Part shown: piece by piece, positions 1 to 64,000 of the stretch
Layout: each line of letters starts with the position of its first letter
Position numbering within the stretch: position 1 is the first letter of the stretch
Assembly: GCF_011764425.1 (NCBI RefSeq)
Contig: NZ_BLPF01000001.1
Location: 3,153,001 to 3,217,000, forward strand
Length of the DNA: 64,000 bases
From: Phytohabitans houttuyneae
GTDB lineage: Bacteria; Actinomycetota; Actinomycetes; Mycobacteriales; Micromonosporaceae
Direction of reading: 5' to 3'
Made by a program: the position numbers and the translations under genes
Notes under the pieces: generated by a model
The model's database searches: none
The model's input: only the letters and a program-made list of their open reading frames with translations
What the model was told of the DNA's origin: nothing

Positions 1-106
1 GATCGGCCTGGCCGTCCCGGGGGTCGAGGTCGACGATGTGGCATGCACGTCGAAGACCCTGCCCGAGTTTCCGGCACTATGGTCAGCAATGGTGGCCGGA
101 AGCTAG
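1..106 (+). CDS. aroA: 3-phosphoshikimate 1-carboxyvinyltransferase (EPSP synthase), C-terminal end only
   Basis: Reading from base 2, 34 codons run to a TAG at 104-106. The sequence includes the stretch [15 protein letters not shown], which matches the conserved C-terminus of actinobacterial EPSP synthase (shikimate pathway, step six). The rest of the gene lies left of the window. aroA directly upstream of rsgA is a common actinobacterial arrangement and supports the call. Its presence also rules against the two ATG codons at 43 and 79 as starts for rsgA, since both lie inside aroA. Confidence 0.8.
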
Positions 107-132
107 GCCCGGGGCGGCGCGGGGGAGGGATC

Positions 133-1170
133 CTGACGGGGAAGAAGCGGCGGGAGTACGACGAGGACGACGTACGGGTCCGCCCGTCGCGTTCCTCGCG
201 CCCGCGCACCCGCACGCGGCCCAAGCACTCCGACGCCGTCGAGGGCTTCGTGGTGGCGGTCGACCGCGGGCGGTACACGTGCCACGTCGGCGACGCCAGC
301 ATCACCGCGATGCGGGCCCGCGAGCTGGGCCGCAAGTCCGTGGTGGTCGGCGACCACGTGGCGATCGTCGGCGACATCTCGGGAGCGCCGGGCGCGCTGG
401 CCCGGATCGTCCGGATTGCCGAGCGCACGTCCGTACTGCGCCGCACCGCCGACGACGACGACACCACCAACGAGGGGCGGCTGGAGCGCGTCGTGGTCGC
501 CAACGCCGACCAGCTCGTGATCGTCAGCTCGCTCGCCGACCCGCCGCCGCGCACGGGGTTCATCGACCGGTGCCTCGTCGCCGCGTACGACGCGGACATC
601 GACCCGCTGCTCTGCCTCACGAAGGCCGACCTCGCCGCGCCGGACGCGGTGCTGGGCTACTACGCCGAGCTCGACCTCCCGCACGTGCTCTGCCGGCCGG
701 ACGCCGACCTCGACGACCTGCGCGCCACGCTCACCGGGCGGATCTCCGTGCTGGTCGGCCACTCCGGCGTCGGCAAGTCCACGCTTGTCAACCGCCTCGT
801 ACCGGCCGCAGACCGCGCGGTGGGCGCGGTGAGCGCGATGGGCAGGGGGCGGCACACGTCGACCAGCGCCGTCGCGCTCCAGCTCCAGGACGAGAAGCCG
901 AGCTGGATCATCGACACCCCGGGCGTACGCAGCTTCGGCCTCGCCCACGTCTCCGCGGAGAGCCTGCTGCACGGCTTTCCCGACCTTGTCGAGGCCACCG
1001 TCGACTGCCGGCCCGGCTGCGAGCACACGGCCGACGACCCGGGGTGCGCCCTCGACGCGTGGGTGGCCGCCGGGCACGCTGACGAGCGGCGGCTCCGCTC
1101 GTACCGCCGGCTGCTCGCCTCCCGATCCGGCGACCCCGATCCCGAGGCCGCCGCGACCGACCCGCTCTAG
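133..1170 (+). CDS. rsgA: ribosome small subunit-dependent GTPase RsgA
   Basis: Circularly permuted GTPase of 30S subunit late assembly. From a start at 133 it would be 345 residues: a basic N-terminal tail (GKKRREYDEDDVRVRP), an OB-fold, then the GTPase domain with the NKxD-like motif TKAD before the P-loop GHSGVGKS (about residues 209-216) and the switch motif DTPG. The C-terminus has the zinc-binding pattern CRPGCEHTADDPGC. In-frame ATGs exist at 43 and 79 but both lie within the end of aroA. The only well-placed ribosome site, GGGGGAGGGA at 121-130, precedes a CTG at 133, after which the conserved N-terminus begins. A CTG start is rare, so the start is less sure than the function. Confidence 0.9.
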   Translation: MTGKKRREYDEDDVRVRPSRSSRPRTRTRPKHSDAVEGFVVAVDRGRYTCHVGDASITAMRARELGRKSVVVGDHVAIVGDISGAPGALARIVRIAERTSVLRRTADDDDTTNEGRLERVVVANADQLVIVSSLADPPPRTGFIDRCLVAAYDADIDPLLCLTKADLAAPDAVLGYYAELDLPHVLCRPDADLDDLRATLTGRISVLVGHSGVGKSTLVNRLVPAADRAVGAVSAMGRGRHTSTSAVALQLQDEKPSWIIDTPGVRSFGLAHVSAESLLHGFPDLVEATVDCRPGCEHTADDPGCALDAWVAAGHADERRLRSYRRLLASRSGDPDPEAAATDPL

Positions 1171-1226
1171 GTCCTCGGTTCCGTCCGGCTTCGCGATCGG
1201 CGAAGATCCACCCCAGACAGATGCGG

Positions 1227-1285
1227 GCTACCGCGATGTCCGCGGTGGTCCGGACCGTTGCTCCCGCGGCCTCACCCTCCGCGGT
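1227..1285 (+). repeat. dispersed intergenic repeat A, core copy
   Basis: A core of about 59 bp that starts GCTACCGCGATGTCCGCGG, passes through the palindrome GGTCCGGACC and ends CTCACCCTCCGCGGT. The same core is found at 2022-2080, 15383-15495 (interrupted), 49915-49973, 55200-55256 and 57756-57814. The 30 bp upstream (GAAGATCCACC...CAGAT) are a diverged version of the extension seen next to other copies. Confidence 0.8.
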
Positions 1286-1759
1286 GCGAGATCCCACCAC
1301 CGCACCAGCCCGCGGTTGCGACGAGCCTGCTCGACCTTGCCGGGCGGCGCCGGACCCCGCCGGCAGCCGGCGCGCCGCCTTCTCAGCGAGTCGCTCGGCG
1401 CGGCAGCGCGGAACCGGCCACGAGCGCCCTCGCCGACCTCCATGACCGACGCGGCCGCCCACCGATCAACGCGCGACGCTCGTCCCGGTCCAGGTCGGTC
1501 GCCGCTCCACGCGTTCAGAAAAACCACCGTTGCTGGTGAACCGCGGACGGTCCGGACCCAGCGCCACATGGGAGTTTCAGACCCACGCCGACTGAAACCG
1601 GGAGCGTCGCACAGGCCCGGACAACAGCCTGGGCCGCCGGCGCCACCCTGGCCGCAACGGCGGCCCGAGCCCAAGAGAGCACCGCCGAGCGTCTCAGCGC
1701 CAGGCTCGCCGCACCGCCTTGACCGCACCCCGCCGGGATCGGCAGCCTCGAGTTGGGGT

Positions 1760-1884
1760 TGTGGGAGCCGCTATGCCCGCGGGTGCCATCTCACCCTCCG
1801 TGGTCGCCCAGCTCAAACCAGGAGCCCACTCCGGCAGATCTTGGCAAGTTAGCGTCGAAATAACGCGCCAACTCACCAAGATCT
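1760..1884 (+). repeat. dispersed repeat A, degenerate core plus terminal hairpin
   Basis: The segment CTCACCCTCCGTGGTCGCCC (about 1793-1812) followed by AGATCTTGGCAAGTTAGCG and CGCCAACTCACCAAGATCT matches the reverse complement of 49836-49945 across its length. Positions 1836-1884 form an imperfect inverted repeat with 19-nt arms and three mismatches. The left half of the core is strongly diverged. Confidence 0.65.
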
Positions 1885-2021
1885 GGACTGCGGCGCCGCT
1901 TGCCCCCGACGGATGGTCGCTGACGGTAGTAGAGCCCTCCAGGACGGCGCCGCATCGTGGGCGGACTCGGCGCCGCGGTCCGTGACTGCCATTGGACCAG
2001 GCCCTCGGGTTGAGCCTGGCG

Positions 2022-2126
2022 ACCGCGGAGGGTGAGGCCGCGGGAGCAACGGTCCGGACCACGACGGGCATCGCGGTAGCCCGGATCTGCTTCGAACTGG
2101 ATCTTCTGAACGGCGACCACGGTCGC
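2022..2126 (-). repeat. dispersed repeat A, core plus 45-bp extension
   Basis: Reverse-strand copy. The core at 2022-2080 is followed by an extension (GATCTGCTTCGAACTGGATC, then CGGCGACCACGGTCG) that is also present beside the copy at 49915-50022. It ends about 15 bp before the stop of the DUF2087 gene. Confidence 0.75.
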
Positions 2127-2140
2127 GGCCCGCCCGGACT

Positions 2141-2677
2141 TTAGACCTCGACGTAGCCGCCGCTGCGCCAGTAGACGCCGTCCTCGCGGGTCATCAGGCC
2201 CTCGTCGACGAGGTAGCGGCGCAGCGAGGCGTGGTCGTCGTGCCAGGCGCGCAGGATCGCGTCGACCGCCCGCTCGGGGTAGCGGATGCCGGGCTCGAAG
2301 GAGGCGGCGACGTGCTCCAGGATGATCCGCCGTTTGGCCCGCGCGGCCGGCATGCGCACGATCCGCCCGTCGCGCACGAAGACGCGCAGCACCGCCGCCT
2401 TGGCGCGGTCGGGGTCCAGGTCCTCCTCGGCGGCCGGTGCCGGGGCGTGCTCGCGCACGGACTCCTTGAACGCGTTCGCCTCCGCGACGATCCGTCCGTC
2501 CACGCTCGCCACCAGGCCACCCACCTCCAGGCGGCGGAGCGCGACCACGACCTGGCGGGCGGGCAGGCCGGTGCTGGCCGCCACTTCGGAGGGGCTGGCC
2601 GCACCCAGCACCACGGCGGCGAAGGTGGTGAGCCGGTCAGGCTCGGCGAGCAGTCCACACAACGCATCCGGTCTCAT
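2141..2677 (-). CDS. HTH and DUF2087 domain transcriptional regulator-like protein
   Basis: 178 residues. The N-terminal ~65 residues look like a winged helix (GAASPSEVAASTGLPARQV as helix-turn-helix, then RRLEVGGLVASVDGR). The C-terminal half matches DUF2087: AKRRIILEHVAASFEPG, then YPERAVDAILRAWHDDHA, then RRYLVDEGLMTRED and YWRSGG. Such proteins are predicted DNA-binding regulators of unknown ligand. It starts at ATG 2675-2677 and is divergent from hisN with 51 bp between the starts, so the two probably share a promoter region. Confidence 0.8.
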   Translation of the reverse strand: MRPDALCGLLAEPDRLTTFAAVVLGAASPSEVAASTGLPARQVVVALRRLEVGGLVASVDGRIVAEANAFKESVREHAPAPAAEEDLDPDRAKAAVLRVFVRDGRIVRMPAARAKRRIILEHVAASFEPGIRYPERAVDAILRAWHDDHASLRRYLVDEGLMTREDGVYWRSGGYVEV

Positions 2678-2728
2678 AAACGGGACGCTATCGCGTGCAG
2701 GGGGTTCCGATCAGCTACCTTTCCCGCC

Positions 2729-3541
2729 ATGGCCCGGTACGCCGATGACCTGTCCCTCGCCCACGTGCTCGCGGACACCGCGGATTCCATCTCCGTGGCG
2801 CGGTTCCGGGCGCTCGACCTGCATGTGGAGTCGAAGCCCGACCTCACGCCGGTCTCCGACGCCGACACCGCCGTGGAGCGCGCTCTGCGCGCGACGCTGG
2901 CCCGCACGCGGCCGCGGGACGCGGTGCTCGGCGAGGAGTACGGGGTGACCGAGGCCGCCGCGGGGCCCGGCACCCGCCAGTGGGTGATCGACCCGATCGA
3001 CGGCACGAAGAACTACATCCGTGGCGTGCCCGTGTGGGCGACGCTGATCGCGCTGATGGAGGGCGACCAGCCGGTGGTGGGGCTGGTCTCCGCGCCGGCG
3101 CTGGGGCGGCGGTGGTGGGCTGCCGTGGGGCACGGGGCGTACGCGGGGCGGCACACCGCCGCGGCAACGCCGATCAAGGTGTCCGGCGTGAACCGGCTCG
3201 CCGACGCCAGCTTCTGCTACTCCGACCTGATGGGCTGGGAAGAGAACGGCCGCCTCGGCGCAATGCTCAGCATTCTCCGCCAGACGTGGCGTAACCGGGC
3301 ATACGGCGACTTTTACGGCTATATGCTCTTGGCTGAGGGTGCGCTTGACGCGATGGTCGAGCCGGAGCTGTCGCTGTGGGACGTCGCCGCGCTGGTGCCG
3401 ATCGTGACCGAAGCCGGCGGCTCGTTCACCGACCTGGACGGCCGCGCGGGGCCGGGTGGCGGCAGCGCGGTGGCCACAAATGGCAAGCTCCACGCCGACC
3501 TGCTCGAACGGCTATCCACTCCGGGGATTGAGGCGCTCTGA
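2729..3541 (+). CDS. hisN: histidinol-phosphatase, inositol monophosphatase family
   Basis: 270 residues from ATG 2729. This is a Mg-dependent IMPase-fold phosphatase with the metal-binding motifs GEEYG and DPIDGTKNYIRGVP, and the second motif LWDVAALVPIVTEAGG near the C-terminus. The full set of motifs and the length fit the actinobacterial HisN that dephosphorylates histidinol phosphate in histidine synthesis. Inositol-monophosphatase activity cannot be excluded from sequence alone. It stands outside any visible his operon and is divergent from the DUF2087 gene. Confidence 0.85.
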   Translation: MARYADDLSLAHVLADTADSISVARFRALDLHVESKPDLTPVSDADTAVERALRATLARTRPRDAVLGEEYGVTEAAAGPGTRQWVIDPIDGTKNYIRGVPVWATLIALMEGDQPVVGLVSAPALGRRWWAAVGHGAYAGRHTAAATPIKVSGVNRLADASFCYSDLMGWEENGRLGAMLSILRQTWRNRAYGDFYGYMLLAEGALDAMVEPELSLWDVAALVPIVTEAGGSFTDLDGRAGPGGGSAVATNGKLHADLLERLSTPGIEAL

Positions 3542-3600
3542 GGGGTGGTCCGGCGCGAGCCGCCGAGGCAAGGGCTCGACAATCCCGCTAGAGTCGCCGG

Positions 3601-4506
3601 GTGGTATCCACTGGCGGCTGGTGTTTCCTCACTGCGATGATCTTGGCGTACGGTGTCGCCAACCTCCTCCAGTCCGTGGCCGCCACCCGCACGACGGTCC
3701 ACCACACGTTCGACCCGGGCCTCCTGCTCCGCCTGGCCAGCCACCGCACGTACCTGGTCGGCTTGGGCTGCCAGGGCCTCGGTTTCCTGCTCGCCTTCCT
3801 CGCCCGCCGCGATCTGCCGCTCTTCCTCGTGCAGGCGAGCGTGGCCGCGGGCCTCGGCGTGACCGCCCTGCTCGGCGTGCTGGTGCTGAAGTGGCGCCTG
3901 CCCGCGGCCGAGGTCGGGCTGCTGGTCCTGCTCTTCGCCGGCATCGGCGCGCTCGTGCTCGCCGCCGAGCCCGCCCCGTCCCGCCAGATCGGGCCGCTGG
4001 GCCTCGCCGCCCTGGCGATCGCGCTCGCGGTGATCGGCGCCCTGGGCTTTTTCGCTGTCCGCCTGCACGGCGCGCCCGGCTCGGTCGCGCTCGGCTCACT
4101 CGCCGGCATGGCCTTCTCCGCCGCGGCCGTGGCCGCCCGCCCGCTCGCCGCCGTCCACTCGGCCGAGGCGCTGCTCTTCCACCCGCTGCTCTACCTGCTG
4201 CTCGCCCACACCGTCGTCGGCCAGCTGCTGCTCGGCCTGGCCATGCAGCGCGGCTCCACGACCGCCGCGGTCGCCGCCATGGACGCCGCCGGCGCGGTGC
4301 CCGCCGCCATCATCGGCCTGCTCTTCCTCGGCGACCGCATCTGGCCGGGCCGGGAGTGGCTCGCCATGGTCGGTTTCCTGGTCACGCTGGCCTCGGTGAT
4401 CGGCCTTACCCGCTACGCGGAGCCACAGCACCACCACCAGGTCGCGCCGGTCCACCGCCGCCGCCCGGTGCGCCTCCACCAGCCCGTGCCCGCCGCCCGC
4501 CGCTAG
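3601..4506 (+). CDS. DMT/EamA-like integral membrane protein
   Basis: 301 residues from GTG 3601, 59 bp after hisN. By eye there are nine or ten hydrophobic segments (for example VGLLVLLFAGIGALVLAA and LYLLLAHTVVGQLLLGLA) in the paired-repeat layout of drug/metabolite transporters. Substrate cannot be deduced. The last 30 residues are cytosolic, rich in His, Pro and Arg (HHHQVAPVHRRRPVRLHQP), which is unusual and might bind metal. It probably shares transcription with hisN or uses its own promoter in the 59-bp gap. Confidence 0.7.
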   Translation: MVSTGGWCFLTAMILAYGVANLLQSVAATRTTVHHTFDPGLLLRLASHRTYLVGLGCQGLGFLLAFLARRDLPLFLVQASVAAGLGVTALLGVLVLKWRLPAAEVGLLVLLFAGIGALVLAAEPAPSRQIGPLGLAALAIALAVIGALGFFAVRLHGAPGSVALGSLAGMAFSAAAVAARPLAAVHSAEALLFHPLLYLLLAHTVVGQLLLGLAMQRGSTTAAVAAMDAAGAVPAAIIGLLFLGDRIWPGREWLAMVGFLVTLASVIGLTRYAEPQHHHQVAPVHRRRPVRLHQPVPAARR

Positions 4507-4510
4507 GCGC

Positions 4511-4548
4511 TGTTTCGAATCCTTTGAAACACAGGGCCCAGCTGGGCC
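4511..4548. terminator. two small hairpins after the membrane protein gene
   Basis: TGTTTC and GAAACA (4511-4516 and 4526-4531) can pair around a 9-nt loop, and GGCCCAGCTGGGCC (4535-4548) is a perfect palindrome. No U-tract follows. The position right after the stop suggests transcript-end processing or termination. Confidence 0.35.
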
Positions 4549-4619
4549 GTGAGGTTCGCGCAGTGACAAAGACGCATGGCCCGCGCCGGGCGGGGGTACC
4601 TCATGGGCAGGTGACCCTG

Positions 4620-5015
4620 ATGCAGACCAAAGCGACCACACCGGCGCCAGAACACTGGTTGAGTCTCGAACTCGAGCCCCGGCTCGAGGCGGCTCAGATG
4701 GCCCGCGAGCTGGTCGCCACCGCCTGCGCCAGCTGGCACCGGGAAAGCCTGGCCGAGCCCGCGAACATCGCGATCTCCGAGCTGGTCAACAACGCGGTGC
4801 TGCACGCGGGTACGCCGCTGACCGTCCAGTTGGCCACACACCGGGAGGAACTGCTCATCGCCGTCCGGGACGGGTCCACCGAGCCGCTGCGGCCACGAAC
4901 CCCGGCACACACCTCGTCCGGCGGGCGCGGCCTGCTGCTCCTGGACGCGATCGCCGCCAGCTGGGGCTGCGCGGTCCGGGATGGCGGCAAGGTCGTGTGG
5001 GCGGTACTCCGCTGA
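4620..5015 (+). CDS. ATP-binding protein, anti-sigma-type HATPase (RsbW/SpoIIAB-like)
   Basis: 131 residues from ATG 4620 (GTG 4611 is the alternative). A single histidine-kinase-like ATPase fold of the anti-sigma type: N-box AISELVNNAVLHAG, G1 box AVRDGST, G2 GGRGLLLLDAIA, and the typical end SWGCAVRDGGKVVWAVL. Such proteins bind a sigma factor or phosphorylate a STAS antagonist. No partner is adjacent. The C-terminus closely resembles that of the STAS-HATPase fusion at 25616-26359. Its stop is 3 bp from the stop of the convergent response regulator. Confidence 0.85.
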   Translation: MQTKATTPAPEHWLSLELEPRLEAAQMARELVATACASWHRESLAEPANIAISELVNNAVLHAGTPLTVQLATHREELLIAVRDGSTEPLRPRTPAHTSSGGRGLLLLDAIAASWGCAVRDGGKVVWAVLR

Positions 5016-5018
5016 CGC

Positions 5019-5678
5019 TCAGTCGGGCGCGTCGAGTCCCCGCTCGATGGCGTACCGCGTCAGCTCCACCCGGTTGTGGAGTTGGAGCTTGCCGAGCGTG
5101 TTCTGCACGTGGTTTTGCACCGTGCGGTGCGACAGCGTGAGCCGGGCGGCGATCTGCTTGTACGACAAGCCCTTGGCCACCAGCCGCAGCACCTCGGTCT
5201 CGCGCTCGGTCAGCCGGGGCGCCGCGTCATCGTCCACCGGTCCGCCGCCCTTGGCCAGCCGCCGGTACTCCCCCAGCACCAGACCTGCCAGCCCCGGCGT
5301 GAAGACCGCGTCACCGGCCGTGGTGCGGCGCACCGCCTCGAGAAACTCCTCCGGGCTCGCCGACTTCACCAGGTATCCGGTCGCGCCGGCCTTCACCGCG
5401 TCGAGCACGCTCTGCTCCTCACCGCTGGCCGAGAGCATCAGCACCCGGACGCCGGGGAGCGCAGCGAGCAGGCCGCGGATCACCTCCACGCCGGAGATGT
5501 CGGGCAACTGGAGGTCGAGCACCACCACGTCGGGGCGCGCGGCGGGCGCGATCCGCACCGCCTGGCCACCCTCGCCGGTCGTGGCGACCACGTCGTAGCC
5601 GGCCTCGGCCAGGTCGCGTGCCACGCCCTGACGCCACATCGGATGGTCGTCCACCACCATCACCCGGGTCTGGCTCAC
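5019..5678 (-). CDS. NarL/LuxR-family two-component response regulator
   Basis: 219 residues. The receiver domain (about 1-120) has the acidic pair in VMVVDDHPMWRQG, the phosphoacceptor in VVVLDLQLPDISG, and the conserved Lys in GYLVKSASPEEF. The C-terminal LuxR-type HTH reads LTERETEVLRLVAKGLSYKQ and TLSHRTVQNHVQNTLGKL. It starts at GTG 5676-5678, overlapping the kinase stop in a GTGA junction, so the two are translationally coupled. Confidence 0.9.
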   Translation of the reverse strand: MSQTRVMVVDDHPMWRQGVARDLAEAGYDVVATTGEGGQAVRIAPAARPDVVVLDLQLPDISGVEVIRGLLAALPGVRVLMLSASGEEQSVLDAVKAGATGYLVKSASPEEFLEAVRRTTAGDAVFTPGLAGLVLGEYRRLAKGGGPVDDDAAPRLTERETEVLRLVAKGLSYKQIAARLTLSHRTVQNHVQNTLGKLQLHNRVELTRYAIERGLDAPD

Positions 5679-6802
5679 CCGGTCACCCTAAGGCGCAGCT
5701 CCACCTCGGTGCCCTCCCCCGGTGCCGAGACGATGTCCGCGGTGCCGCCGAGGTCCGCCATCCGGCCGCTGATCGACTGCGCCACGCCGAGCCGTCCCTG
5801 GCCGGCGGCCTCCGCGAGCCGGCCGGCCGGTATGCCCGGCCCGTCGTCGCGCACCGACACCGTCACGGTGCCGGACTCCTCCTCCAGCAGTACCCACGCG
5901 CGCGTGGCGGGGCCGCCGTGCCGCGCGACGTTGTCGAGGGCGGCACCCACGGCCGCGCCGATCTCGTGCGCGACGGTGGCCGGCAGCCGCACCGGTGTCG
6001 CCGGCGCGGCGATCGTCACGGCCGGCGACGCGTACCCGTCAAGGATCGTGCGCAGGTCGACGTCAGGCCCGGCGCGCGGCCGCGGCGCGCGCCCACCCAC
6101 GAGCGCCCGCAGCGCCGCCTCCTGCTCACCGGCGAGCTTGGCCAGCTCGGCAGCCTCGCCGTCCAGGTGAGCGGCGCGCCGCTGCACCAGCGCGAGCACC
6201 TGCAGCACGGAGTCGTGGATGCCGCGCGCCAGCCGCTCCCGCTCGCGGGTGGCGGACTCCAGCTCCACCGCCCGCTGCAGCCGCTGCTCAGACTCGACCG
6301 CGAGGCGCGCGACGTGCCCCACGGCCACGCCGGCGAGCAGCATCAGCATCAGCCCGGTGACCGAGGCGTGGGTCAGCTTCGCCCGCACCGTCACGTCGGC
6401 CGCGCCGACGATCAGCGCCGCGATCGCGCCCCGGCGGCGGCCGCCGGAGACGGCCCAGGCCAGCACCGGGCACGCCTGCCAGGCGACGGCGAGGGAGGGC
6501 ACGCCGTCGTCGATCGCGGTGCGGCCGACCACCCACGACGAGGCGAGCAGGAGTACGAGCGTCACGGCGAGATCGGTCCCGAACAGCGGCCAGCCGCGCC
6601 AGGCCGGGCGCGCGTACAGGTACGTGGCCGCGACCGACCAGCCGACGAGCACGGCCAGCGCCGGGATGGCGCCGAGCGGGTGTGCGTAGTCGGTGAGGTT
6701 CAGGGCGACCATCACCACCACGTACGCCATGGAGGCGAACCGGAACACCGCGATCGCGCGCCACAGCGGCACCTGGAAGGTGCCGGTCGGATCCTCAGCC
6801 AT
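5675..6802 (-). CDS. sensor histidine kinase, MacS/NarX-like
   Basis: 375 residues from ATG 6802. The N-terminal half has about five membrane segments without a large extracellular loop. Then comes the HisKA_3 dimerisation motif ERERLARGIHDSVLQVLALV with the phospho-His, and a C-terminal HATPase (N-box GAALDNVARHGG, G1 VRDDGPGIP). The architecture resembles MacS-type kinases of actinobacteria. The start overlaps the end of the PP2C gene by 8 bp and the end overlaps the regulator by 4 bp, giving a three-gene coupled unit. Confidence 0.85.
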   Translation of the reverse strand: MAEDPTGTFQVPLWRAIAVFRFASMAYVVVMVALNLTDYAHPLGAIPALAVLVGWSVAATYLYARPAWRGWPLFGTDLAVTLVLLLASSWVVGRTAIDDGVPSLAVAWQACPVLAWAVSGGRRRGAIAALIVGAADVTVRAKLTHASVTGLMLMLLAGVAVGHVARLAVESEQRLQRAVELESATRERERLARGIHDSVLQVLALVQRRAAHLDGEAAELAKLAGEQEAALRALVGGRAPRPRAGPDVDLRTILDGYASPAVTIAAPATPVRLPATVAHEIGAAVGAALDNVARHGGPATRAWVLLEEESGTVTVSVRDDGPGIPAGRLAEAAGQGRLGVAQSISGRMADLGGTADIVSAPGEGTEVELRLRVTG

Positions 6803-7964
6803 CGCCGACCGCGCGCAGGGCGAGCACGCACGTGTCGTCGTCCGGGCTGGCCGGCTGGAGTCGGGCGAGCAGCGCCTGCAGCGGCAGATCCGCCCCACCG
6901 CCGAGCGCGCGCAGCACGGGCCCGAGCCAGTCGCTGTCGAACGTGCGCCGCTCGATCAACCCGTCCGTGTAGATCAGCATCGTGTCGCCGGGGGCGAGCG
7001 CGGTGGTGGCCGTGCCGTACTCCGACGTGCGGAGGGCGCCGACCAGCATGCCTTCTGGGCGCTGGAGGGGCGCCGCGCCGCCGCGGGTGAGCAGCACCGG
7101 CGGCGGGTGCCCGGCCTGCGCCCAGGTGACCGACGAGGTCTCCGGGTCGAAGCGGGCCACCGCCGCGGTGGCGGTCGGACCGGTCGGGTCGTCGCAGACC
7201 ATCTGGTTGAGGTAGCTGAGCAGCTGTGCGGGATCGTCGGTGGTCACCGCCAGCGCGGAGAGGGCGTGCCGCAGCCGCGCCATCTTGGCTGCCGCCGGCA
7301 TGCCGTGCCCGGCCACGTCGCCGACCGCGAGCAGCGTGCGGTCGCCGGGCAGGTGCACCAGGTCGAACCAGTCGCCGCCCACCCGCGCCACCTCCTCGGC
7401 CGGCTGGTAGCGCACCGCCGCCTCCAGACCCGGGCGGCGCACGGTGCCGGCGGGCACGGGCAGAATCACCTGCTGGAGGGCGGCCACGACACTGTGCTCG
7501 ATGCGGAGGCTGGCCTGCAGCTCGGCGGACTCGGCCTCGACGTCGGCCAGCCGAGCGCGGTCGCGGGCGGCCGCCTCGAAGACGCTGACGTCCTGGATGA
7601 TCCCGTACACCAAGCGGGCCTTTCCGTCCCGCCCGCGCTCCGCCTCGAAAATCGCGCGGATGTGGCGTATTCCACTGCCGACCGCAATCCGAAAGGTGAC
7701 ATCTATCGGCTTTGCGTCACCGATCAGCGACTGGACCGCCTTGTCCGCGCGCCCGAGGTCGTCGGGCACGATGTACTCCCTGGCCTGCGCGAGGCTCGCG
7801 GGACCGGCCGCCCGGTCCCGCTCGAAGATCTCAAATAGGTGGTCGGACCAGTGGACCGTGTCGGTGACCAGGTCCCACTCCGCCCAGCCCAGGTTGCCCA
7901 GCCGCTCGGTGCGCGCGAGCCGGTCGAGGATCTCGGCCGCACTCTTCGTGGTGCTTCTTCGCAC
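6795..7964 (-). CDS. PAS domain plus PP2C (SpoIIE/RsbU-type) serine phosphatase
   Basis: About 389 residues from GTG 7964. GTG 7982 and TTG 8030 are alternatives, none with a clear ribosome site. The N-terminus (LGNLGWAEWDLVTDTVHWSD to VYGIIQDVSVFEAAA) is a PAS domain, followed by a short coiled segment. The C-terminal ~230 residues are a SpoIIE-type PP2C with metal ligands in VGGDWFDLVHL and VGDVAGHGMPAAA, and the ends YTDGLIERR and DDDTCVLALR. Such phosphatases dephosphorylate STAS anti-anti-sigma proteins. Gene order PP2C, kinase, regulator suggests a link between two-component and partner-switch signalling. Confidence 0.85.
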   Translation of the reverse strand: MRRSTTKSAAEILDRLARTERLGNLGWAEWDLVTDTVHWSDHLFEIFERDRAAGPASLAQAREYIVPDDLGRADKAVQSLIGDAKPIDVTFRIAVGSGIRHIRAIFEAERGRDGKARLVYGIIQDVSVFEAAARDRARLADVEAESAELQASLRIEHSVVAALQQVILPVPAGTVRRPGLEAAVRYQPAEEVARVGGDWFDLVHLPGDRTLLAVGDVAGHGMPAAAKMARLRHALSALAVTTDDPAQLLSYLNQMVCDDPTGPTATAAVARFDPETSSVTWAQAGHPPPVLLTRGGAAPLQRPEGMLVGALRTSEYGTATTALAPGDTMLIYTDGLIERRTFDSDWLGPVLRALGGGADLPLQALLARLQPASPDDDTCVLALRAVGDG

Positions 7965-8037
7965 CCCCTGACCATCCCACACCCCATCCGAGACCGGCGA
8001 CACTGCGCGACCTTGTGCCCAAACAATCAAACTCAGG

Positions 8038-8505
8038 GTGGACGGACGGCGATGGCCCTACCACCAGTCGGCGGCTGTGTCTTCACTTCGGTACGGTTGG
8101 CCCATCGACACGGTCCCGCTCCTCACCGAGACCTTCGAGCGCAGCCAGGTCACCCGGCTGCGCCATGCGGTCGCGTCGTGCGTGGGCAAGGCCGGCTTGG
8201 TCGGCCAACGCCTTGACGACTTCGTGCTGGCGGTCAACGAGCTGCTCACCAACGCGGTGCGCCACGGCGGCGGCAAGGGCCGGCTGAGCCTGTGGCGCCG
8301 GGGCGACGAGGTGGTCTGCGAGGTCTCCGACCACGGCGAGGGCTTCGACGACACGCGCCTGTCCAGCGGCGCCCGCCCCGCCGCCGACACCCCGGGCGGG
8401 TGGGGCCTGTGGCTGGCCGGCAGGCTCAGCGACCGCATGGAGGTGCAGACCGGCCCAGGTGGCACGACCGTGCGGATCAGCGCCGCGCTGGGGCCAGCTT
8501 CGTAG
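8038..8505 (+). CDS. ATP-binding anti-sigma-type HATPase
   Basis: 155 residues from GTG 8038 (GTG 8077 is possible and would remove a nonconserved N-terminus). HATPase fold with N-box AVNELLTNAVRHGGGKG, G1 SDHGEGFDD and G2 TPGGWGLWLAGRLSDR. Probably a Ser kinase/anti-sigma regulator. It is divergent from the PP2C gene with about 70 bp between starts, so the antagonistic kinase and phosphatase may share a control region. Confidence 0.8.
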   Translation: MDGRRWPYHQSAAVSSLRYGWPIDTVPLLTETFERSQVTRLRHAVASCVGKAGLVGQRLDDFVLAVNELLTNAVRHGGGKGRLSLWRRGDEVVCEVSDHGEGFDDTRLSSGARPAADTPGGWGLWLAGRLSDRMEVQTGPGGTTVRISAALGPAS

Positions 8506-9010
8506 GGGTGCGGCGGCCTTGAAGATGTGAGTTGTCGTGCACGCCTCGCCTCCCCACCACCGTCCGCGTCACCCCGGCCACTGCCAAGGACGCGGGCTGC
8601 CGGCAGCCGCATTACGAGGAGTCCTGCTCCGGCAGGGGATGGCCCTCGGACCCTCCAGCGGTCCACCGACGCACTCCGTCCGGCGGCACCATCCCGGATC
8701 TTTGCGGACGACAGTGCAGGAAGTCCGATGGGCCGTTCGGGATTCCGTCGACCCGCACAGGTCCTGGCTTCGCAGGTCAGAGCTCATCGGCTCCACGCCG
8801 ACCTTTAGAGACCTCCAACGCGAGGTAGCGGGCAGGAGTCCCCGTTAGCCGCGGCGGGCCGTTCAGAACTCCTTCGGCAACGGGGTTGGCTGTGACGTGC
8901 ATGGCGCGAGGATCGGTATCGGTCCGTGGGCGCATTGGTGCGCCCAGGTTGGGAGGCACGCACATGCCACACCCCCGCCTCCAGCCGGGGCCAGACCTAC
9001 CCCCGTCGCG
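8506..9010. other. 505-bp stretch without recognisable gene
   Basis: Three short overlapping open frames on the forward strand and one of 62 codons on the reverse strand show no recognisable family. The beginning (TTGAAGATGTGAGTTGTCG at about 8519) resembles the border of repeat A at 55187 (TTCAAGATGTGAGCTACCG) but the core does not follow. The part around 8850-9010 lies downstream of prs on its strand. Confidence 0.4.
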
Positions 9011-9949
9011 CTAGCTGAAGAGGGCGCTCACCGATTCTCCATTGTGGATGCGGCGCATCGCTTCGGCGAGTGCCGGTGCCACGGAGAGCACACGCAGCTT
9101 GGGCACACGCTTCTCGATCGGGATCGGCACGGTGTTCGTGCAGACGATTTCCAGCACGCCCTCCTGCTCGCTGAGCCGGCGGAGGGCGTCGCTGGAGAAC
9201 AGGCCGTGTGTGCACGCGAGGCGGATCGAGCGGACCTTCAGCTCGCGCAGGTGGTCGATCAGCTCGATCATCGTGCTGCCCTTGGCGATCTCGTCGTCCA
9301 GCACGATCACGTCGCGGTCGACCACGTCGCCAATCACGGCGCTGATCTGCACGCGGTCGTCCGGGAAGCGCTGCTTGGCGCCGGCGGCCACGGGGGTGCC
9401 GATCATGCGGGCGAAGTGCGACGCCTCCTTGGCGTTGCCGAGGTCGGGCGAGACGACCACGGCCTCCGCGAGGTCGTACTGCCGGAAGTGCGCGGCCAGC
9501 TCGCGCAGCGCGTGCAGGTGGTCGACCGGCATGGCGAAGAAGCCGTGCACCTGCGGCGAGTGCAGCGTCAGGGCGAGTACGCGGTCGGCGCCTGCGGTCT
9601 TCAGCAGGTCGGCGACCAGGCGCGCGCCGATCGAGATGCGCGGTGCGTCCTTCTTGTCCGAGCGGGCGTACGCGTAGTGGGGCATCACGACGGTGATCCG
9701 CCCCGCCGAGGCGCCCCGCGCGGCGTCGAGCATCAGCAGCAGCTCGACGAGGTTCTCCTGCACGGGCGGGACGAGCGGTTGGATCAGGAAGACGTCACGT
9801 TCCCGGCAGTTCGCCTCGAGCTGCACCTCGAGGCAGTCGTTGGCGAATCGGGACACTCTCACGGGGTGTAGTGGCACATCCAGATGGGCGCAGATCTCCT
9901 CGGCCAGTTCCGGGTGGGCGGTTCCGCTGAACACGGCGATGTCACGCAC
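9011..9949 (-). CDS. prs: ribose-phosphate pyrophosphokinase (PRPP synthetase), divergent paralogue
   Basis: 312 residues from GTG 9949, where the conserved N-terminus VRDIAVFSGTAHPELAEEIC begins; a longer frame upstream is not conserved. ATP and ribose-5-phosphate site motifs are present (PHYAYARSDKKD, HSPQVHGFF, VSPDLGNAKEASHFA). The PRPP-binding loop reads VIVLDDEIAKGSTM rather than the usual DDxxDTGGT, so this is likely a second, divergent Prs rather than the housekeeping copy. The product would feed nucleotide, His and Trp synthesis. It is divergent from the GH16 gene. Confidence 0.8.
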   Translation of the reverse strand: MRDIAVFSGTAHPELAEEICAHLDVPLHPVRVSRFANDCLEVQLEANCRERDVFLIQPLVPPVQENLVELLLMLDAARGASAGRITVVMPHYAYARSDKKDAPRISIGARLVADLLKTAGADRVLALTLHSPQVHGFFAMPVDHLHALRELAAHFRQYDLAEAVVVSPDLGNAKEASHFARMIGTPVAAGAKQRFPDDRVQISAVIGDVVDRDVIVLDDEIAKGSTMIELIDHLRELKVRSIRLACTHGLFSSDALRRLSEQEGVLEIVCTNTVPIPIEKRVPKLRVLSVAPALAEAMRRIHNGESVSALFS

Positions 9950-10007
9950 GCACCGGATCCTAGGCGGTGGCCCGGAAGCGCCCGGTATCACCTCTAACAT
10001 GCCACTA

Positions 10008-10048
10008 GAAAACGCTCTCTTGACAGCACGTTCATCGATCTGACAGGT
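10008..10048 (+). promoter_or_regulatory. promoter with overlapping LacI-type operator before the glucanase
   Basis: GAAAACGCTCTC (10008-10019) is a near-palindrome immediately followed by TTGACA (10020-10025), a perfect -35 hexamer. A weak -10 (CAGGTT, 10044-10049) lies 18 bp further. A repressor bound here would block polymerase. An almost identical near-palindrome (GAGAACGCTCTC) lies at the end of the gene. The arrangement resembles LacI-family control of glycanase genes; the regulator itself is not in the window. Confidence 0.5.
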
Positions 10049-10079
10049 TTGTTAACTACATCGAGGAGCGTGATGCTTT

Positions 10080-11294
10080 ATGCGGAGAGCCCTGTTGGTC
10101 CTGGCGCTCGTGGCGGCCAGCCTCTTCGTGCCGGCGACAAGCAGTCCGGCACTCGCCGAGCCGGGCGCGCTGACCTGGTCGGACGAGTTCAACGGCGCGG
10201 CCGGTAGCGCACCGGACGGCAGCAAGTGGCGCTACGACATCGGCGGCAGCGGCTGGGGCAACAACGAGCAGCAGTACTACACGAACAGCACCCGCAACGC
10301 CGCGCTGGACGGCGCCGGAAACCTGGTGATCACGGCCCGCCGGGAAAACCCGTCCAACTTCCAGTGCCACTACGGCACGTGCCAGTACACGTCCGCGCGG
10401 CTGCTCACGTCGGGCATCTTCCAGCAGACGTACGGCCGCTTCGAGGCGCGCATGAAGCTCCCCTTCGGTCAGGGCATCTGGCCCGCCTTCTGGATGCTCG
10501 GCACCCCGGTGAACTGGCCCAGCAGCGGCGAGATCGACATCATGGAGAACATCGGCCGTGAGCCCAACACCACGCACGGCACGGTGCACGGGCCCGGCTA
10601 CTCGGGAGCGGGCGGCATCGGCGCCGGCTACAACGGGCCGCGCTTCGCCGACGCCTTCCACACCTTCACCGTCGACTGGGCGCCCGACTCGATCACCTGG
10701 TACGTGGACGGCAACCAGTTCTTCCGGATCACCCCCGCCTCGCTCAACGGCAACCAGTGGGTCTTCAACCGCCCGTTCTTCCTGATCCTGAACCTGGCGG
10801 TCGGCGGCCTCTGGCCCGGCTACCCGGACGGCACCACGACGTTCCCGCAGACGCTGACGGTCGACTACGTGCGGGCGTACGCGTGGAACACCGGCGGCGG
10901 CAACCCGCAGCCCGGTGGCAACACGATCGTCGGGGTCGGCAACAAGTGCGTCGACGTGGCCAGCGCGAGCACAGCCAACGGCACCGCCGTGCAGCTCTGG
11001 ACGTGCAACGGCACCGCCGCGCAGAGCTGGACCAACGGCGCCAACTCCTCGCTGCGCGCGCTGGGCAAGTGCATGGACGTGACGGCGGCCGGCACCGCGG
11101 ACGGCACGGCCGTGCAGCTGTACGACTGCAACGGCACGGGCGCACAACAGTGGCGGGTCGAAGCGGACGGCGACATCGTCAACATCGGATCCAACAAGTG
11201 CCTCGACGCCCGCGGAGCCAGCTCCGCCGACGGCACCCGGCTGCAGATCTGGACCTGCACCGGCGGCGCCAACCAGAAGTGGCGCCGCGCCTGA
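10080..11294 (+). CDS. secreted GH16 endo-beta-1,3-glucanase-like enzyme with C-terminal ricin-type (CBM13) lectin
   Basis: 404 residues. Sec signal peptide MRRALLVLALVAASLFVPAT with cleavage near ALAEP. The GH16 domain (about 30-275) has the catalytic signature EIDIME at residues 151-156, with E151 the nucleophile and E156 the acid/base, plus WPAFWMLG. The C-terminal ~125 residues form a beta-trefoil lectin with three QxW-type repeats (AQSW, AQQW, NQKW). The -DIME- form suggests laminarinase-type beta-1,3-glucanase. The ribosome site GAGGAG lies at 10063-10068; an out-of-frame ATG at 10073 lies between. It acts outside the cell. Confidence 0.9.
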   Translation: MRRALLVLALVAASLFVPATSSPALAEPGALTWSDEFNGAAGSAPDGSKWRYDIGGSGWGNNEQQYYTNSTRNAALDGAGNLVITARRENPSNFQCHYGTCQYTSARLLTSGIFQQTYGRFEARMKLPFGQGIWPAFWMLGTPVNWPSSGEIDIMENIGREPNTTHGTVHGPGYSGAGGIGAGYNGPRFADAFHTFTVDWAPDSITWYVDGNQFFRITPASLNGNQWVFNRPFFLILNLAVGGLWPGYPDGTTTFPQTLTVDYVRAYAWNTGGGNPQPGGNTIVGVGNKCVDVASASTANGTAVQLWTCNGTAAQSWTNGANSSLRALGKCMDVTAAGTADGTAVQLYDCNGTGAQQWRVEADGDIVNIGSNKCLDARGASSADGTRLQIWTCTGGANQKWRRA

Positions 11295-11304
11295 GAACGC
11301 TCTC
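11293..11304. promoter_or_regulatory. second copy of the candidate operator at the gene end
   Basis: GAGAACGCTCTC, differing by one base from the copy at 10008-10019, overlaps the glucanase stop codon region. It could be a second repressor site for loop formation, or chance. Confidence 0.3.
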
Positions 11305-12711
11305 TCAGGCAGCTCCCGCCCTGGCCGCTTCGGCCAGGGCGGGAGCCTTTGGGGTGCGCGGAGGCGGCGGCAGCAGCACGGTGGCCGCAGCGGCCACGAG
11401 GAGCAGGATCGAGGCGATCAGGAACGCCCGGCTGTAACCGGCCGTGACAGCCGCGCCGGAGGCACCGAGATCCTGGGTGTGCGCGGCCGCGATCGTCGCC
11501 AGCGCCGCGAGCCCGACCGAGCCGCCGATCTGGCGTGAGGAGTTGAGCAGGCCGGAGACGAGCCCGCTGTCGCCGCGCGCCGCACCGGTCGTGGCCGCGG
11601 CGGCCAGCGGGGTGAACGTCAGCCCGATCCCGGCGGTCATCACCATGCCGGGCAGCAGTACCCCGGTGACGAGTCCACTGTCCACAGTCAGCCGGGACTG
11701 CCAGAAGAAGCCGGCCGCGGCCACCAGCGCGCCGAGCACCACCGTCGCGCGGATGCCGATCCGGGCCATCAGCCGCGGCGCCACCCGGGCGGCCGCGATG
11801 ATCGCCGCCGTGTGCGGCAGGAACGCCAGGCCGGCCTCCAGCGCGCCGTAGCCACGCACGTTCTGCAGGTACAGCGAGACGAAGTACCACATCGCGAAGC
11901 CGGCGCCACCGGTCAGCAGGATGACCACGTTGGCGCTGGAGACCGAGCGGGATCGGAAGATCCGCAGCGGCATGAGCGGCTCGCGGGCCACCCACGCCTG
12001 CACGGCCAGGAACCCCAACAGCAACAGGATGCCGGCGACCAGCGGCAGCAGCGTGGCCGCCGCACCCCAGCCGTGCTCGCGGGTCTGCGTCACGCCGAAC
12101 GCCAGCGACGTCAGGCCGGCGGTCACGGTCACCGCGCCGAGCACGTCCAGCCGCCGCCCGCCGCCGTCCCGGCCGGGATCGAGCACGAGCAGCGCCACGA
12201 CTATCGCGGCGGCCCCGATCGGCACGTTGATCAGCAACGTCCAGCGCCACGAGAGGAAGTCGGTGAGGAGGCCACCGAAGACCGAACCGGCGGCTCCGCC
12301 GGCCGCGCCGACCGCGCTCCACACCGCGACCGCGCGGGCCCGCTGCGGACCTTCCGGGTACGTCGCGGTCAGGATCGCGAGCGTGGCGGGCATCAGCAGC
12401 GCGCCGCCGAGCCCCTGCACCGACCGCGCGGCCACCAGGGCCCACGGCGCGGTGGCCAGACCGCCGGCCAGACTCGCGCCGGCGAAGAGCACCAGCCCGG
12501 CGATCAGGGCCCGGCGCCGCCCGAAGAGGTCGGCCACCCGGCCGCCGAGCAGCAGGAAGCCGGCGAACGCCAGCGCGTACGCGTTGACGACCCACTCCAG
12601 GCCACTCGGGCCGAAGCCCAGGTCGTCGCGCATCGCGGGCAGCGCCACGTTGACGATCGAGACGTCCAGCACGACAAGGAACTGGGCCGCGCAGGTGACG
12701 AGGAGCTTCAC
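11305..12711 (-). CDS. MFS drug efflux transporter, DHA2 (14-TM) family
   Basis: 468 residues from GTG 12711. Motif A between helices 2 and 3 reads GGRVADLFGRRRAL; motif C-like GSVFGGLLTDFLSWRWTLLIN is present; VLDVSIVNVALPAM in helix 1 is the DHA2 motif D1. About 14 hydrophobic helices. Exports drugs or small hydrophobic compounds in exchange for protons. It is divergent from a TetR gene with an operator-like region between, so it is most likely repressed by that TetR. Confidence 0.85.
   Translation of the reverse strand: MKLLVTCAAQFLVVLDVSIVNVALPAMRDDLGFGPSGLEWVVNAYALAFAGFLLLGGRVADLFGRRRALIAGLVLFAGASLAGGLATAPWALVAARSVQGLGGALLMPATLAILTATYPEGPQRARAVAVWSAVGAAGGAAGSVFGGLLTDFLSWRWTLLINVPIGAAAIVVALLVLDPGRDGGGRRLDVLGAVTVTAGLTSLAFGVTQTREHGWGAAATLLPLVAGILLLLGFLAVQAWVAREPLMPLRIFRSRSVSSANVVILLTGGAGFAMWYFVSLYLQNVRGYGALEAGLAFLPHTAAIIAAARVAPRLMARIGIRATVVLGALVAAAGFFWQSRLTVDSGLVTGVLLPGMVMTAGIGLTFTPLAAAATTGAARGDSGLVSGLLNSSRQIGGSVGLAALATIAAAHTQDLGASGAAVTAGYSRAFLIASILLLVAAAATVLLPPPPRTPKAPALAEAARAGAA
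11312..11346 (+). terminator. strong hairpin, terminator for the glucanase
   Basis: A perfect 16-bp stem (GCTCCCGCCCTGGCCG with its complement) closed by a CTT loop, followed by CTTT on the forward strand. It lies 17 bp after the glucanase stop. On the reverse strand the same bases encode the last residues of the MFS protein, so terminator and coding sequence are superimposed. Confidence 0.7.
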
Positions 12712-12728
12712 GGTACCCCCAAACGGAG

Positions 12729-12771
12729 CGGAGCGTTCTGCTCCGTTACCCTAACGGAACGATCCGCTCCG
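12729..12771. promoter_or_regulatory. interrupted palindrome in the MFS/TetR divergent promoter region
   Basis: CGGAGCGTTCTGCTCCGTTA (12729-12748), three bases, then TAACGGAACGATCCGCTCCG (12752-12771), a near reverse complement. The half-sites also contain smaller inverted repeats (AACGGAGC and GCTCCGTT at 12722-12747). This is the expected form of a TetR dimer-pair operator. Confidence 0.6.
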
Positions 12772-12792
12772 GTCACCCGTAAGATCAGTCAC

Positions 12793-13410
12793 ATGAGCCG
12801 CCGCGCCGAGGCCGACCGCAACGACGAAGCCGTCTTCCTCGCCGCCCGCGAGGTCTTCGCCGAGCTGGGCGCCGACGCGCCGATGTCCGCCATCGCGGCC
12901 CGCGCGGGCGTGGGGATGGGCTCGCTCTACCGCCGCTACCCCAGCAAGGTCGACCTCATGCGGGCGATCTGCACCACCTCGATGGAGCGGTCGATGGCCG
13001 AGGCCGACGCGGCGCTCGCCGAGGAGCCGGACGGCTGGTCGGCGCTCACCCGCTACATGCGCCGCTGCGTCGACCTGCGGGTCGGCTCGCTGGCCCGGCT
13101 GGCCGGGACGTTTCCGGCGACGGAGGAGATGTTCGCGCTCGCCGAGCGGGGCCACAAGGTGATCGACGAGATCGTCGGCCGCGCACGGGCCGAGGGGACG
13201 CTCCGCGCCGACGTGACGAGCGCCGACATCGTGCTCACGATCAGCGAGATGAGCGTGCTGCCCGGCGGGCCGTACCGCCATCGCTGGCTGGCCCTGGTGC
13301 TCGACGGGCTGCGCGCGCCCGGCGCCGGCGCGCTGCCCGGCCCGGCGCCCGACTGGTCGAGCGTGCGCGAGCGGTGGGTCTACCAGGAGAGCCCGGTCAG
13401 CCGCTCGTAG
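12793..13410 (+). CDS. TetR/AcrR family transcriptional regulator
   Basis: 205 residues from ATG 12793. N-terminal HTH of TetR type: AAREVFAELGADAPMSAIAARAG, GMGSLYRRYPSK, DLMRAI. The C-terminal ligand domain is not specific. Divergent from the MFS exporter, probably its repressor, with the drug as inducer. The last 31 bp overlap the 3' end of purC on the other strand. Confidence 0.85.
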   Translation: MSRRAEADRNDEAVFLAAREVFAELGADAPMSAIAARAGVGMGSLYRRYPSKVDLMRAICTTSMERSMAEADAALAEEPDGWSALTRYMRRCVDLRVGSLARLAGTFPATEEMFALAERGHKVIDEIVGRARAEGTLRADVTSADIVLTISEMSVLPGGPYRHRWLALVLDGLRAPGAGALPGPAPDWSSVRERWVYQESPVSRS

Positions 13411-14210
13411 ACCTCGATGTACCGCGCGCGCGTCGCCGCCACGACCTCCTCGGGCACCTCGGGCGCCGGCGGCTGCTTGTCCCAGCCGGTGCCCGCCGCC
13501 CAGTCACGGACGAACTGCTTGTCGAACGAAAACTGGGCCCGCCCCGGCTGCCACGAGTCGGCCGCCCAGAACCGCGACGAATCCGGCGTCAGCACCTCGT
13601 CGCCGAGCACCAGCGTGCCGTCCGGCGCCCAGCCCAGCTCCAGCTTGGTATCGGCGATCACGACGCCCCGCTCGGCGGCGATCTCGGCACCCCGCCGGTA
13701 CACCGCGAGAGTGATCCGGCACAGCTCCTCGGCGGTCGCCGCGCCGACCTCGGCGGCCACGTCGTCATAAGTGATGAACTCGTCGTGCTCGCCGACCGGC
13801 GCCTTGGTCGTCGGCGTGAAGATCGGCTCGGGCAGCAGGTCGGCCTCGACGAGCCCGGCCGGCAGCGGGACACCGGACACCGCGCCTGACTTCTCGTACT
13901 CCTTGAGCCCGAGGCCGGTCAGATAACCGCGGGCGATGCACTCCACCGGCACCATGCGCAGCCGCCGGACGCGGATGGCCCGCCCGGCGAACTGCGGCGG
14001 CACGTCGGACGCCGAGATCACGTGGTGCGGCACGAGGTCGGCGAGCTGCTCGAACCACCACAGCGAGAGGCGGGTGAGCACCGCGCCCTTGTCCGGGATC
14101 GGGGTGGGCAGCACGACGTCGTAAACGGACACCCGGTCGGAGGCCACCAGGATCAGGTCGTCGCCGTCCGCGTAGACGTCGCGGACCTTGCCGGAATGCA
14201 GGAGCTCCAC
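13380..14210 (-). CDS. purC: phosphoribosylaminoimidazole-succinocarboxamide synthase
   Basis: 276 residues from GTG 14210, where VELLHSGKVRDVY begins; a longer frame adds an unconserved arginine-rich N-terminus. ATP-grasp-like SAICAR synthetase with typical motifs VASDRVSVYDVVLPTPIPDK, RGYLTGLGLKEYEKSG and DTKLELGW, and VLTPDSSRFW. Joins aspartate to CAIR in purine synthesis in the cytosol. Divergent from the mannosyltransferase gene, 74 bp between starts. Its 3' end overlaps the tetR 3' end by 31 bp. Confidence 0.92.
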   Translation of the reverse strand: MELLHSGKVRDVYADGDDLILVASDRVSVYDVVLPTPIPDKGAVLTRLSLWWFEQLADLVPHHVISASDVPPQFAGRAIRVRRLRMVPVECIARGYLTGLGLKEYEKSGAVSGVPLPAGLVEADLLPEPIFTPTTKAPVGEHDEFITYDDVAAEVGAATAEELCRITLAVYRRGAEIAAERGVVIADTKLELGWAPDGTLVLGDEVLTPDSSRFWAADSWQPGRAQFSFDKQFVRDWAAGTGWDKQPPAPEVPEEVVAATRARYIEVYERLTGLSW

Positions 14211-14284
14211 CCCGTCACCGTAGCGGCGGGACAGGCCCGCACAGGCGGCGGGCGCCTCTCGGCGGGCAGCGATACCCTTACGCG

Positions 14285-15052
14285 GTGACAAAACCTGTCG
14301 AGTTGCCCACGCCCTGGCGGGACGCCCGATTGACTGTCGTCGTGCCCACGTTCAACGAAGTGGACAATATCGCCCCGCTCGTCGAGCGGCTGCTGGCGCT
14401 GTCCATGCCGGGCCTGCACGTGCTCATCGCCGACGACAACTCACCCGACGGCACCGGCGAGGTCGCCGACAAGCTCGCGGCGGAAAACCCAGGGCGGGTC
14501 ACGGTCGTGCACCGGGCGGGCAAAGAGGGCCTCGGCCGGGCGTACGTGGATGGCATGGGCCAGGCCCTCGACGGCGGCGCGGAGTTCGTCGCGCAGATGG
14601 ACGCCGACCTGTCCCACCCGCCGGAGGCGCTTCCCGGCCTCCTCGGCACGCTCATGTCGACCCGAGCCGGTGTCGTGATCGGCTCCCGCTACGTGCCGGG
14701 TGGCGAGCTCGACGAAAACTGGCCGCTCTACCGCCGCGCGCTCAGCGGCTGGGCCAACTTCTACGTCCACACCCTGCTCAACGTGCGGATCCGCGACCTC
14801 ACGGCCGGCTTCAAGGTGTGGCGGGCCGACGTGCTGCGCGACATCGGCCTCAACCGCGTGCAGTCAAACGGGTACAGCTTCCAGGTGGAGATGCACTACC
14901 TGGCGACGCAGCTCGGACACACGATCATCGAAGTGCCGATCCGCTTCGAGGAGCGCACCAGCGGCGCCTCCAAGATGACCACCAAGACCAAGATCGAAAG
15001 CGCCGTGATGCCCTTCCGCCTGCGCTGGAAACACCGCGCAAAGGGCGACTGA
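14285..15052 (+). CDS. polyprenol monophosphomannose synthase (GT2)
   Basis: 255 residues from GTG 14285. GT2 GT-A fold: VVVPTFNEVDNI, DDNSPDGTGEVAD, the catalytic metal motif QMDADLSHPPEALP, GSRYVPGG and RDLTAGFKVWR. It transfers mannose from GDP-mannose to polyprenyl phosphate, the donor for protein O-mannosylation and, in related organisms, lipomannan. No acyltransferase domain or TM segment is present, so this is the catalytic subunit alone (Ppm1-domain-2 type). Confidence 0.9.
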   Translation: MTKPVELPTPWRDARLTVVVPTFNEVDNIAPLVERLLALSMPGLHVLIADDNSPDGTGEVADKLAAENPGRVTVVHRAGKEGLGRAYVDGMGQALDGGAEFVAQMDADLSHPPEALPGLLGTLMSTRAGVVIGSRYVPGGELDENWPLYRRALSGWANFYVHTLLNVRIRDLTAGFKVWRADVLRDIGLNRVQSNGYSFQVEMHYLATQLGHTIIEVPIRFEERTSGASKMTTKTKIESAVMPFRLRWKHRAKGD

Positions 15053-15055
15053 GCG

Positions 15056-15298
15056 TCAGCGGCCCTTGTTGCGGCGGCCGCGGGTCAGCGCCAGCAGGCT
15101 GATCACGATGATCGCCACCACGATCAGGCAGCAAAGCCCGGCAAAGAGCCCGAATCCCCCCATGCGGGGGCGGCGCCGAGCCGCCTCGAGGACGATCTCG
15201 TTGTCGGCGGCCCACGCCGCGGCGGGCACGAGCACGGCGGCCACCATGCCGATGAGCACGGCCGTCGCGCGTGCCCACCATCGAGTCAGAAATGACAT
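15056..15298 (-). CDS. small secreted/membrane protein, unknown
   Basis: 80 residues from ATG 15298. N-terminal signal-like segment (TRWWARATAVLIGMVAAVLV, then PAAAWAAD), a short polar stretch, and one C-terminal TM segment (GLFAGLCCLIVVAIIVISLL) followed by a positively charged tail TRGRRNKGR. I do not recognise the family. Convergent with the mannosyl-phosphate synthase, stops 4 bp apart. Confidence 0.6.
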   Translation of the reverse strand: MSFLTRWWARATAVLIGMVAAVLVPAAAWAADNEIVLEAARRRPRMGGFGLFAGLCCLIVVAIIVISLLALTRGRRNKGR

Positions 15299-15382
15299 GA
15301 CCCCATGGTCCCCTCTCGGGGCAACTCGCGGGCCCATCCACGCGCGCCGGCCCGGACATTCCAACTTCAGAAAGAGATTTGA

Positions 15383-15585
15383 GCTACCACGACGTCCGCG
15401 GTGGTCCGGACCGTTGCGCGGGGCCCCGGGGAAACGGGGAGCGCAGCGGAGCGTTTTCTTGGGATGCGTTCCCGCAGCCTCACCCTTTGCGGTTGGCAGA
15501 GCCCGCGGGGGCTTGCCTCGCGGAGGCGGCAGCGGAGGCCGGGGATCTCGGCGAGCGCTGGCGAGCCGCCGGCCTCCGCGGTCTC
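15383..15585 (+). repeat. repeat A core interrupted by repeat B sequence
   Basis: Core A runs 15383-15416 (GCTACCACGACGTCCGCGG, GGTCCGGACCGTTGC) and resumes at about 15471-15495 (CCCGCAGCCTCACCCTTTGC). The 54 bp in between, and about 15505-15585, match modules of repeat B found whole at 46842-46966: GGGGAGCGCAGCGGAGCG then TTTTCTTGGG, and GGCAGCGGAGGCCGGGGATC. The two B modules have opposite relative orientation compared with 46842-46966. Confidence 0.65.
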
Positions 15586-15639
15586 CGGCGGGAGCAGCGG
15601 TCCGCAGCTGACGCGAACCCGGGAAATATGCCTAAAATG

Positions 15640-15677
15640 ATCGGGGCGCCCTCCAAAGCAAAGGAGGACGCCCCGAT
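15640..15677 (-). terminator. terminator of the subtilase gene
   Basis: ATCGGGGCG pairs with CGCCCCGAT, extended by CCTCC/GGAGG with one mismatch. On the reverse strand the hairpin starts 12 bp after the subtilase stop and is followed by CATTTTAGG, as for an intrinsic terminator. Confidence 0.75.
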
Positions 15678-15688
15678 TCGTTACGGAC

Positions 15689-18600
15689 CTAGCTGACGGA
15701 GCCGATCGCCACGCCGGCGCGGCCCACCACGGCGCCCTCGTCGGTGAGGATGACCGCCTCGCCGAAGAGGCTGCGGCCGCCGGCCGGCACCGCGTTGGCG
15801 GTCACCGTGCCGCTGACCGTGGTCGACGCGCCGTTCGCGAGCGGTACGACCGTCGACGGCACCTCGATGCTGCCGAGCGACGCCGCGAAGAACACGTCGC
15901 GGTAGTCGTACGCCGTCGAGCCGGTCGGCACGGCGAACCCGTCGATCTCGATCGTGTACGTGCCGGCCGGCGGGTTCGCGATCGACACCGACTCCTCGGC
16001 GTCACCGTCGGCGTCGAAGTCCACGACCGCCCCGTTGCGGAGCACGAACAGGTCAAGGTCCGCACCCGGGTCACTCGGGTTGCCGATCTTCACGTCCAGC
16101 CGGGTCGCACCCGCCGGCACCTCCACGTCGAACGTCTGCACCTCGCCGTCGGCGATGGTCGGACGCTGCACCGAGGCACTGCCGAGCGAGCCGCCCTGTG
16201 CGGACACGTTGATCGGGCCGAACTGGTTGGTGATCTTCCAGCTGACCGGGTTGGCCGCACCGGCCGTCACGGTCGGCAGCTCGATCACCGGCGGCTCCAC
16301 CTTGACGCCCTGCACCCGCGCGGTGAGCGAGTACGGGTTGTCCAGTGCCGGCGAGGTACGCCGCGACTCGACCTCGATCTCCCACACGCCCGGTACCGGG
16401 TTCTCGTACGACCGCTCCTGCGGCTTGCAGGCGGCCGGGTCGGAGTAGTTTGTGTAGCAGTTCGGGCTGCTGTTGTCCTCCTGCCGGACGCCGTGCGGGT
16501 TGAACGTGATGAACCGCGTCTGCGAGCCGGTCGCGATGCCGGAGAGGTTCACCTGCAGCGCGGCCGCACCCGGCGGCACGGTGACGAAGTACGTCCGGTG
16601 CGAGTTGCGGTCCACCTCGCCCGCGGCGCTGAACGAGTAGTTCGGCTTCTTCACGTCGTTGGACGCGATCACCGTGTTCATCACCTCGAAGTCCACGACG
16701 GACGTGGCCGGGTCGTCGACCTGGAGGATCGCGCCGTGCGCACCGATCGACGGCTTGGCGTTCACCGTGATGGAGACGGTCTTGTTCAGCGGCAGCACCA
16801 CGCTGCGCGGCGCCGAGAACGTGCCGTCGTTGCCGAGCCAGTTCAGCTCGTGCCGGAGGTTGCCGGCCGGGCCGCTCGTGCGGGTCAGCTTGACCGTGTA
16901 CGACTTGTTCACTCCGGCCTTGGGTCCGCCGTTGGCGGCGGCGCACCTGTTGTAGATGCCGGTGCCCTGGCCGGGCGGGGTGAGGAAGCCGGACAGCTCG
17001 GTGCAGACCGGCGCCGACGACGTGTACGTGCGGGTCTCGACGCCGCCGCGCAGCAGCTGCCACGCGCCCGGCACGTTGACCATGCCGCTGCCCTGCCCGA
17101 ACGCCGGTACGCCGTCGATCCACTTGGCCGAGCTGTAGAGCGCCCGGCGCAGCGCGGCCGGGGTGACGCCCCGGTCGGTCGCCTTCGCGGCGGACAGCAG
17201 CAGCGCGACCGCGCCCGCGGTCTGCGGCGACGACATCGAGGTGCCGTTGGACATCAGCAGGCCCGGCGGCAGCGGGTAGCCCGCCTCGGCCACCGGCCCG
17301 CCCGGCTGCCACATCGGCCCGGTCGAGATGGCCGCGCCCGGCGCGGTGATGTTCGGCTTGAACCCGCCGTCCTCGCGCGGGCCGCGGGAGGAGAAGTTGA
17401 ACAGCGCGTTCTTGACCCGCACCTTGGAGCCGTAGTTGGCCAGCCAGGTCTCCTTGCTGATGCTGGCCGCCACCGCGATGACGTCGGTGGCCACGCCGGG
17501 GTCGCCGACCGAGTTGACGCCCGGACCGTCGTTGCCGGCCGAGAGGACCAGCTGTACGCCGTAGTCGTTGATCAGGCGGTTGTAGAGCGCGGCGCGGGCG
17601 TTGCCACCGTCGTTGAACGCCGGCAGGCCGCCGATCGACATATTGACCACGTCGACGCCACGGTTGATGACCATGTCAGCCATGCCGTCCAGGAGCGCCG
17701 CCGCGGTGCAGCCGCCGGTCCAGTTGCAGGCGCGGCCGGAGACGATCTTCGCGCCGGGGGCGGCGCCGTCGAAGACCGGGTTGCCGAGCATGTCGTTGGC
17801 GGCGGTGATGCCGGCGACGTGCGAGCCGTGCGAGCTCTCGACGATGCCGATGTTGACGAAGTCGGCGACGCCCGGCAGGCCCGCCGGGGTGGTGTCGACG
17901 TCCTCGCGGTACTCGACCGTGAACGGCATCTGCTCGCGCACGGCGGTGGCCGGGTTGTCGGTGCCGAAGTGGCCGACGTCGAACTTCTCCGCGTACGGCC
18001 GCATCACGGCGTCGTCGGTGAAGTTGAGGTTCTGGTTGGTGTCGACGCGGATGTCGTGGCTCACCGGGTCGTACAGCACACCGAAGAGGTCGCTGGTGTC
18101 GCCGTCGCGGTTGACGTCGCCGGCGGGGTCGCCGCCCGCGGTGATCGCCTCGTTGAACCGGTTGATCCGGTAGGAGCCGGCCGGGGCCGTCCAGGTGCCG
18201 CCCGCGTACGAGAAGGTCGGCCCGGTCACGGCGGTGAGCATGGCGCGCCAGGTGCCGTCCGGGTCGAAGATGGGGTCGGTCGCGGTGAACCAGTCGACGA
18301 CCTTCCGCTCACCCGTGGTCGTGGTCTGCAGGGCGGGGTTGTCGAGGTCGACACCGGAGTCGAGGATGCCGATCGTCACGCCGCGCCCGTCCCACGTCGG
18401 GTGCTGGTCCTTGAACCTGACCGCGCCGGTCTCGTGCGTCGGCATGAAGGGGTTGGCGGCCGGCGTGTCCGCGCCAGGGCCGGCGACGGCCTGCGCGGTG
18501 GCACCGCTCGGTGCGGCCTTCGCGTCCGGCGCCGGGTCGGGCAGGGGGATCGACTCGTTCAGGTCGACGGCGGCGACGCCCGGCAGCTTCGCGGCCTTTT

Positions 18601-18946
18601 CCACCGCGCCGGTGGGTACGCGGGCACGGACGTAGCCGATCGAGTCGTACCGCTTTGCGACACTGCCGCCCAGCTTGGTGAGCCCGGTCGCGACATCCTT
18701 CGCGTCGCCCTTGTCCGTGGCGACAATCAGCATCACGTGCTGCTCGCCCTTCGCCTTGGCCTGAGCGAGCAGGTCGGCGTCGTGCGCGTCGAGGGTGTCC
18801 GCGGGTGCGGTCTTGATGCTTTCCGGTGTATCCGTCGGGTCAGCGCTGGCGGGCGAGGGAAGACCCGCGAGCGTCATGCCGGCCGCTACGCCCGACGCGA
18901 GCAGCAGGGCAGCACTACGCCGACCCCACGAGGGGAGTTTTCTCAC
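15689..18946 (-). CDS. secreted S8 family subtilisin-like serine peptidase
   Basis: 1085 residues from GTG 18946, with GGAGGAC 6-12 bp upstream; an in-frame ATG at 19015 lacks such a site and would put 23 residues before the signal peptide. Signal peptide about 1-36 (SAALLLASGVAAGMTLAG), inhibitor I9-like propeptide about 50-130, then the catalytic domain with Asp196 (ILDSGVD), His373 (HGSHVAG) and Ser570 (NGTSMSSPQTAG). The 177 residues between Asp and His are far longer than in subtilisin and must include an insert domain. The C-terminal ~450 residues hold beta-rich pre-peptidase-like modules (GTYTIEIDGFAVPTGS). Extracellular. Confidence 0.9.
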   Translation of the reverse strand: MRKLPSWGRRSAALLLASGVAAGMTLAGLPSPASADPTDTPESIKTAPADTLDAHDADLLAQAKAKGEQHVMLIVATDKGDAKDVATGLTKLGGSVAKRYDSIGYVRARVPTGAVEKAAKLPGVAAVDLNESIPLPDPAPDAKAAPSGATAQAVAGPGADTPAANPFMPTHETGAVRFKDQHPTWDGRGVTIGILDSGVDLDNPALQTTTTGERKVVDWFTATDPIFDPDGTWRAMLTAVTGPTFSYAGGTWTAPAGSYRINRFNEAITAGGDPAGDVNRDGDTSDLFGVLYDPVSHDIRVDTNQNLNFTDDAVMRPYAEKFDVGHFGTDNPATAVREQMPFTVEYREDVDTTPAGLPGVADFVNIGIVESSHGSHVAGITAANDMLGNPVFDGAAPGAKIVSGRACNWTGGCTAAALLDGMADMVINRGVDVVNMSIGGLPAFNDGGNARAALYNRLINDYGVQLVLSAGNDGPGVNSVGDPGVATDVIAVAASISKETWLANYGSKVRVKNALFNFSSRGPREDGGFKPNITAPGAAISTGPMWQPGGPVAEAGYPLPPGLLMSNGTSMSSPQTAGAVALLLSAAKATDRGVTPAALRRALYSSAKWIDGVPAFGQGSGMVNVPGAWQLLRGGVETRTYTSSAPVCTELSGFLTPPGQGTGIYNRCAAANGGPKAGVNKSYTVKLTRTSGPAGNLRHELNWLGNDGTFSAPRSVVLPLNKTVSITVNAKPSIGAHGAILQVDDPATSVVDFEVMNTVIASNDVKKPNYSFSAAGEVDRNSHRTYFVTVPPGAAALQVNLSGIATGSQTRFITFNPHGVRQEDNSSPNCYTNYSDPAACKPQERSYENPVPGVWEIEVESRRTSPALDNPYSLTARVQGVKVEPPVIELPTVTAGAANPVSWKITNQFGPINVSAQGGSLGSASVQRPTIADGEVQTFDVEVPAGATRLDVKIGNPSDPGADLDLFVLRNGAVVDFDADGDAEESVSIANPPAGTYTIEIDGFAVPTGSTAYDYRDVFFAASLGSIEVPSTVVPLANGASTTVSGTVTANAVPAGGRSLFGEAVILTDEGAVVGRAGVAIGSVS

Positions 18947-19080
18947 GTACCGTCCTCCGAGGCAGAAGCCCTGTTGTGCAGGGCGCGACAGGCGAGATCC
19001 TTCGCTTCCTGACAATGGGTGTCACTGCCTGGAGGACGGTTGTGACCCTCTCGTGACGTTACTCAGTACAAATTAGACAA

Positions 19081-19719
19081 TCACCCTGCGTACAAGCCCT
19101 TGGCGTATTCCGGTCCGTAGTGCTTTTCCAGCACCTCGATCGGGTCGTCCGGACGCTCCACGCACTTGGCAATCCAGGCCCGCGACGGCAGTGCTTCCGG
19201 GTCCCAGGTCTCCGGCCGCCACAGCTTCGAGCGCATGAAAGCCTTGGCGCAGTGGAAGAAGACCTGCTCGACCTCCACGACGAGGGCAAGCCGCGGCCGG
19301 TGCCCTTTGACCACCATGTCATCGAAGAACGGTGCATCCCGCACAAGCCGGGCCCGACCGTTGATTCGCAGCGTGTCGCCCCGCCCGGGGATCAGATACA
19401 CCAATCCGACATGTGGGTTGCGCAGTATGTTGCGGAACCCGTCAGCACGACGGTTTCCCGGCCTCTCCGGGATCGCGATGGTGGCGTCGTCGAGGACCAC
19501 CGTGAAGCCGGGCGGGTCACCCTTCGGCGAGACGTCGCAGTTGCCCTCCGCGTCCGCGGTGGCGACGAGGCAGAAGGGCGAGGCCGCCAGCCACTGCCGG
19601 TGCACGTCCGCCAACGCCGTCCGCACCTTGTCCCGCACCGGCGTCGTGGGGCTGCCCCCGACGATCTCGGTGAGCTCCTCGTCGGACGTGACCTCGACAA
19701 GACCGCTCAGCACACTCAT
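19081..19719 (-). CDS. pyridoxamine 5'-phosphate oxidase family protein (flavin-binding)
   Basis: 212 residues from ATG 19719. Split-barrel FMN-binding fold: CLVATADAEGNCDVSPKGD, then IAIPERPGNRRADGFRNILR, GLVYLIPGRGDTLRINGRA and the end segment FFHCAKAFMRSKLW. This is the MSMEG_1061-like branch of predicted flavin or F420 oxidoreductases rather than PdxH. Substrate unknown. The ATG overlaps the stop of the upstream GNAT gene (ATGA), so the two are co-translated. Confidence 0.8.
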   Translation of the reverse strand: MSVLSGLVEVTSDEELTEIVGGSPTTPVRDKVRTALADVHRQWLAASPFCLVATADAEGNCDVSPKGDPPGFTVVLDDATIAIPERPGNRRADGFRNILRNPHVGLVYLIPGRGDTLRINGRARLVRDAPFFDDMVVKGHRPRLALVVEVEQVFFHCAKAFMRSKLWRPETWDPEALPSRAWIAKCVERPDDPIEVLEKHYGPEYAKGLYAG

Positions 19720-20054
19720 GTACCAACCTCCCCGTTGTCCGCGGGCAGTTCGAAGCGGGCCCGCTGGTCGACCGGCACCAGGTCCAGGTACTCGTGGTGC
19801 CGCGAGATGTACCGCCGCACGAACGGGCAGAACGGCAGCACCGTCGCACCCTGGGCCCGCGCCGCGTCGAGCGCTCCGCTGACGAGCACCGAGCCGAGCC
19901 CGCGCCCCTCGAAGCGTTCGTCGATCTCGGTGTGTGTGAAGGAGATCGTGGACCCGTTCCGCCGGTACGCCACGAACCCGGCCGCCTCTCCGTCCACCAG
20001 GACCTCGAACCGGCTCCCCGCACTGTCCTCCGCTACCACCACCGAGTCGCTCAT
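19716..20054 (-). CDS. GNAT-like N-acetyltransferase, YjdJ/GCN5-like small type
   Basis: 112 residues from ATG 20054. Short acetyl-CoA-binding fold of the PF14542 type: FVAYRRNGSTISFTHTEIDE, the CoA loop RFEGRGLGSVLVSGALDAAR and CPFVRRYISRHHEYLDLV. Acceptor unknown. Ends in a 4-bp overlap with the PPOX-family gene. Confidence 0.8.
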   Translation of the reverse strand: MSDSVVVAEDSAGSRFEVLVDGEAAGFVAYRRNGSTISFTHTEIDERFEGRGLGSVLVSGALDAARAQGATVLPFCPFVRRYISRHHEYLDLVPVDQRARFELPADNGEVGT

Positions 20055-20108
20055 GCCCCCGATTCTCCCCCACGGCGCCCGGATGGTGATCGGCCGGCGG
20101 ACGTGGGG

Positions 20109-21287
20109 TTATGCCGGTGCGGGGATCGGGGCCGCCGGGAGGGTGACGGTCACCACGAGGCCACCGCCTTCGCGCGGGCGGGCGGTCGCCTCGCCGCCGT
20201 GCGCCCGGGCCACCGCGCGCACGATCGAAAGGCCGAGGCCGGCGCCCGGCACGGCCGAGCCGATCCGGTCGCCGTTCAACCGGTGGAACGGTTCGAAGAT
20301 GCGTGACATCTCGTACGGCGGTACCACCGGACCGGTGTTCGTGACCACCAGCACGGCCGAGCCGTCCGGCTGGGTGTCTGTGCAGATGGCCACCCAGCCG
20401 TCCGCCGGCACGTTGTGGCGGACGCCGTTCTCCACGAGGTTCTGCACGAGGCGTTCGAGCAGCACGGAGTTGCCGGTCGTCGGCGCCGTGCCGGGCTCGG
20501 TGAGGATCGAGACATCGCCCTGCTTCGCCTGCTCCGCCACGTGTTCCACGATGTCCGCGAGGTCTACATAGGAGCGTTCGGCGACCTCCCGCTCCGAGCG
20601 GGCCAGCACGAGCAGGCCGTCGAGCAGCCGCTCGTGGCGGCCGTTGATTTCCAGCAGCGTCTCGCCCAGCTGCCGTACCTCAAGTGAGGCGGCCCGCCGG
20701 TGCACGGCGACCTCGAGCAGCGCGCGGTTGAGCGTCAGCGGGGTACGCAGCTCGTGCGAGGCGTTCGCCACAAACCGCCGCTGGCCGTCGAAGGAGCGGT
20801 CGAGGCGCTCCAGCATCACGTCGAACGTGTCGGCCAGCCGCTTCACCTCGTCGTGCGGCCCGTCCAGAGCGATCCGCTCGTGCAGTCCGCTGCCGGCCGC
20901 CGGTGCGTCGGCGATCCGCCGTGCGGTGTCGGTCATCCGCTGCAGCGGCTGCAGCAGGCGGCCGGCGATCAGCCACCCCAGCGCGGTCGCCGCCACACCG
21001 GCCAGCACCAGCGCGATACCGCCCTGGGTGAGCAGGGCGTTGAGCGCGTCGTCCCAGGTGTCGCCGACGACCTTCGCCTCGAAGGTGCCGCTCAGGCCTT
21101 GACCTTCGCCGGGCGGCGGGGCCACGGGTACCTGCGTTTGGCCCTGGAACGACGTGATCCGCTTGTCGGGATCCGGGATGCGCTGGGCGATCAGCGCGTA
21201 CGTGACGCCGAGCAGCAGCACGCCGGCAACCAGGAAGAGCCCGCCGTAGAGGAGCGTCAGGCGGGCGCGGATGGTCAGACGGTTCAC
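20109..21287 (-). CDS. sensor histidine kinase (OmpR-partner type)
   Basis: 392 residues from GTG 21287. TM1 (LLYGGLFLVAGVLLLGVTYA), an extracytoplasmic loop of about 70 residues, TM2 (GGIALVLAGVAATALGWLI), then HAMP, HisKA with the phospho-His in FVANASHELRTPLT, and HATPase (N-box QNLVENGVRHNV, G2 GAGLGLSIVRAVARAHGG). GTGA overlap with the regulator stop. Together with that regulator it lies divergent from an ABC efflux operon, which is the likely target. Confidence 0.9.
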   Translation of the reverse strand: MNRLTIRARLTLLYGGLFLVAGVLLLGVTYALIAQRIPDPDKRITSFQGQTQVPVAPPPGEGQGLSGTFEAKVVGDTWDDALNALLTQGGIALVLAGVAATALGWLIAGRLLQPLQRMTDTARRIADAPAAGSGLHERIALDGPHDEVKRLADTFDVMLERLDRSFDGQRRFVANASHELRTPLTLNRALLEVAVHRRAASLEVRQLGETLLEINGRHERLLDGLLVLARSEREVAERSYVDLADIVEHVAEQAKQGDVSILTEPGTAPTTGNSVLLERLVQNLVENGVRHNVPADGWVAICTDTQPDGSAVLVVTNTGPVVPPYEMSRIFEPFHRLNGDRIGSAVPGAGLGLSIVRAVARAHGGEATARPREGGGLVVTVTLPAAPIPAPA

Positions 21288-21940
21288 GGAATCCGGTACC
21301 CCACTCCCGGGTCGGTCAGCACGACGGGCGGGTCGCCGAGCTTGCGGCGCAGCTTGAGGATGGTCATCCGGACCGCGTGGGTGAACGGGTCCGCGTGCTC
21401 GTCCCACGCCTTCTCCAGCAGCAGCTCGGCGGAGACCGCGGCGCCTTCGGCGCGCAGCAGCTCGGCCAGCACCGCGAACTCCTTGCGGGACAGCGGGACA
21501 TAGCGCCCGTTCCGGTACACCTCCCGGCGGTGCAGGTCGAGCCGGATGCCTGCGCGCTGGAGCACCGGCGGCGCGGCCGGGCGGGAGCGGCGGCCCAGCG
21601 CCACGACGCGGGCGGCCAGCTCGGGGAAGGCGAAGGGCTTGGGCAGGTAGTCGTCGGCGCCGAGGCTCAGTCCGGCCACCCGGTCGTCGATCCCGGCGGA
21701 GGCGGTGAGCATCAGCACCCGCACCGGGGAGTCGCCGGCCACCACCGCGCGGCACACATCGTCGCCGTGCACCACCGGCAGGTCGCGGTCGAGCACGACC
21801 ACGTCGTAGTCGTTGACCTCGATCCGCTCCAGCGCGGCACCGCCGTCGTGCACGACGTCGACCGCGTGCGCGTCGCCGCGCAGCCACTCGGCCACGGCAC
21901 CGGCGAGCAGCGGCTCGTCCTCGACCACCAGGATCCGCAT
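21284..21940 (-). CDS. OmpR/PhoB-family response regulator
   Basis: 218 residues from ATG 21940. Receiver: ILVVEDEPLLAG, phosphoacceptor VVLDRDLPVVHG, Lys in DDYLPKPFAFPELAAR. C-terminal winged helix: PLSRKEFAVLAELLRAEG, DPFTHAVRMTILKLRRKLGD, DPGVGYRIP. First gene of the two-component pair. It would bind direct or inverted repeats upstream, possibly the 21958-21982 element. Confidence 0.9.
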   Translation of the reverse strand: MRILVVEDEPLLAGAVAEWLRGDAHAVDVVHDGGAALERIEVNDYDVVVLDRDLPVVHGDDVCRAVVAGDSPVRVLMLTASAGIDDRVAGLSLGADDYLPKPFAFPELAARVVALGRRSRPAAPPVLQRAGIRLDLHRREVYRNGRYVPLSRKEFAVLAELLRAEGAAVSAELLLEKAWDEHADPFTHAVRMTILKLRRKLGDPPVVLTDPGVGYRIP

Positions 21941-21957
21941 ACACCCATGGTGACCCA

Positions 21958-21982
21958 CGGTGACGTCAAGCCGGCGTCACCG
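21958..21982. promoter_or_regulatory. inverted repeat between response regulator and lipoprotein operon
   Basis: CGGTGACG (21958-21965) and CGTCACCG (21975-21982) are perfect 8-bp arms separated by 9 bp, located just upstream of the regulator start and about 115 bp upstream of the lipoprotein start. This is a candidate binding site for the adjacent regulator or another dimeric factor. Confidence 0.45.
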
Positions 21983-22095
21983 TTTTCGGAAACGCCCCCG
22001 TGATCCCCACCTCGCTCTACTCGGCATTGGCGGCCGGATGAGCCGGCCGCCGCCATCCAACGGCGGACGACCGACGACGGATACGGAGAGAGGTC

Positions 22096-22659
22096 ATGCG
22101 GATCAGGACAGGTCTCGTGCTGGGGCTGCTGGTGGCCCTGAGCGCGGCCGGCTGCGGCGGAGGCGGTGGCAGCGGCGACGAGGTGGCCACGGCCGGCGGC
22201 AAGACGCCGGAACCGTCGGCGAGCGCGTCGGCGAGCGGCAAGGACGACCGGGACGCGATATTCGCGTACTCGAAGTGCATGCGCGAGAACGGCGTGCCGG
22301 AGTTTCCCGATCCGGAGGTGGGCGACCGCGGCGAGTTCCGGCTGTCGCTGCCGGAGGGGGTCGACAAGGCGAAGGTCGACGCCGCGCAGGAGAAGTGCAA
22401 GAAGCTCATGCCGAACGGCGGTGAGCCGATGAAGGTCGACGCCGAGCGGCTCGAACAGATGCGCAAGTACGCCAAGTGCATGCGCGAGAACGGCGTCCCG
22501 AAGTTTCCGGACCCGACCGAGGAAGGCGGCTTCGCGATCAACGGCGACGAGGTCGGCGACCCGCTCGGCCCGACGTTCAAGGCGGCCGAGGAGAAGTGCC
22601 GCTCCGTCATGCCCGGCCCCGACGGTGGCCGGAGCTTCACCGAAAAGAAGGGCGCGTGA
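22096..22659 (+). CDS. lipoprotein with duplicated Cys-containing motif
   Basis: 187 residues from ATG 22096 (GGAGAG about 10 bp upstream). Lipobox LSAAGC with Cys20 as lipidation site, then a Gly/Ser-rich linker. The mature part is an internal duplication: YSKCMRENGVPEFPDP (58-73) and YAKCMRENGVPKFPDP (125-140), each followed about 40 residues later by a second Cys (EKCKKLMP, EEKCRSVMP), suggesting one disulfide per repeat. Function unknown. It is translationally coupled to a membrane fusion protein and ABC genes, so it is probably an extracytoplasmic part of that system. Confidence 0.75.
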   Translation: MRIRTGLVLGLLVALSAAGCGGGGGSGDEVATAGGKTPEPSASASASGKDDRDAIFAYSKCMRENGVPEFPDPEVGDRGEFRLSLPEGVDKAKVDAAQEKCKKLMPNGGEPMKVDAERLEQMRKYAKCMRENGVPKFPDPTEEGGFAINGDEVGDPLGPTFKAAEEKCRSVMPGPDGGRSFTEKKGA

Positions 22660-23731
22660 GCGGGCGGCGCCGGCGCCGGACCGGCCGGGTGGTGGTCGCG
22701 GCGGGCGCGGTGGTGGTCGCCGGCGCGGTGGCGGCCACCGGGCTCGGCCTCGGCCTGCCGGGAGGCGACACGCCCAGCGAGGCGAGCAGCGACCTGCCGC
22801 CGGCCACTGCCGAGGTGACCCGCCAGACGCTGGTGGACACGCAGAGCGAGAGCGGTGAGCTGGGCTACGGCACCACGACGTCGGCGTCCGCCCGCTCGGG
22901 CGGCACGGTGACGGGCCTGCCGGCGACGGGGTCGGCGGTCAAACGGGGGCAGGCCCTCTACCGGCTGGACAACGCGCCGGTCGTGCTGCTGTACGGGTCG
23001 CTGCCCGCCTACCGCACGCTCGGGGTGGGCACGGAGGGCGCGGACGTGACCCAGTTCGAGAAGAACCTGCGCGCCCTCGGGTACGACGGCTTCACGGTGG
23101 ACGACGAGTACTCCAGCGCGACCGCCTCGGCCGTGAAGGAGTGGCAGGAGGACCTGGGTCTGCCGGAGACCGGTTCGGTCGAGCTGGGCCGGGTGGTCTT
23201 CGCCGCCGGCGAGGTGCGGGTCGACAGCCACGACGCCGAGGTGGGCGAGGCCGTCCAGCCGGGCACGGCCGTGGTCTCCTACACGGGTACCGCCCGCGTG
23301 GTCACGGTCGAGCTGGAAGTCTCCGACCAGCGGCTGGCCCGCAAAGGCGCGCCGGTCGCGGTGACGCTGCCGGACGGCAAGCAGACCCGCGGCAGGATCG
23401 CCAGGACCGAGCTCGTCATCCAGCCGGCCGAGGGCAGGAGCCCGCGTCGACGACGGTTGAGGTGACCGTCTCGGTGGACGACGCCAAGTCGGTCGCCGGT
23501 CTCGACCAGGCGACGGTGGACGTCGCGTTCACCGCCTCGGAGCGGGAAAACGTGCTCACCGTGCCGGTCGCCGCGCTGCTCGCGCTCGCCGAGGGCGGCT
23601 ACGGCGTACAGGTGTTCGACGGCACGGCCACCCGGATCGTGGCGGTGGAGACCGGCATGTTCGCCACCGGCCGGGTCGAGATCTCCGGCGACGGCATCGC
23701 CGAGGGTATGGCCGTGGGGATGCCCTCGTGA
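22656..23731 (+). CDS. membrane fusion/periplasmic adaptor-like protein with peptidoglycan-binding domain (frameshifted as sequenced)
   Basis: Starts at GTG 22656 in a GTGA overlap with the lipoprotein. N-terminal TM anchor ([20 protein letters not shown]), a biotinyl-lipoyl-like segment, a peptidoglycan-binding-like domain ([37 protein letters not shown]), then an adaptor barrel ([13 protein letters not shown]). The frame breaks at the GGG run 23432-23434: one extra G restores [19 protein letters not shown] and a continuous protein to the TGA at 23731, which itself overlaps the ABC gene start. Likely links the permease to the cell wall in MacAB-like efflux. The break is probably a sequencing error. 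Confidence 0.75.
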
Positions 23732-24387
23732 ACGCGCTCGTCGAGCTGGACGCGGTGACCAAGGAGTACACCGGTGGTGTGGTCGCCGTACGCGGCGTCT
23801 CCCTGAGCGTCGGGTACGGCGAGGTGGCGGCGATCGTGGGTCCGTCCGGCTCGGGCAAGTCCACGATGCTGCATCTGATCGGCACGCTTGACCGACCGTC
23901 GGCGGGTGTCGTCCGGATCGACGGGTACGACGTGGCGGCACTCTCCGACCGCCAGCTGTCCGCGCTGCGGGCACGCCGGATCGGTTTCGTGTTCCAGCAG
24001 TTTCACCTCGCAAGTGGACAGTCCGCATTGGACAACGTCGCGGACGGCCTGCTCTACGCCGGCGTACCCATGAAGGAGCGCAAGCGGCGGGCGGAGTCCG
24101 CGCTGGACCGGGTGGGGCTGGCGCACCGCCTGGACCACCTGCCGCACGAGCTGTCCGGCGGCGAGCGGCAGCGCGTGGCGATCGCCAGGGCGGTCGCCGG
24201 CGAGCCCGCGCTGCTGCTCGCGGACGAGCCGACCGGCAACCTCGACTCGGCCTCGGGTGCCGGGGTGATGGCGCTGCTGCGCGAGCTGCACGCGTCCGGT
24301 ACCACCGTCCTGGTCATCACCCACGACCGCGACATCGCGGCGAGCCTGCCCCGGCAGGTGTCCATGTTGGACGGGGCGGTGGTCTGA
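23728..24387 (+). CDS. ABC transporter ATP-binding protein, MacB/LolD type
   Basis: 219 residues from GTG 23728, overlapping the adaptor stop by 4 bp. Walker [11 protein letters not shown]-loop FVFQQFHL, signature [14 protein letters not shown], Walker [14 protein letters not shown]-loop VITHDRD. Powers the FtsX-type permease encoded directly after it. The export substrate is unknown. Confidence 0.92.
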
Positions 24388-25590
24388 GTGGCGACGGTGC
24401 TCTCCCCCGCCCGGCTCGGCCCGCGAGACGTGGTGCGGGTCGGCGGTGCCGGGCTGCGGACGCGGCCGCTGCGGGCGTTCCTGTCGGCGCTCGGCATCGC
24501 GATCGGCATCGCCGCGATGACCGCCGTCGTCGGGATCTCCTCGTCCAGCCGGGCCGAGCTCGACCGCGAGCTGGCCGCGCTCGGCACCAACCTGCTGACC
24601 GTCGGGCCGGGCAAGACAATCTTCGGCGGGGACGCGACGCTGCCCACCGAGTCGGTGGCGATGGTGTCCCGCATCGGACCGGTGAGCGAGGTCGCGGCGA
24701 CCGGAAAGGTTCCGGACACCAAGGTCTACCGCACCGACCGGATACCGGAGGCGGAGACCGGCGGCATGACCGTGCAGGCCGCCCACCTCGACCTGCTCGG
24801 CACGGTCGGCGCCACGCTCACCAGCGGCACGTGGCTGAACGCGGCGACGTCCCGCTACCCGGCCGCCGTGCTGGGCGCGGCGGCGGCCCGGCGGCTTGGC
24901 ATCGGGGCGGCGGGCGCCGGCATCCAGGTGTACGTGGGCGGCAAGTGGTTCACCGTCATCGGCGTCCTCGACGAGGTGCCGCTCGCGCCCGAGCTTGACT
25001 CGGCGGTCCTCGTCGGGTGGGCGGCGGCGGAGTCCTATCTGGACTTCGACGGCCACCCCACTACCGTCTACACGCGCTCGGACGACGCGTCCGTCGAGGC
25101 GGTACGCGCCGTGCTCGCATCGACCGCCAACCCCGAGGCGCCCAACGAGGTGGAGGTCTCCCGGCCGTCCGAGGCCCTGGAGGCGCAGCGGGCGACCGAC
25201 CGCGCGTTCACCGGGCTGCTGTTGGGTCTGGGCGCGGTGGCGCTGCTCGTGGGCGGGGTGGGAGTGGCCAACACGATGGTCATCTCCGTGCTGGAGCGGC
25301 GCGCCGAGATCGGCCTGCGCCGCTCGCTGGGTGCCACGCGCGGGCAGATCCGGGTCCAGTTTCTGGCCGAGTCGCTGCTGCTGTCGGCGCTCGGCGGGGC
25401 GGGTGGCGTGGTGCTGGGCATCGCGGTCACCACCGTGTACGCGAGCACCCGCTCGTGGCCCTCGGTGGTACCGGCGTGGGCGATGGCGGGTGGGGTGGGC
25501 GCGACGCTCGTGATCGGGGCGATCGCCGGCCTGTACCCGGCGATCCGCGCGGCCCGCCTCGCGCCGACGGAAGCGCTTGCCACACCCTGA
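24388..25590 (+). CDS. ABC transporter permease, FtsX/MacB family
   Basis: 400 residues from GTG 24388, which follows the ATPase stop without a gap. N-terminal TM (RAFLSALGIAIGIAAMTAVV), a large extracytoplasmic MacB_PCD-like domain (about 50-270), then three C-terminal TM segments with the FtsX motif ERRAEIGLRRSLGATRGQIR. Forms a dimer driven by the ATPase. With the adaptor and lipoprotein it resembles a Gram-positive MacAB-type mechanotransmission system rather than an importer. Confidence 0.9.
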   Translation: MATVLSPARLGPRDVVRVGGAGLRTRPLRAFLSALGIAIGIAAMTAVVGISSSSRAELDRELAALGTNLLTVGPGKTIFGGDATLPTESVAMVSRIGPVSEVAATGKVPDTKVYRTDRIPEAETGGMTVQAAHLDLLGTVGATLTSGTWLNAATSRYPAAVLGAAAARRLGIGAAGAGIQVYVGGKWFTVIGVLDEVPLAPELDSAVLVGWAAAESYLDFDGHPTTVYTRSDDASVEAVRAVLASTANPEAPNEVEVSRPSEALEAQRATDRAFTGLLLGLGAVALLVGGVGVANTMVISVLERRAEIGLRRSLGATRGQIRVQFLAESLLLSALGGAGGVVLGIAVTTVYASTRSWPSVVPAWAMAGGVGATLVIGAIAGLYPAIRAARLAPTEALATP

Positions 25591-25615
25591 GATCGCGGTG
25601 GCGCCGTGCCGGTAC

Positions 25616-26359
25616 CTACCGGCGCGGTGCCGCTTCGAGCACTGCCCAGACGACCTTTCCGCCCTCGGTGGGCAGGCACCCCCAGCTCAGGGAGACGGTG
25701 TCCACCAGGGCCAGCCCACGCCCGGAGAGGGACGTCAGCGAGACCTCTCGTTGCAGCCTCGGCTCTTCGGAGCTGCCGTCCCGCACGGCGATCTGCAGGT
25801 ACTGGTCACGCAGCGAGAGCCGGAGCGTCATCATCGTGTGCGCATGCGCGACGACGTTGTTGACGAGCTCGGTCACCACCGTGCACGCCGGCCCCAACAG
25901 CCCCGGGACCTCCCACTGGAAACACACCTCGGTGACGATCTCGCGGGCCCGCCGCCCGGCGCCGATAACGGGGAGCAGGTCTTCGCTGGCCATGGGCACG
26001 GCCGCACGGCGGACGAGCGAACGCACGCCGTCGGCGAGGCTTGGCAGCACGGGCATGCTGCCATCGATCGAGCGCTGCCGCAGCAGCTCGGCCGCTTCGC
26101 TCTGCGGGGCGCAGAGCACGAGCGGGACAGCCGGCCACCGCTCCGTCTGCCGGACCACCGCCGGGAAGACGGACAGCGCACTCGGCTCGGCGAGGCGCAT
26201 TTCGGAGAGGTCGACGAGGACCGCCTCCGGCTGCTCGGCCAGACACTTGATAAGTGACGAACGGACCGCGGCCGCGCCTTTGACATCCAGGACTCCCACC
26301 ACGCGCGCCAGCGCATACGCCTGGTGGTCGTCGATTAAACACTGGACGGCTGTCGGCAT
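25616..26359 (-). CDS. STAS-HATPase fusion protein (anti-sigma factor antagonist joined to anti-sigma-type kinase)
   Basis: 247 residues from ATG 26359. Residues about 1-110 are a STAS-like domain (LIKCLAEQPEAVLVDLSEMR), without the DSSG-type phosphoacceptor; the equivalent stretch is LAEPSALSVF. Residues about 130-240 are an anti-sigma HATPase with an intact N-box ELVNNVVAHA (164-173), G1 RDGS and G2 SGRGLALVD, ending SWGCLPTEGGKVVWAVL. Antagonist and kinase modules are normally separate proteins. Paralogous to the fusion at 27042-27791 over the whole length. Divergent from the STAS-sigma operon. Confidence 0.85.
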   Translation of the reverse strand: MPTAVQCLIDDHQAYALARVVGVLDVKGAAAVRSSLIKCLAEQPEAVLVDLSEMRLAEPSALSVFPAVVRQTERWPAVPLVLCAPQSEAAELLRQRSIDGSMPVLPSLADGVRSLVRRAAVPMASEDLLPVIGAGRRAREIVTEVCFQWEVPGLLGPACTVVTELVNNVVAHAHTMMTLRLSLRDQYLQIAVRDGSSEEPRLQREVSLTSLSGRGLALVDTVSLSWGCLPTEGGKVVWAVLEAAPRR

Positions 26360-26658
26360 GGCACCTCGTTGTCCGCAGGGAGCCTCCCCGCGAGGTTACC
26401 CGCCGTTCGCCCCCGAAAACGTGGCGGCTGGCGGTCCGGGCGTGACCGTGGATCACCAAAAGGTGACGACCCCACCGCATTACCCGGATGCGACCGCACC
26501 GAAACGGTTAATGTGCCGCGCGGCGCTGCCCGCTGCCGCCGCATGTGCCCAGGTCAGCGCGGGCTGCGTGGGCGGCCGCGAGGGCGGGCTCCACCCCTTC
26601 GGCAACGGCACCGCCGCCACGACATCGCGTCCGACATGTCGCTCTGTGCCCAAGGGGC

Positions 26659-26683
26659 GTTACGGGTTTGCCCCCTCGGGTAC
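26659..26683 (+). promoter_or_regulatory. SigB/SigF-type promoter before the STAS operon
   Basis: GTTA (26659-26662), 15 bp, then GGGTAC (26678-26683), close to the GTTT-N14-16-GGGTA consensus known for SigB/SigF-group sigma factors of actinobacteria. It lies 24 bp before the ATG of the STAS gene, and two genes downstream is a sigma factor of that very group, so positive autoregulation is plausible. Confidence 0.55.
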
Positions 26684-26706
26684 GGTCCCTTGCGGAGGGA
26701 TGGTCG

Positions 26707-27042
26707 ATGACATACAACTTCGACCTCCGGGTGGAGATGCCGGGCGGTGGCACCGCGCGAGTCGTCATCAGTGGCGAGATCGACATGGCTGTCACAGAAA
26801 CGCTCTCGGCGAGCATGTTCGGCGTTCTCCGCGCCGACGGGGTCCGATTGGTCGAGGTGGAGTTGTCCGCGGTGGGATTCATTGATGCCTGCGGTGTGGG
26901 CGCCCTGCTCGCGGCGCGCAACGACGCGCGCGGGCAGGGAAAGACGTTTGTGGTTTCCGGCGCGCGCGGCCTGCCGCGCCGCGTTCTGGAGATGACGGGT
27001 GTGCTGGGCGCGCTGGCCAGAAAGCCGGTCGGGGCGAGGTGA
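26707..27042 (+). CDS. STAS domain protein (anti-anti-sigma factor)
   Basis: 111 residues from ATG 26707. Single STAS fold: ARVVISGEIDMAVTETLSAS, then VEVELSAVGFIDACGVGALL, then GKTFVVSGARGLPRRVLEMTG. The site where SpoIIAA and RsbV carry the phosphorylated Ser (DSSG) reads D60-A61-C62-G63, so the classical Ser switch appears absent. Stop overlaps the start of the next gene (GTGATG), hence coupled. Predicted to bind an anti-sigma HATPase, perhaps the fused one downstream. Confidence 0.85.
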   Translation: MTYNFDLRVEMPGGGTARVVISGEIDMAVTETLSASMFGVLRADGVRLVEVELSAVGFIDACGVGALLAARNDARGQGKTFVVSGARGLPRRVLEMTGVLGALARKPVGAR

Positions 27043-27791
27043 TGCTCAAGCGGTTGCGGTGCACATTCGTTCACGAGCCACCGATGGCGGTGCTGCGCGT
27101 CGACGGGCAGCTGACCCTCCGGACGGCGACGCAGCTTCGCAGGGCTCTGCTCAAATGCCTTGCCGAGCAACCGATCGCGATCCTTGTCGACGTCTCCGGA
27201 CTCACGGTCGAAGACGACATGAGCGTCACGGCGTTCATGGCGTCCGCGCGTCACGCGGCGGCCTGGCCCGGCGTGCCGCTGCTCATCTGCGCGCCCTCGC
27301 CCGGCATGCGGGCGGCATTGCGGCGGCTCCGTGCCGATCGGCACCTGACGCTCTGCACCGATCTCGACCACGGGCGCACGATGGCTGCGGCCCGCGTGCA
27401 GCCCGCACAGGTGCGCGACAGCTTTCCCGCCGCCGCGGCATCGGTGCGCGCCGCCCGCACCCTCGTCGCCGGCGCCTGCGAGCGCTGGCGGCTGCCGGTG
27501 GTGGCCGAGCCGGCACGCATCGTCACCACCGAGCTGGTCACCAACGCGGTGCGCCAGGCCGGTACCCCTATCGAGCTGACCGTCACCCGCGGCGGCCGCC
27601 ACCTTCATCTCGCCGTTCGCGACTTCCACGGCCGGCGTTCGCGGCTCGTCACGACGGCGGACGAACCGACGCCCGGTGCAGCCGGATTTCCGCTCGTCGA
27701 GGCTGTCTCGTCAAGTTGGGGTTGCACTTTCCTGCCCGACGGTAAGGTCACGTGGGCAAGCCTTCATCTCACGGCACGTTCGCGTATCTGA
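27042..27791 (+). CDS. STAS-HATPase fusion protein, second paralogue with degenerate ATP lid
   Basis: 249 residues from ATG 27042 (GTG 27039 possible). STAS-like part about 1-110 (LLKCLAEQPIAILVDVSGL), HATPase part about 130-240 with N-box ELVTNAVRQA (164-173). The G1 box reads VRDFHG instead of VRDGS and G2 reads GAAGFPLVE instead of GRGL, so nucleotide binding or kinase activity may be impaired. Residues 36-52 align with the 25616 fusion without gaps. Lies between the free STAS protein and the sigma factor. Confidence 0.8.
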   Translation: MLKRLRCTFVHEPPMAVLRVDGQLTLRTATQLRRALLKCLAEQPIAILVDVSGLTVEDDMSVTAFMASARHAAAWPGVPLLICAPSPGMRAALRRLRADRHLTLCTDLDHGRTMAAARVQPAQVRDSFPAAAASVRAARTLVAGACERWRLPVVAEPARIVTTELVTNAVRQAGTPIELTVTRGGRHLHLAVRDFHGRRSRLVTTADEPTPGAAGFPLVEAVSSSWGCTFLPDGKVTWASLHLTARSRI

Positions 27792-27892
27792 TCCGGTGGG
27801 ATATTCCGCCAGCCAACTGGGTAGGAATCGCGAGTTCGCCCGCGCCCATTCGGGGCCGTGCCTTCAGGCTTCTGTCATTCAAGGAGGCGGTG

Positions 27893-29002
27893 ATGCACTC
27901 GGAACAGGACACTGCCCAGCTGAACCTCGACGAGGAGGCGGCGCGGTATGGCGAACGCGCCGTACATGACCCGTCCGCTCGGGCGGAGTTCGTGGAGCTG
28001 TGCCTGCCCCTTGCCCATCGGCTCGCCCACCGCTACCGCGGAAGGGGTGAGCCGTTCGCGGACCTGGAGCAGGTAGCCCGCCTCGGCCTGGTCAAGGCGG
28101 TCGACCGGTATGACGCGGAACGCGGTTCCTTCACCGCGTTCGCGGTCATCACCATCCTGGGCGAGCTGCGCAAACACTTCCGTGACCGCACCTGGGGCGT
28201 GCGCGCGCCACGGCGGCTCCAGGACCTGGTCGTGCAGATCAGGCACGCGGGTTCGGACCTGACAAACACGCTGTCCCGCGCGCCCAGCACCACCGAGCTC
28301 GCGGATCGCCTGCACACCACCACCGACGAGGTGGACAAGGCGATGCTGTCGGCCGCCGGCTACACGTTGCTGTCGCTGAACGCGCCGGTCACCAGCCCGG
28401 GCTCCGGCGGCGGGACAGCCGAACGGGGCGACCTGATCGGCGAGGTCGACGGCGATCTGGCCGCGATCGACGACCGGCTCACCATCCAGTCCCTTCTGGA
28501 CCGGCTGCCGGAACGCGAGCGGCAGATCCTCATCCTCCGCTTTTACGGCAACCTCACCCAGGTGGAGATCGCGCAGCGGTGCGGCATCTCGCAGATGCAC
28601 GTGTCGCGGCTGCTTTCCAAGACGTTGACCTGGCTGCGCAACGCCATGCTCAGCGACACGCCACCGCACTGGGGCGATGTGGAGGAGGCGGGGCTTGTCG
28701 CGCCGCGCCTGCGGGTGACCACGACACCGGCGGGCGGCGGCACGCTGACCGTCGCGATCGGCGGCGAGGTCGACCGCGACAGCGCCGACGAGCTGCGCCA
28801 GGCCATCCTGAACGGGCTGGCGCGCCGCCCGAACACACTGCAGCTCGACCTTTCCGCGGTCCCGTTCATCGACGCGGCCGGGATCGCCGCACTTGTCTCG
28901 GGCTACCAGGAGTCGCGGCGGGCCGCCGTCGATCTGCGCCTGCGCGGCACCCAGCCGCACGTCCGGAGGATTCTCGCGATCGCACGGCTGCCCTATATGT
29001 AG
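27893..29002 (+). CDS. SigB/SigF/SigG-family RNA polymerase sigma factor with C-terminal STAS domain
   Basis: 369 residues from ATG 27893, with AAGGAGG 5-11 bp upstream. Sigma region 2 (LPLAHRLAHRYRGRGEPFAD, 39-58, with LEQVARLGLVKAVDRYD), region 3 (about 105-165) and region 4 (210-250, DRLPERERQILILRFYGNLT and VEIAQRCGISQMHVSRLL). Residues about 270-369 are a complete STAS domain: LTVAIGGEVDRDSADELRQA, LDLSAVPFIDAAGIAALVSG. Ordinary SigB-group factors end near residue 260. The phosphoacceptor position is D327-A-A-G. The fusion could let the sigma factor bind its own anti-sigma kinase through STAS, a built-in antagonist. Confidence 0.9.
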   Translation: MHSEQDTAQLNLDEEAARYGERAVHDPSARAEFVELCLPLAHRLAHRYRGRGEPFADLEQVARLGLVKAVDRYDAERGSFTAFAVITILGELRKHFRDRTWGVRAPRRLQDLVVQIRHAGSDLTNTLSRAPSTTELADRLHTTTDEVDKAMLSAAGYTLLSLNAPVTSPGSGGGTAERGDLIGEVDGDLAAIDDRLTIQSLLDRLPERERQILILRFYGNLTQVEIAQRCGISQMHVSRLLSKTLTWLRNAMLSDTPPHWGDVEEAGLVAPRLRVTTTPAGGGTLTVAIGGEVDRDSADELRQAILNGLARRPNTLQLDLSAVPFIDAAGIAALVSGYQESRRAAVDLRLRGTQPHVRRILAIARLPYM

Positions 29003-29006
29003 AAGG

Positions 29007-29783
29007 GTGCAGCCCTCCTCGACCTCGCCGGTGACGTCCGGCGCGGCGGTCTCGTCTGGCGCGGTGGTCGAGGAGGTGCGCGGCGGCTGGTCGCGGGTTG
29101 TCCGCCGGGTGGCGGCCACGGCTGCGGGGCTCGCCGTCCTGGTCGCGGGGACGGCCCTCTGGGAGTACGGCCGGCGGGCCGGCGACACCGTGCCCGCCGA
29201 CCCGGGCGACGTGGTGCTCTTCGCCACGTTCGGCCACTACGGCGGCGAAGCGTGGCTGCGCCGGCGGACCCGGCGTGGTGACCTTCGCTGGCGCCGCGCG
29301 CTGCCCCTGCCCGGTGGGACCCGTCCCGGCCTTGTCGCCCGGCGGTCCAGGCGGTCGCTGGCCATCGACGCCGTCGGCCTGTGCGGCCTCCTCGGCGGCA
29401 CCCTTGTCTTCAGCGGCTCGGCCATAGACGGGTGGCTGGGGCGCATCACGACCGCGATATGCGTCGTGGCGCTGCCCTTGGCCGCGCTGGCGGTCTTCCA
29501 GCGGCTGCGCTGTCCCGTGCTCGTGGCGGTCACCTCACGGGGTGTCGTGGCCGAGGGTGAGGAGCTGCCCTGGGAGCTCATCACATCCGTGCGCCGCGGC
29601 AAGGACGGCGTGGACCTGCGCCTGCGTGAAGACGGCGAGGTGCGGCACGTCAGCGTGGGTGGCCACGAGTGCACCGTGTCCAACGAGCGCCTGGCCGATG
29701 TAATCGCGTACTACCTGGACACGCCGCACCGCCGCAGCACGCTCGACCTCAATGCGCCCGGACCTCTTCCAGCCGTCCGATGA
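29007..29783 (+). CDS. hypothetical membrane protein downstream of the sigma-STAS gene
   Basis: 258 residues from GTG 29007, 4 bp after the sigma stop, so co-transcribed. One TM near 30-50 (VAATAAGLAVLVAGTALWEY), two more around 115-165 (AVGLCGLLGGTLVFSGSAID, ITTAICVVALPLAALAVF), then a soluble C-terminal part resembling a PH-like fold (VAVTSRGVVAEGEELPWELI). No family recognised. Could be a membrane sensor or anchor for the partner-switch set; that is inference from position only. Its last 35 bp overlap the ECF gene on the other strand. Confidence 0.6.
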   Translation: MQPSSTSPVTSGAAVSSGAVVEEVRGGWSRVVRRVAATAAGLAVLVAGTALWEYGRRAGDTVPADPGDVVLFATFGHYGGEAWLRRRTRRGDLRWRRALPLPGGTRPGLVARRSRRSLAIDAVGLCGLLGGTLVFSGSAIDGWLGRITTAICVVALPLAALAVFQRLRCPVLVAVTSRGVVAEGEELPWELITSVRRGKDGVDLRLREDGEVRHVSVGGHECTVSNERLADVIAYYLDTPHRRSTLDLNAPGPLPAVR

Positions 29784-30975
29784 GGAATGCGCGCTCGACC
29801 TCGTTGTCGGTCAGGGCCAGCGCCTCCTCGTACGCGTCCGCCGCCTCCGCCCAGCGCCGCAGCCGCCGCAGGAAGTCGGCCCGCACCGCGCTGAGGTAGC
29901 CGTAGGTGGCAAGTGCCGGGTCGGCGAGCAGTGGCGTCAGCGCGTCGAGCCCGGCGGCGGGCCCGTCCCGAAAGCCGAGCGCGACGGCGCGGTTGAGCTC
30001 GACCACCGGCGAGGGCCAGAGCTGGAGCAGCACGCCGTAGAGCGAGACGATCTCCGACCAGTCCGTCTCCTCCCACGCCTTCGCCTCGGCGTGCACGGCG
30101 GCGATTGCGGCCTCGACCGCGTACCTGGTCGGCGCCTGCCGGCGCAGCGCGTCGGTGAGCAGCGCGGTGCCTTCGCCGATCAGTCGGGTGTCCCAGCGGC
30201 TGCGGTCCTGTTCGGACAGGAGCAGCAGCCGCCCGCTGTCCGACAGGCGGGTGTCCGCACGCGACTCGACCAGCAGCAGCAGGGCGAGCAGGCCGGTGAT
30301 CTCCGCTTCGTTCGGCATCAGGAGGTGCAGCATGCGGGCCAGCCGGATCGCGCTCCCGGTCAGGTCCCGCCGGACCAGCTGCGCACCGGTCGGCGCGGTG
30401 TGCCCGGTCGTGAAGATCAGGTGGACCACTTCCAGGACCGCGCTCAGCCGCTCGGCCAGCTGATCCGGCGCCGGCACCCGGTACGGGATGCGCGCCTTGG
30501 CGATCTTCTTCTTGGCGCGCGTGATCCGCGCGGCCATCGTCGCCTCCTGCACGAGGTAGGCCCGCGCCACCTCGGCCGTCGACAGCCCGCACACCAGCCG
30601 CAGCGTCAGCGCGACCTGGGCGTCCCGCCCGAGCGCCGGGTGGCAGCACGTGAAGATCAGCCGGAGCCGGTCGTCGTCCAGCCCGTCCTCCGGCCCGGGC
30701 ACCGGCTCGTCGGACACGAGCAGGGGCATCGCCCGCCGGAAGGTTGACTCCCGCCGCAGGACGTCCCGCGCCCGGTTCCGCGCGATCGTGGTGAGCCAGG
30801 CTCCGGGCCGGTCCGGGATGCCCGTCCGCGGCCAGGTCAGCAGCGCCTGCGCGTACGCGTCCTGCGCGCACTCCTCCGCCAGGTCGAGATCCCGGGTCAG
30901 CTGCGCGGTGGTGGCGAAGACGCGCGCCCACTCGGCGCGGTGCGCCTCCGCCACCGCCTCGCTCACCGTGGTCAT
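29749..30975 (-). CDS. ECF42-type RNA polymerase sigma factor with long C-terminal extension
   Basis: 408 residues from ATG 30975. Sigma-70 region 2 (DLDLAEECAQDAYAQALLTW, RPGAWLTTIARNRARDVLRR) and region 4 (LTLRLVCGLSTAEVARAYLV, ATMAARITRAKKKI), then about 220 residues of helical, TPR-like extension (EIVSLYGVLLQLWPSPVVEL, NRAVALGFRDGPAAG). This layout together with an adjacent YCII/DGPF gene defines the ECF42 group, which has no anti-sigma factor and is thought to be controlled by its extension. ATGA overlap with the DGPF gene. Confidence 0.88.
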   Translation of the reverse strand: MTTVSEAVAEAHRAEWARVFATTAQLTRDLDLAEECAQDAYAQALLTWPRTGIPDRPGAWLTTIARNRARDVLRRESTFRRAMPLLVSDEPVPGPEDGLDDDRLRLIFTCCHPALGRDAQVALTLRLVCGLSTAEVARAYLVQEATMAARITRAKKKIAKARIPYRVPAPDQLAERLSAVLEVVHLIFTTGHTAPTGAQLVRRDLTGSAIRLARMLHLLMPNEAEITGLLALLLLVESRADTRLSDSGRLLLLSEQDRSRWDTRLIGEGTALLTDALRRQAPTRYAVEAAIAAVHAEAKAWEETDWSEIVSLYGVLLQLWPSPVVELNRAVALGFRDGPAAGLDALTPLLADPALATYGYLSAVRADFLRRLRRWAEAADAYEEALALTDNEVERAFLIGRLEEVRAH

Positions 30976-31328
30976 CCGTGATCGACGATCGGCCGGATCT
31001 CGACGCCGCTGTGGTCGGCGTGCACCTCGGGCAGGAGTGCGGCCAGGCCCATGACCTCGTCGAGGTCCGCGGCCTCCATCAGGTAGTAGCCGCCGACCGC
31101 CTCCTTGGCCTCCAGGAACGGGCCGTCCGTGGTGGTCACCCCGCCCACGCCATCGGTACGCAGCGTGGTCGCCATCGGCGCGAGCTCCAGCTCGTGCCCA
31201 GCGAGGACCCGCGACCCGGCTGCCTTGCTGAACGAGGCGTGCCCCGCCTCGAGCTCTTTGCGGTCCTCGGCGGTCATCGCGTCCCACCGCTGCGCGTCGC
31301 CGTAGATGAGGATCAGGTACTTGGCCAT
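30972..31328 (-). CDS. YCII/DGPF domain protein, partner of the ECF42 sigma factor
   Basis: 118 residues from ATG 31328. YCII-related fold with KYLILIYGDAQRWDAMT, the eponymous TTDGPFLEAKEAVGGYYLM and EVMGLAALLPE. Such proteins are found next to ECF42 sigma factors across actinobacteria; biochemical role unknown. First gene of the pair, overlapping the sigma start by 4 bp. Confidence 0.9.
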   Translation of the reverse strand: MAKYLILIYGDAQRWDAMTAEDRKELEAGHASFSKAAGSRVLAGHELELAPMATTLRTDGVGGVTTTDGPFLEAKEAVGGYYLMEAADLDEVMGLAALLPEVHADHSGVEIRPIVDHG

Positions 31329-31414
31329 GTCAAAGTCCATTTCGTGACCGGCCCTCAGCGGGCCTCCTACCCTAACGACGAGCACGTCCCCCGCCAGATC
31401 GACAACACCGGCCT

Positions 31415-32395
31415 TCATTCGGCGAGCAACCGCCGGAGCCAGTCGGCGCGCGCCATGATCGCGGAACGAGAGATCGCCGCCTCAGGCGCGATTGCTTCGA
31501 ACCCGTGGAAGCCACCCGGCCAGACGTGCAGCTCCGCCACGCCACCGCACTGCCAGATGCGGCTCGCGTACGCGACGGATTCGTCCCGGAACACCTCCGC
31601 CGAGCCGACCGCGATGTACGCAGGTGGCAGGCCGGACAGGTCCGCCTCGCGAGCCGGGGCGGCGTAGCTCGACACGTCGCTACCGCCTCGGCGGTCGCCG
31701 AGCAGAGCGTCCCAGCCGGTCTGGTTCGACGTCCGGTCCCACACCCCGATGCCGTCGATCTGCACGCTGGACACGGTGTCGTTGCGGTCGTCGAGCATCG
31801 GGTAGTCGAGCAGCTGGCCGAACAGCGCGGGACCTCCACGGTCGCGGGCCAGAAGCGCGACGCCGGCCGCCAGCCCGCCGCCGGCGCTGCGACCGCTGAC
31901 GACGATGCGACCGGGATCGATGCCCAGCTCGGCCGCGTGCCGCGAGGTCCACACCAGGCCGGCGTAGCAGTCTTCGACCGGAGCCGGGTCGGGGTGCTCG
32001 GGCGCCAGCCGGTACTCCACCGACACCACCGCCAGCCGCAGCGGGGCGGCCAGGTCGAGCACCTTGTCGAGACCCATCCTGTGGTTGCCCATCACCATGC
32101 CGGCGCCGTGGATGTGGTAGATCGCCCCGACGGTGCCCGAGGCCGCCGCCGGGCGGCAGATCAGCAGCGTGATGTCCGGCGCGCCGTCCGGGCCGGGCAC
32201 CCTCCGCTCCTCCACCGTGTACGTCCCGCCACGAGCCAGCGCCTCGTCCGGCAGCGGCGGCATCGCCGCGATCGCCTCGCGGGTGGGAGAGATCATGTCC
32301 GGGGTCATCGTTGCCGGAAGCGCCTCCCCGAACATCGCGAGCACGGCCGCGAGCTCCGGGTCGAACGGTGGCGCCTCGTGGTGGCTGGCTGGCAT
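31415..32395 (-). CDS. alpha/beta hydrolase, HSL-type esterase/lipase
   Basis: 326 residues from ATG 32395. Hormone-sensitive-lipase family: oxyanion motif IYHIHGAGMVMGNH, nucleophile elbow VSGRSAGGGLA with the catalytic Ser, acid in AVGSAEVFRDESVAYA, and His in WPGGFHGFE. Cytosolic, no signal peptide. Hydrolyses short-chain esters or related compounds; natural substrate unknown. Ends 87 bp from the DGPF gene on the same strand and may be independently transcribed. Confidence 0.88.
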   Translation of the reverse strand: MPASHHEAPPFDPELAAVLAMFGEALPATMTPDMISPTREAIAAMPPLPDEALARGGTYTVEERRVPGPDGAPDITLLICRPAAASGTVGAIYHIHGAGMVMGNHRMGLDKVLDLAAPLRLAVVSVEYRLAPEHPDPAPVEDCYAGLVWTSRHAAELGIDPGRIVVSGRSAGGGLAAGVALLARDRGGPALFGQLLDYPMLDDRNDTVSSVQIDGIGVWDRTSNQTGWDALLGDRRGGSDVSSYAAPAREADLSGLPPAYIAVGSAEVFRDESVAYASRIWQCGGVAELHVWPGGFHGFEAIAPEAAISRSAIMARADWLRRLLAE

Positions 32396-32423
32396 CGTCA
32401 GAGGTCCTTCCCGTCTCGCGGCT

Positions 32424-33041
32424 TCAGCCGGCCGTCGCCGTGGCGTACCGCGGGCGACCGCCGGGCCGGTAGACCTGGATGATCACTCCGCTCGGGGTGC
32501 TCCGGGTCTCGAGGAGCTCGAGCGCGGCGTCCGGGCCGGCCTCGGGAAACAGCCGCGTGCCCTGTCCGACGACCACCGGGACGGTGAGCAGGTTCATCTC
32601 GTCGACGAGCCGGTTGTCGAGCAGCCACCGGATCAGGGCGCCGCTGCCGTGCACCTGCAGCTCACCGCCGGGCTTGGCCTTCAGCTCCCGTACGGCCGCC
32701 GCGACGTCACCGGACAGGACCGTCGTATCCGCCCACTGCGGGTCGGTGATCGTGTTCGACGCGACGTACTTGGGGCGCGTGTTCAGCGCCGTCCAGATCG
32801 GGTTGTCCCCCGGGTCCGCCCACGTCCCCCACGAGGCGGCGAAGATCTCGTAGGTCTGCCGCCCGAACAGGAACGCGTCGGCCCTCGCGTACACCGCGTT
32901 CAGGAAGGCCCCGCCCTCGTCGTCCCAGAACGGCGCGACCCATCCGCCGCGCTCGAAGCCGCCCCTGCGGTCCTCGTCCGCCCCGCCGAGCCCCTGCATC
33001 ACGCCGTCGACGGTGAGCATCGTGGTAGTGGTGATCTTCAT
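32424..33041 (-). CDS. dihydrofolate reductase family protein (RibD C-terminal-like)
   Basis: 205 residues from ATG 33041. RibD_C fold: TTMLTVDGVMQGLGGADEDR, the cofactor region AFLFGRQTYEIFAASWGTWA, PKYVASNTITDPQWADTTVL and the end VPVVVGQGTRLFP. NADPH-dependent reductase of unknown substrate; neither folate nor riboflavin genes are nearby. Lies 28 bp upstream of the esterase, same strand, so a two-gene operon is possible. Confidence 0.85.
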   Translation of the reverse strand: MKITTTTMLTVDGVMQGLGGADEDRRGGFERGGWVAPFWDDEGGAFLNAVYARADAFLFGRQTYEIFAASWGTWADPGDNPIWTALNTRPKYVASNTITDPQWADTTVLSGDVAAAVRELKAKPGGELQVHGSGALIRWLLDNRLVDEMNLLTVPVVVGQGTRLFPEAGPDAALELLETRSTPSGVIIQVYRPGGRPRYATATAG

Positions 33042-33176
33042 GATCGTGGCCCTTCTCCAGCTCCGTGTGTGGCCGCCTCCTCAGGCCGCCTCTCACTGCC
33101 GCTACGAACGCCCCCACCCCGATCCGACAGGTTCCGCCGAGATTTCTTCGAGGAATCGCTGTTACCGCGGCGCCCC

Positions 33177-33986
33177 TCAGTCGACGAGAGCGCCGGCGGA
33201 CAGGTTGGCGATGGTCCCGGTGATGGTCCGGGCTCGATCCGAGGCCAGGAACGCGGCCGTCTCCGCTATCTCGTTGAGCGTGGGCAGCCTCTTCAGAAGC
33301 GTCCCCTGTGCCAGCCCGCCTTCGAGGAACTCCTGGACCGACTGCCCCGCTCCGGCGGCCACCTGCGCGAAGAGGTCCTTGGTGTAGGAACCAACCGCCG
33401 GCGCATCCACGACAGCGTGCGGGCGGATGCCGATGACGCGAATGTTGCTGGGTGCCAGCTCCGCGGCCAGGACGCGCGAGAAGGCCTCCTTGCCGGCCGC
33501 GCTCACGCTGTGCCCCAGGATGCCGCCGACTGCCAGCTTGGCTCCCGGCTCGGAAAGGGTCAGGATGACGCCGGGACGCTCGCCGCCCATGTGCCGCGCC
33601 ACAGCCTTGCTGGTGATGAAGAGCGTCCGCAGAAAGCCGTCGATCGGCCGCATGAACTCGTCCAGCGACAGGTCCGCCAGCAAGGTCCCCTGGTCGTGCA
33701 TGACGCTCACGGCGTTGAGGGCGACGTCGATGCCCCCGGCCGTCTCGGCCACCACATCGGCGTGCTTCTCGACCGCACCCTGGTCGAAGACGTCGACCTG
33801 CGCGGTCTCCACCACCCCGCCTTCGGCCTCGATGTCCCGCGCCACCGCGTCGAGCTTCGCCTGCGTCCGCCCGGCGATGAAGACCCGTGCGCCTTCCCGG
33901 GCGAACACCCGCGCGACAGCGCCACCGATGGCGCCTCCGCCTCCGTAGATCACCGTGCTCTTGTTCTCGAGCAGCAACCCGCTCAT
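33177..33986 (-). CDS. SDR family oxidoreductase
   Basis: 269 residues from ATG 33986. Rossmann fold with cofactor motif YGGGGAIGGAVARVFAREG and ALNAVSV in place of NNAG. The usual YxxxK catalytic pair is replaced by GHSVSAAGKEAFSR: Lys is present but Tyr is Ser, so activity may be atypical (enoyl-reductase-like or non-catalytic). Divergent from an HxlR regulator with a palindrome between, which probably controls it. Confidence 0.85.
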   Translation of the reverse strand: MSGLLLENKSTVIYGGGGAIGGAVARVFAREGARVFIAGRTQAKLDAVARDIEAEGGVVETAQVDVFDQGAVEKHADVVAETAGGIDVALNAVSVMHDQGTLLADLSLDEFMRPIDGFLRTLFITSKAVARHMGGERPGVILTLSEPGAKLAVGGILGHSVSAAGKEAFSRVLAAELAPSNIRVIGIRPHAVVDAPAVGSYTKDLFAQVAAGAGQSVQEFLEGGLAQGTLLKRLPTLNEIAETAAFLASDRARTITGTIANLSAGALVD

Positions 33987-34044
33987 GTGTGTCCTCCAGC
34001 GATGGGTTCCGACCGGCCGTGCCCGCAAACAGTAACCACGGTCA

Positions 34045-34061
34045 GTTGTTAAAAACAACTA
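34045..34061. promoter_or_regulatory. AT-rich palindrome, probable HxlR operator
   Basis: AGTTGTT-AAA-AACAACT: perfect 7-bp arms around 3 bp, strikingly AT-rich in this GC-rich DNA. It lies 58 bp before the sdr start and 46 bp before the hxlR start, where a regulator of both divergent genes would bind. Confidence 0.6.
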
Positions 34062-34107
34062 GTCGCTGTGGTACTTTCAGACCAGGTCGGACGAGGAGGG
34101 GGCGGCC

Positions 34108-34755
34108 ATGCCCACCAGCCGCAGCTACCGGGACGCGTGCGGGATCGCCCGCGCCCTCGACGTCGTCGGGGAGCGGTGGGCCCTCCTGGTCGTCCGCGAG
34201 CTGCTGTTGTCACCACAGCGCTTCTCGGAGCTGCGGCACGCCCTGCCCCACGTCAGCTCAAACCTGCTCGCCGACCGCCTCCGCGAGCTCGAGCACAACG
34301 GGGTGATCAGGCACAGCCCGGAAGGCCCGCGGGTCTACGAGCTGACCGAGTGGGGACGGAAGCTGGAGCCGATGCTGCTGGCCCTCGGCACCTGGGGAGT
34401 CGACGCCCCACAACCCCCGCAGCCGGCCGCGCTCAGCGCCTCTTCCGTGCTGATCTTCCTGCAGGGTGCCGGTCGCACCGACCCCGCGGCACCGCCCGCC
34501 ACCTGCCGTCTCGAGCTCGACGGTCGCGTTTGGACGGTCCGCCTCGCGTCCGGGCGGGTCGAGGTCCAGCCCGGCGAGCCGGCGACGGCGGACGCCTCGC
34601 TCCGCGCGGAGCCCAAGACCCTCAGCGCCCTGCTGGACGACCCAGCCGCACTGACGGCCGCACGCGCCGACGGCAGCGTCGCCGTCGTGGGGGACCTGTC
34701 AGTCATCGACCGCCTGCTGCACGCGGTCGCCGGCCCACGCCTCGATGACACCTGA
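34108..34755 (+). CDS. HxlR-type transcriptional regulator with C-terminal SCP2-like domain
   Basis: 215 residues from ATG 34108. Residues 1-100 are an HxlR winged helix (CGIARALDVVGERWALLVVR, RFSELRHALPHVSSNLLADR, LRELEHNGVIRH). Residues about 115-210 look like an SCP2/sterol-carrier-like domain (CRLELDGRVWTVRLASGRVE, ALLDDPAALTAARADGSVAV) that may bind a hydrophobic ligand. Divergent from the SDR gene. This fusion is known in actinobacteria but the inducer is not. Confidence 0.85.
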   Translation: MPTSRSYRDACGIARALDVVGERWALLVVRELLLSPQRFSELRHALPHVSSNLLADRLRELEHNGVIRHSPEGPRVYELTEWGRKLEPMLLALGTWGVDAPQPPQPAALSASSVLIFLQGAGRTDPAAPPATCRLELDGRVWTVRLASGRVEVQPGEPATADASLRAEPKTLSALLDDPAALTAARADGSVAVVGDLSVIDRLLHAVAGPRLDDT

Positions 34756-34818
34756 ACCGATGAGTTTTCTCGCCGGGAGCGGTCATTAGGAAGAGGTGTC
34801 ACGAAGGAGATGATCATC

Positions 34819-35496
34819 ATGGCCAATCCGCCCGTTGTCGACCACGCGACCTGGCGCAAGGAGCTGGACGAGTTGCGCGCCCGCGAGAAGGCGGCGACCA
34901 GGGAGCTCGACGCGATCGCCGCGCAGCGACGAAGGCTGCCGATGGTGAGGATGCCCGAATACACCCTGGTCGGGGCCGAAGGTCCGGTCCGGCTCGTCGA
35001 CATCTTCGCCGGCAAGTCGCAGTTGATCGTCTACAACCACATGTGGGACCCCGACGCCGAGTGGCAGTGTGGCGGCTGCACCAGCCTCACCTCGTCGTTC
35101 ACCCGCCTCGGCTTCCTCGACAACTACGACGCCCGGTTCGTGATCGTCACCCAGGGCCCGATCGACGCGGCCCTCGCCTACGCCGAGCGCGTCGGCAACA
35201 CGATGACGTGGTACTCCACGGCCGACAGCCCGTTCGGTGCGGACGTCGACGCACCACCCGGCGGCGGCTTCGCGCTGAACGTCTTCCTGCGCGACGGCGA
35301 GACGGTCTACCGCACCTGGCACACGTCCGGACGCGGAGTCGAACAGATCACTTACACGTTTCCCCTGGTCGATGTGTTGCCGTACGGGCGGCAGGAGGAG
35401 TGGCAGGACTCCCCGGAGGGCTGGCCGCAGAAGCCGACCTACAGCGGCTGGCTCGACTCCCCCGACGTCGCCCGGCTGTACGGCCGCGCGACCTGA
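34819..35496 (+). CDS. DUF899 family thioredoxin-like protein
   Basis: 225 residues from ATG 34819; GAAGGAG at 34803-34809 is 9 bp before it but directly abuts an in-frame ATG at 34810, so 34819 is preferred. DUF899 signature: helical N-terminus (RKELDELRAREKAATRELDA), MPEYTLVGAEGPVRLVDIFA, and the Cys-bearing QCGGCTSLTSSF, a CxxC in thioredoxin position. Redox role inferred only from fold. Follows the HxlR gene on the same strand. Confidence 0.85.
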   Translation: MANPPVVDHATWRKELDELRAREKAATRELDAIAAQRRRLPMVRMPEYTLVGAEGPVRLVDIFAGKSQLIVYNHMWDPDAEWQCGGCTSLTSSFTRLGFLDNYDARFVIVTQGPIDAALAYAERVGNTMTWYSTADSPFGADVDAPPGGGFALNVFLRDGETVYRTWHTSGRGVEQITYTFPLVDVLPYGRQEEWQDSPEGWPQKPTYSGWLDSPDVARLYGRAT

Positions 35497-35510
35497 CACG
35501 TGGCTGACCG

Positions 35511-36413
35511 TCAGCTGGGCGCCTGGTCGGGTCGTACTGGCTCGCCGGGGCGGGTCTGCTGGACGGTGTGGTGCAGCGCCTCGATGAAGGCCGCGGTGGC
35601 GGGCGGATCCGGCGGGTCGCCGTAGGTGGCCAGGTAGACCCGCCGGCGAAAGTCGGGCAGTGGGGTGGCTTCGATGCCGGGTGCCCGGTGCGTGCGTAAT
35701 GCGAGGCCGGGGATGGTGGTAACGCCCATGCCGGCGGCGACGAGGGCCTGCTCGACGATCACGTCGTCGCTGGTGTAAACGATCTGCGGGATGAAGCCCG
35801 CCTGCCCGCACGCGTCGACGAACTCGCGGCGGCAGTTTTCGCAGCCGGCGATCCACGCCGAGTCGCGATGGTCCAGCAGCGTCTGGCCCGGCTCGAGGCT
35901 GAGCAGGTGCATCGGGTCGTCGAACAGGTGCGTGACGCGGATGTCGTCCGGTGTGGTGTCGTCGTAGCGGAAGATGATGGCGGCGTCGATCTGCCCGTCG
36001 CGCAGCAGGTTCAACGCCACCTGCGGGTGGGCGTCGGCCAGGTGCAGCTCGATGCCGGGGTGGTCGCGGCGCAGGCGGGCGGCGGCGTGCGGCACAAGGG
36101 CGGCGAGCGCCGACTGGAAGCCGGCCACGCGGACCCGGCCGGTGCGCAGTCCCACCATCGCGGACAGCTCCGCGGCAGCGGTGTCGACCCGGCCGACGAT
36201 CTCCGCGGCACGGCGCGCCAGGTGCTCACCCTCCGGCGTGAGCCGGATGCCCCGCCCGATGCGCTGCACGAGGCGGGCGCCGGTCTCGGCCTCCAGCCGG
36301 GCCAGATGGTGGCTGACCGCCGGCTGCGAGTACTTCAGATGCTTGGCGGCCTTGGTGACCGAGCCGTGCGCGGCGACAGCCGCGAGGATGCGTAGCCGCA
36401 CGATATCCAGCAT
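35511..36413 (-). CDS. LysR-family transcriptional regulator
   Basis: 300 residues from ATG 36413. N-terminal HTH (LRILAAVAAHGSVTKAAKHL, YSQPAVSHHLARLEAETGA) and a periplasmic-binding-like effector domain from about 90. Divergent from a cysteine-dioxygenase-like gene with an inverted repeat between. By LTTR habit it probably controls that gene and itself. Stop is 15 bp from the stop of the convergent DUF899 gene. Confidence 0.9.
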   Translation of the reverse strand: MLDIVRLRILAAVAAHGSVTKAAKHLKYSQPAVSHHLARLEAETGARLVQRIGRGIRLTPEGEHLARRAAEIVGRVDTAAAELSAMVGLRTGRVRVAGFQSALAALVPHAAARLRRDHPGIELHLADAHPQVALNLLRDGQIDAAIIFRYDDTTPDDIRVTHLFDDPMHLLSLEPGQTLLDHRDSAWIAGCENCRREFVDACGQAGFIPQIVYTSDDVIVEQALVAAGMGVTTIPGLALRTHRAPGIEATPLPDFRRRVYLATYGDPPDPPATAAFIEALHHTVQQTRPGEPVRPDQAPS

Positions 36414-36462
36414 TCATCCATGTTAGTTATGGGTAGCCGCAGAAGTTGTCATTGGACGAATG
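36411..36462. promoter_or_regulatory. inverted repeat in the LysR/dioxygenase divergent region
   Basis: CATTCATCCA (36411-36420, overlapping the lysR start codon) and TGGACGAATG (36453-36462) match in 9 of 10 positions as inverted arms 32 bp apart. Plausible LTTR activation and recognition sites, unproven. Confidence 0.35.
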
Positions 36463-36519
36463 AGTCTTGCTCGGTAGAGGCTGAACGGGACGGCTCCGCT
36501 TCCGACCGAGGAGGACGAC

Positions 36520-37052
36520 ATGGCGGGCACGCTTCTCCAGCAGACGCCTCCGGGCGGCTTCATCGCCGGCCCTACCGACGATCTCATCGCCGCGGTGCGC
36601 CAGGTGATCGGCATGCGGGCCGACTGGGCCCGGACCGCGGAACTCGTCGCCGATCAGCTCCGCGCACACCTGCCCGGCCCCGACGTCCTGACCCCCGCCC
36701 AGCGGCGCGGGCAACCCGACCGACCGGCTGGTCACGTCCTGCACGCCGAGCCGGACGGCACGTTCTCCATCCTCGGCCTGGTCTGGCGACCCGGTCAGAC
36801 CACAAGGATTCACGACCACATCACCTGGTGCGTCGTGGGCGTCCTGCAGGGCGTCGAGCATGAAGATCTCTATGACGACCAGCTCAACCTCACCGGCACC
36901 CGCGAAAACCCCGTGGGCGAAGTCAGTGGCTTCGCCCGCCGGGCGACATCCACCGGATCCGCAACACCGGCGCCCGCACCGCCATCAGCCTGCACATCTA
37001 CGGCACCGACATCACCCGGATCGGGTCCAGCGCCCGCCGCTACTACAACTGA
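36520..37052 (+). CDS. cysteine dioxygenase type I-like cupin protein (frameshifted as sequenced)
   Basis: About 177 residues once repaired. Cupin metal motif RIHDHITWCVVGVLQGVEHE and, after the break, PGDIHRIRNTGARTAISLHI with the second metal His and YGTDITRIGSSARRYY, a typical CDO/3-mercaptopropionate dioxygenase end. The frame slips at the CCC run 36935-36937; one extra C gives the reading FAPPGDIHR. The stop at 37050 is 17 bp before the VOC gene, consistent with an operon. Oxidises a thiol amino acid or analogue using Fe(II). The break is probably a sequencing error. Confidence 0.75.
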
Positions 37053-37068
37053 GAGAAGGAGAACCACC

Positions 37069-37506
37069 ATGCTCAAGCGAATGGACAACGTCCTCATCGT
37101 GGTCGACGACCTTGCGGCCACGATCGCGTTCTTCGTCGAACTCGGTATGGAGTTGGAGGGCCAGACAACAGTCGAGGGTGAATCGGTGGACAAGGTCGTC
37201 GGGCTCGACGGCGTCCGAGCGGACATCGCCATGGTGCGGACCCCGGACGGCCACAGCCGGGTCGAGCTGACGAAGTTCCACACGCCGGCGGCGATCAGCG
37301 GCGAGCCAAAGGACGCACCGGCGAACACGCTGGGCATGCGGCGCATCATGTTCGCGGTCGAGGACATCGAGGACGTAGTCGCCCGCCTGCGCACCCACGG
37401 CGCCGAACTCGTCGGTGAGCTGGTCCAGTACGAGAACAGCTACCGGCTCTGCAACGTCCGCGGCCCGGAGGGCATCGTCGTTGCCCTGGCCGAGCAGCTC
37501 AACTGA
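37069..37506 (+). CDS. VOC family protein (glyoxalase/bleomycin-resistance fold)
   Basis: 145 residues from ATG 37069 with AGAAGGAG upstream. Two beta-alpha-beta-beta-beta modules: VLIVVDDLAATIAFFVELGM, then HSRVELTKFHTPAA, and IMFAVEDIEDVVARLRTHGA, then VRGPEGIVVALAEQL. Metal-dependent lyase or dioxygenase of unknown substrate. Likely co-transcribed with the dioxygenase gene. Confidence 0.85.
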   Translation: MLKRMDNVLIVVDDLAATIAFFVELGMELEGQTTVEGESVDKVVGLDGVRADIAMVRTPDGHSRVELTKFHTPAAISGEPKDAPANTLGMRRIMFAVEDIEDVVARLRTHGAELVGELVQYENSYRLCNVRGPEGIVVALAEQLN

Positions 37507-37712
37507 CGGCCCGCCTCGACCCAAGCGCCAGGAGCGAAAAGCGTCAACGCGCCTGAGCGCCGCGCGTCCGGTCATCACCCTCGCCGCCGGCTTCGCCCTC
37601 AGCGTCTGCTCTCATGCCGTGCCCGGCATTGACCGTGACGCAGCACACACCATCACGGACCTGAATCCTCGGGGAAGAGGACGACCAATAGCGGGGCCGT
37701 TAGCGAGTGGAT

Positions 37713-37747
37713 ACAAAAACGCCCTCCCGGAGAATCTCCAGAAGGGC
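37713..37747 (-). terminator. terminator of the tRNA-fMet gene
   Basis: On the reverse strand GCCCTTCTGGAGA pairs with TCTCCGGGAGGGC (one mismatch), followed by GTTTTTGT. It begins 12 bp after the tRNA 3' end. Confidence 0.75.
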
Positions 37748-37758
37748 ATCTCTGCTAG

Positions 37759-37832
37759 TAGCGGGGACAGGATTTGAACCTGCGACCTCTGGGTTATGAG
37801 CCCAGCGAGCTACCGAGCTGCTCCACCCCGCG
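37759..37832 (-). tRNA. initiator tRNA-fMet (CAT)
   Basis: 74-nt cloverleaf on the reverse strand: acceptor CGCGGGG with CCCCGCT, the first pair mismatched as in initiators; D-arm GAGCAGCTCGGTAGCTC; anticodon arm CTGGGCTCATAACCCAG with three consecutive G-C pairs next to the CAT loop, the initiator hallmark; T-arm CAGGTTCAAATCCTG. CCA is not encoded. Confidence 0.95.
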
Positions 37833-37915
37833 TCGGCTCACCAACACTAGCGCACCCCTCCTCGTACCTGCAAAACGGGGCGGGCGTGGCGTGCCGCACG
37901 CGGGGTATTCGCAGC

Positions 37916-40900
37916 TCAGCCGCCCCCTGGGGTGGGTGATGGGGATGCGGGCGGCGGTGTCGCCGTGGCGGACGGGGTTGGGGTGGCGGTGTTGCCGGAC
38001 GGGCGGTTGGCGGCGTCCAGGGCGGACTGGAACTCCGCCATCGCGTCGTCGAACGCCTTCAGCGCCTTGCCCTCGCGCTCGAAGTCGCCCGCGGCGCGCG
38101 CGGCCTTGACCTCGGCCCAGGCGGCCTCGACCTTGTCCGCCGCGGCGGCGAGCTCGGGTGTCAGCTGCTGGCCGGAGCCGGCGGGTGGCTGCTGGGGCGG
38201 GTTTTCACCCTCGGGCGGTGGTGGCGCCGCCCCCTGTTTGCCCTGGTCGACCAGCTCCTTGATGCCCTCTTGGAGGGTGTTGGCCAGCACGACGTACGAG
38301 CCGCCGTCGCCGTACGACATCAGGACCTTCTGCAGCACCGGATACGCGTTTTCCTGGTTGCTCTTTACGTACACCGGCTCGACGTAGAGCATGCCGCCGC
38401 CGAAGGGCAGGGACAGCAGGTTGCCGTACAGGACTTGGGCCTGGTTGGACGAGAGCAGGTTGAGGTCCTGTCTGATCTGGGCGTTGGTGTTGGTCATCCG
38501 TTGATGGACCTGCACCGGGCCCTGGACAGCGGTTTGGTCAGGCAGCTCCCAGACCTGCAGCTGTGGCTTGCCGTCCACATAGGAGCCGGAGATGAGCGCG
38601 GCCAGGTTCTGCCGGCCCAGTGGCGTTACGGCCGAGGTTATCTGGAACCGCGGCTCGTTCTGCTCGGGGAACTGGGTGAGCAGGTAGTACGGCGGCTGCT
38701 TCACGCCCGTGTCGGGCGCGTCCGGCGTGTTCGGCACCTCCCAGAAGTCCGAGCCGTTGAAGAACTCGCCCGGGTCGGTCACGTGGAAGCGGGCCAGCAG
38801 GTTGCGCTGCACCTTGAAGAGGTCGGCCGGGTAGCGGAAGTGCGCGGCCAGGTCCGGGGGATCTCCGCCTTCGGTGTGACGAGGTCGCCGCCGAAGGCCT
38901 TGTTCCACGCCTTGAGCACGGGGTCGGTGTCGTCGAACTCGTAGAGCCGCACCGTGCCGTCGTACGCGTCCACAGTGGCCTTGACGGAGTTGCGGATGTA
39001 GTTGACGTTTTCGCGGGCGAGCTGGAAGGTGCCCACGTTCGTCAGCTCGTCGGCGGTCTCCGTCTGGAGGTTGATCCGCTGGGCGTAGGGGTACGTGCCG
39101 GCGGTCGTGTAGCCGTCGAGGATCCACTGGATGCGGCCGTCGACCATGGCCGGGTAGGGGTCGCCGTCCATCGTCAGGAACGGGGCCACCTTCTCGACGC
39201 GGTCGCGCGGGTTGCGGACGTACAGCAGCTTGCTGTTGTCGTTGACGGCGTCGGAGAGCAGGAAGTTGGACTCCCGCTCCTTGATGCCGTAGAGCAGCCG
39301 CCGCATGAACGAGCCGATCTCGACGCCGCCCTCGCCCGTGTACGTGTAGTTGATGCCCTGGTCGCCGCTGGCGCCGGTGGGGCGGTCGTACTCGACGTTC
39401 CGCTCGGGGTCGGTCTGTCCCACGATCGCGTAGTCGGCGCCCTGCTGGCCGCCGCCCACCCGCTCGCCGTAGTAGATGCGCGGCTGCTCGACCTCGATCT
39501 GCTCGGTCTGCGAGGCGCACTGGTCGGGAGTGTTGTCATTGCCGAGGAAGCCGGAGACGAAGTAGGGCTGTCCGCCGCAGACCACCTGGTTGGCCGGTGC
39601 GCCGACCAGGCCGAAACCATGGGTGTACACGGTGTGGCGGTTGAGCCAGTTCCCCTGCTGCGCGGTCAGGCGGCTGTAATTGATCTCGCGGACGCCGACC
39701 ACGTAGTCCTGGGTCTTGTTGTTGATCGTGTACCGGTCGATGTCGAGCTTCTGCCCGAAGTCGTAGAAGCCACGCACCTGCTGCAGCTGCGTGTACGACT
39801 GGGAGACGAGCTCAGGGTCGAGCAGGCGGATGTTGGGCACCACGGAGGTGTCGGTGGCCAGTGACGCCGGTGGCGTGAGGTTTGTGGCCGTGTACGCGTT
39901 CATGTCGGTGTCTTTCAGACCGAACGCTTGTCTCGTGGCGTTGATGCTCCGCTCTATGTACTCCCGCTCCTTGTCCCGCACGCTCGGGTTGACCTCGAAG
40001 GTCTGCACGGCCCACGGGTAGATGCCGCCGATCGCGACCGCCGAGATGGCCAGGAGCGCGAGGGAGACGCCGGGCCACACGAGGTTGCGCATGACCGCGT
40101 TGGAGAACACGATGATCGCGATCGCGACCACCACCGAGATGTAGGCCAGGATCTCCTTGGCCGGCAGCAGCGCGTTGATGTCGGCGTAGCCCGCGCCGTA
40201 AAGGTTGGGCGGGTCCTGCTCGAGCAGGAGGGCGCGCCGGTCCAGAACGTACGCGATGGCCTTGAGCAGCACGAACGCCGCCACCAGCGAGGTCAGGTGG
40301 GCCCGCGCGGCGGTCGTCATGCGGTCGCCGATGCCCTGCAGCCGCACGCCGCCGAAGATGTAGTGGACGGCCAGCGCGCCGAGCACCGAGAGCACGACCG
40401 CGGTGAAGCCGACGCCGAGCAGGTAGCGCCAGAACGGGTACTCGAAGACGTAGAAGCCGACGTTGATCCCGAACTCGGGGTCTTTCGCCTCGAACGGCAT
40501 CGAGTTGCGGAAGAGCAGCCAGTCGCGCCACCGGCTCTGCCCGGAGAGGCCGGCGAAGAGGCCGATGATCACGGAGAGCACCGCGATCCAGGTGCCGATG
40601 CGAGGGCTGAGCACCATCCGGTACCGCTCGAGCGTCGCCTGCTCCGCCGAGTGGGGGCGCAGCAGCGGGCGCAGCCTGTACGCCAGGTAGAGGTTGCCGC
40701 CGACCACCACCGCCATGGCCAGGCCTATGGCGAAGAAGAGCAGGATCCGGGTGGTCAACACGCCGGTGTACACCTGCGTGTAGTCGACCTCGTCGAACCA
40801 CAGCCAGTCGGTCCAGACCTCGACGGCCCAGCCCATCAATGTGAAGAGCAGAAAAACCCCGATGAGGACGCCAACAGTGACGCGGCCCCTCCGGCTCATT

Positions 40901-40923
40901 CTCGGCAGAGGACTGCTACGCAT
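37916..40923 (-). CDS. UPF0182 family integral membrane protein (frameshifted as sequenced)
   Basis: About 1000 residues from ATG 40923 (ATG 40899 possible). Seven or so TM segments in the first ~320 residues (VTVGVLIGVFLLFTLMGWAV, WTDWLWFDEVDYTQVY), then a long soluble part (QQGNWLNRHTVYTHGFGLVG, YYGERVGG) and a Pro/Ser/Thr-rich tail ending in PTPGGG. The frame slips at the G5 run 38856-38860: one extra base restores KAEIPPDLAAHFRYPADLFK across the two frames. Function of the family is unknown; it is widespread in actinobacteria. The break is probably a sequencing error. Confidence 0.8.
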
Positions 40924-41012
40924 GACCACGGTATGCTCCGCACGTTTGATGTCTGATCCGCTCCGATCAGGCACCTACAGTACGGGGTGTTCCTGAAGGT
41001 CAGTCCCCTAGG

Positions 41013-42029
41013 TCAGCAGAGGGGTGGCTGACCGCCGGCACGCAGCGTTTCCAGGGCCGCGAGCGCCTCGTCAAGCGTGGACACCTTGATCAACGGGAGC
41101 CCGGGGCGGGCGTTGGCCTTGGCCTCCGTGCAGTTGTCGATCGGGGTCAGGAAGTACACGGCACCGGCCTCCTTGGCACCCACGAGCTTCTGGGCGATGC
41201 CGCCGATCGGGCCCACGTTGCCCTCGTCGTCGATGGTGCCGGTACCCGCGATGATCTTGCCGCCGGTGAGGTCTTCGGGCTCAATCTTGTCGATGATGCC
41301 CAGCGCGAACATCAGGCCCGCGCTCGGCCCGCCGATCTCAGCCAGGTCGATCTTGAGCTCGAACGGGTGTGGCTGCTTCGGCTCGATCTCCACCCCGATG
41401 CGCGGCGGCTCGTCCTCGGCCGCCCGCGTCGTGATCTTGGTGGTGGCCGGCTTGCCGCCGCGCGTGTACTCGATCGTCAGCGCCGTCCCGGCCGGCTTGG
41501 AGCGCACGAGCTCGGTGAGCTTTGGCGCGCTGGTCACCGGCTGGCCGTCGACCTTTGTGACAACGTCGCCGGCCTTGAGGATGCCGTCCGAAGGGCCGCC
41601 CGCGGTGACGTTCTTGATCGTGACCTGTACCGGATATCCCAGCTCGCGCAGCGCGGCGGTCTCCGCGCTGCTCTGCGAGGCCTTGAAGTCCTCGGCGTTG
41701 CGCTCCTCGACCTGCTGCTCGGTCTGGTCCGGCGGGTAGATCAGCTCCCGCGGGACCACCGCCTCCTCGTCGCTGAACCACCCCGCGATGGCGGAGAGCA
41801 GCTTCACGTCCGGCTGCACGCCCACCGTGGTCAGCCGCAGCTGCCCGGCGGACGTGGAGGTCTGGGTGCCGTTTACCTGGATGACCTCTTTGCCGTCCTC
41901 TTTACCCAGCGTGTCGACGGTGGGGCCGGGGCCGAGCACCACGTAGGGGATCGGGGCGGCCAGCACTCCCACACTCAGCAACGCCGTGATCAACGCGCCG
42001 AGGAGGACAGTGACACCGCGACGTCTCAT
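41013..42029 (-). CDS. YlbL-like PDZ and Lon-type (S16) secreted protease
   Basis: 338 residues from ATG 42029. N-terminal signal anchor (VTVLLGALITALLSVGVLAA), PDZ domain about 130-215 (VTAGGPSDGILKAGDVVTKV), then a Lon-like proteolytic domain with Ser in GGPSAGLMFALGI and Lys in VGPIGGIAQKLVGAKEAG, the S16 dyad. Membrane-anchored, active site outside the cytosol. Targets unknown. Same strand and downstream of nothing obvious; the UPF0182 start is 90 bp away. Confidence 0.88.
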   Translation of the reverse strand: MRRRGVTVLLGALITALLSVGVLAAPIPYVVLGPGPTVDTLGKEDGKEVIQVNGTQTSTSAGQLRLTTVGVQPDVKLLSAIAGWFSDEEAVVPRELIYPPDQTEQQVEERNAEDFKASQSSAETAALRELGYPVQVTIKNVTAGGPSDGILKAGDVVTKVDGQPVTSAPKLTELVRSKPAGTALTIEYTRGGKPATTKITTRAAEDEPPRIGVEIEPKQPHPFELKIDLAEIGGPSAGLMFALGIIDKIEPEDLTGGKIIAGTGTIDDEGNVGPIGGIAQKLVGAKEAGAVYFLTPIDNCTEAKANARPGLPLIKVSTLDEALAALETLRAGGQPPLC

Positions 42030-42114
42030 GCGCGAAGCGTACCTACCCCGGTTTCACCCTGAGCTGACAGCGCGGGCACGGCGTGAGCCCAGGGCCGGGC
42101 GTACCGTTGGTCAC

Positions 42115-43326
42115 GTGCCTGATATCCCGTTCGGCTTCGCTCTCCCGGGTGCCCAGCCGCCCGACCCCAACGATCCGCAGCAGATGCAGCAGTTCATGGC
42201 TCAGCTGCAGCAGCTGCTCGCGTCGCCGGGCAGCGGCCCGGTCAACTGGGATCTTGCCCGCCAGGTTGCGGTGAGTCACCTCGGCGCGACTGACCCGGCG
42301 GTCAACATATACGAGCGCAACGAGGTCGAGGAGGCACTCCGCCTGGCCGACCTGTGGCTCGAGCCGGCCGCGGCGCTCCCCTCGGGCATCCGCAACTCGG
42401 TCGCGTGGAACCGCAACGAGTGGATCTACAACACGCTCGACGTGTGGCGCAAGCTGTGCGACCCCGTCGCCGGCCGCATGGTCGCCGCGATGGGCGACCT
42501 CGTGCCGCCGGAGGCCCGCGCCCAGCTCGGCCCGATGCAGTCGATGGTCACCACGCTCGGTGGCGCGCTCTTCGGGGGCCAGCTGGGGCAGGCGCTCGGC
42601 TCACTCGCCGGCGAGGTGCTTTCCGCCGGCGACATCGGACTTCCGCTCGGACCGGCCGGCACGGCCGCGCTCGTCCCCGCCAACATCAAGGTGTACGGGG
42701 AGGGTCTCGAGCTGCCACTCGACGAGGTCCGCCTCTACGTGGCGCTGCGCGAGGCCGCTCACCAGCGCCTCTTCCAGCACGTCCCGTGGCTTCGGGGACA
42801 CGTGCTGAGCGCCGTCGAGACGTACGCGGCGGGCATCACCGTCAACCGCGAGGCCATCGAAGAGGCGATGGGCCGCATCGACCCCACCAACCCGGAGTCG
42901 ATGCAGGCGGTCGCGCTAGAGGGCATCTTCACTCCCGAGGACAGCCCGGCGCAGAAGGCGGCGCTGGCCCGGCTGGAGACCGCGCTCGCGCTGGTCGAGG
43001 GCTGGGTGTGCCACGTCGTCGACCAGGCCGCCGGCGACCGCCTCCCCAATGTCATCCGCCTCGGCGAGGCGTTCCGCCGCCGGCGCGCGGCGGGTGGGCC
43101 GGCGGAGCAGACGTTCGCCGCGCTGGTCGGCCTGGAGCTGCGCCCGCGGCGCCTCCGCGAGGCGGCCGCGCTGTGGGCGGCTCTGACCGAGCACCGCGGG
43201 ACGGCTGGTCGTGACGCACTCTGGGGCCACCCGGACCTGCTGCCGTCGGAGGAAGACTTCGCCGACCCGCAGACGTTCGCAAGGTCCCAGCTGGACCTCG
43301 GCGATCTCGGCGACCTGGGTCTGTAG
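42115..43326 (+). CDS. zinc-dependent metalloprotease, DUF2342 family
   Basis: 403 residues from GTG 42115. Matches the actinobacterial DUF2342 / F420-associated family: NWDLARQVAVSHLG near the N-terminus, WIYNTLDVWRKLCDPVAGRM, and the variant zinc motif ALREAAHQRLFQHVPWLRGH, where EAAHQ occupies the place of HExxH. Long Gly/Ala helical middle. The F420 link is historical and unproven. Divergent from the YlbL-like gene (85 bp between starts). Confidence 0.85.
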   Translation: MPDIPFGFALPGAQPPDPNDPQQMQQFMAQLQQLLASPGSGPVNWDLARQVAVSHLGATDPAVNIYERNEVEEALRLADLWLEPAAALPSGIRNSVAWNRNEWIYNTLDVWRKLCDPVAGRMVAAMGDLVPPEARAQLGPMQSMVTTLGGALFGGQLGQALGSLAGEVLSAGDIGLPLGPAGTAALVPANIKVYGEGLELPLDEVRLYVALREAAHQRLFQHVPWLRGHVLSAVETYAAGITVNREAIEEAMGRIDPTNPESMQAVALEGIFTPEDSPAQKAALARLETALALVEGWVCHVVDQAAGDRLPNVIRLGEAFRRRRAAGGPAEQTFAALVGLELRPRRLREAAALWAALTEHRGTAGRDALWGHPDLLPSEEDFADPQTFARSQLDLGDLGDLGL

Positions 43327-43332
43327 CCCTCG

Positions 43333-43935
43333 TTACGCGGACAGCAGCGCCCGCGTCGTCTCCCAGCCTTCGACGGCGGGGTCGAGTGTGGCCAGGTCGG
43401 CGGGGCCGCGAAGGCGCCGCCACCCGGGGCTCGACCCCACGTCCGGCAGGCTGGGCGCGGCCGACCGCACCGTGGTGATCGACCCGCCGTCCAGGTCGAA
43501 GGCGGGCAGCCAGTCCGGCGACGGAAGGCGCGACGCCACGCCCAGCAGCCCCGGCCCCGGGTCGGCGGGCGCGACCGCGAGTGGGCGGGTAGTGAGCGGT
43601 CGCAGCAGCTTGCCCACCAGCAGTCCGGGCAGGTCCGGCGCGTCGGCGGCCAGCGCGGCCGCCTGCTCGTGCCCATCCTTGGCCGCCGCCGCGAAGACCG
43701 CGCCGGCGGTGAGATCCGGTACCTCGTACACCGGCATGGAAGGCCATGCCACCGATTCGGCCAGCGTGCGGTCCTCGGCCAGCGCGGCGATGGCCGGCTC
43801 GACCTCATTGAGCGTGGCCAGCAGGTCGACGACGTCTTCGGCGAGCGCGGCGCGCCACGTCGCCAGGTCGACACCGGGCGGGCTCCAGGCCACCGGACCC
43901 AGCACCGCGATCACCACTCGCCTCGTCACGGTCAC
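43333..43935 (-). CDS. conserved hypothetical actinobacterial protein
   Basis: 200 residues from GTG 43935. No catalytic motifs visible; N-terminus TVTRRVVIAVLGPVAWSPPG, middle helical with many Ala, Leu and Asp. It is convergent with the DUF2342 gene (6 bp between stops) and divergent from the HIT gene. Proteins of this kind accompany DUF2342 in related genomes; that is from memory and not proof of function. Confidence 0.65.
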   Translation of the reverse strand: MTVTRRVVIAVLGPVAWSPPGVDLATWRAALAEDVVDLLATLNEVEPAIAALAEDRTLAESVAWPSMPVYEVPDLTAGAVFAAAAKDGHEQAAALAADAPDLPGLLVGKLLRPLTTRPLAVAPADPGPGLLGVASRLPSPDWLPAFDLDGGSITTVRSAAPSLPDVGSSPGWRRLRGPADLATLDPAVEGWETTRALLSA

Positions 43936-43960
43936 CAGGCTACTGGCCTACTCTTCCGGG

Positions 43961-44374
43961 GTGGCTGACTGCTTGTTCTGTGGCATCGTCTCGGGTTCGG
44001 TGCCGGGTTTCGTGGTGGCGGACGAGCCGGCGGGTTTCGCGTTCCTCGACACCAGGCCAGTCTTCAAGGGGCACACGCTCGTGGTGCCGCGCGACCACTC
44101 GGTGGTGCTCGCCGATCTCCCCGCCGATCAGCTCGCCCCCTTCTTCGGCCTGGTGCAGCGGATGTCCGTGGCGGTCGAGGAGGGTTTGGGCGCCGGCGGC
44201 ACGTTCGTGGCGATGAACAACAAGGTGTCGCAGTCGGTGGCCCACCTGCACGTTCACGTGGTGCCGCGGACCAAGGGCGACGGCCTACGAGGTTTCTTCT
44301 GGCCGCGCACCAGGTACACGTCAGATGACGAGGCCCGCGAGTACGCGGGGAAGATCTCCGCCGCCCTGTCCTGA
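43961..44374 (+). CDS. HIT family nucleotide-binding hydrolase
   Basis: 137 residues from GTG 43961. Zinc-type N-terminus DCLFCGIVSG, core GHTLVVPRDHSVVLADL and the histidine triad HLHVHVVPR with the nucleophilic middle His. HINT/Fhit-like nucleoside-phosphoramidate or AMP-lysine hydrolase, cytosolic. Start is 25 bp from the divergent hypothetical gene. Confidence 0.92.
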   Translation: MADCLFCGIVSGSVPGFVVADEPAGFAFLDTRPVFKGHTLVVPRDHSVVLADLPADQLAPFFGLVQRMSVAVEEGLGAGGTFVAMNNKVSQSVAHLHVHVVPRTKGDGLRGFFWPRTRYTSDDEAREYAGKISAALS

Positions 44375-44431
44375 CCCCCGGTAAGGGTTGACCCCCGCCG
44401 GTGTTGCAGACAGCGGAGAAAGGAGCGTGCA

Positions 44432-45094
44432 GTGTTTCTGCGGCGCATGAAGCTTGAAGTCCCCACTCCCGACCAGGCCCTGCCCGGTCGCTCGATCGAG
44501 ATGCCGGTTGCCGACCGCCACACCGTGCTCGGCACCCCCCTGCGCGGCCCATGGCCGGCCGGCGCGGAGGTCGCGGTCTTCGGGATGGGCTGTTTCTGGG
44601 GCGCCGAGCGCTTGTTCTGGCGCCTGCCGGGTGTGATCTCGACCTCGGTCGGCTACGCGGGTGGCTCCACCCCAAACCCGACGTACGAGGAGGTCTGCTC
44701 CGGCATGACCGGCCACGCCGAGGTGGTCCAGGTCGTGTACGACCCGAGCAAGATCGGGTACGAGCAGCTGCTGAAGGTCTTCTGGGAGAACCACGACCCC
44801 ACCCAGGGCATGCGGCAGGGCAACGACGTCGGCACCCAGTACCGCTCGACCATCTACACGACGACGGACGAGCAGCGCGTGGTGGCCGAGGCGTCGAAGG
44901 AGGCCTTCGCCCCGGTGGTGAAGCGCAGCGGCCGTGACGACATCACGACCGAGATCGCTCCGCTTGGTTCGTACTTTTATGCCGAGGACTATCACCAGCA
45001 GTATCTGTCAGACACCAAGAACCCGAACGGGTACTGCAACCACGGGCCCAACGGGATGACGTGCCCGATCGGTGTGGGCAAGGTCGAGTCCTGA
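44432..45094 (+). CDS. msrA: peptide-methionine (S)-S-oxide reductase
   Basis: 220 residues from GTG 44432 with AAAGGAG about 6 bp upstream. Catalytic motif [13 protein letters not shown] with Cys54, then [32 protein letters not shown] and [11 protein letters not shown]. Repairs oxidised methionine. The C-terminal stretch [18 protein letters not shown] carries resolving cysteines. About 35 residues of N-terminal extension relative to short MsrA. Confidence 0.95.
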
Positions 45095-45189
45095 GCCCTG
45101 GCCGGGCGCTTCCAGCCCGCCGTGACCGTGTGGCGAAATAGGCGTTGCCGATCTACCGGCGGGGTGGATAGCGTTGCGGTACACGGGAA

Positions 45190-45379
45190 GGGAGGTGGTC
45201 CAGCTTTGTGTAGCAATAGGACTCGTGAGGTGGCTGTCCGCTAGCCGCTGTCCTTGACACAGCACGTCGTCGAGACCGTGTGGCAGCGGTGCGGCGAATT
45301 CAAGTCAGCCACCCGACCCCCGGGGTGCCGGCCCAGTCCAGCCGGCCCGTGCGCGAGCGCATGGAAGCCCCGGGGGTCG
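45190..45379 (+). ncRNA. candidate structured leader RNA upstream of the RNase Z gene
   Basis: Several perfect pairings nest here. GGTGGCTG (45229-45236) pairs with CAGCCACC (45306-45313) and encloses CCGCTG/CAGCGG (45245-45250 and 45283-45288). Directly after, a 12-bp stem CGACCCCCGGGG/CCCCGGGGGTCG (45314-45325, 45368-45379) encloses a hairpin GCCGGC/GCCGGC (45327-45332, 45341-45346) and TGCG/CGCA, a three-way junction. Short uORFs start at TTG 45206 (12 codons) or GTG 45195 (20 codons). GCTTTATAT follows the last stem, 42 bp before the RNase Z start. Could be a riboswitch, attenuator or terminator of msrA; I do not recognise a known class. Confidence 0.45.
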
Positions 45380-45421
45380 CTTTATATCCGGGGCAGGCCG
45401 GGGCGAGGCGGAGGAGGGCGA

Positions 45422-46372
45422 GTGCGCGAGCTTGTCGTCCTCGGCACCGCCAGCCAGGTGCCCACCCGCCACCGCAACCACAACGGGTACCTGCTGCGCT
45501 GGGACAGCGAGGGCATCCTCTTCGACCCGGGCGAGGGCACCCAGCGCCAGATGCTCCGGGCCGGCGTCGCTGTCTCGGACCTCACGCGTATCTGCGTGAC
45601 CCACTTCCACGGCGACCACAGCCTCGGGCTGCCGGGTGTGATCCAGCGCATCTCACTCGACCGGGTGCCGCACCCGGTGACCGCACACTTTCCGGCGGGC
45701 GGCGCGCACTTCTTCGCCCGGCTGCGGCACGCGACAAGCTTCTACGACCACGCCGACATCCGCGAGGCGCCGGTCACCGGCGACGGGCCGATCGCCGCGG
45801 GGCTCGAAGCCCGCCGGCTTCACCACTCGGTCGAGACCTACGGGTACCGGCTCACCGAGCCCGACGGGCGCCGCATGCTGCCGGAGCGGCTGGCGGCGTT
45901 CGGCATCGCCGGCCCGGCCGTCGGGGAGCTGATACGCCAGGGCGGCCTCGACGTCCACGGGCGGCGCGTCACGCTCGACGAGGTGAGCGCGCCTCGGCCG
46001 GGGCAGAAGTTTGCGTTCGTCATGGACACCGGGCTGTGCGACAACGTGTTCGCGCTGGCTCAGGGTGTCGACATGCTCGTCATCGAGGCCACTTTCCTGA
46101 CCGAGGACGCCGCGATGGCCGCGCAGGTCGGCCACCTGACCGCGGCCCAGGCCGCGCGGGTCGCCACCGAGTCGGGGGTACGGCGCCTCGTGCTCACCCA
46201 CTTCTCACAGCGCTACGACGATCCGGCGCGGTTCGAGGCCGAGGCTCGCGAACACTTCGACGGCGACATGGTGATAGCCGAAGACCTGATGAGAGTGCCG
46301 GTGCCGCCGCGGCGCCAGATAGCCTCGGAACAATGGCGTTCACGATCCGATCCGCGGGTGAGCGGGACCTGA
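45422..46372 (+). CDS. ribonuclease Z / MBL-fold tRNA 3' processing nuclease
   Basis: 316 residues from GTG 45422 with GGAGGAGGG upstream. Starts [20 protein letters not shown], metal motif [15 protein letters not shown], later His in [20 protein letters not shown] and the end motif [12 protein letters not shown]. Short form of RNase Z that trims tRNA 3' trailers, essential where CCA is not encoded, as in the two tRNAs of this window. The open frame extends upstream to 45254, but that part lies in the structured leader. Overlaps the GNAT gene by 40 bp. Confidence 0.9.
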
Positions 46373-46836
46373 CCGCCGTCGGGACCTTGCACTACCGGTC
46401 GCGCGCGGCCGCGTATTCCGGCTTTCTCCCCGCCGAGGCGCTCGAGGCCGTGCCCGCGTCGAGCATGGCGGACTACTGGGTCGAGCGCTGGCGGTACGAG
46501 CGGGACAACCACCAGCTGACCGTCGCCACCGAGGAGGGCGAGGTCGTCGGCTTCACCTACCTGGGGCCGGACGAGGAGCCGGACACCGGCATCCTGCACG
46601 CGATCCACGTCTCGCCGGACGTGCAGGGTCGCGGGGTGGGCGGGGCGCTGATGGCCGACGCGCTGGAAAAGCTCGCCGCGGGCGGGTGGCGCCGCGCCGT
46701 GCTGTGGGTACTGGCGGACAACGCTCACGCGCGCGGCTTCTACGAGCGCGGCGGCTGGGCGCCCGACGGCGTGCGCCGCGACGACTTCATCGGCCCGGCG
46801 CTGGTGCACCAGGTGCGCTACGCGAGGCCCCTCTAG
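46333..46836 (+). CDS. GNAT family N-acetyltransferase
   Basis: 167 residues from ATG 46333, inside the last 40 bp of the RNase Z gene. Acetyl-CoA loop [20 protein letters not shown], then [20 protein letters not shown]. Substrate unknown; resembles general ribosomal-protein or small-molecule acetyltransferases. Overlap implies co-transcription with RNase Z. Confidence 0.88.
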
Positions 46837-46841
46837 GGCTT

Positions 46842-46966
46842 GTCCCGCGGGCCCGGCAGCGGAGGTCGGGGATCTCGGCGAGCGCCAAGCTCGCCGCCGA
46901 CCGCAACGGTGCCCGCGGGAAAGCACCCAAAGAAAACGCTCCGCTGCGCTCCACGTTCCCCCGGGG
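46842..46966 (+). repeat. dispersed intergenic repeat B, full copy
   Basis: Starts CCCGCGGGCCCGGCAGCGG and GGTCGGGGATCTCGGCGAGC, with a second CCCGCGGG at 46912-46919, then AAAGAAAACGCTCCGCTGCG and CTCCACGTTCCCCCGGGG. Its two halves recur inside and beside the repeat A copy at 15383-15585. Lies just after the GNAT stop, as a downstream intergenic element. Confidence 0.7.
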
Positions 46967-47014
46967 CCTGCGTATGCGGTCCGCAGGTGAGGCGGACGTG
47001 GGCGAAGAATTCCC

Positions 47015-47650
47015 TCAGAGCACCTCGTCGTCAGCGTGCGCGCCGAACTCGGCGACCCGGACCTCGGTGATCCGCTCGTAGCGGGCGATGCGGTCGCTCC
47101 ACTCGGCCTGCACGCCGAACGCGGCGGCGGCGAAGTTGACGTCGCGCACCGCGGCGGTCAGCTCGTCCGGGCGGTCGGAGCCGATCACCCGGACGGGATC
47201 GCCCACGGCGACCGACATCGGCGGCACGAAGTACTCGGCGGGCAGGACCGTCCGGGCGTGGACGAGCGCGCCGACCGCGACCACCGCGCCGGGCTCGAGG
47301 CGAGCGCCCTGGAGGACGGTGATGCCGGTGGCCAGGTACGCGCAGCGGCCGACCTCGCAGCCCAGCAGCGTCGCGTGGGGTGAGACGAAGACGTGGTCGC
47401 CGAGGATCACCGGATGGGGCGGGTCGGCGACGGCGGTGGCGCGGAGCACCGCGTTTTCGGCGATCACGCACGCCTCGCCGATCTCGATGTGTGCGCCTTC
47501 GGCGTCGAGCGTGGCGCCGTACATGATGCGGGCCCGCGGTCCGACGCGGACGTCGCCCACGAGGGTCGCGTTCGGCGCGACGTAGGCGCTGGGGTCGACG
47601 GTGGGCTGGGCGCCGCGATGTCTGATCAGCATGCCCACAGAGCTTGCCAT
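47015..47650 (-). CDS. gamma-carbonic anhydrase-like hexapeptide-repeat protein
   Basis: 211 residues from ATG 47650. Left-handed beta-helix repeats: AYVAPNATLVGDVRVGPRAR, GDHVFVSPHATLLGCEVGRC, AYLATGITVLQGARLEPGAV. Two of the usual three zinc His of gamma-CA are visible (VSPHATLLG, and HARTV further on); activity uncertain. The C-terminal ~50 residues are helical (ELTAAVRDVNFAAAAFG). Confidence 0.85.
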   Translation of the reverse strand: MASSVGMLIRHRGAQPTVDPSAYVAPNATLVGDVRVGPRARIMYGATLDAEGAHIEIGEACVIAENAVLRATAVADPPHPVILGDHVFVSPHATLLGCEVGRCAYLATGITVLQGARLEPGAVVAVGALVHARTVLPAEYFVPPMSVAVGDPVRVIGSDRPDELTAAVRDVNFAAAAFGVQAEWSDRIARYERITEVRVAEFGAHADDEVL

Positions 47651-47884
47651 CTCAAATGCCCGGAAATCGGCCGGGCGAGAGTACGTGACCGATGTATGCG
47701 GGGGAACCGGTGATCACGTACCCTCGCCCGCCGTACCCAACCCAAACCGGGGGAAACGCCTGGCCGGAGGCGCCGGACCGACGGAGGCTTGCCGGTCTCC
47801 AAGCTTGGGTGGGCCTTTGCGGGGCGCCGGGGTGCTGGCGGGGCACCGTCGGCGTCGACCGCGGGTGTTCACGTCTTAGGTTGT

Positions 47885-48190
47885 TCAGTCGAAGGAGCCG
47901 CGGTTGGTGGGACCCCAGCGGCCCGGTACGCCCAGGTCGTCGCGCCAGCTTGGCAGTGCGCGCAACCCGTTCAGGTCGTGCCGTGCCGTCCACGCCTCGC
48001 GCCAGGGCCGGCGGGATGCCGCCTCGGCGCGTTGGGCGAGTCGCCTGGGTGGGCACGGCCACTTCGAGCCGCACCAGACGCACTTGCCGTCATGGTCGGG
48101 TTGTGCGTGCCGGCCGAGCATGGTTTGTGCGTCCCGCCAGAGCAGGCGATCCACCACGTCGGTCGGCTCCGTGTGGTCAGTGCTGACCAT
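47885..48190 (-). CDS. small conserved hypothetical protein with a CxxC...C motif
   Basis: 101 residues from ATG 48190 with GGGGGACGG upstream. Central CVWCGSKWPCPPRRLAQRAE could bind zinc or iron. Trp/Arg-rich, no membrane segment. Found as lone small genes in actinomycetes; function unknown. The 234 bp between this stop and the carbonic-anhydrase start can form hairpins (GACCG/CGGTC around 47777) but show no known RNA. Confidence 0.6.
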   Translation of the reverse strand: MVSTDHTEPTDVVDRLLWRDAQTMLGRHAQPDHDGKCVWCGSKWPCPPRRLAQRAEAASRRPWREAWTARHDLNGLRALPSWRDDLGVPGRWGPTNRGSFD

Positions 48191-48354
48191 TCCGTCCGTC
48201 CCCCCTTTCGGGAGCCACGCTTAGTCAACGTGGTCCGCGAGGGTCCTGATCGGACAGGCTGTGCGACACGGCAAGAATGCCACTTTTGGGGGCGTTCGCT
48301 GTGAGCGGATGCCGCTCGGGCATGGCATTGCCAGTGGGCGGCGTTGCCAAGCTC

Positions 48355-49299
48355 ATGAGCACCGACAGCGAAGCCGAGCGGGCGGCGCTTGACGCGTACT
48401 CGCAGGTCGTCACCGGTGTGGCCGAGCGAGTGCTGCCGAGCGTGGCCGCCCTTTCGGTACGCACCGCACGCGGTGGTGGCGCCGGATCGGCGGTCACCTT
48501 CACCGACGATGGTTTTCTCCTCACAAGCGCACACGTAGTAACCGGCGCGACCGGCGGCACCGCCACCTTCGGCGACGGGTTGGAGACGCGGTTCGACGTG
48601 GTCGGCGCCGACCCCCTTTCCGATCTCGCCGTCCTCCGGGCGCAGGCGACCGGCGCCCCGCCGGCCGAGCTCGGCGACGCCGACGGGCTGCGCATCGGCC
48701 AGCTCGTCGTGGCGGTGGGCAACCCGATGGGCCTGGCCGGCTCGGTCACCGCGGGCGTGGTGTCGGGCCTGCGCCGGTCGATCCCGGCGCGCGACGGCCG
48801 GGCCGTAAGGCTGATCGACGACGTGATCCAGACCGACGCCGCGCTCAACCCCGGCAACTCCGGCGGCGCGCTAGCCGACTCGGCCGGCCGGGTGGTGGGC
48901 GTCAACACGGCGGTGGCCGGCTACGGCCTGGGTCTCGCCGTGCCGATCAACTCGACCACCCGCCAGATCGTCGGCGAGCTCGTCTCCAACCGACGCGTGC
49001 GGCGGGCCTGGCTGGGCGTGGCCGGGGTGCCGCTGCCGCTCCCACCCGCGCTCGCCGAGCGCCTCAACCAGAAGATGGGCCTGCGCGTGGTGGAGGTGGT
49101 GCCGGGCAGCCCGGCGGGGGTGGCGGGCATCTACCTCGGCGACGTGATCCTGTCCGCGGGAGGCCGGCCGGTCTCCACCGTCCAGGCCCTCCAGCGACTC
49201 ATGCTCGGCCCGGCGATCGGCACCCGCCTCCCGGTCACGGTCCTACGCAAGGGCGCCCTGGTGGACGTGGTGACGATCCCGGCGGAGCTGGGCCGCTAG
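48355..49299 (+). CDS. HtrA/DegP-like trypsin-fold serine protease with PDZ domain
   Basis: About 314 residues from ATG 48355; in-frame ATGs at 48277 and 48322 are alternatives and no ribosome site decides. Catalytic His in LLTSAHVVTGA, Asp in DPLSDLAVLRA, Ser in DAALNPGNSGGALADSAG. PDZ at the C-terminus (LRVVEVVPGSPAGVAGIYLG). No signal peptide or TM is seen, so it is possibly a cytosolic quality-control protease, unlike usual membrane-anchored actinobacterial HtrA. Confidence 0.88.
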   Translation: MSTDSEAERAALDAYSQVVTGVAERVLPSVAALSVRTARGGGAGSAVTFTDDGFLLTSAHVVTGATGGTATFGDGLETRFDVVGADPLSDLAVLRAQATGAPPAELGDADGLRIGQLVVAVGNPMGLAGSVTAGVVSGLRRSIPARDGRAVRLIDDVIQTDAALNPGNSGGALADSAGRVVGVNTAVAGYGLGLAVPINSTTRQIVGELVSNRRVRRAWLGVAGVPLPLPPALAERLNQKMGLRVVEVVPGSPAGVAGIYLGDVILSAGGRPVSTVQALQRLMLGPAIGTRLPVTVLRKGALVDVVTIPAELGR

Positions 49300-49363
49300 A
49301 GATTTTTTGGGGTCGAGGTGGCGGACTTCCGGGAGTCGGCCGCTCGGAGGGATGAACAACGGT

Positions 49364-49627
49364 CTACACCGCGGCGGCGTTCGGGATGCGCAGCTCCAGA
49401 TCGCCGGCGGTGGCGGTCAGGGTCCGGGGCCGGTGGCCGTTGCGCTGCGCCGTCCGGGCCTTGGTGCGTTGGTGGGGTTCGGCGCCGATCACCGCAGTGA
49501 GCTCGGCCTCGATCAGGGCTTGATAGATCGTCTCGGCCGCGTGTCGGACCCGGTCGCCGACCTCGGCAGCCCGCGGTTGGTTCAACACGTGCAGCAGGGC
49601 GGATTGATCCAGAGTCATCGCGTGCAA
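49364..49627 (-). pseudogene. IS256-family transposase, N-terminal fragment
   Basis: 87 codons: TLDQSALLHVLNQPRAAEVG, AETIYQALIEAELTAVIGAE, RTAQRNGHRPRTLTATAGDL, ending ELRIPNAAAV with a stop. This is the start of an IS256/Mutator-type transposase (normally about 400 residues); the DDE catalytic part is missing. The truncation point lies about 65 bp from the HtrA stop. No clear terminal inverted repeats or target duplication were found, so it is a remnant. Confidence 0.8.
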
Positions 49628-49835
49628 CTGCGTTCTCTGCGTGTTCTTGGTCGTTCACACAGACTCACGCGATGACCCATCTTCATACCGACGGAACGCC
49701 GGACAAGGTCCACTCCTACACCACCCGCCGGGACGCGACCTCCTTCGAGGCGGGAGTGCGCGAGTCCGCCCGCAGTTCGTCGCTGTCGTCGCGTTCTGTG
49801 ACTGTCGATCAGGTGCAGGCGGTGTGAGCGTCGCA

Positions 49836-50022
49836 ATCTTGGTGAGTAAGCGCGTTATTTTCGACGCTAACTTGCCAAGATCTGCCCGAGCAGGCCCCTG
49901 GGGTGAGGTGGGCGACCGCGGAGGGTGAGGCCGCGGGAGCAACGGTCCGGACCACGACGGACATCGCGGTAGCCCGGATCAGTTTCGAATTGGATCCTCT
50001 GAAACGGCGACCACGGTCGAAC
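49836..50022 (-). repeat. dispersed repeat A, fullest copy with terminal hairpin and extension
   Basis: Read on the reverse strand: extension (CGACCGTGGTCGCCG, GGATCCAATTCGAAACTGAT), core (49915-49973), linker (CGCCCACCTCACCCCAGGGG), then the hairpin AGATCTTGGCAAGTTAGCG with CGCTTACTCACCAAGATT (49836-49883). About 190 bp in all. It lies between the IS256 fragment and the CBS terminator. Confidence 0.75.
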
Positions 50023-50118
50023 CGGGCTGCACCGGGCCGGACGACGACCGGCGGGCCGAGGCCCGCGCGGACATCCCGGCGAGTCGGCAGGCTCGTAGCC
50101 GTCTGGACTTCAAACAGG

Positions 50119-50148
50119 GCCCACTGCCTCGCGCGCGAGGCAGTGGGC
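50119..50148 (-). terminator. terminator of the cystathionine beta-synthase gene
   Basis: A perfect 30-bp palindrome (GCCCACTGCCTCGCG and its complement), 10 bp after the gene's stop on the reverse strand, followed by CCTGTTTG. Confidence 0.75.
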
Positions 50149-50158
50149 AACAGAAGGG

Positions 50159-51532
50159 CTACGGCTTGGCGCCCAGGTGGGCGAGCAGATCCTGGCGGGT
50201 CAGCACGCCCTGCGGCTTGCCGTCCACGAGCACGAGCGCCGCGTCGGACTTCTCCAGCAGGCGTACGGCCTCGCTCACCGGCTGCCCGCCGCCGACCATC
50301 GGCAGAGCCGGGCCCATGTGCCGCTCGATCGTGTCGTGCAGGTGGGCCTGGCCGGTGAAGAGCGCGTCGAGCAGGTCCTTTTCCGCGATCGAGCCGGCCA
50401 CCTCGCCGGTCACCACGGGCGGCTCGGCCTTGAGGACGGGCAGCTGGGAGACGCCGTACTCGCGCATGTAGTCGATCGCGTCGCGGACCGTCTCCGTCGG
50501 GTGAACGTGCACCAGCGACGGCATCCCGCCCGGCTTGCCGGTCAGCGCGCTCAGCACGGTGGGCTCTTCGCTGGGGGTGTCGAGGAAGCCGTAGCGGGCC
50601 ATCCAGTCGTCGTTGAAGATCTTGGAGAGGTAGCCGCGGCCGCCGTCGGGCAGGAGCACGACCACCACGTCGTCCGGCTTGGCGCGCCTGGCCACCTCGA
50701 GCGCCGCCTGGGCCGCCATCCCGCACGAGCCGCCGACCAGCAGCCCTTCCTCGCGGGCCAGCCGCCGGGTGAGGTCGAACGACGCCTTGTCCGACACCTC
50801 GACGATCTCGTCGCAGATCGTGCGGTCGTAGGTCTCCGGCCAGAAGTCTTCGCCGACCCCCTCGACAAGGTACGGCCGGCCGGTGCCGCCCGAGTACACC
50901 GAGCCCTCCGGGTCGGCGCCGATGACCCGCACCGCTCCGCCGGAGACCTCCTTGAGGTACCGGCCCGCGCCCGAGATCGTGCCGCCGGTGCCCACGCCCG
51001 CGACGAAGTGCGTGATCCGCCCCTCCGTCTGCTCCCACAGCTCGGGACCGGTGGTCTCGTAGTGCGAGCGGGGGTTGGCACCGTTGGCGTACTGGTTCGG
51101 CTTCCACGCGCCGGGGATCTCCCGCGCCAGCCGGTCGGACACGTTGTAGTACGACCGGGGGTCCTCGGGGGCGACGGCGGTGGGGCAGACGACGACCTCC
51201 GCGCCGTACGCCCGGAGCACGTCCTGCTTGTCCTGGCTCACCTTGTCCGGGCAGACGAACACGCACCGGTACCCGCGCAGCTGCGCGACCAGTGCGAGGC
51301 CCACGCCGGTGTTGCCGCTGGTCGGCTCGACGATCGTGCCGCCCGCCTTGAGCAGGCCCGCCTTCTCGGCCTCGTCGACCATCTTCACCGCGATGCGGTC
51401 CTTGACGGAGCCGCCGGGATTTACGTACTCAACCTTGGCAAGGACCATCGCCTCGATGCCGGCGGCGACGCTCCGCAGCCTGACCAGCGGGGTGTTGCCA
51501 ATCAACTCGACGACGTTGTCGTAGTAGCGCAC
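50159..51532 (-). CDS. cystathionine beta-synthase with tandem CBS domains
   Basis: 457 residues from GTG 51532. PLP-dependent fold type II: NTPLVRLRSV, PLP-Lys in YVNPGGSVKDRIAVK, VEPTSGNTGVGLALVA, phosphate loop GVGTGGTISGAGRYLKE. Residues about 335-455 are two CBS domains (HPTETVRDAIDYMREYGVSQ, KSDAALVLVDGKPQGVLTRQ), likely adenosyl-ligand sensing. Makes cystathionine from Ser and homocysteine in reverse transsulfuration. Lies 4 bp downstream of the YkvA-like gene. Confidence 0.9.
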   Translation of the reverse strand: MRYYDNVVELIGNTPLVRLRSVAAGIEAMVLAKVEYVNPGGSVKDRIAVKMVDEAEKAGLLKAGGTIVEPTSGNTGVGLALVAQLRGYRCVFVCPDKVSQDKQDVLRAYGAEVVVCPTAVAPEDPRSYYNVSDRLAREIPGAWKPNQYANGANPRSHYETTGPELWEQTEGRITHFVAGVGTGGTISGAGRYLKEVSGGAVRVIGADPEGSVYSGGTGRPYLVEGVGEDFWPETYDRTICDEIVEVSDKASFDLTRRLAREEGLLVGGSCGMAAQAALEVARRAKPDDVVVVLLPDGGRGYLSKIFNDDWMARYGFLDTPSEEPTVLSALTGKPGGMPSLVHVHPTETVRDAIDYMREYGVSQLPVLKAEPPVVTGEVAGSIAEKDLLDALFTGQAHLHDTIERHMGPALPMVGGGQPVSEAVRLLEKSDAALVLVDGKPQGVLTRQDLLAHLGAKP

Positions 51533-51536
51533 CTGG

Positions 51537-51890
51537 TCAGACTACGTGCCCCGGGATGACGCTCCGTTGCCTGGCATCCCACTCGATGAAGCGCTCGGTC
51601 TCGGCCAGGATCGCGCCGGCCAGCCAGGCGATCACCACGGCGTCGTCGATGAGGCCGACGACGAGCAGAAACGCCTCGGGCACGAGGTCGATCGGGGAGG
51701 CCACGTACGCCGTGGCGGCCGCCATCATCGCCAGCCGCATCCCGCCGTCGTAACGGCCCGTAAACGTTGCCCACATCATGCGCGGCAGGGCGGCCAGGCG
51801 GGCGCCCAGCGACGGCCCGCCCCGCGCCCCTGCGGTCAGCGCCCGGCCGAGCGCGGTGAACGCCGCCGTGCGGTTCAAGGTCCTACCCAT
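51537..51890 (-). CDS. YkvA/DUF1232 family small membrane protein
   Basis: 117 residues from ATG 51890; an upstream GTG would add 11 residues. DUF1232 signature AYVASPIDLVPEAFLLVVGL with IDDAVVIAWLAGAI, two adjacent TM segments. Function unknown. Probably co-transcribed with the CBS gene that starts 4 bp after its stop. Confidence 0.85.
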   Translation of the reverse strand: MGRTLNRTAAFTALGRALTAGARGGPSLGARLAALPRMMWATFTGRYDGGMRLAMMAAATAYVASPIDLVPEAFLLVVGLIDDAVVIAWLAGAILAETERFIEWDARQRSVIPGHVV

Positions 51891-51984
51891 TCGCCCATAG
51901 TGCCCGGCCGTGACAAACCCCAAGCGTGTCGCCGGGCCGCGATAACCTCGTAAGCCTCAGGGGGTAAGGCGGCGGGGGGCGCTG

Positions 51985-53049
51985 ATGAGTCCGAGGCGGA
52001 GCGATCCATGGCTGCTCGCGCGGCAGGTGGCGAAGGCGACGGCGGTCGGTGCGGGAATGGCCGGCGCCGCGGCGTTCGTGAGCGTGGGGGTGATCTTCGG
52101 CCAGGCCAAGGCGGCCCGGCGGGTGATCCCACAGGCCGAGGCGCCGCCGCCGCGCGGTGACGGTGTGTACGGTCCGCGGCTGCCCGGCAAGCCGATCACG
52201 ATGGCCGTGCTGGGCGACTCTTCCGCCGCGGGCTACGGGGTGCACCGCCCGCGCGAGACGCCCGGCGCGATGCTCGCCACGGGTGTCTCCCGGCGCCTGC
52301 GCCGGCCCGTGCGGCTGCACCGCTTCGCGGTGGTCGGAGCGATGTCCACCGGGCTCGGCCCCCAGGTCGAGGCCGCGCTGGAGGTCAAGCCGGATGTCGT
52401 GATCATCCTGATCGGCGGCAACGACGTCACCCACCGCGTGACCACGAGCACCGCCGTGCGACACCTCGTCAACGCGGTACGCGACCTGCGCGCCGCCGGC
52501 GCCGAGGTGGTCGTCGGCACCTGCCCCGACCTGGGCACGATCCGGCCGATCAAGCCGCCGCTGCGGTGGCTGACCCGCCACTGGAGCCGCCAGCTCGCGG
52601 CCGCGCAGACGATGGCCGTGGTCGAGGCGGGTGGCTGGACGGTGTCGCTCGGCAACCTGCTCGGCCCCCGCTTCACCGCCGAGCCGACGCGGCTGTTCTC
52701 CTGGGACCACTTCCACCCGTCCGCCGACGGGTACGCGGTGGCCGCCGCCGCGCTGCTGCCGACGGTGCTGGCGGCGCTGGGCGCGGCCGAGGAGCGACGT
52801 CTGGTGCTCGCGCCGGACGAGGGCGTACGGTCGTTGCCGCAGGCCGCGCACGAGGCCGCCCGCCAGCCCGGCACCGAGGTCAGCCCTACTCAGGTCGCCG
52901 GCCGCGACCGCGGGCCGGAGGGGCGGTGGGCGCGGCTGCGGCGGCGCTCGGCGTGGTTTGGCCACTCGCGTGCGGAGGAGGCCGAGACCCCGGTCGATGT
53001 CGCCGTACCCTTGGAGGGGTTCGTCACCGGCGGCCAGGAGCGAGACTGA
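51985..53049 (+). CDS. SGNH/GDSL hydrolase, membrane-anchored
   Basis: 354 residues from ATG 51985. N-terminal TM (AVGAGMAGAAAFVSVGVIFG), then SGNH blocks: I MAVLGDSSAAGYG with the nucleophile Ser, III ILIGGNDVTH, V SWDHFHPSADGY with the catalytic Asp/His. C-terminal ~100 residues are disordered and charged. Active domain predicted outside. Esterase or acylhydrolase of unknown substrate. Followed 41 bp later by a paralogue, so a tandem duplication. Confidence 0.88.
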   Translation: MSPRRSDPWLLARQVAKATAVGAGMAGAAAFVSVGVIFGQAKAARRVIPQAEAPPPRGDGVYGPRLPGKPITMAVLGDSSAAGYGVHRPRETPGAMLATGVSRRLRRPVRLHRFAVVGAMSTGLGPQVEAALEVKPDVVIILIGGNDVTHRVTTSTAVRHLVNAVRDLRAAGAEVVVGTCPDLGTIRPIKPPLRWLTRHWSRQLAAAQTMAVVEAGGWTVSLGNLLGPRFTAEPTRLFSWDHFHPSADGYAVAAAALLPTVLAALGAAEERRLVLAPDEGVRSLPQAAHEAARQPGTEVSPTQVAGRDRGPEGRWARLRRRSAWFGHSRAEEAETPVDVAVPLEGFVTGGQERD

Positions 53050-53089
53050 GCGGCCCCGGTGGGGTACCCCAGGACGAGAGGACGACGGC

Positions 53090-53878
53090 ATGCCCACGGG
53101 GCGACAGCTGGGCCGCGCGACGGCGATCACGTTGGTCGCCGGGACGGTCGGCGGCGCCGCACTGCTGGCCGGTGAGGCGGTCATCGCCCGCAGCCGGCGG
53201 TACGCGCAGCCGGAGATGGGACTCGCGCTGCGCACCACCATGGGCCCGCCCACCGCACCTCCCCTGCGCCTCGTGCTGATGGGCGACTCGTCCTCGATGG
53301 GCGTGGGCGTGGAGCAGCTCGCCGACACCGTGGGCGGCCAGCTCGCCACGATGCTCGCCGAGGGCACGCCGGCCCTGCCCCCGCGGCACGTGCAGCTCTC
53401 TTCGGTCGGTGTGTCCGGTTCCCGTTCCACGGATCTGGCCACCCAGGTCGCGCGGGCGCTGCTCGGCGGCCGTCCCGACGTGGCCGTGATCCTGATCGGG
53501 GCCAACGACGCGACCACGCTGCGCCGCCCCACCGAGTCCGCCGCGTACCTGGGCGCGGCCGTGCGGCGCCTTCGTGACGCGGGCGTCGAGGTGGTCGTCG
53601 GCACCTGCCCCGACCTCGGCGCGGTCCGCGCGATCGCCCCGCCGCTGCGCCAGGTGACCGGGTGGCTGGGCCGCCGCATGGGTCGCGCGCAGGCCAAGGC
53701 GGTGCGGGCGGCGGGCGGCACGGTGGTCGACCTGGCCGGCGAGACCGGAGCGGTGTTCCGGGCGGACGCGGGCACGCTCTGCTACGACGGCTTCCACCCC
53801 TCGGCGGACGGCTACCGGGTGTGGGCTCACGCGCTGCTGCCGGCGGTGATCCACGCGGCCGTCCCCACCTCCCGCTGA
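53090..53878 (+). CDS. second SGNH/GDSL hydrolase, paralogue
   Basis: 262 residues from ATG 53090. N-terminal hydrophobic segment (TLVAGTVGGAALLAGEAVIA), blocks RLVLMGDSSSMGVGVEQLAD, VILIGANDATT and CYDGFHPSADGYRV. Shares EVVVGTCPDLG and neighbouring order with the upstream gene, so the two arose by duplication; it lacks the long C-terminal tail. Confidence 0.88.
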   Translation: MPTGRQLGRATAITLVAGTVGGAALLAGEAVIARSRRYAQPEMGLALRTTMGPPTAPPLRLVLMGDSSSMGVGVEQLADTVGGQLATMLAEGTPALPPRHVQLSSVGVSGSRSTDLATQVARALLGGRPDVAVILIGANDATTLRRPTESAAYLGAAVRRLRDAGVEVVVGTCPDLGAVRAIAPPLRQVTGWLGRRMGRAQAKAVRAAGGTVVDLAGETGAVFRADAGTLCYDGFHPSADGYRVWAHALLPAVIHAAVPTSR

Positions 53879-53930
53879 GCAGGCCGGGGTTCCGCTTCCC
53901 GTTGAAGTTACCGGCGAGTACGGTAGCGGT

Positions 53931-55178
53931 ATGCCGAACGCCGTCATCGTCGCCACCGCTCGCTCCCCCATCGGCCGGGCACACAAGGGCTCGCTGCGCG
54001 AGGTCCGCCCCGACGACCTGGCAGCCACGATCGTGCGCGCCGCGCTCGACAAGGTGCCCCAGCTCGACCCCGCCGAGATCGACGACCTCTACCTCGGCTG
54101 CGGCCTGCCCGGCGGCGAGCAGGGCTTCAACATGGCCCGCGTCGTGGCCACCCTGCTCGGCTACGACCGGCTGCCCGGCGCCACGCTGACGCGGTACTGC
54201 GCGTCTTCGCTGCAGACCACGCGGATGGCGTTCCACGCGATCGCGGCAGGCGAGGGCGACGTGTTCGTCTCGGCGGGCGTGGAGTGCGTATCGCGTTACG
54301 CGCGGGGCAACTCCGACGGCCTCCCGCCCGAGGCGCAGGCCCTCGTCGGCGGCGGCTGGGAAAACCCGCGCTACGACAAGGCGCGCGCCCGTTCGACGGA
54401 GCGGACCCAGGCCGGCGCGCCGGTGTGGCAGGACCCGCGGGACGGCGGCGAGCTGCCCGACGTCTACCTGGCGATGGGCCAGACCGCGGAAAACCTCGCC
54501 CAAATCAAGGGCGTGAGCCGCGAGGACATGGACGAGTTCGGCGTACGCAGCCAGAACCTCGCCGAGAAGGCCATCGCGGACGGCTTCTGGGCCCGCGAGA
54601 TCACGCCGGTGACGGTGCCCTCCGGCGATGTTGTCAGCACCGACGACGGGCCGCGCCCCGGCGTGACGCTTGAGGGCGTGGCCGGCCTGAAGCCGGTCTT
54701 CCGCCCCGACGGCCGGATCACCGCCGGCAACTGCTGCCCGCTCAACGACGGCGCGGCCGCCGTGGTCGTGATGAGCGAGACCCGCGCTCGCGACCTCGGC
54801 ATCACGCCGCTGGCCCGCATCGTCTCGACCGGCGTCACCGCGCTCTCCCCCGAGATCATGGGGCTGGGCCCGGTGGAGGCCACGAAGCAGGCGCTCAAGC
54901 GCGCCGGCATGACCATCGACGACGTCGACCTTGTCGAGATCAACGAGGCGTTCGCGGCGCAGGTCATCCCCTCCTACCGCGACCTGGACATCCCGCTGGA
55001 CAAGCTCAACGTCATGGGCGGCGCCATCGCGGTCGGCCACCCGTTCGGCATGACCGGCGCGCGCATCACGGGCACGCTGCTCAACGCCCTCGACTGGCAC
55101 GACAAGACGATCGGCCTGGAGACCATGTGCGTCGGCGGCGGCCAGGGGATGGCGATGATCGTGGAACGGCTCAGCTGA
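53931..55178 (+). CDS. acetyl-CoA acetyltransferase (thiolase)
   Basis: 415 residues from ATG 53931. Nucleophile Cys90 in TRYCASSLQTTRMAFHAIA, His370 in VGHPFGMTGARI and second Cys400 in TMCVGGGQGMAMIV: the complete thiolase triad. Degradative or biosynthetic direction cannot be told from sequence; a lone gene without fad partners. Also carries EINEAFAAQVIPSYRDL. A repeat A copy starts 22 bp after the stop. Confidence 0.92.
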   Translation: MPNAVIVATARSPIGRAHKGSLREVRPDDLAATIVRAALDKVPQLDPAEIDDLYLGCGLPGGEQGFNMARVVATLLGYDRLPGATLTRYCASSLQTTRMAFHAIAAGEGDVFVSAGVECVSRYARGNSDGLPPEAQALVGGGWENPRYDKARARSTERTQAGAPVWQDPRDGGELPDVYLAMGQTAENLAQIKGVSREDMDEFGVRSQNLAEKAIADGFWAREITPVTVPSGDVVSTDDGPRPGVTLEGVAGLKPVFRPDGRITAGNCCPLNDGAAAVVVMSETRARDLGITPLARIVSTGVTALSPEIMGLGPVEATKQALKRAGMTIDDVDLVEINEAFAAQVIPSYRDLDIPLDKLNVMGGAIAVGHPFGMTGARITGTLLNALDWHDKTIGLETMCVGGGQGMAMIVERLS

Positions 55179-55199
55179 GAGCCGATCTTCAAGATGTGA

Positions 55200-55256
55200 G
55201 CTACCGCGACGCCCGTCGTGGTCCGGACCGTTGCTCCCGCGGCCTCACCCTGCGCG
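55200..55256 (+). repeat. dispersed repeat A, core copy
   Basis: GCTACCGCGACGCCCGTCG, GGTCCGGACCGTTGCTCCCG, CGGCCTCACCCTGCGCG. Between the thiolase and the terminator. Followed at about 55300-55330 by two tandem units of CGGTTCGGGCAGCGA. Confidence 0.75.
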
Positions 55257-55329
55257 TTTGGTCGCGGTCCGGCCCCGTCGCTCCTGCGGGTTGGGTCGCG
55301 GTTCGGGCAGCGAGCGGTTCGGGCAGCGA

Positions 55330-55362
55330 AAAGGCCGGTGCCCTTTCAGGGCACCGGCCTTT
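55330..55362. terminator. bidirectional terminator between thiolase and MFS gene
   Basis: AAAGGCCGGTGCCC and GGGCACCGGCCTTT form a perfect 14-bp stem with a TTTCA loop, A-rich before and T-rich after, so it can end transcription from both converging genes. Confidence 0.85.
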
Positions 55363-55379
55363 GACGGACGGACCGCGGA

Positions 55380-56873
55380 TCAGGCGGTGAGCTCGAGCTC
55401 CTTGGCCGCCTCGACGTCGGGCTTCCGCTTCGCGTCGCGCATGACCACGGTGGACAGGATCGCGGCGGCCAGCACGCCGACCGCGGCGATCAGGAAGGTC
55501 AGCGACATCGACGAGGTGAACGCCTCGCGTGCCGCGTCGACCAGGCCGCTGTCGCCCGCCGCGAGCGCGCCGCCGATCGACTCCCGAGCCTGCTCCGGCG
55601 CGCCGGCCGGCATCCGGCTGGCGTAGCCGCTGGTGAGCAGCGAGCCCAGGATCGCGATGCCGAGTGCGGTGCCGGCCTGCTGGATCGTGTCGTTCAGCGC
55701 CGAGCCGACGCCCGCCTGCTCGGCCGGGATGGTGCCCATCAGCGCGCTCACCGCGGCCGGCATCGCCATGCCGGCGCCCAGGCCGAGCAGGCCCAGCGCG
55801 ACGGCCGGGACGGCGAAGCCGGTGTCCGGCGAGACGGTGGTCAGCAGGCCGAAGGACGAGGCCATCACCAGCATGCCGGCCAGCACCAGCGGGCGGTTGC
55901 CGAGCCGGGCCGCGTAGGTGGCGCCGATCGTGTTGCCCACGAGCGCCGTGACCGCCAGCGGCACGAACGCAAGGCCCGCCTTGATCGGCGAGTAGCCGAG
56001 CACGAACTGCAGGTACTGGGTCAGAACCAGCAGCAGGCCGCCGTTGCCGATCTGCAGCAGGGCCAGCGAGAGCGAGCCGCCGCTGAAGTTGCGGTGCTTG
56101 AAGAGCACCAGCGGGACCATCGGCGCGGGCGTGACGTTTTCCCAGATCACGAAGCCGACCAGCGCCACCACCGCGACCGCGAGGACGATGCCCGAGCGCT
56201 CGCCGAACGCGCCGTGCTTGGGCAACTCGATGATCCACCACACCAGCGCGGTCATGCCGACGGCGGAGAGCACCGCGCCGAGCGGGTCCGGCTTCTGCCA
56301 CTGGCCCTTGGACTCAGGCATCAGCAGCACACCGGCCAGGATCGCGAGACCCACCACCGGAACGTTGATCAGGAAGATCGCCTGCCACGAGAAGTGTGCG
56401 ATCAGCACGCCGCCGAGCACCGGGCTGCCGACCAGGCCGAGCATCGACACCGAACTCCACGCGGCCATCGCCTTGCCGCGCTCGGTCTCGTCGAAGACCG
56501 TAATGAGGATCGACAACGTGGACGGCATGATCAGCGCGCCGCCGACGCCCATCGCGACGCGCAGGGCGATCATCTCGCCCGGGTTGGCCACGAACATCGC
56601 ACCCAGTGACGCCGCCCCGAAGAGCACCAGCCCGATCAGCATCACCCTCCGCCGGCCGAACCGGTCGCCGAGGCTGCCGGAGGTGAGCAGGAGCCCGGCG
56701 AAAACCAGGATGTAGGAGTCGAGGATCCACTGGGTGTCCTGCGGGCTGGCGCCGAGGTCCTCGGTCATGGCCGGCACCGCGACGGTCAGCGCCATGCCGT
56801 CCACGACCAGGACCAGGCTGCTCAGGCACAGCACGATGAGGATCCACCAGCGGTGTGGATTACGGGTTTCCAT
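55380..56873 (-). CDS. MFS drug transporter, DHA2 (14-TM) family
   Basis: 497 residues from ATG 56873. Motif A: GSLGDRFGRRRVMLIGLVLF; D1-like VLVVDGMALTVAVPAMTEDL; motif C region GSPVLGGVLIAHFSWQAIFL. About 14 helices plus a short charged C-terminus (RDAKRKPDVEAAKELE). Proton-driven exporter. Divergent from a TetR gene with operator-like sequence between, so the same control logic as the pair at 11305-13410, though not a close copy. Confidence 0.88.
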   Translation of the reverse strand: METRNPHRWWILIVLCLSSLVLVVDGMALTVAVPAMTEDLGASPQDTQWILDSYILVFAGLLLTSGSLGDRFGRRRVMLIGLVLFGAASLGAMFVANPGEMIALRVAMGVGGALIMPSTLSILITVFDETERGKAMAAWSSVSMLGLVGSPVLGGVLIAHFSWQAIFLINVPVVGLAILAGVLLMPESKGQWQKPDPLGAVLSAVGMTALVWWIIELPKHGAFGERSGIVLAVAVVALVGFVIWENVTPAPMVPLVLFKHRNFSGGSLSLALLQIGNGGLLLVLTQYLQFVLGYSPIKAGLAFVPLAVTALVGNTIGATYAARLGNRPLVLAGMLVMASSFGLLTTVSPDTGFAVPAVALGLLGLGAGMAMPAAVSALMGTIPAEQAGVGSALNDTIQQAGTALGIAILGSLLTSGYASRMPAGAPEQARESIGGALAAGDSGLVDAAREAFTSSMSLTFLIAAVGVLAAAILSTVVMRDAKRKPDVEAAKELELTA

Positions 56874-56892
56874 GGCGGCTTTCCTTTCGGCC

Positions 56893-56987
56893 TGCGTACG
56901 TCGTTCCGCTTCTGCGAACACTGTACGCACAGCGGAACAGCGTGCGCAAGGAAGAACTTCTGTACGCTGGCCGCGTACGATGTACGC
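56893..56987. promoter_or_regulatory. operator-like repeats in the MFS/TetR divergent region
   Basis: GTTCCGCT (56903-56910) and AGCGGAAC (56931-56938) are perfect inverted arms 20 bp apart, and GCGTACGATGTACGC (56973-56987) is a perfect palindrome. TGTACGC recurs at 56922 and 56961. These are good candidates for TetR sites controlling both genes. Confidence 0.5.
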
Positions 56988-57004
56988 AGCGAGAGGAGCG
57001 CATC

Positions 57005-57735
57005 ATGGCCGCCAGGACGAAGCCGATCCCGTCCGTGTGGGCCCGGCAGGAGTCCGGGCCCGACCAGCCAGCGCTCAGCCGGGCGTCGATCGTGCGGCAG
57101 GCGATCGCGATGCTGGACGCCGAGGGCATCGAGGCGCTGAGCATGCGCAAGCTGGGTGCACGGCTCAATGCCGGCGCCACCTCGCTGTACCGTCACGTGG
57201 CAACCAAGGACGAGCTGATCGAGCTCGCGGTCGACGAGGTCTTCGGCGAGATCGCCATCCCCGACGCGGGCGGCGCTGGCTGGCGGGTCGCGGCCGCCGA
57301 AGCCGCCCGTTCCTTCCGCGCGACCGCGCTGCGCCACACCTGGCTGCCCCGATGCTCGGCCAGGCGGGGCTGGCCTACCTGGGGCCCAACCTCATGTCGT
57401 TTACCGAACGGCTGGCCGCACTCTTCGTCGAGGCCGGCTTTCCGGAGCCGAGCGGCGCGATCGACGCCCTGCTGTCTTACGTGATCGGGATGAGCACCAC
57501 CGAGGCCGCCTGGCTCACCACGGTCGCCCGCTCCGGGGAGACGGAGGCGAGCTTCATCGCCCGGCTCATGCCCGCCGCGCAGCAGGCCGCCGTCGACTAC
57601 CCGCACCTGGCCCAGGCGCAGGTCGACGCCACAATCGACCCCGCCGAGGTCCGCGAGAGCAAGTTCGCGTACGGCCTGGAGATCGTCCTGGACGGCCTGG
57701 CGACCCGCATGCCCACCGGCGGCGTTGACCACTGA
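57005..57735 (+). CDS. TetR/AcrR family regulator with TetR_C-like domain (frameshifted as sequenced)
   Basis: About 243 residues once repaired, from ATG 57005. HTH: SRASIVRQAIAMLDAEGIEA, SMRKLGARLNAGATSLYRHV, ATKDELIEL. The frame slips at the CCCC run 57347-57350; one more C gives HTWLPPMLGQAG and a continuous ligand domain to the TGA at 57735 (IGMSTTEAAWLTTVARSGET, FAYGLEIVLDGLATRM). Predicted repressor of the adjacent MFS exporter. The break is probably a sequencing error. Confidence 0.8.
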
Positions 57736-57755
57736 CGCGGTGGGGTTGGTTGGGC

Positions 57756-57814
57756 ACCGCGGAGGGTGAGGCCGCGGGAGCAACGGTCTGGACCACCGCG
57801 GACATCGCGGTAGC
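57756..57814 (-). repeat. dispersed repeat A, core copy
   Basis: Reverse orientation: ACCGCGGAGGGTGAGGCCGC, GGGAGCAACGGTCTGGACC, GCGGACATCGCGGTAGC. It starts 20 bp after the tetR stop. Confidence 0.75.
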
Positions 57815-57913
57815 CCGGCCTATCTCCGGACCCACCGACCGCCATCAGCCGCTGGCGCGCCCGGAGAAGGTCGGAGTCCGCGGCGCCGAGCATTGGTCGC
57901 GCGGCGAGGCCTG

Positions 57914-58243
57914 CTAGCCGAGCGCGGCCCGGACGGCCTGGACGTCGGCGGCGGCCTCGGCGATGACGGCGGCGGGCGGGTTGGCGGCGATGAGGTCGGC
58001 GGCCACCACGCGCAGCTGGTCGGTCAGCGCCGGGTCGGCGACGAGGCGGGGCACCGGGCGGCGTGGCTCGCCCTCGGCGTCGGCGGCGCGGTCGGCGATG
58101 CGTTGCACGAGGCCGTGGGTCAGGTCGCCGCGGGTGCCCGCCGCCCCGGCCGGCTGTGCCCAGCGGGACGCCGTCCAGTGTCCGGTTTGGCCGACGAAAA
58201 GGTCTACCGCACGCCGCAGGTCCACGAAGGGCTCCCCCACCAC
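57914..58243 (-). CDS. small conserved hypothetical protein
   Basis: 109 residues from GTG 58243 (GTG 58240 next). Helical, Arg/Ala/Asp-rich: EPFVDLRRAVDLFVGQTGHW, TASRWAQPA, DQLRVVAADLIAANPPAAVI. No family name recognised; it looks like a genuine actinobacterial protein by codon bias and composition. The start is only 6 bp from the hairpin that ends the Bax1-like transcript, so either the transcript reads through or the true start is internal. Confidence 0.6.
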   Translation of the reverse strand: MVGEPFVDLRRAVDLFVGQTGHWTASRWAQPAGAAGTRGDLTHGLVQRIADRAADAEGEPRRPVPRLVADPALTDQLRVVAADLIAANPPAAVIAEAAADVQAVRAALG

Positions 58244-58248
58244 AAGCA

Positions 58249-58281
58249 ACGAGGGCGCCCCCGGCCTGGGGGCGCCCTCGT
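58249..58281 (-). terminator. terminator of the Bax1-like gene
   Basis: ACGAGGGCGCCCC and GGGGCGCCCTCGT form a perfect 13-bp stem with a 7-nt loop, 16 bp after the stop. Confidence 0.75.
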
Positions 58282-58296
58282 CATACTGCCAAATTG

Positions 58297-59111
58297 TCAG
58301 TCGTCGCCCTGGAAGTAGCTGATGAGGCGCAGCATCTCCAGGTAGAGCCAGACCAGGCTGACCACGATGCCGAACGCGGCGACCCAGGAATAGCGCCGGG
58401 GCAGGCCCATCCGCACGCCCTCTTCGACCTCGTGGAAGCTCAGGATGAAGCTGAGCGAGGCCACCACGATGCAGACGAGGCTGAACCCGATCGCCAGCGG
58501 GCTGCCGTCGCGGAGACCGGTGTTGATGTCGAAGAAGAAGCCGAGCACGAAGTTGATCAGCATGACGGCGAAGACGCCGGCCATGGCGGCAATGACGCCT
58601 CGGACGAATCGGGGCGTCGCCCGGATCGCGCGGATCTTGTAGAGGATGGCCATGAGGAAGAAGACGCCGAAGGTCGCCGTCACCGCCTGGAGCACGATGC
58701 CGTCGTAGAAGCTCTCGTACGCCTTGCTCACCATGCCGACGAATACGCCCTCGGCGATGGCGTACGCCACGACGAGGACCGGGTTGGCCATCCGGGAGAA
58801 GGAGATGATCAGACCGAGGACCAGACCGACGACCGCGCCGCCCATCCAGGCCACGGTGGTTAGCGAATCGGGAACCAGCGCCCACGCGCCGGCCGCGGCG
58901 ATGCCCAGGATGCCGAGCATGACCACGGTCTTGACCACAACGTCGTCGACGGTCATCGGCTGCACAGTGGGGGAGCAGCCGGGTAATCGGTCGTCGGGTA
59001 CGGTCCGCCGTATTCTGGCTGCCCGTACTGGCCGACCGGCGCGTACCCGGCGGCCCGCTCGCGCTCGGCCGCCTGGCCGAGCCGTGCCAGCACCGGGTTG
59101 GAAGTCTTCAC
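58297..59111 (-). CDS. Bax inhibitor-1/YccA family membrane protein (frameshifted as sequenced)
   Basis: About 271 residues once repaired, from GTG 59111 with GGGAGG upstream. Cytosolic N-terminus (KTSNPVLARLGQAAERERAA, Tyr/Pro-rich linker) then seven TM segments: VVVKTVVMLGILGIAAAGAW to FGIVVSLVWLYLEMLRLI. The frame slips at the G5 run 58969-58973; one more base joins AAPP to TVQPMTVDDVVVK. Bax1 proteins are pH-sensitive Ca-leak channels in some bacteria; role here unknown. The break is probably a sequencing error. Confidence 0.85.
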
Positions 59112-59194
59112 GTCAAGCCTCCCTGACAGGGTTGGTGCACCACTCCGTGCCCCACCAAGGGTAAACGCCAATCGCGACAAACAGGGAGACGAGG

Positions 59195-59275
59195 TGCCCG
59201 GGGCGGGACTCGAACCCGCATGCCTCGCGGCAGCCGCTTTTAAGGCGGCCGTGTCTGCCGTTCCACCACCCGGGC
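59195..59275 (-). tRNA. tRNA-Leu (TAA)
   Basis: 81-nt class II tRNA on the reverse strand: acceptor GCCCGGG/CCCGGGC, anticodon arm GCCGCCTTAAAAGCGGC with TAA, long variable arm TGCCGCGAGGCA, T-arm GCGGGTTCGAGTCCCGC. CCA is not encoded. Leu-TAA decodes the rare TTA codon, of regulatory interest in Streptomyces-like organisms (bldA). Confidence 0.93.
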
Positions 59276-59372
59276 CGGCGTAGGGATGAATGTCGCGCAG
59301 AATGCCACGGTAGCGGGTCCACGCCCGCCAGGGCGCACCCGGACGGCGACGCGGGGCACTAGGGTCGAGCCC

Positions 59373-61213
59373 GTGACCAGCACAGCCCGCGCCGCTACCG
59401 GCCAGGCACATGCCAGCACCCCGAGCCCATCCCGCACCGTCGAGGCGATCGGCTCGCTGCGCACCAGGCTGGCCGCGCTGGCCAGGTCGCACGGGCGGGA
59501 CGCGGCGGTCTGCCTCGCGTTCGTGGCGCTCGCCGGCTGGGTCACACACGGACTCTGGCCCGACCCCAACAACAGGGTGCTCGCCCTCAACCCCGAAGAC
59601 CAGACCCTCTACGAGTGGTTCCTGGCGGCGGACACCAAGTTCGCCTTCGGGACTGGGGGCTGCTGACCCACCGGCTCAACGCGCCGGACGGGGTCAACCT
59701 GCTCAACAACACCACGGTGATCGCGCTGGGCACGCTGTTCACACCGGTCACTCTGGCTTTTGGGGTACCGGTGACGTTCGCGCTCATCGCCGGCACCAAC
59801 CTGGCCGGCACCGCGATCGCCTGGTACTTCTTCTTCTCCCGCGTGCTGCGCGGCAGCCGGGCCGCGTCGGCGCTCGGCGCGGCGCTGTGCGGCTTCGGGC
59901 CGGGCATCATCTCGCAAAACAACAGTCACCTCCACATGACCGCCCAGTGGCTGGTGCCGGTGATGGTGTGGCTGGTGATCCGGCTGGCCCGCGCCGCCGA
60001 CCCGGCCGCCCGCCCCGACGGGGTCGACCGCCGGCGGGTGCTCACCTCCGCGCTGTGGCTGGCCGCCGTCGTGACGCTCCAGGTCTTCATCGGCGAGGAG
60101 GTCCTGTTCCTCACGGCCGTGACAATGGTGATCATCGCGGTGGCGTACGGGCTGGCGCGCCGGGAGTACGCCCGCCGGGTGCTGCCCAAGTTCGTGGCCG
60201 GCATGGTGATCGCGGTCTCGGTGGCCGGCACCGCGCTGATGATTCCGCTGTGGTTTCAGTTCAAGGGCCCGGGGAGCATCCCCAACGGCGTGTTCAGCGC
60301 CTATTTCTTCTCCGCCGACCTGGCCAGCTGGACCGCGATCTCCCCACTGTCCGTGCTCGGCTCGCCCGAGTCGGCGCGGCTCTCCACGGGCTCGGCGGAG
60401 TACAACACGTTCCTCGGCTGGCCGCTGGTCCTCGTCGCCGCTGGCTGCGTGATCTGGCTTGTCCGCGAGCCGCTGATCCGCGCGGTCGCCACGGCCGGCG
60501 TGGTGATGGCCTGGCTCTCGCTCGGGCCCAAGATGGTGATCGACGGGGAGCGGACGAGCATCCCGGGGCCATACCTGGCGCTGGTCGGGCTCCCGGTCGT
60601 CGAGGGCGCGCTCCCGATGCGCTTCGCGCTGACGCTGCTGCCGCTGGTGGCGACGCTGCTGGTGATCGCCTTCGACCGCGCGCGGGCGCACGAGTCCCGC
60701 CCGGTGCGCCTTCTCGTGCCGGCCGCTGTCGCGGTGTCGCTGCTTGCGATCTTCCCCAAGCCACTGCCGACGGAGGAGCGCCCGCCGGTGCCGCAGTTCA
60801 TCACCGGCGGCCACTGGCGGGAGTGTGTGAAGCCGGGCGGCGTGCTCGTGCCGGTCCCCCTGCCGACGCCGCCGGAGCCGTGGGCGATGCGGTGGGCGGC
60901 TGCGGCGAACGCGGAGTTCGGCATCCCGGAGGGCTTCTTCATCGGGCCGTACGGAAAGCGGGGCCGGGCGTCGATGGGCACGTACAAGCGGCCCACCTCG
61001 CAGCTGCTGGCACAGGTGGCCAAGCAGGGCGGGCGCCCCGAGATCGGCGAGCCGCAGCGGCGGGCCGCGCGGGATGACGTCGCGTTCTGGGGCGCGTCGT
61101 GCGTGGCTGTGGCCGCGGACCAGCCGCACCGCGAGGACCTGGTGGTCACGCTGGAGGCACTGTTCGGGCCCAGCACCAAGATCGCCGACGCCTGGACGTG
61201 GAAGGTGGGCTAG
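59373..61213 (+). CDS. large integral membrane protein, glycosyltransferase-like (frameshifted as sequenced)
   Basis: About 613 residues once repaired, from GTG 59373. The first TM (DAAVCLAFVALAGWVTHGLW), then about ten more, and a C-terminal soluble domain (FITGGHWRECVKPGGVLVPV, EFGIPEGFFIGPYGKRGRAS). Resembles GT-C-type membrane proteins of actinobacteria, but no catalytic motif is certain. The frame slips at GGG 59649-59651; one more G gives TKFAFGDWGLLTHRLNAPDG. The break is probably a sequencing error. Confidence 0.7.
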
Positions 61214-61323
61214 AGGTTCGGTCTGACCGATACCGCGCGGCGCGGACCGCGTTTGGGGCCGGTTGAAGCAGGCGGTGATCGCGCTGGCCGAGGCCGACGG
61301 CATCGGATGCCAAGCAGCTGGGT

Positions 61324-61709
61324 TCATTTGGGCCGGCCGTGGCCGGACTCGCTGACCACGGACATGGCCAATTCCAGCGAGGCGAATTGGGCCGCGCTGG
61401 GAGGGCGGAAGGTCGCTGCGGCGATCCCTGAACGCGACGGCCAGAAAGGCCAACCAGGCCCTTGACTGGCTCCGCGCACTCCCGGACGCGCTGCGGTTGA
61501 CGCTAGGACGCGTACGGCGAGGTGTTGTTCCAAGCCGGGTTGGCCTTTGAGGGCGTCGTTGACTGACTCGATGATCTGACGCACGGCGCGTGGCGGTCTT
61601 CGGCAGGGGCGAGGTTTTTCGCCCCTGGCGTTCGGCGAGCGATCGTTCGCAAGGTGTCATCGATCGTCACGGACAGTGCGGTAGCGAGGGCATCCAGAGC
61701 GACGCGCAC
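61324..61709 (-). pseudogene. decayed IS transposase with internal deletion
   Basis: The reverse strand holds an N-terminal piece (ALDALATALSVTIDDTLRTI, 61640-61700) and, in another frame, a C-terminal piece (RQIIESVNDALKGQPGLEQH, 61520-61582). Both are typical of IS4/IS5-group actinobacterial transposases, with the catalytic core lost between. The surrounding 61214-61776 holds no intact gene. I could not define the ends. Confidence 0.6.
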
Positions 61710-61776
61710 GAGACCTCCACGGTCATCGTCGCGTCAGCGACGTCGACCCTGGAGGCGTGCCCGTCGGAATAGCTCC

Positions 61777-63096
61777 CTAGTCAACGCGGGGCGTCACCCC
61801 GGTGAACTCCTCGCGCGGGTCGTGCAGCTGGCCGAGCGCGACCACCTCACGCCGCAGGAAGAAGGCCAGCGTCCAGTCGATCACCACGCGCACCTTGCGG
61901 TTGAAGGACGGGATGCGGCTCACGTGGTACGTGCGGTGCATGAACCAGGCGATCGGGCCCTTGAGCTTGATGCCGTAGACCTGTGCGACGCCCTTGTGCA
62001 GGCCCAGGCTGGCGACGCTGCCAACGTGCTTGTGCTTGTACTGCACGGGCTCCTTGCCCCGGATGACCGCGCGGATGTTGTCGGCCATGCGCACCGCCTG
62101 GCGCACCGCGTGCTGGGCGCTGGGCGAGCAGAACGTGCCGGGCGGGCCGGTCAGGTCGGGCACCGCCGCGCAGTCACCCGCGCTCCACACGCCCTCCAGC
62201 ACCGTGTCGCCGTCGACCACCTGGAGCGTCGGCAGGCAGGTGATCCGCCCCCGGTTGTCGCGCGGCAGGTCGGTGTCGTCGAGCATGGGCGAGGGCTTGA
62301 CGCCGGCCGTCCACACGAGCGTGTCGGAGGCGAAGCTGTCGCCGTCGGACAGCTTCACCACGCCGTCCAAACAGGACTCCAGGCGGGTGTCGAGGCGGAT
62401 GTCCAGGCCGCGCTTGAGCAGCTGCTGCACCGTGTAGGCACCCATGTCGCGGTCGACCTCGGGCAGCACCCGCTGGGTCGCCTCGACGAGCACCCAGTGC
62501 ATGTCGCCGACGGTCAGCTCCGGGTAGTACTTGAGCGCGTCGCGCGCCATGTCTTCCATCTCGGCGAGCGCCTCGATGCCCGCGTAGCCGCCGCCGACGA
62601 AGACGAACGTGAGCGCGCGCCGCCGCGTCTCCAGGTCGGTGGTGGCGGCCGCCACGTCGAGCCGGTCGAGGACGTGGTTGCGCAGGTAGATGGCCTCACC
62701 GATGGTCTTGAACCCGATGCCCTGCTCGCGCAGCCCGGGAATGGGCAGCGTGCGGGAGACCGAGCCGGGGGCCACGACGATGTGGTCGTACTCGATCTCC
62801 AGGGGCGGGCCGATGATCGGCTGCACGGTGGCCGCCTTGCGGGTGTGCTCGATCCGCGTGACCGCACCGGAAACGATCTTGCAGTGCTTCAACTCGCGTC
62901 GCAGCGGCACCACGGAGTGGCGCGGCGAGATGTTTCCGGCCGCTGCTTCCGGCAGGAACGGCTGGTACGTCATGTGCGGCTGCGGATCGACGACCGTGAC
63001 CTCGGCCTCGCGCGCCCGGAGTTTCTTGGACAGCCGCAGGGCCGCGTACAGGCCGACGTGGCCGGCCCCCACCACAAGGATCCGTTGCGGACTCAC
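61777..63096 (-). CDS. ndh: type II NADH dehydrogenase (NDH-2) / FAD-dependent oxidoreductase
   Basis: 439 residues from GTG 63096. FAD dinucleotide motif ILVVGAGHVGLYAALRL, second Rossmann motif LTFVFVGGGYAGIEALAEME, LVWTAGVKPSPML and the C-terminal FAD site VWSAGDCAAVPDL, with quinone-side AQHAVRQAVRMADNI. The C-terminal region (IAWFMHRTYHVSRIPSFNRK, WTLAFFLRREVVALGQL) provides membrane association. Oxidises NADH and feeds menaquinone without proton pumping. Confidence 0.92.
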   Translation of the reverse strand: MSPQRILVVGAGHVGLYAALRLSKKLRAREAEVTVVDPQPHMTYQPFLPEAAAGNISPRHSVVPLRRELKHCKIVSGAVTRIEHTRKAATVQPIIGPPLEIEYDHIVVAPGSVSRTLPIPGLREQGIGFKTIGEAIYLRNHVLDRLDVAAATTDLETRRRALTFVFVGGGYAGIEALAEMEDMARDALKYYPELTVGDMHWVLVEATQRVLPEVDRDMGAYTVQQLLKRGLDIRLDTRLESCLDGVVKLSDGDSFASDTLVWTAGVKPSPMLDDTDLPRDNRGRITCLPTLQVVDGDTVLEGVWSAGDCAAVPDLTGPPGTFCSPSAQHAVRQAVRMADNIRAVIRGKEPVQYKHKHVGSVASLGLHKGVAQVYGIKLKGPIAWFMHRTYHVSRIPSFNRKVRVVIDWTLAFFLRREVVALGQLHDPREEFTGVTPRVD

Positions 63097-63202
63097 GACC
63101 TACATCATTCCCCTGTGTGCGCCGTTACACCTGGTCCATGCCGGCATCTGTGACCGCCGATACGACCGGTGTGACGGCGGCTACCATGCCGCGCGGCGAG
63201 GC

Positions 63203-63520
63203 TCAGCGGCGGCGCAGCAGCCAGGCGAGCAGCGCGGTGGCGCCCAAAGCCACCGCCAGGCCGGCCAGCGCGGCCGCCAGCAGGTCGCGGTCGCCGCCGC
63301 GGTTGGCCGCGCTGAGCAGCAGCACGGTGAGCACGGCGGAGCCGAGGACCACCGCGAGCGCGCGGGAGAGCCAGCGCACCGTGACCTCGGCCGGAATGTG
63401 GGCGTCGTAGGGCAGGAGCGCGGTGAGCGCGGCGAGGCTGTGGGTCAGGTAGAGGAACGACGCGAGCGCGATCAGGCGCCACAGCTCGACCGGGTCGTCG
63501 TACCAGATCGTGGAGGTCAC
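63203..63520 (-). CDS. small integral membrane protein of the DUF58 operon
   Basis: 105 residues from GTG 63520. Three or four TM segments (LWRLIALASFLYLTHSLAAL, AVVLGSAVLTVLLLSAANRG, LAGLAVALGATALLAWLL). GTGA overlap with the upstream gene. Function unknown; position in an operon with DUF58 suggests a role beside a MoxR-type system, by inference. Confidence 0.7.
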   Translation of the reverse strand: MTSTIWYDDPVELWRLIALASFLYLTHSLAALTALLPYDAHIPAEVTVRWLSRALAVVLGSAVLTVLLLSAANRGGDRDLLAAALAGLAVALGATALLAWLLRRR

Positions 63521-63744
63521 CCACCCCCGACCGCGACGAGGATCGCCACGGTGACCCACGGACTGCGCGGGAGGATGGCGGCGACGGCGGCCTGGATCAC
63601 CAGCGCGGCGACGAAGTAGCCGCCGCGCAGCTCCGCCGGAAACGCGACCACGAGCGCGGCCAGCGCGACCGCGAAGACGCCCGCGCGGGCCAGCAGCGGT
63701 CCGACGGTGGCCCGCGACAGCACGTGCGAGACGCGGCCGATCAT
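63517..63744 (-). CDS. small integral membrane protein of the DUF58 operon
   Basis: 75 residues from ATG 63744, overlapping the DUF58 stop (ATGA). Two TM segments (GVFAVALAALVVAFPAELRG, FVAALVIQAAVAAILP). Unknown family. Couples translation between DUF58 and the next membrane gene. Confidence 0.7.
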   Translation of the reverse strand: MIGRVSHVLSRATVGPLLARAGVFAVALAALVVAFPAELRGGYFVAALVIQAAVAAILPRSPWVTVAILVAVGGG

Positions 63745-64000
63745 CGCAGGGCCCCCTTCGGCGCGGAGGCCATCCGCGCGACGTCGCGCAGCACCAGGTC
63801 GAGGCTGCCGGCGCCGGCCCAGCGCACCACCGGCACGCCGTGCTCGCGGAGCTGGCCGATCGTGTTGTCGCGCTCCAGCCGCCACAGCCGGTGCGCGACC
63901 TCGGTGTAGTCGCTGCGGTGCGGCGGCTTGACGCCCTCCGGCAGGGTGTCGACGGCGAGCACGAACCGGCCGGCGCGGGCCAGCCGGGCGAGCATCTCGG
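63741..64000 (-). CDS. DUF58 (vWA-like) domain protein, C-terminal end
   Basis: The last 85 codons are visible: LARLARAGRFVLAVDTLPEG, HRLWRLERDNTIGQLREHGV, then VVRWAGAGSLDLVLRDVARM. This fits the end of DUF58 proteins, which accompany MoxR ATPases. The gene continues beyond the right edge. Confidence 0.75.
   Translation of the reverse strand, partial: EMLARLARAGRFVLAVDTLPEGVKPPHRSDYTEVAHRLWRLERDNTIGQLREHGVPVVRWAGAGSLDLVLRDVARMASAPKGALR

What the first reader, a model, noticed from the sequence alone, without database searches (positions are those of the whole stretch)
25616..29783. Partner-switching locus built from fused modules, including a sigma factor with its own STAS domain
In the known SigB/SigF systems the sigma factor, anti-sigma HATPase and STAS antagonist are separate proteins. 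Here a SigB-group sigma factor (27893-29002) carries a complete C-terminal STAS domain, two paralogous proteins (25616-26359, 27042-27791) each fuse STAS to HATPase, a free STAS protein sits between, and a membrane protein follows 4 bp after sigma. The sequence shows the architecture; that sigma is regulated in cis through its STAS tail, or that the fusions act as self-contained switches, is inference.
Basis: partly seen in the sequence, partly recalled or inferred. Interest (0 to 1): 0.75.

Follow-up and report, generated by a model that had tools for sequence, protein, structure and literature searches.

The report
Sigma factor fused to STAS tail
A soil actinomycete carries a gene-switch protein that probably wears on its own tail the handle its inhibitor grips; this design was first described in a related bacterium in 2023, and here it comes in an enlarged and duplicated form.

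Summary
Window 27893-29002 is one intact ORF: a SigB/F-type sigma factor with a C-terminal STAS domain, beside two STAS-HATPase genes and a free STAS gene. Relatives carry it and the tail is under purifying selection, so it is no frameshift or assembly joint.

The architecture is not new: it is the sigma-SsdA/SipA system of Actinoplanes missouriensis (Tezuka 2023, PMC10733313). The window holds a Phytohabitans version: divergent sipA, then free STAS, a second sipA with an eroded ATP site, and sigma-STAS. A second sigma-STAS/sipA pair lies elsewhere in the genome.

Added here: 0 of 51 distinct sigma tails have Ser/Thr at the STAS phospho-acceptor (48 have Ala), so the tail is unlikely to be a classical phospho-switch. 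The published SsdA promoter motif sits 37 bp upstream of sipA, suggesting negative feedback. In another genus 19 genomes have a tail-less sigma, yet 15 keep an intact sipA nearby, so the tail may not be SipA's only target.

Most likely mechanism: SipA docks on the non-phosphorylatable tail and silences sigma in trans; the release signal is unknown.

The parts
25616..26359 (-). SipA1-like anti-sigma factor: N-terminal STAS, C-terminal HATPase
   Evidence: Pfam STAS and HATPase_c_2 over cut-off; ATP-site residues kept; dN/dS 0.25-0.30 against three Phytohabitans
26397..26420 (-). SsdA-type promoter motif GTTT-n14-CGGGTA, 37 bp before the sipA1 start
   Evidence: only match in 64 kb, 0.07 expected; also upstream of sipA in L077 (= the L031 genome), L032, L033 and the second copy in L044
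26707..27042 (+). free STAS protein, motif D-A-C-G (acceptor position Ala)
   Evidence: Pfam STAS_2 and STAS over cut-off; same motif in 4 of 4 Phytohabitans; register from PDB alignments
27042..27791 (+). SipA2-like protein: STAS-HATPase with eroded ATP site
   Evidence: Pfam; G1 glycine lost in 4 of 4 Phytohabitans; dN/dS 0.25-0.35
27893..29002 (+). SsdA-like sigma factor: SigB/F-type sigma core plus C-terminal STAS tail
   Evidence: Pfam and NCBIfam; relatives; tail dN/dS 0.12-0.18
29007..29783 (+). downstream ORF, membrane-like by eye; probably not part of the system
   Evidence: no Pfam or NCBIfam match; dN/dS 0.53-0.62 and not found in L032

Best explanation
This is a Phytohabitans version of the sigma-SsdA/SipA system. 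The sigma factor carries a STAS tail that lacks the phospho-acceptor, so by analogy it resembles a permanently dephosphorylated antagonist, the form that an RsbW-like HATPase binds. SipA1 (25616-26359) docks through its HATPase domain on that tail and silences the attached sigma factor in trans. Sigma in turn probably transcribes sipA1 from its own type of promoter, closing a negative feedback loop. Shown by others in A. missouriensis: SipA-tail binding, inhibition of sigma by SipA, and the promoter motif. Shown here by sequence: homology, linkage, the missing acceptor and the motif before sipA1. Inferred: that the Phytohabitans proteins behave the same, and that the free STAS (26707-27042) and SipA2 (27042-27791) compete for or buffer SipA1. 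What releases sigma (nucleotide state of SipA, competition or a modification) is unknown.
For: Same two architectures, adjacent, as in the published system. SsdA and SipA were found in handle G142 by the lengths and residues given in the paper, and in a tree of sigma cores the sampled fusions fall in one clade with SsdA, 97/82. The genome's three strongest SipA-like hits all lie beside its two sigma-STAS genes. Acceptor not Ser/Thr in 51 of 51 distinct tails. Tail under purifying selection. SipA1 keeps the ATP-site residues: E164 and D194 invariant in 18 of 18 SipA-like rows. Promoter motif before sipA1 and before the second copy's sipA.
Against: No interaction was tested for these proteins. 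Of 19 genomes with a tail-less sigma, 15 keep an intact sipA nearby, and SipA's HATPase half stays constrained there. 8 of 24 sigma-STAS loci have no STAS-HATPase gene within 5.5 kb. The strict motif is absent upstream of A. missouriensis sipA and ssdA, and other SigB-type sigmas may read the same motif. HATPase matches are weak and no RsbW/SpoIIAB structure is hit. The window's sigma is in a subclade apart from SsdA itself.
Confidence: 0.65

Rival explanations
1. SipA acts mainly on another target (the sigma core or another STAS protein); the tail only tunes affinity and is dispensable.
For: 19 genomes of one genus have a tail-less sigma; 15 of them keep an intact sipA nearby, with HATPase dN/dS 0.10-0.21 in six pairs and the SsdA-type motif before sipA in 14 of 15. 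Free STAS genes near some fusions keep the acceptor Ser: L080, L085, one of two in L095.
Against: In A. missouriensis SipA bound the tail and no binding to the sigma domain was detected. The tail is under purifying selection where present. SipA's STAS half has higher dN/dS in tail-less pairs (0.30-0.60, six pairs) than in tail-bearing ones (0.15-0.41, eight pairs), which hints that losing the tail matters to SipA.
Confidence: 0.2
2. The tail works in cis as a built-in antagonist that keeps SipA off the sigma core, so the fusion makes sigma resistant to inhibition.
For: A tail without the acceptor resembles a permanently active antagonist (the behaviour of such mutants in Bacillus is recalled).
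Against: In A. missouriensis SipA inhibits sigma-SsdA, no contact with the sigma core was detected, and a tail change (L372P) appeared to lose sigma function rather than escape SipA.
Confidence: 0.1
3. A classical partner switch in which SipA phosphorylates the sigma tail and a phosphatase resets it.
For: SipA1 keeps the ATP-site residues.
Against: Acceptor not Ser/Thr in 51 of 51 distinct tails; Ala in the free STAS of 4 of 4 Phytohabitans; Pro in SipA1 and Asp in SipA2.
Confidence: 0.03

Closest known systems
sigma-SsdA / SipA of Actinoplanes missouriensis (Tezuka et al. 2023, PMC10733313; abstract, passages and sections 7, 8, 9, 11, 14 seen)
   Same: Sigma-B/F/G core with C-terminal STAS; adjacent STAS-HATPase partner; tail acceptor Ala in SsdA too
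   Different: The Phytohabitans locus adds a free STAS gene and a second, ATP-site-eroded SipA, and the genome has two sigma-STAS/sipA pairs; interactions not tested. A. missouriensis also has a second SipA-like gene near by (L130:2326-3066)
Rv1364c of Mycobacterium tuberculosis (passages of PMC10950880 and PMC9138534)
   Same: Partner-switching domains, HATPase and STAS among them, fused in one protein
   Different: PAS-phosphatase-HATPase-STAS order; its STAS has a phosphorylated Ser600; sigma is separate
SigB-RsbW-RsbV of Bacillus subtilis (passages of PMC7340262 and PMC8256260)
   Same: Sigma, HATPase and STAS domains of the same families
   Different: Three separate proteins; RsbV Ser56 is phosphorylated by RsbW, whereas the tails here have no Ser/Thr there
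ECF sigma factors with C-terminal regulatory extensions, such as ECF41 (recalled, no call)
   Same: Regulatory domain fused to the sigma C-terminus
   Different: Different sigma class and different domains

Membership tests
sigma-SsdA/SipA system | Sigma-B/F/G core with C-terminal STAS in one protein | tested here: met
   Pfam and NCBIfam; one clade with SsdA
sigma-SsdA/SipA system | STAS-HATPase partner encoded next to it | tested here: met
   25616-26359 and 27042-27791; also beside the second copy
sigma-SsdA/SipA system | SipA HATPase binds the sigma tail and inhibits sigma | not testable with these tools
   shown only in A. missouriensis
sigma-SsdA/SipA system | Target promoters GnTT-n14-CGGGTA | tested here: inconclusive
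   one strict match in the window, before sipA1; 45 genome matches against 23 in the backwards control; no transcription data
Classical SigB/SigF partner switching | Phosphorylatable Ser/Thr on the STAS antagonist | tested here: not met
   none in the window's four STAS domains; STAS genes elsewhere in the genome were not examined for it
Classical SigB/SigF partner switching | Sigma, HATPase and STAS as separate proteins | tested here: not met
   fused ORFs
Classical SigB/SigF partner switching | HATPase with intact ATP site | tested here: met
   SipA1 yes, SipA2 no, by sequence only
Classical SigB/SigF partner switching | PP2C/SpoIIE phosphatase acting on the STAS | not tested
   the genome was not searched for PF07228; the two flanking ORFs scanned (24388-25590 and the frame of 29007-29783) gave no phosphatase match

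The most novel reading that the evidence does not exclude
A phosphorylation-free partner switch: a STAS domain without its acceptor, fused to sigma, serves as a permanent docking handle, and switching is set by competition among several acceptor-less STAS domains and by SipA's nucleotide state. Lineages can later shed the handle while keeping the anti-sigma factor and its feedback promoter.
Probability: 0.3. Interest if true: 0.6.

Novelty: new variant of a known kind. Interest (0 to 1): 0.4.

Why it matters
The 2023 paper left open how SipA controls a sigma factor that it seems to touch only at the tail. The missing acceptor in every tail examined, the tail-less lineages that keep sipA, and the Phytohabitans locus with an ATP-site-eroded second SipA are natural variants that make the question testable. 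If the reading is right, this is a sigma/anti-sigma switch built from partner-switching domains without the phosphorylation that defines them.

Tried and rejected
Frameshift or assembly joint: rejected. Phosphatase between sigma and sipA in other loci: of five such 571-671 aa neighbours scanned, three are cytochrome oxidase subunit I and two are CheR-PAS proteins, none a phosphatase. My first reading of the acceptor was one residue off; PDB alignments corrected it, which removed the idea of a Cys in place of the acceptor Ser in the free STAS: the Cys is the next residue. Second SipA as a dying pseudogene: its ATP boxes are eroded but dN/dS is 0.25-0.35. Fusion outside the family: none seen in draws of 396 (phylum), 394 (class) and 397 (order) genomes at E 1e-27; the draws overlap one another and include members of the family; one order genome, G1285, matched over model positions 5-76 only. 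Not exhaustive: the paper reports one Nonomuraea. In one search the row labelled sigSTAS was sliced out of frame and is void; one search replaces it. A motif-led regulon list (9 of the 30 loci examined, of 45 matches, have a called gene just downstream) is too thin to claim.
Full report
What is there. The window lies in an 11.3 Mb genome whose sigma-STAS protein is 94-96% identical to those of three named Phytohabitans. Left to right: a STAS-HATPase gene on the minus strand (25616-26359); then on the plus strand a free STAS gene (26707-27042), a second STAS-HATPase gene (27042-27791, start overlapping the previous stop by 1 nt), sigma-STAS (27893-29002) and an unmatched ORF (29007-29783). Pfam finds sigma regions 2, 3 and 4 and a STAS domain at residues 282-365, all over cut-off, and TIGR02980 (SigB/SigF/SigG) is passed. 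The HATPase matches are only just over cut-off. A profile of 18 STAS-HATPase proteins hits, in the PDB, nine STAS antagonist chains and two sensor-kinase-like chains, but no RsbW or SpoIIAB.

It is real. The fusion recurs in P. suffuscus, P. maris, P. flavus and two strains named Micromonospora. In the window's genus 5 of 6 sampled genomes match the fusion profile; the sixth, G031, gave only sigma-type matches ending at model position 266 of 378 or earlier. The same genome has a second copy on another contig, sigma at C3:830960-831640 with its STAS tail at 830624-830884, and a STAS-HATPase gene divergent from it. Among four Phytohabitans dN/dS is 0.03-0.06 for the sigma core and 0.12-0.18 for the tail; in eight pairs of tail-bearing genomes of another genus the tail gives 0.03-0.21 (pairwise counts on related genomes, not independent).

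It is published. A paper search led to Tezuka et al. 2023 (PMC10733313; abstract and outline, passages, and sections 7, 8, 9, 11 and 14 seen). Sigma-SsdA is a sigma-B/F/G + STAS protein, SipA a STAS + RsbW-like protein. Two-hybrid: SipA's HATPase binds the STAS tail; no binding to the sigma domain was detected. SipA's own STAS also binds its HATPase. Mutants indicate that SipA restrains sigma. The promoter motif is GnTT-n14-CGGGTA, and two promoters were confirmed in vitro. The paper names Actinoplanes, Pseudosporangium, Couchioplanes, Micromonospora (ctaD between the genes) and one Nonomuraea; 'Phytohabitans' has 0 occurrences in its main text; its supplement was not seen. Searches listed no other paper that I recognised as describing a sigma-STAS fusion; for most of these papers only the listing was seen.

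Link to SsdA. Handle G142 has a contig of 8,773,466 bases (the length that I recall for A. missouriensis 431) and encodes a 379-aa protein with D68, F91, S100 and L372, and beside it a 243-aa protein with S229, as the paper states. In a tree of sigma cores 36 fusion rows (at least three genes are in it twice) fall in one clade, 97/82, with the tail-less L101 nested inside; the sequences outside are eight other sigmas of this genome and one each of G031 and G166. Phytohabitans and L078 form a subclade of their own, 100/100.

Spread. With a region-4 + STAS profile, 220 of 300 family genomes match at 1e-22. This overcounts fusions: 19 genomes with hits near 1e-37 proved tail-less, and hits near 1e-23, which I did not check, are probably sigma only. 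SipA-like proteins: 250 of 300 at 1e-25. Outside the family I saw no fusion in draws of 396, 394 and 397 genomes. In 24 sigma-STAS loci, several from the same genome, 16 have a STAS-HATPase gene within 5.5 kb and 8 do not. In this genome the three strongest of four SipA-like hits lie beside the two sigma-STAS genes.

The acceptor. PDB alignments put the SpoIIAA acceptor directly after the conserved Asp: one chain reads DSSG and the 1tid chain DASG (that 1tid carries the S58A change is recalled). At that place 51 of 51 distinct sigma tails lack Ser and Thr: 48 Ala, one each of His, Gly and Met (tails were taken only where the exact peptide ISQMHVSRL is followed by at least 90 residues). The free STAS has Ala in 4 of 4 Phytohabitans, followed by Cys. 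SipA1 has Pro and SipA2 Asp in 4 of 4. Of the six STAS-only genes printed from other loci, four keep Ser there: L080, L085, L087 and one of two in L095; L088 and the other L095 gene do not (L087 and L088 lie about 6 kb or more from the fusion). The paper's main text has no hits for 'Ser-58' or 'conserved serine'.

ATP site. E164 and D194 (SipA1 numbering) are invariant in 18 of 18 SipA-like rows, and N168, G213 and G215 nearly so (box names are recalled). SipA2 lost the G1 glycine in 4 of 4 Phytohabitans; its G2 box is changed in the window and in L032, and L032 also lost the N-box Asn.

Promoter. The strict n14 motif occurs once in 64 kb (0.07 expected; 7 of 100 shuffles had one), 37 bp before sipA1. 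Across 24 loci the n14/n15 motif lies upstream of 9 of 20 STAS-HATPase genes, 9 of 249 other genes, 0 of 11 STAS-only genes and 0 of 24 sigma-STAS genes. Among the STAS-HATPase genes the spacers 9-13 and 17-22 gave 0 of 20 and spacer 16 gave 1. Fisher p = 3e-7, or 4e-5 after dropping L077, L032 and L033 from the STAS-HATPase side only (5 of 20 genes; the other side was not thinned). Six of the nine 'other' genes are the neighbouring ctaD-like gene (three confirmed by Pfam; three by length, place and sequence start). Against: no match upstream of A. missouriensis sipA or ssdA. Own genome: 45 matches against 23 for the backwards control, both sipA1 copies among them. Other SigB-type sigmas could read the same motif.

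Tail loss. On a tree the label needs 5 changes, at least 2 forced by starred branches, but the sequences are nearly identical and support is poor. sipA lies within about 3.2 kb in 15 of 19 (coordinates) and reads through intact in those 15; in G236 it is adjacent but in two ORFs; G170, G180 and G289 are not among the matching genomes listed at 1e-25. SipA's HATPase half stays constrained: 0.10-0.21 in six tail-less pairs, 0.06-0.30 in eight tail-bearing pairs; its STAS half is looser in the tail-less pairs (0.30-0.60 against 0.15-0.41). The motif precedes sipA in 14 of 15 tail-less and 18 of 25 tail-bearing genomes. This is the strongest result against the tail being SipA's only target.

Verdict. 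Best mechanism: SipA docks on a non-phosphorylatable tail, with feedback through sipA. The binding was shown by others in A. missouriensis; the acceptor loss and the motif are shown here by sequence; the rest is inference.

Noticed in passing
L101, L112-L129: 19 genomes of genus g4 have a tail-less SsdA-like sigma; 15 keep an intact sipA nearby.
   Followed up: partly
L080, L083, L084, L090, L094, L096: The ctaD-like gene (cytochrome oxidase subunit I) near sigma-STAS also has the SsdA-type motif upstream (Pfam for L080, L083 and L096), hinting at a link to respiration.
   Followed up: partly
L112:2477-3204 (G236): sipA beside a tail-less sigma appears as two ORFs, STAS and HATPase, overlapping by 4 bp: real split or sequencing error unknown.
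   Followed up: no
L130:2326-3066: A. missouriensis has a second SipA-like gene near sipA, with two other genes between.
   Followed up: no
G205 and G101 (loci L098, L100, L107, L108): Several sigma-STAS paralogues in one genome: four in G101, four in G205 plus a weaker fifth match there.
   Followed up: no
L176:1586-2068, L187:918-1451: Genes just downstream of the motif elsewhere in the genome include one that looks like a small heat-shock protein and one like a DUF2231 membrane protein (by eye).
   Followed up: no
window 4683-5003 and 8143-8481: Two more HATPase_c_2 matches lie in the same window, about 17-21 kb from the locus.
   Followed up: no
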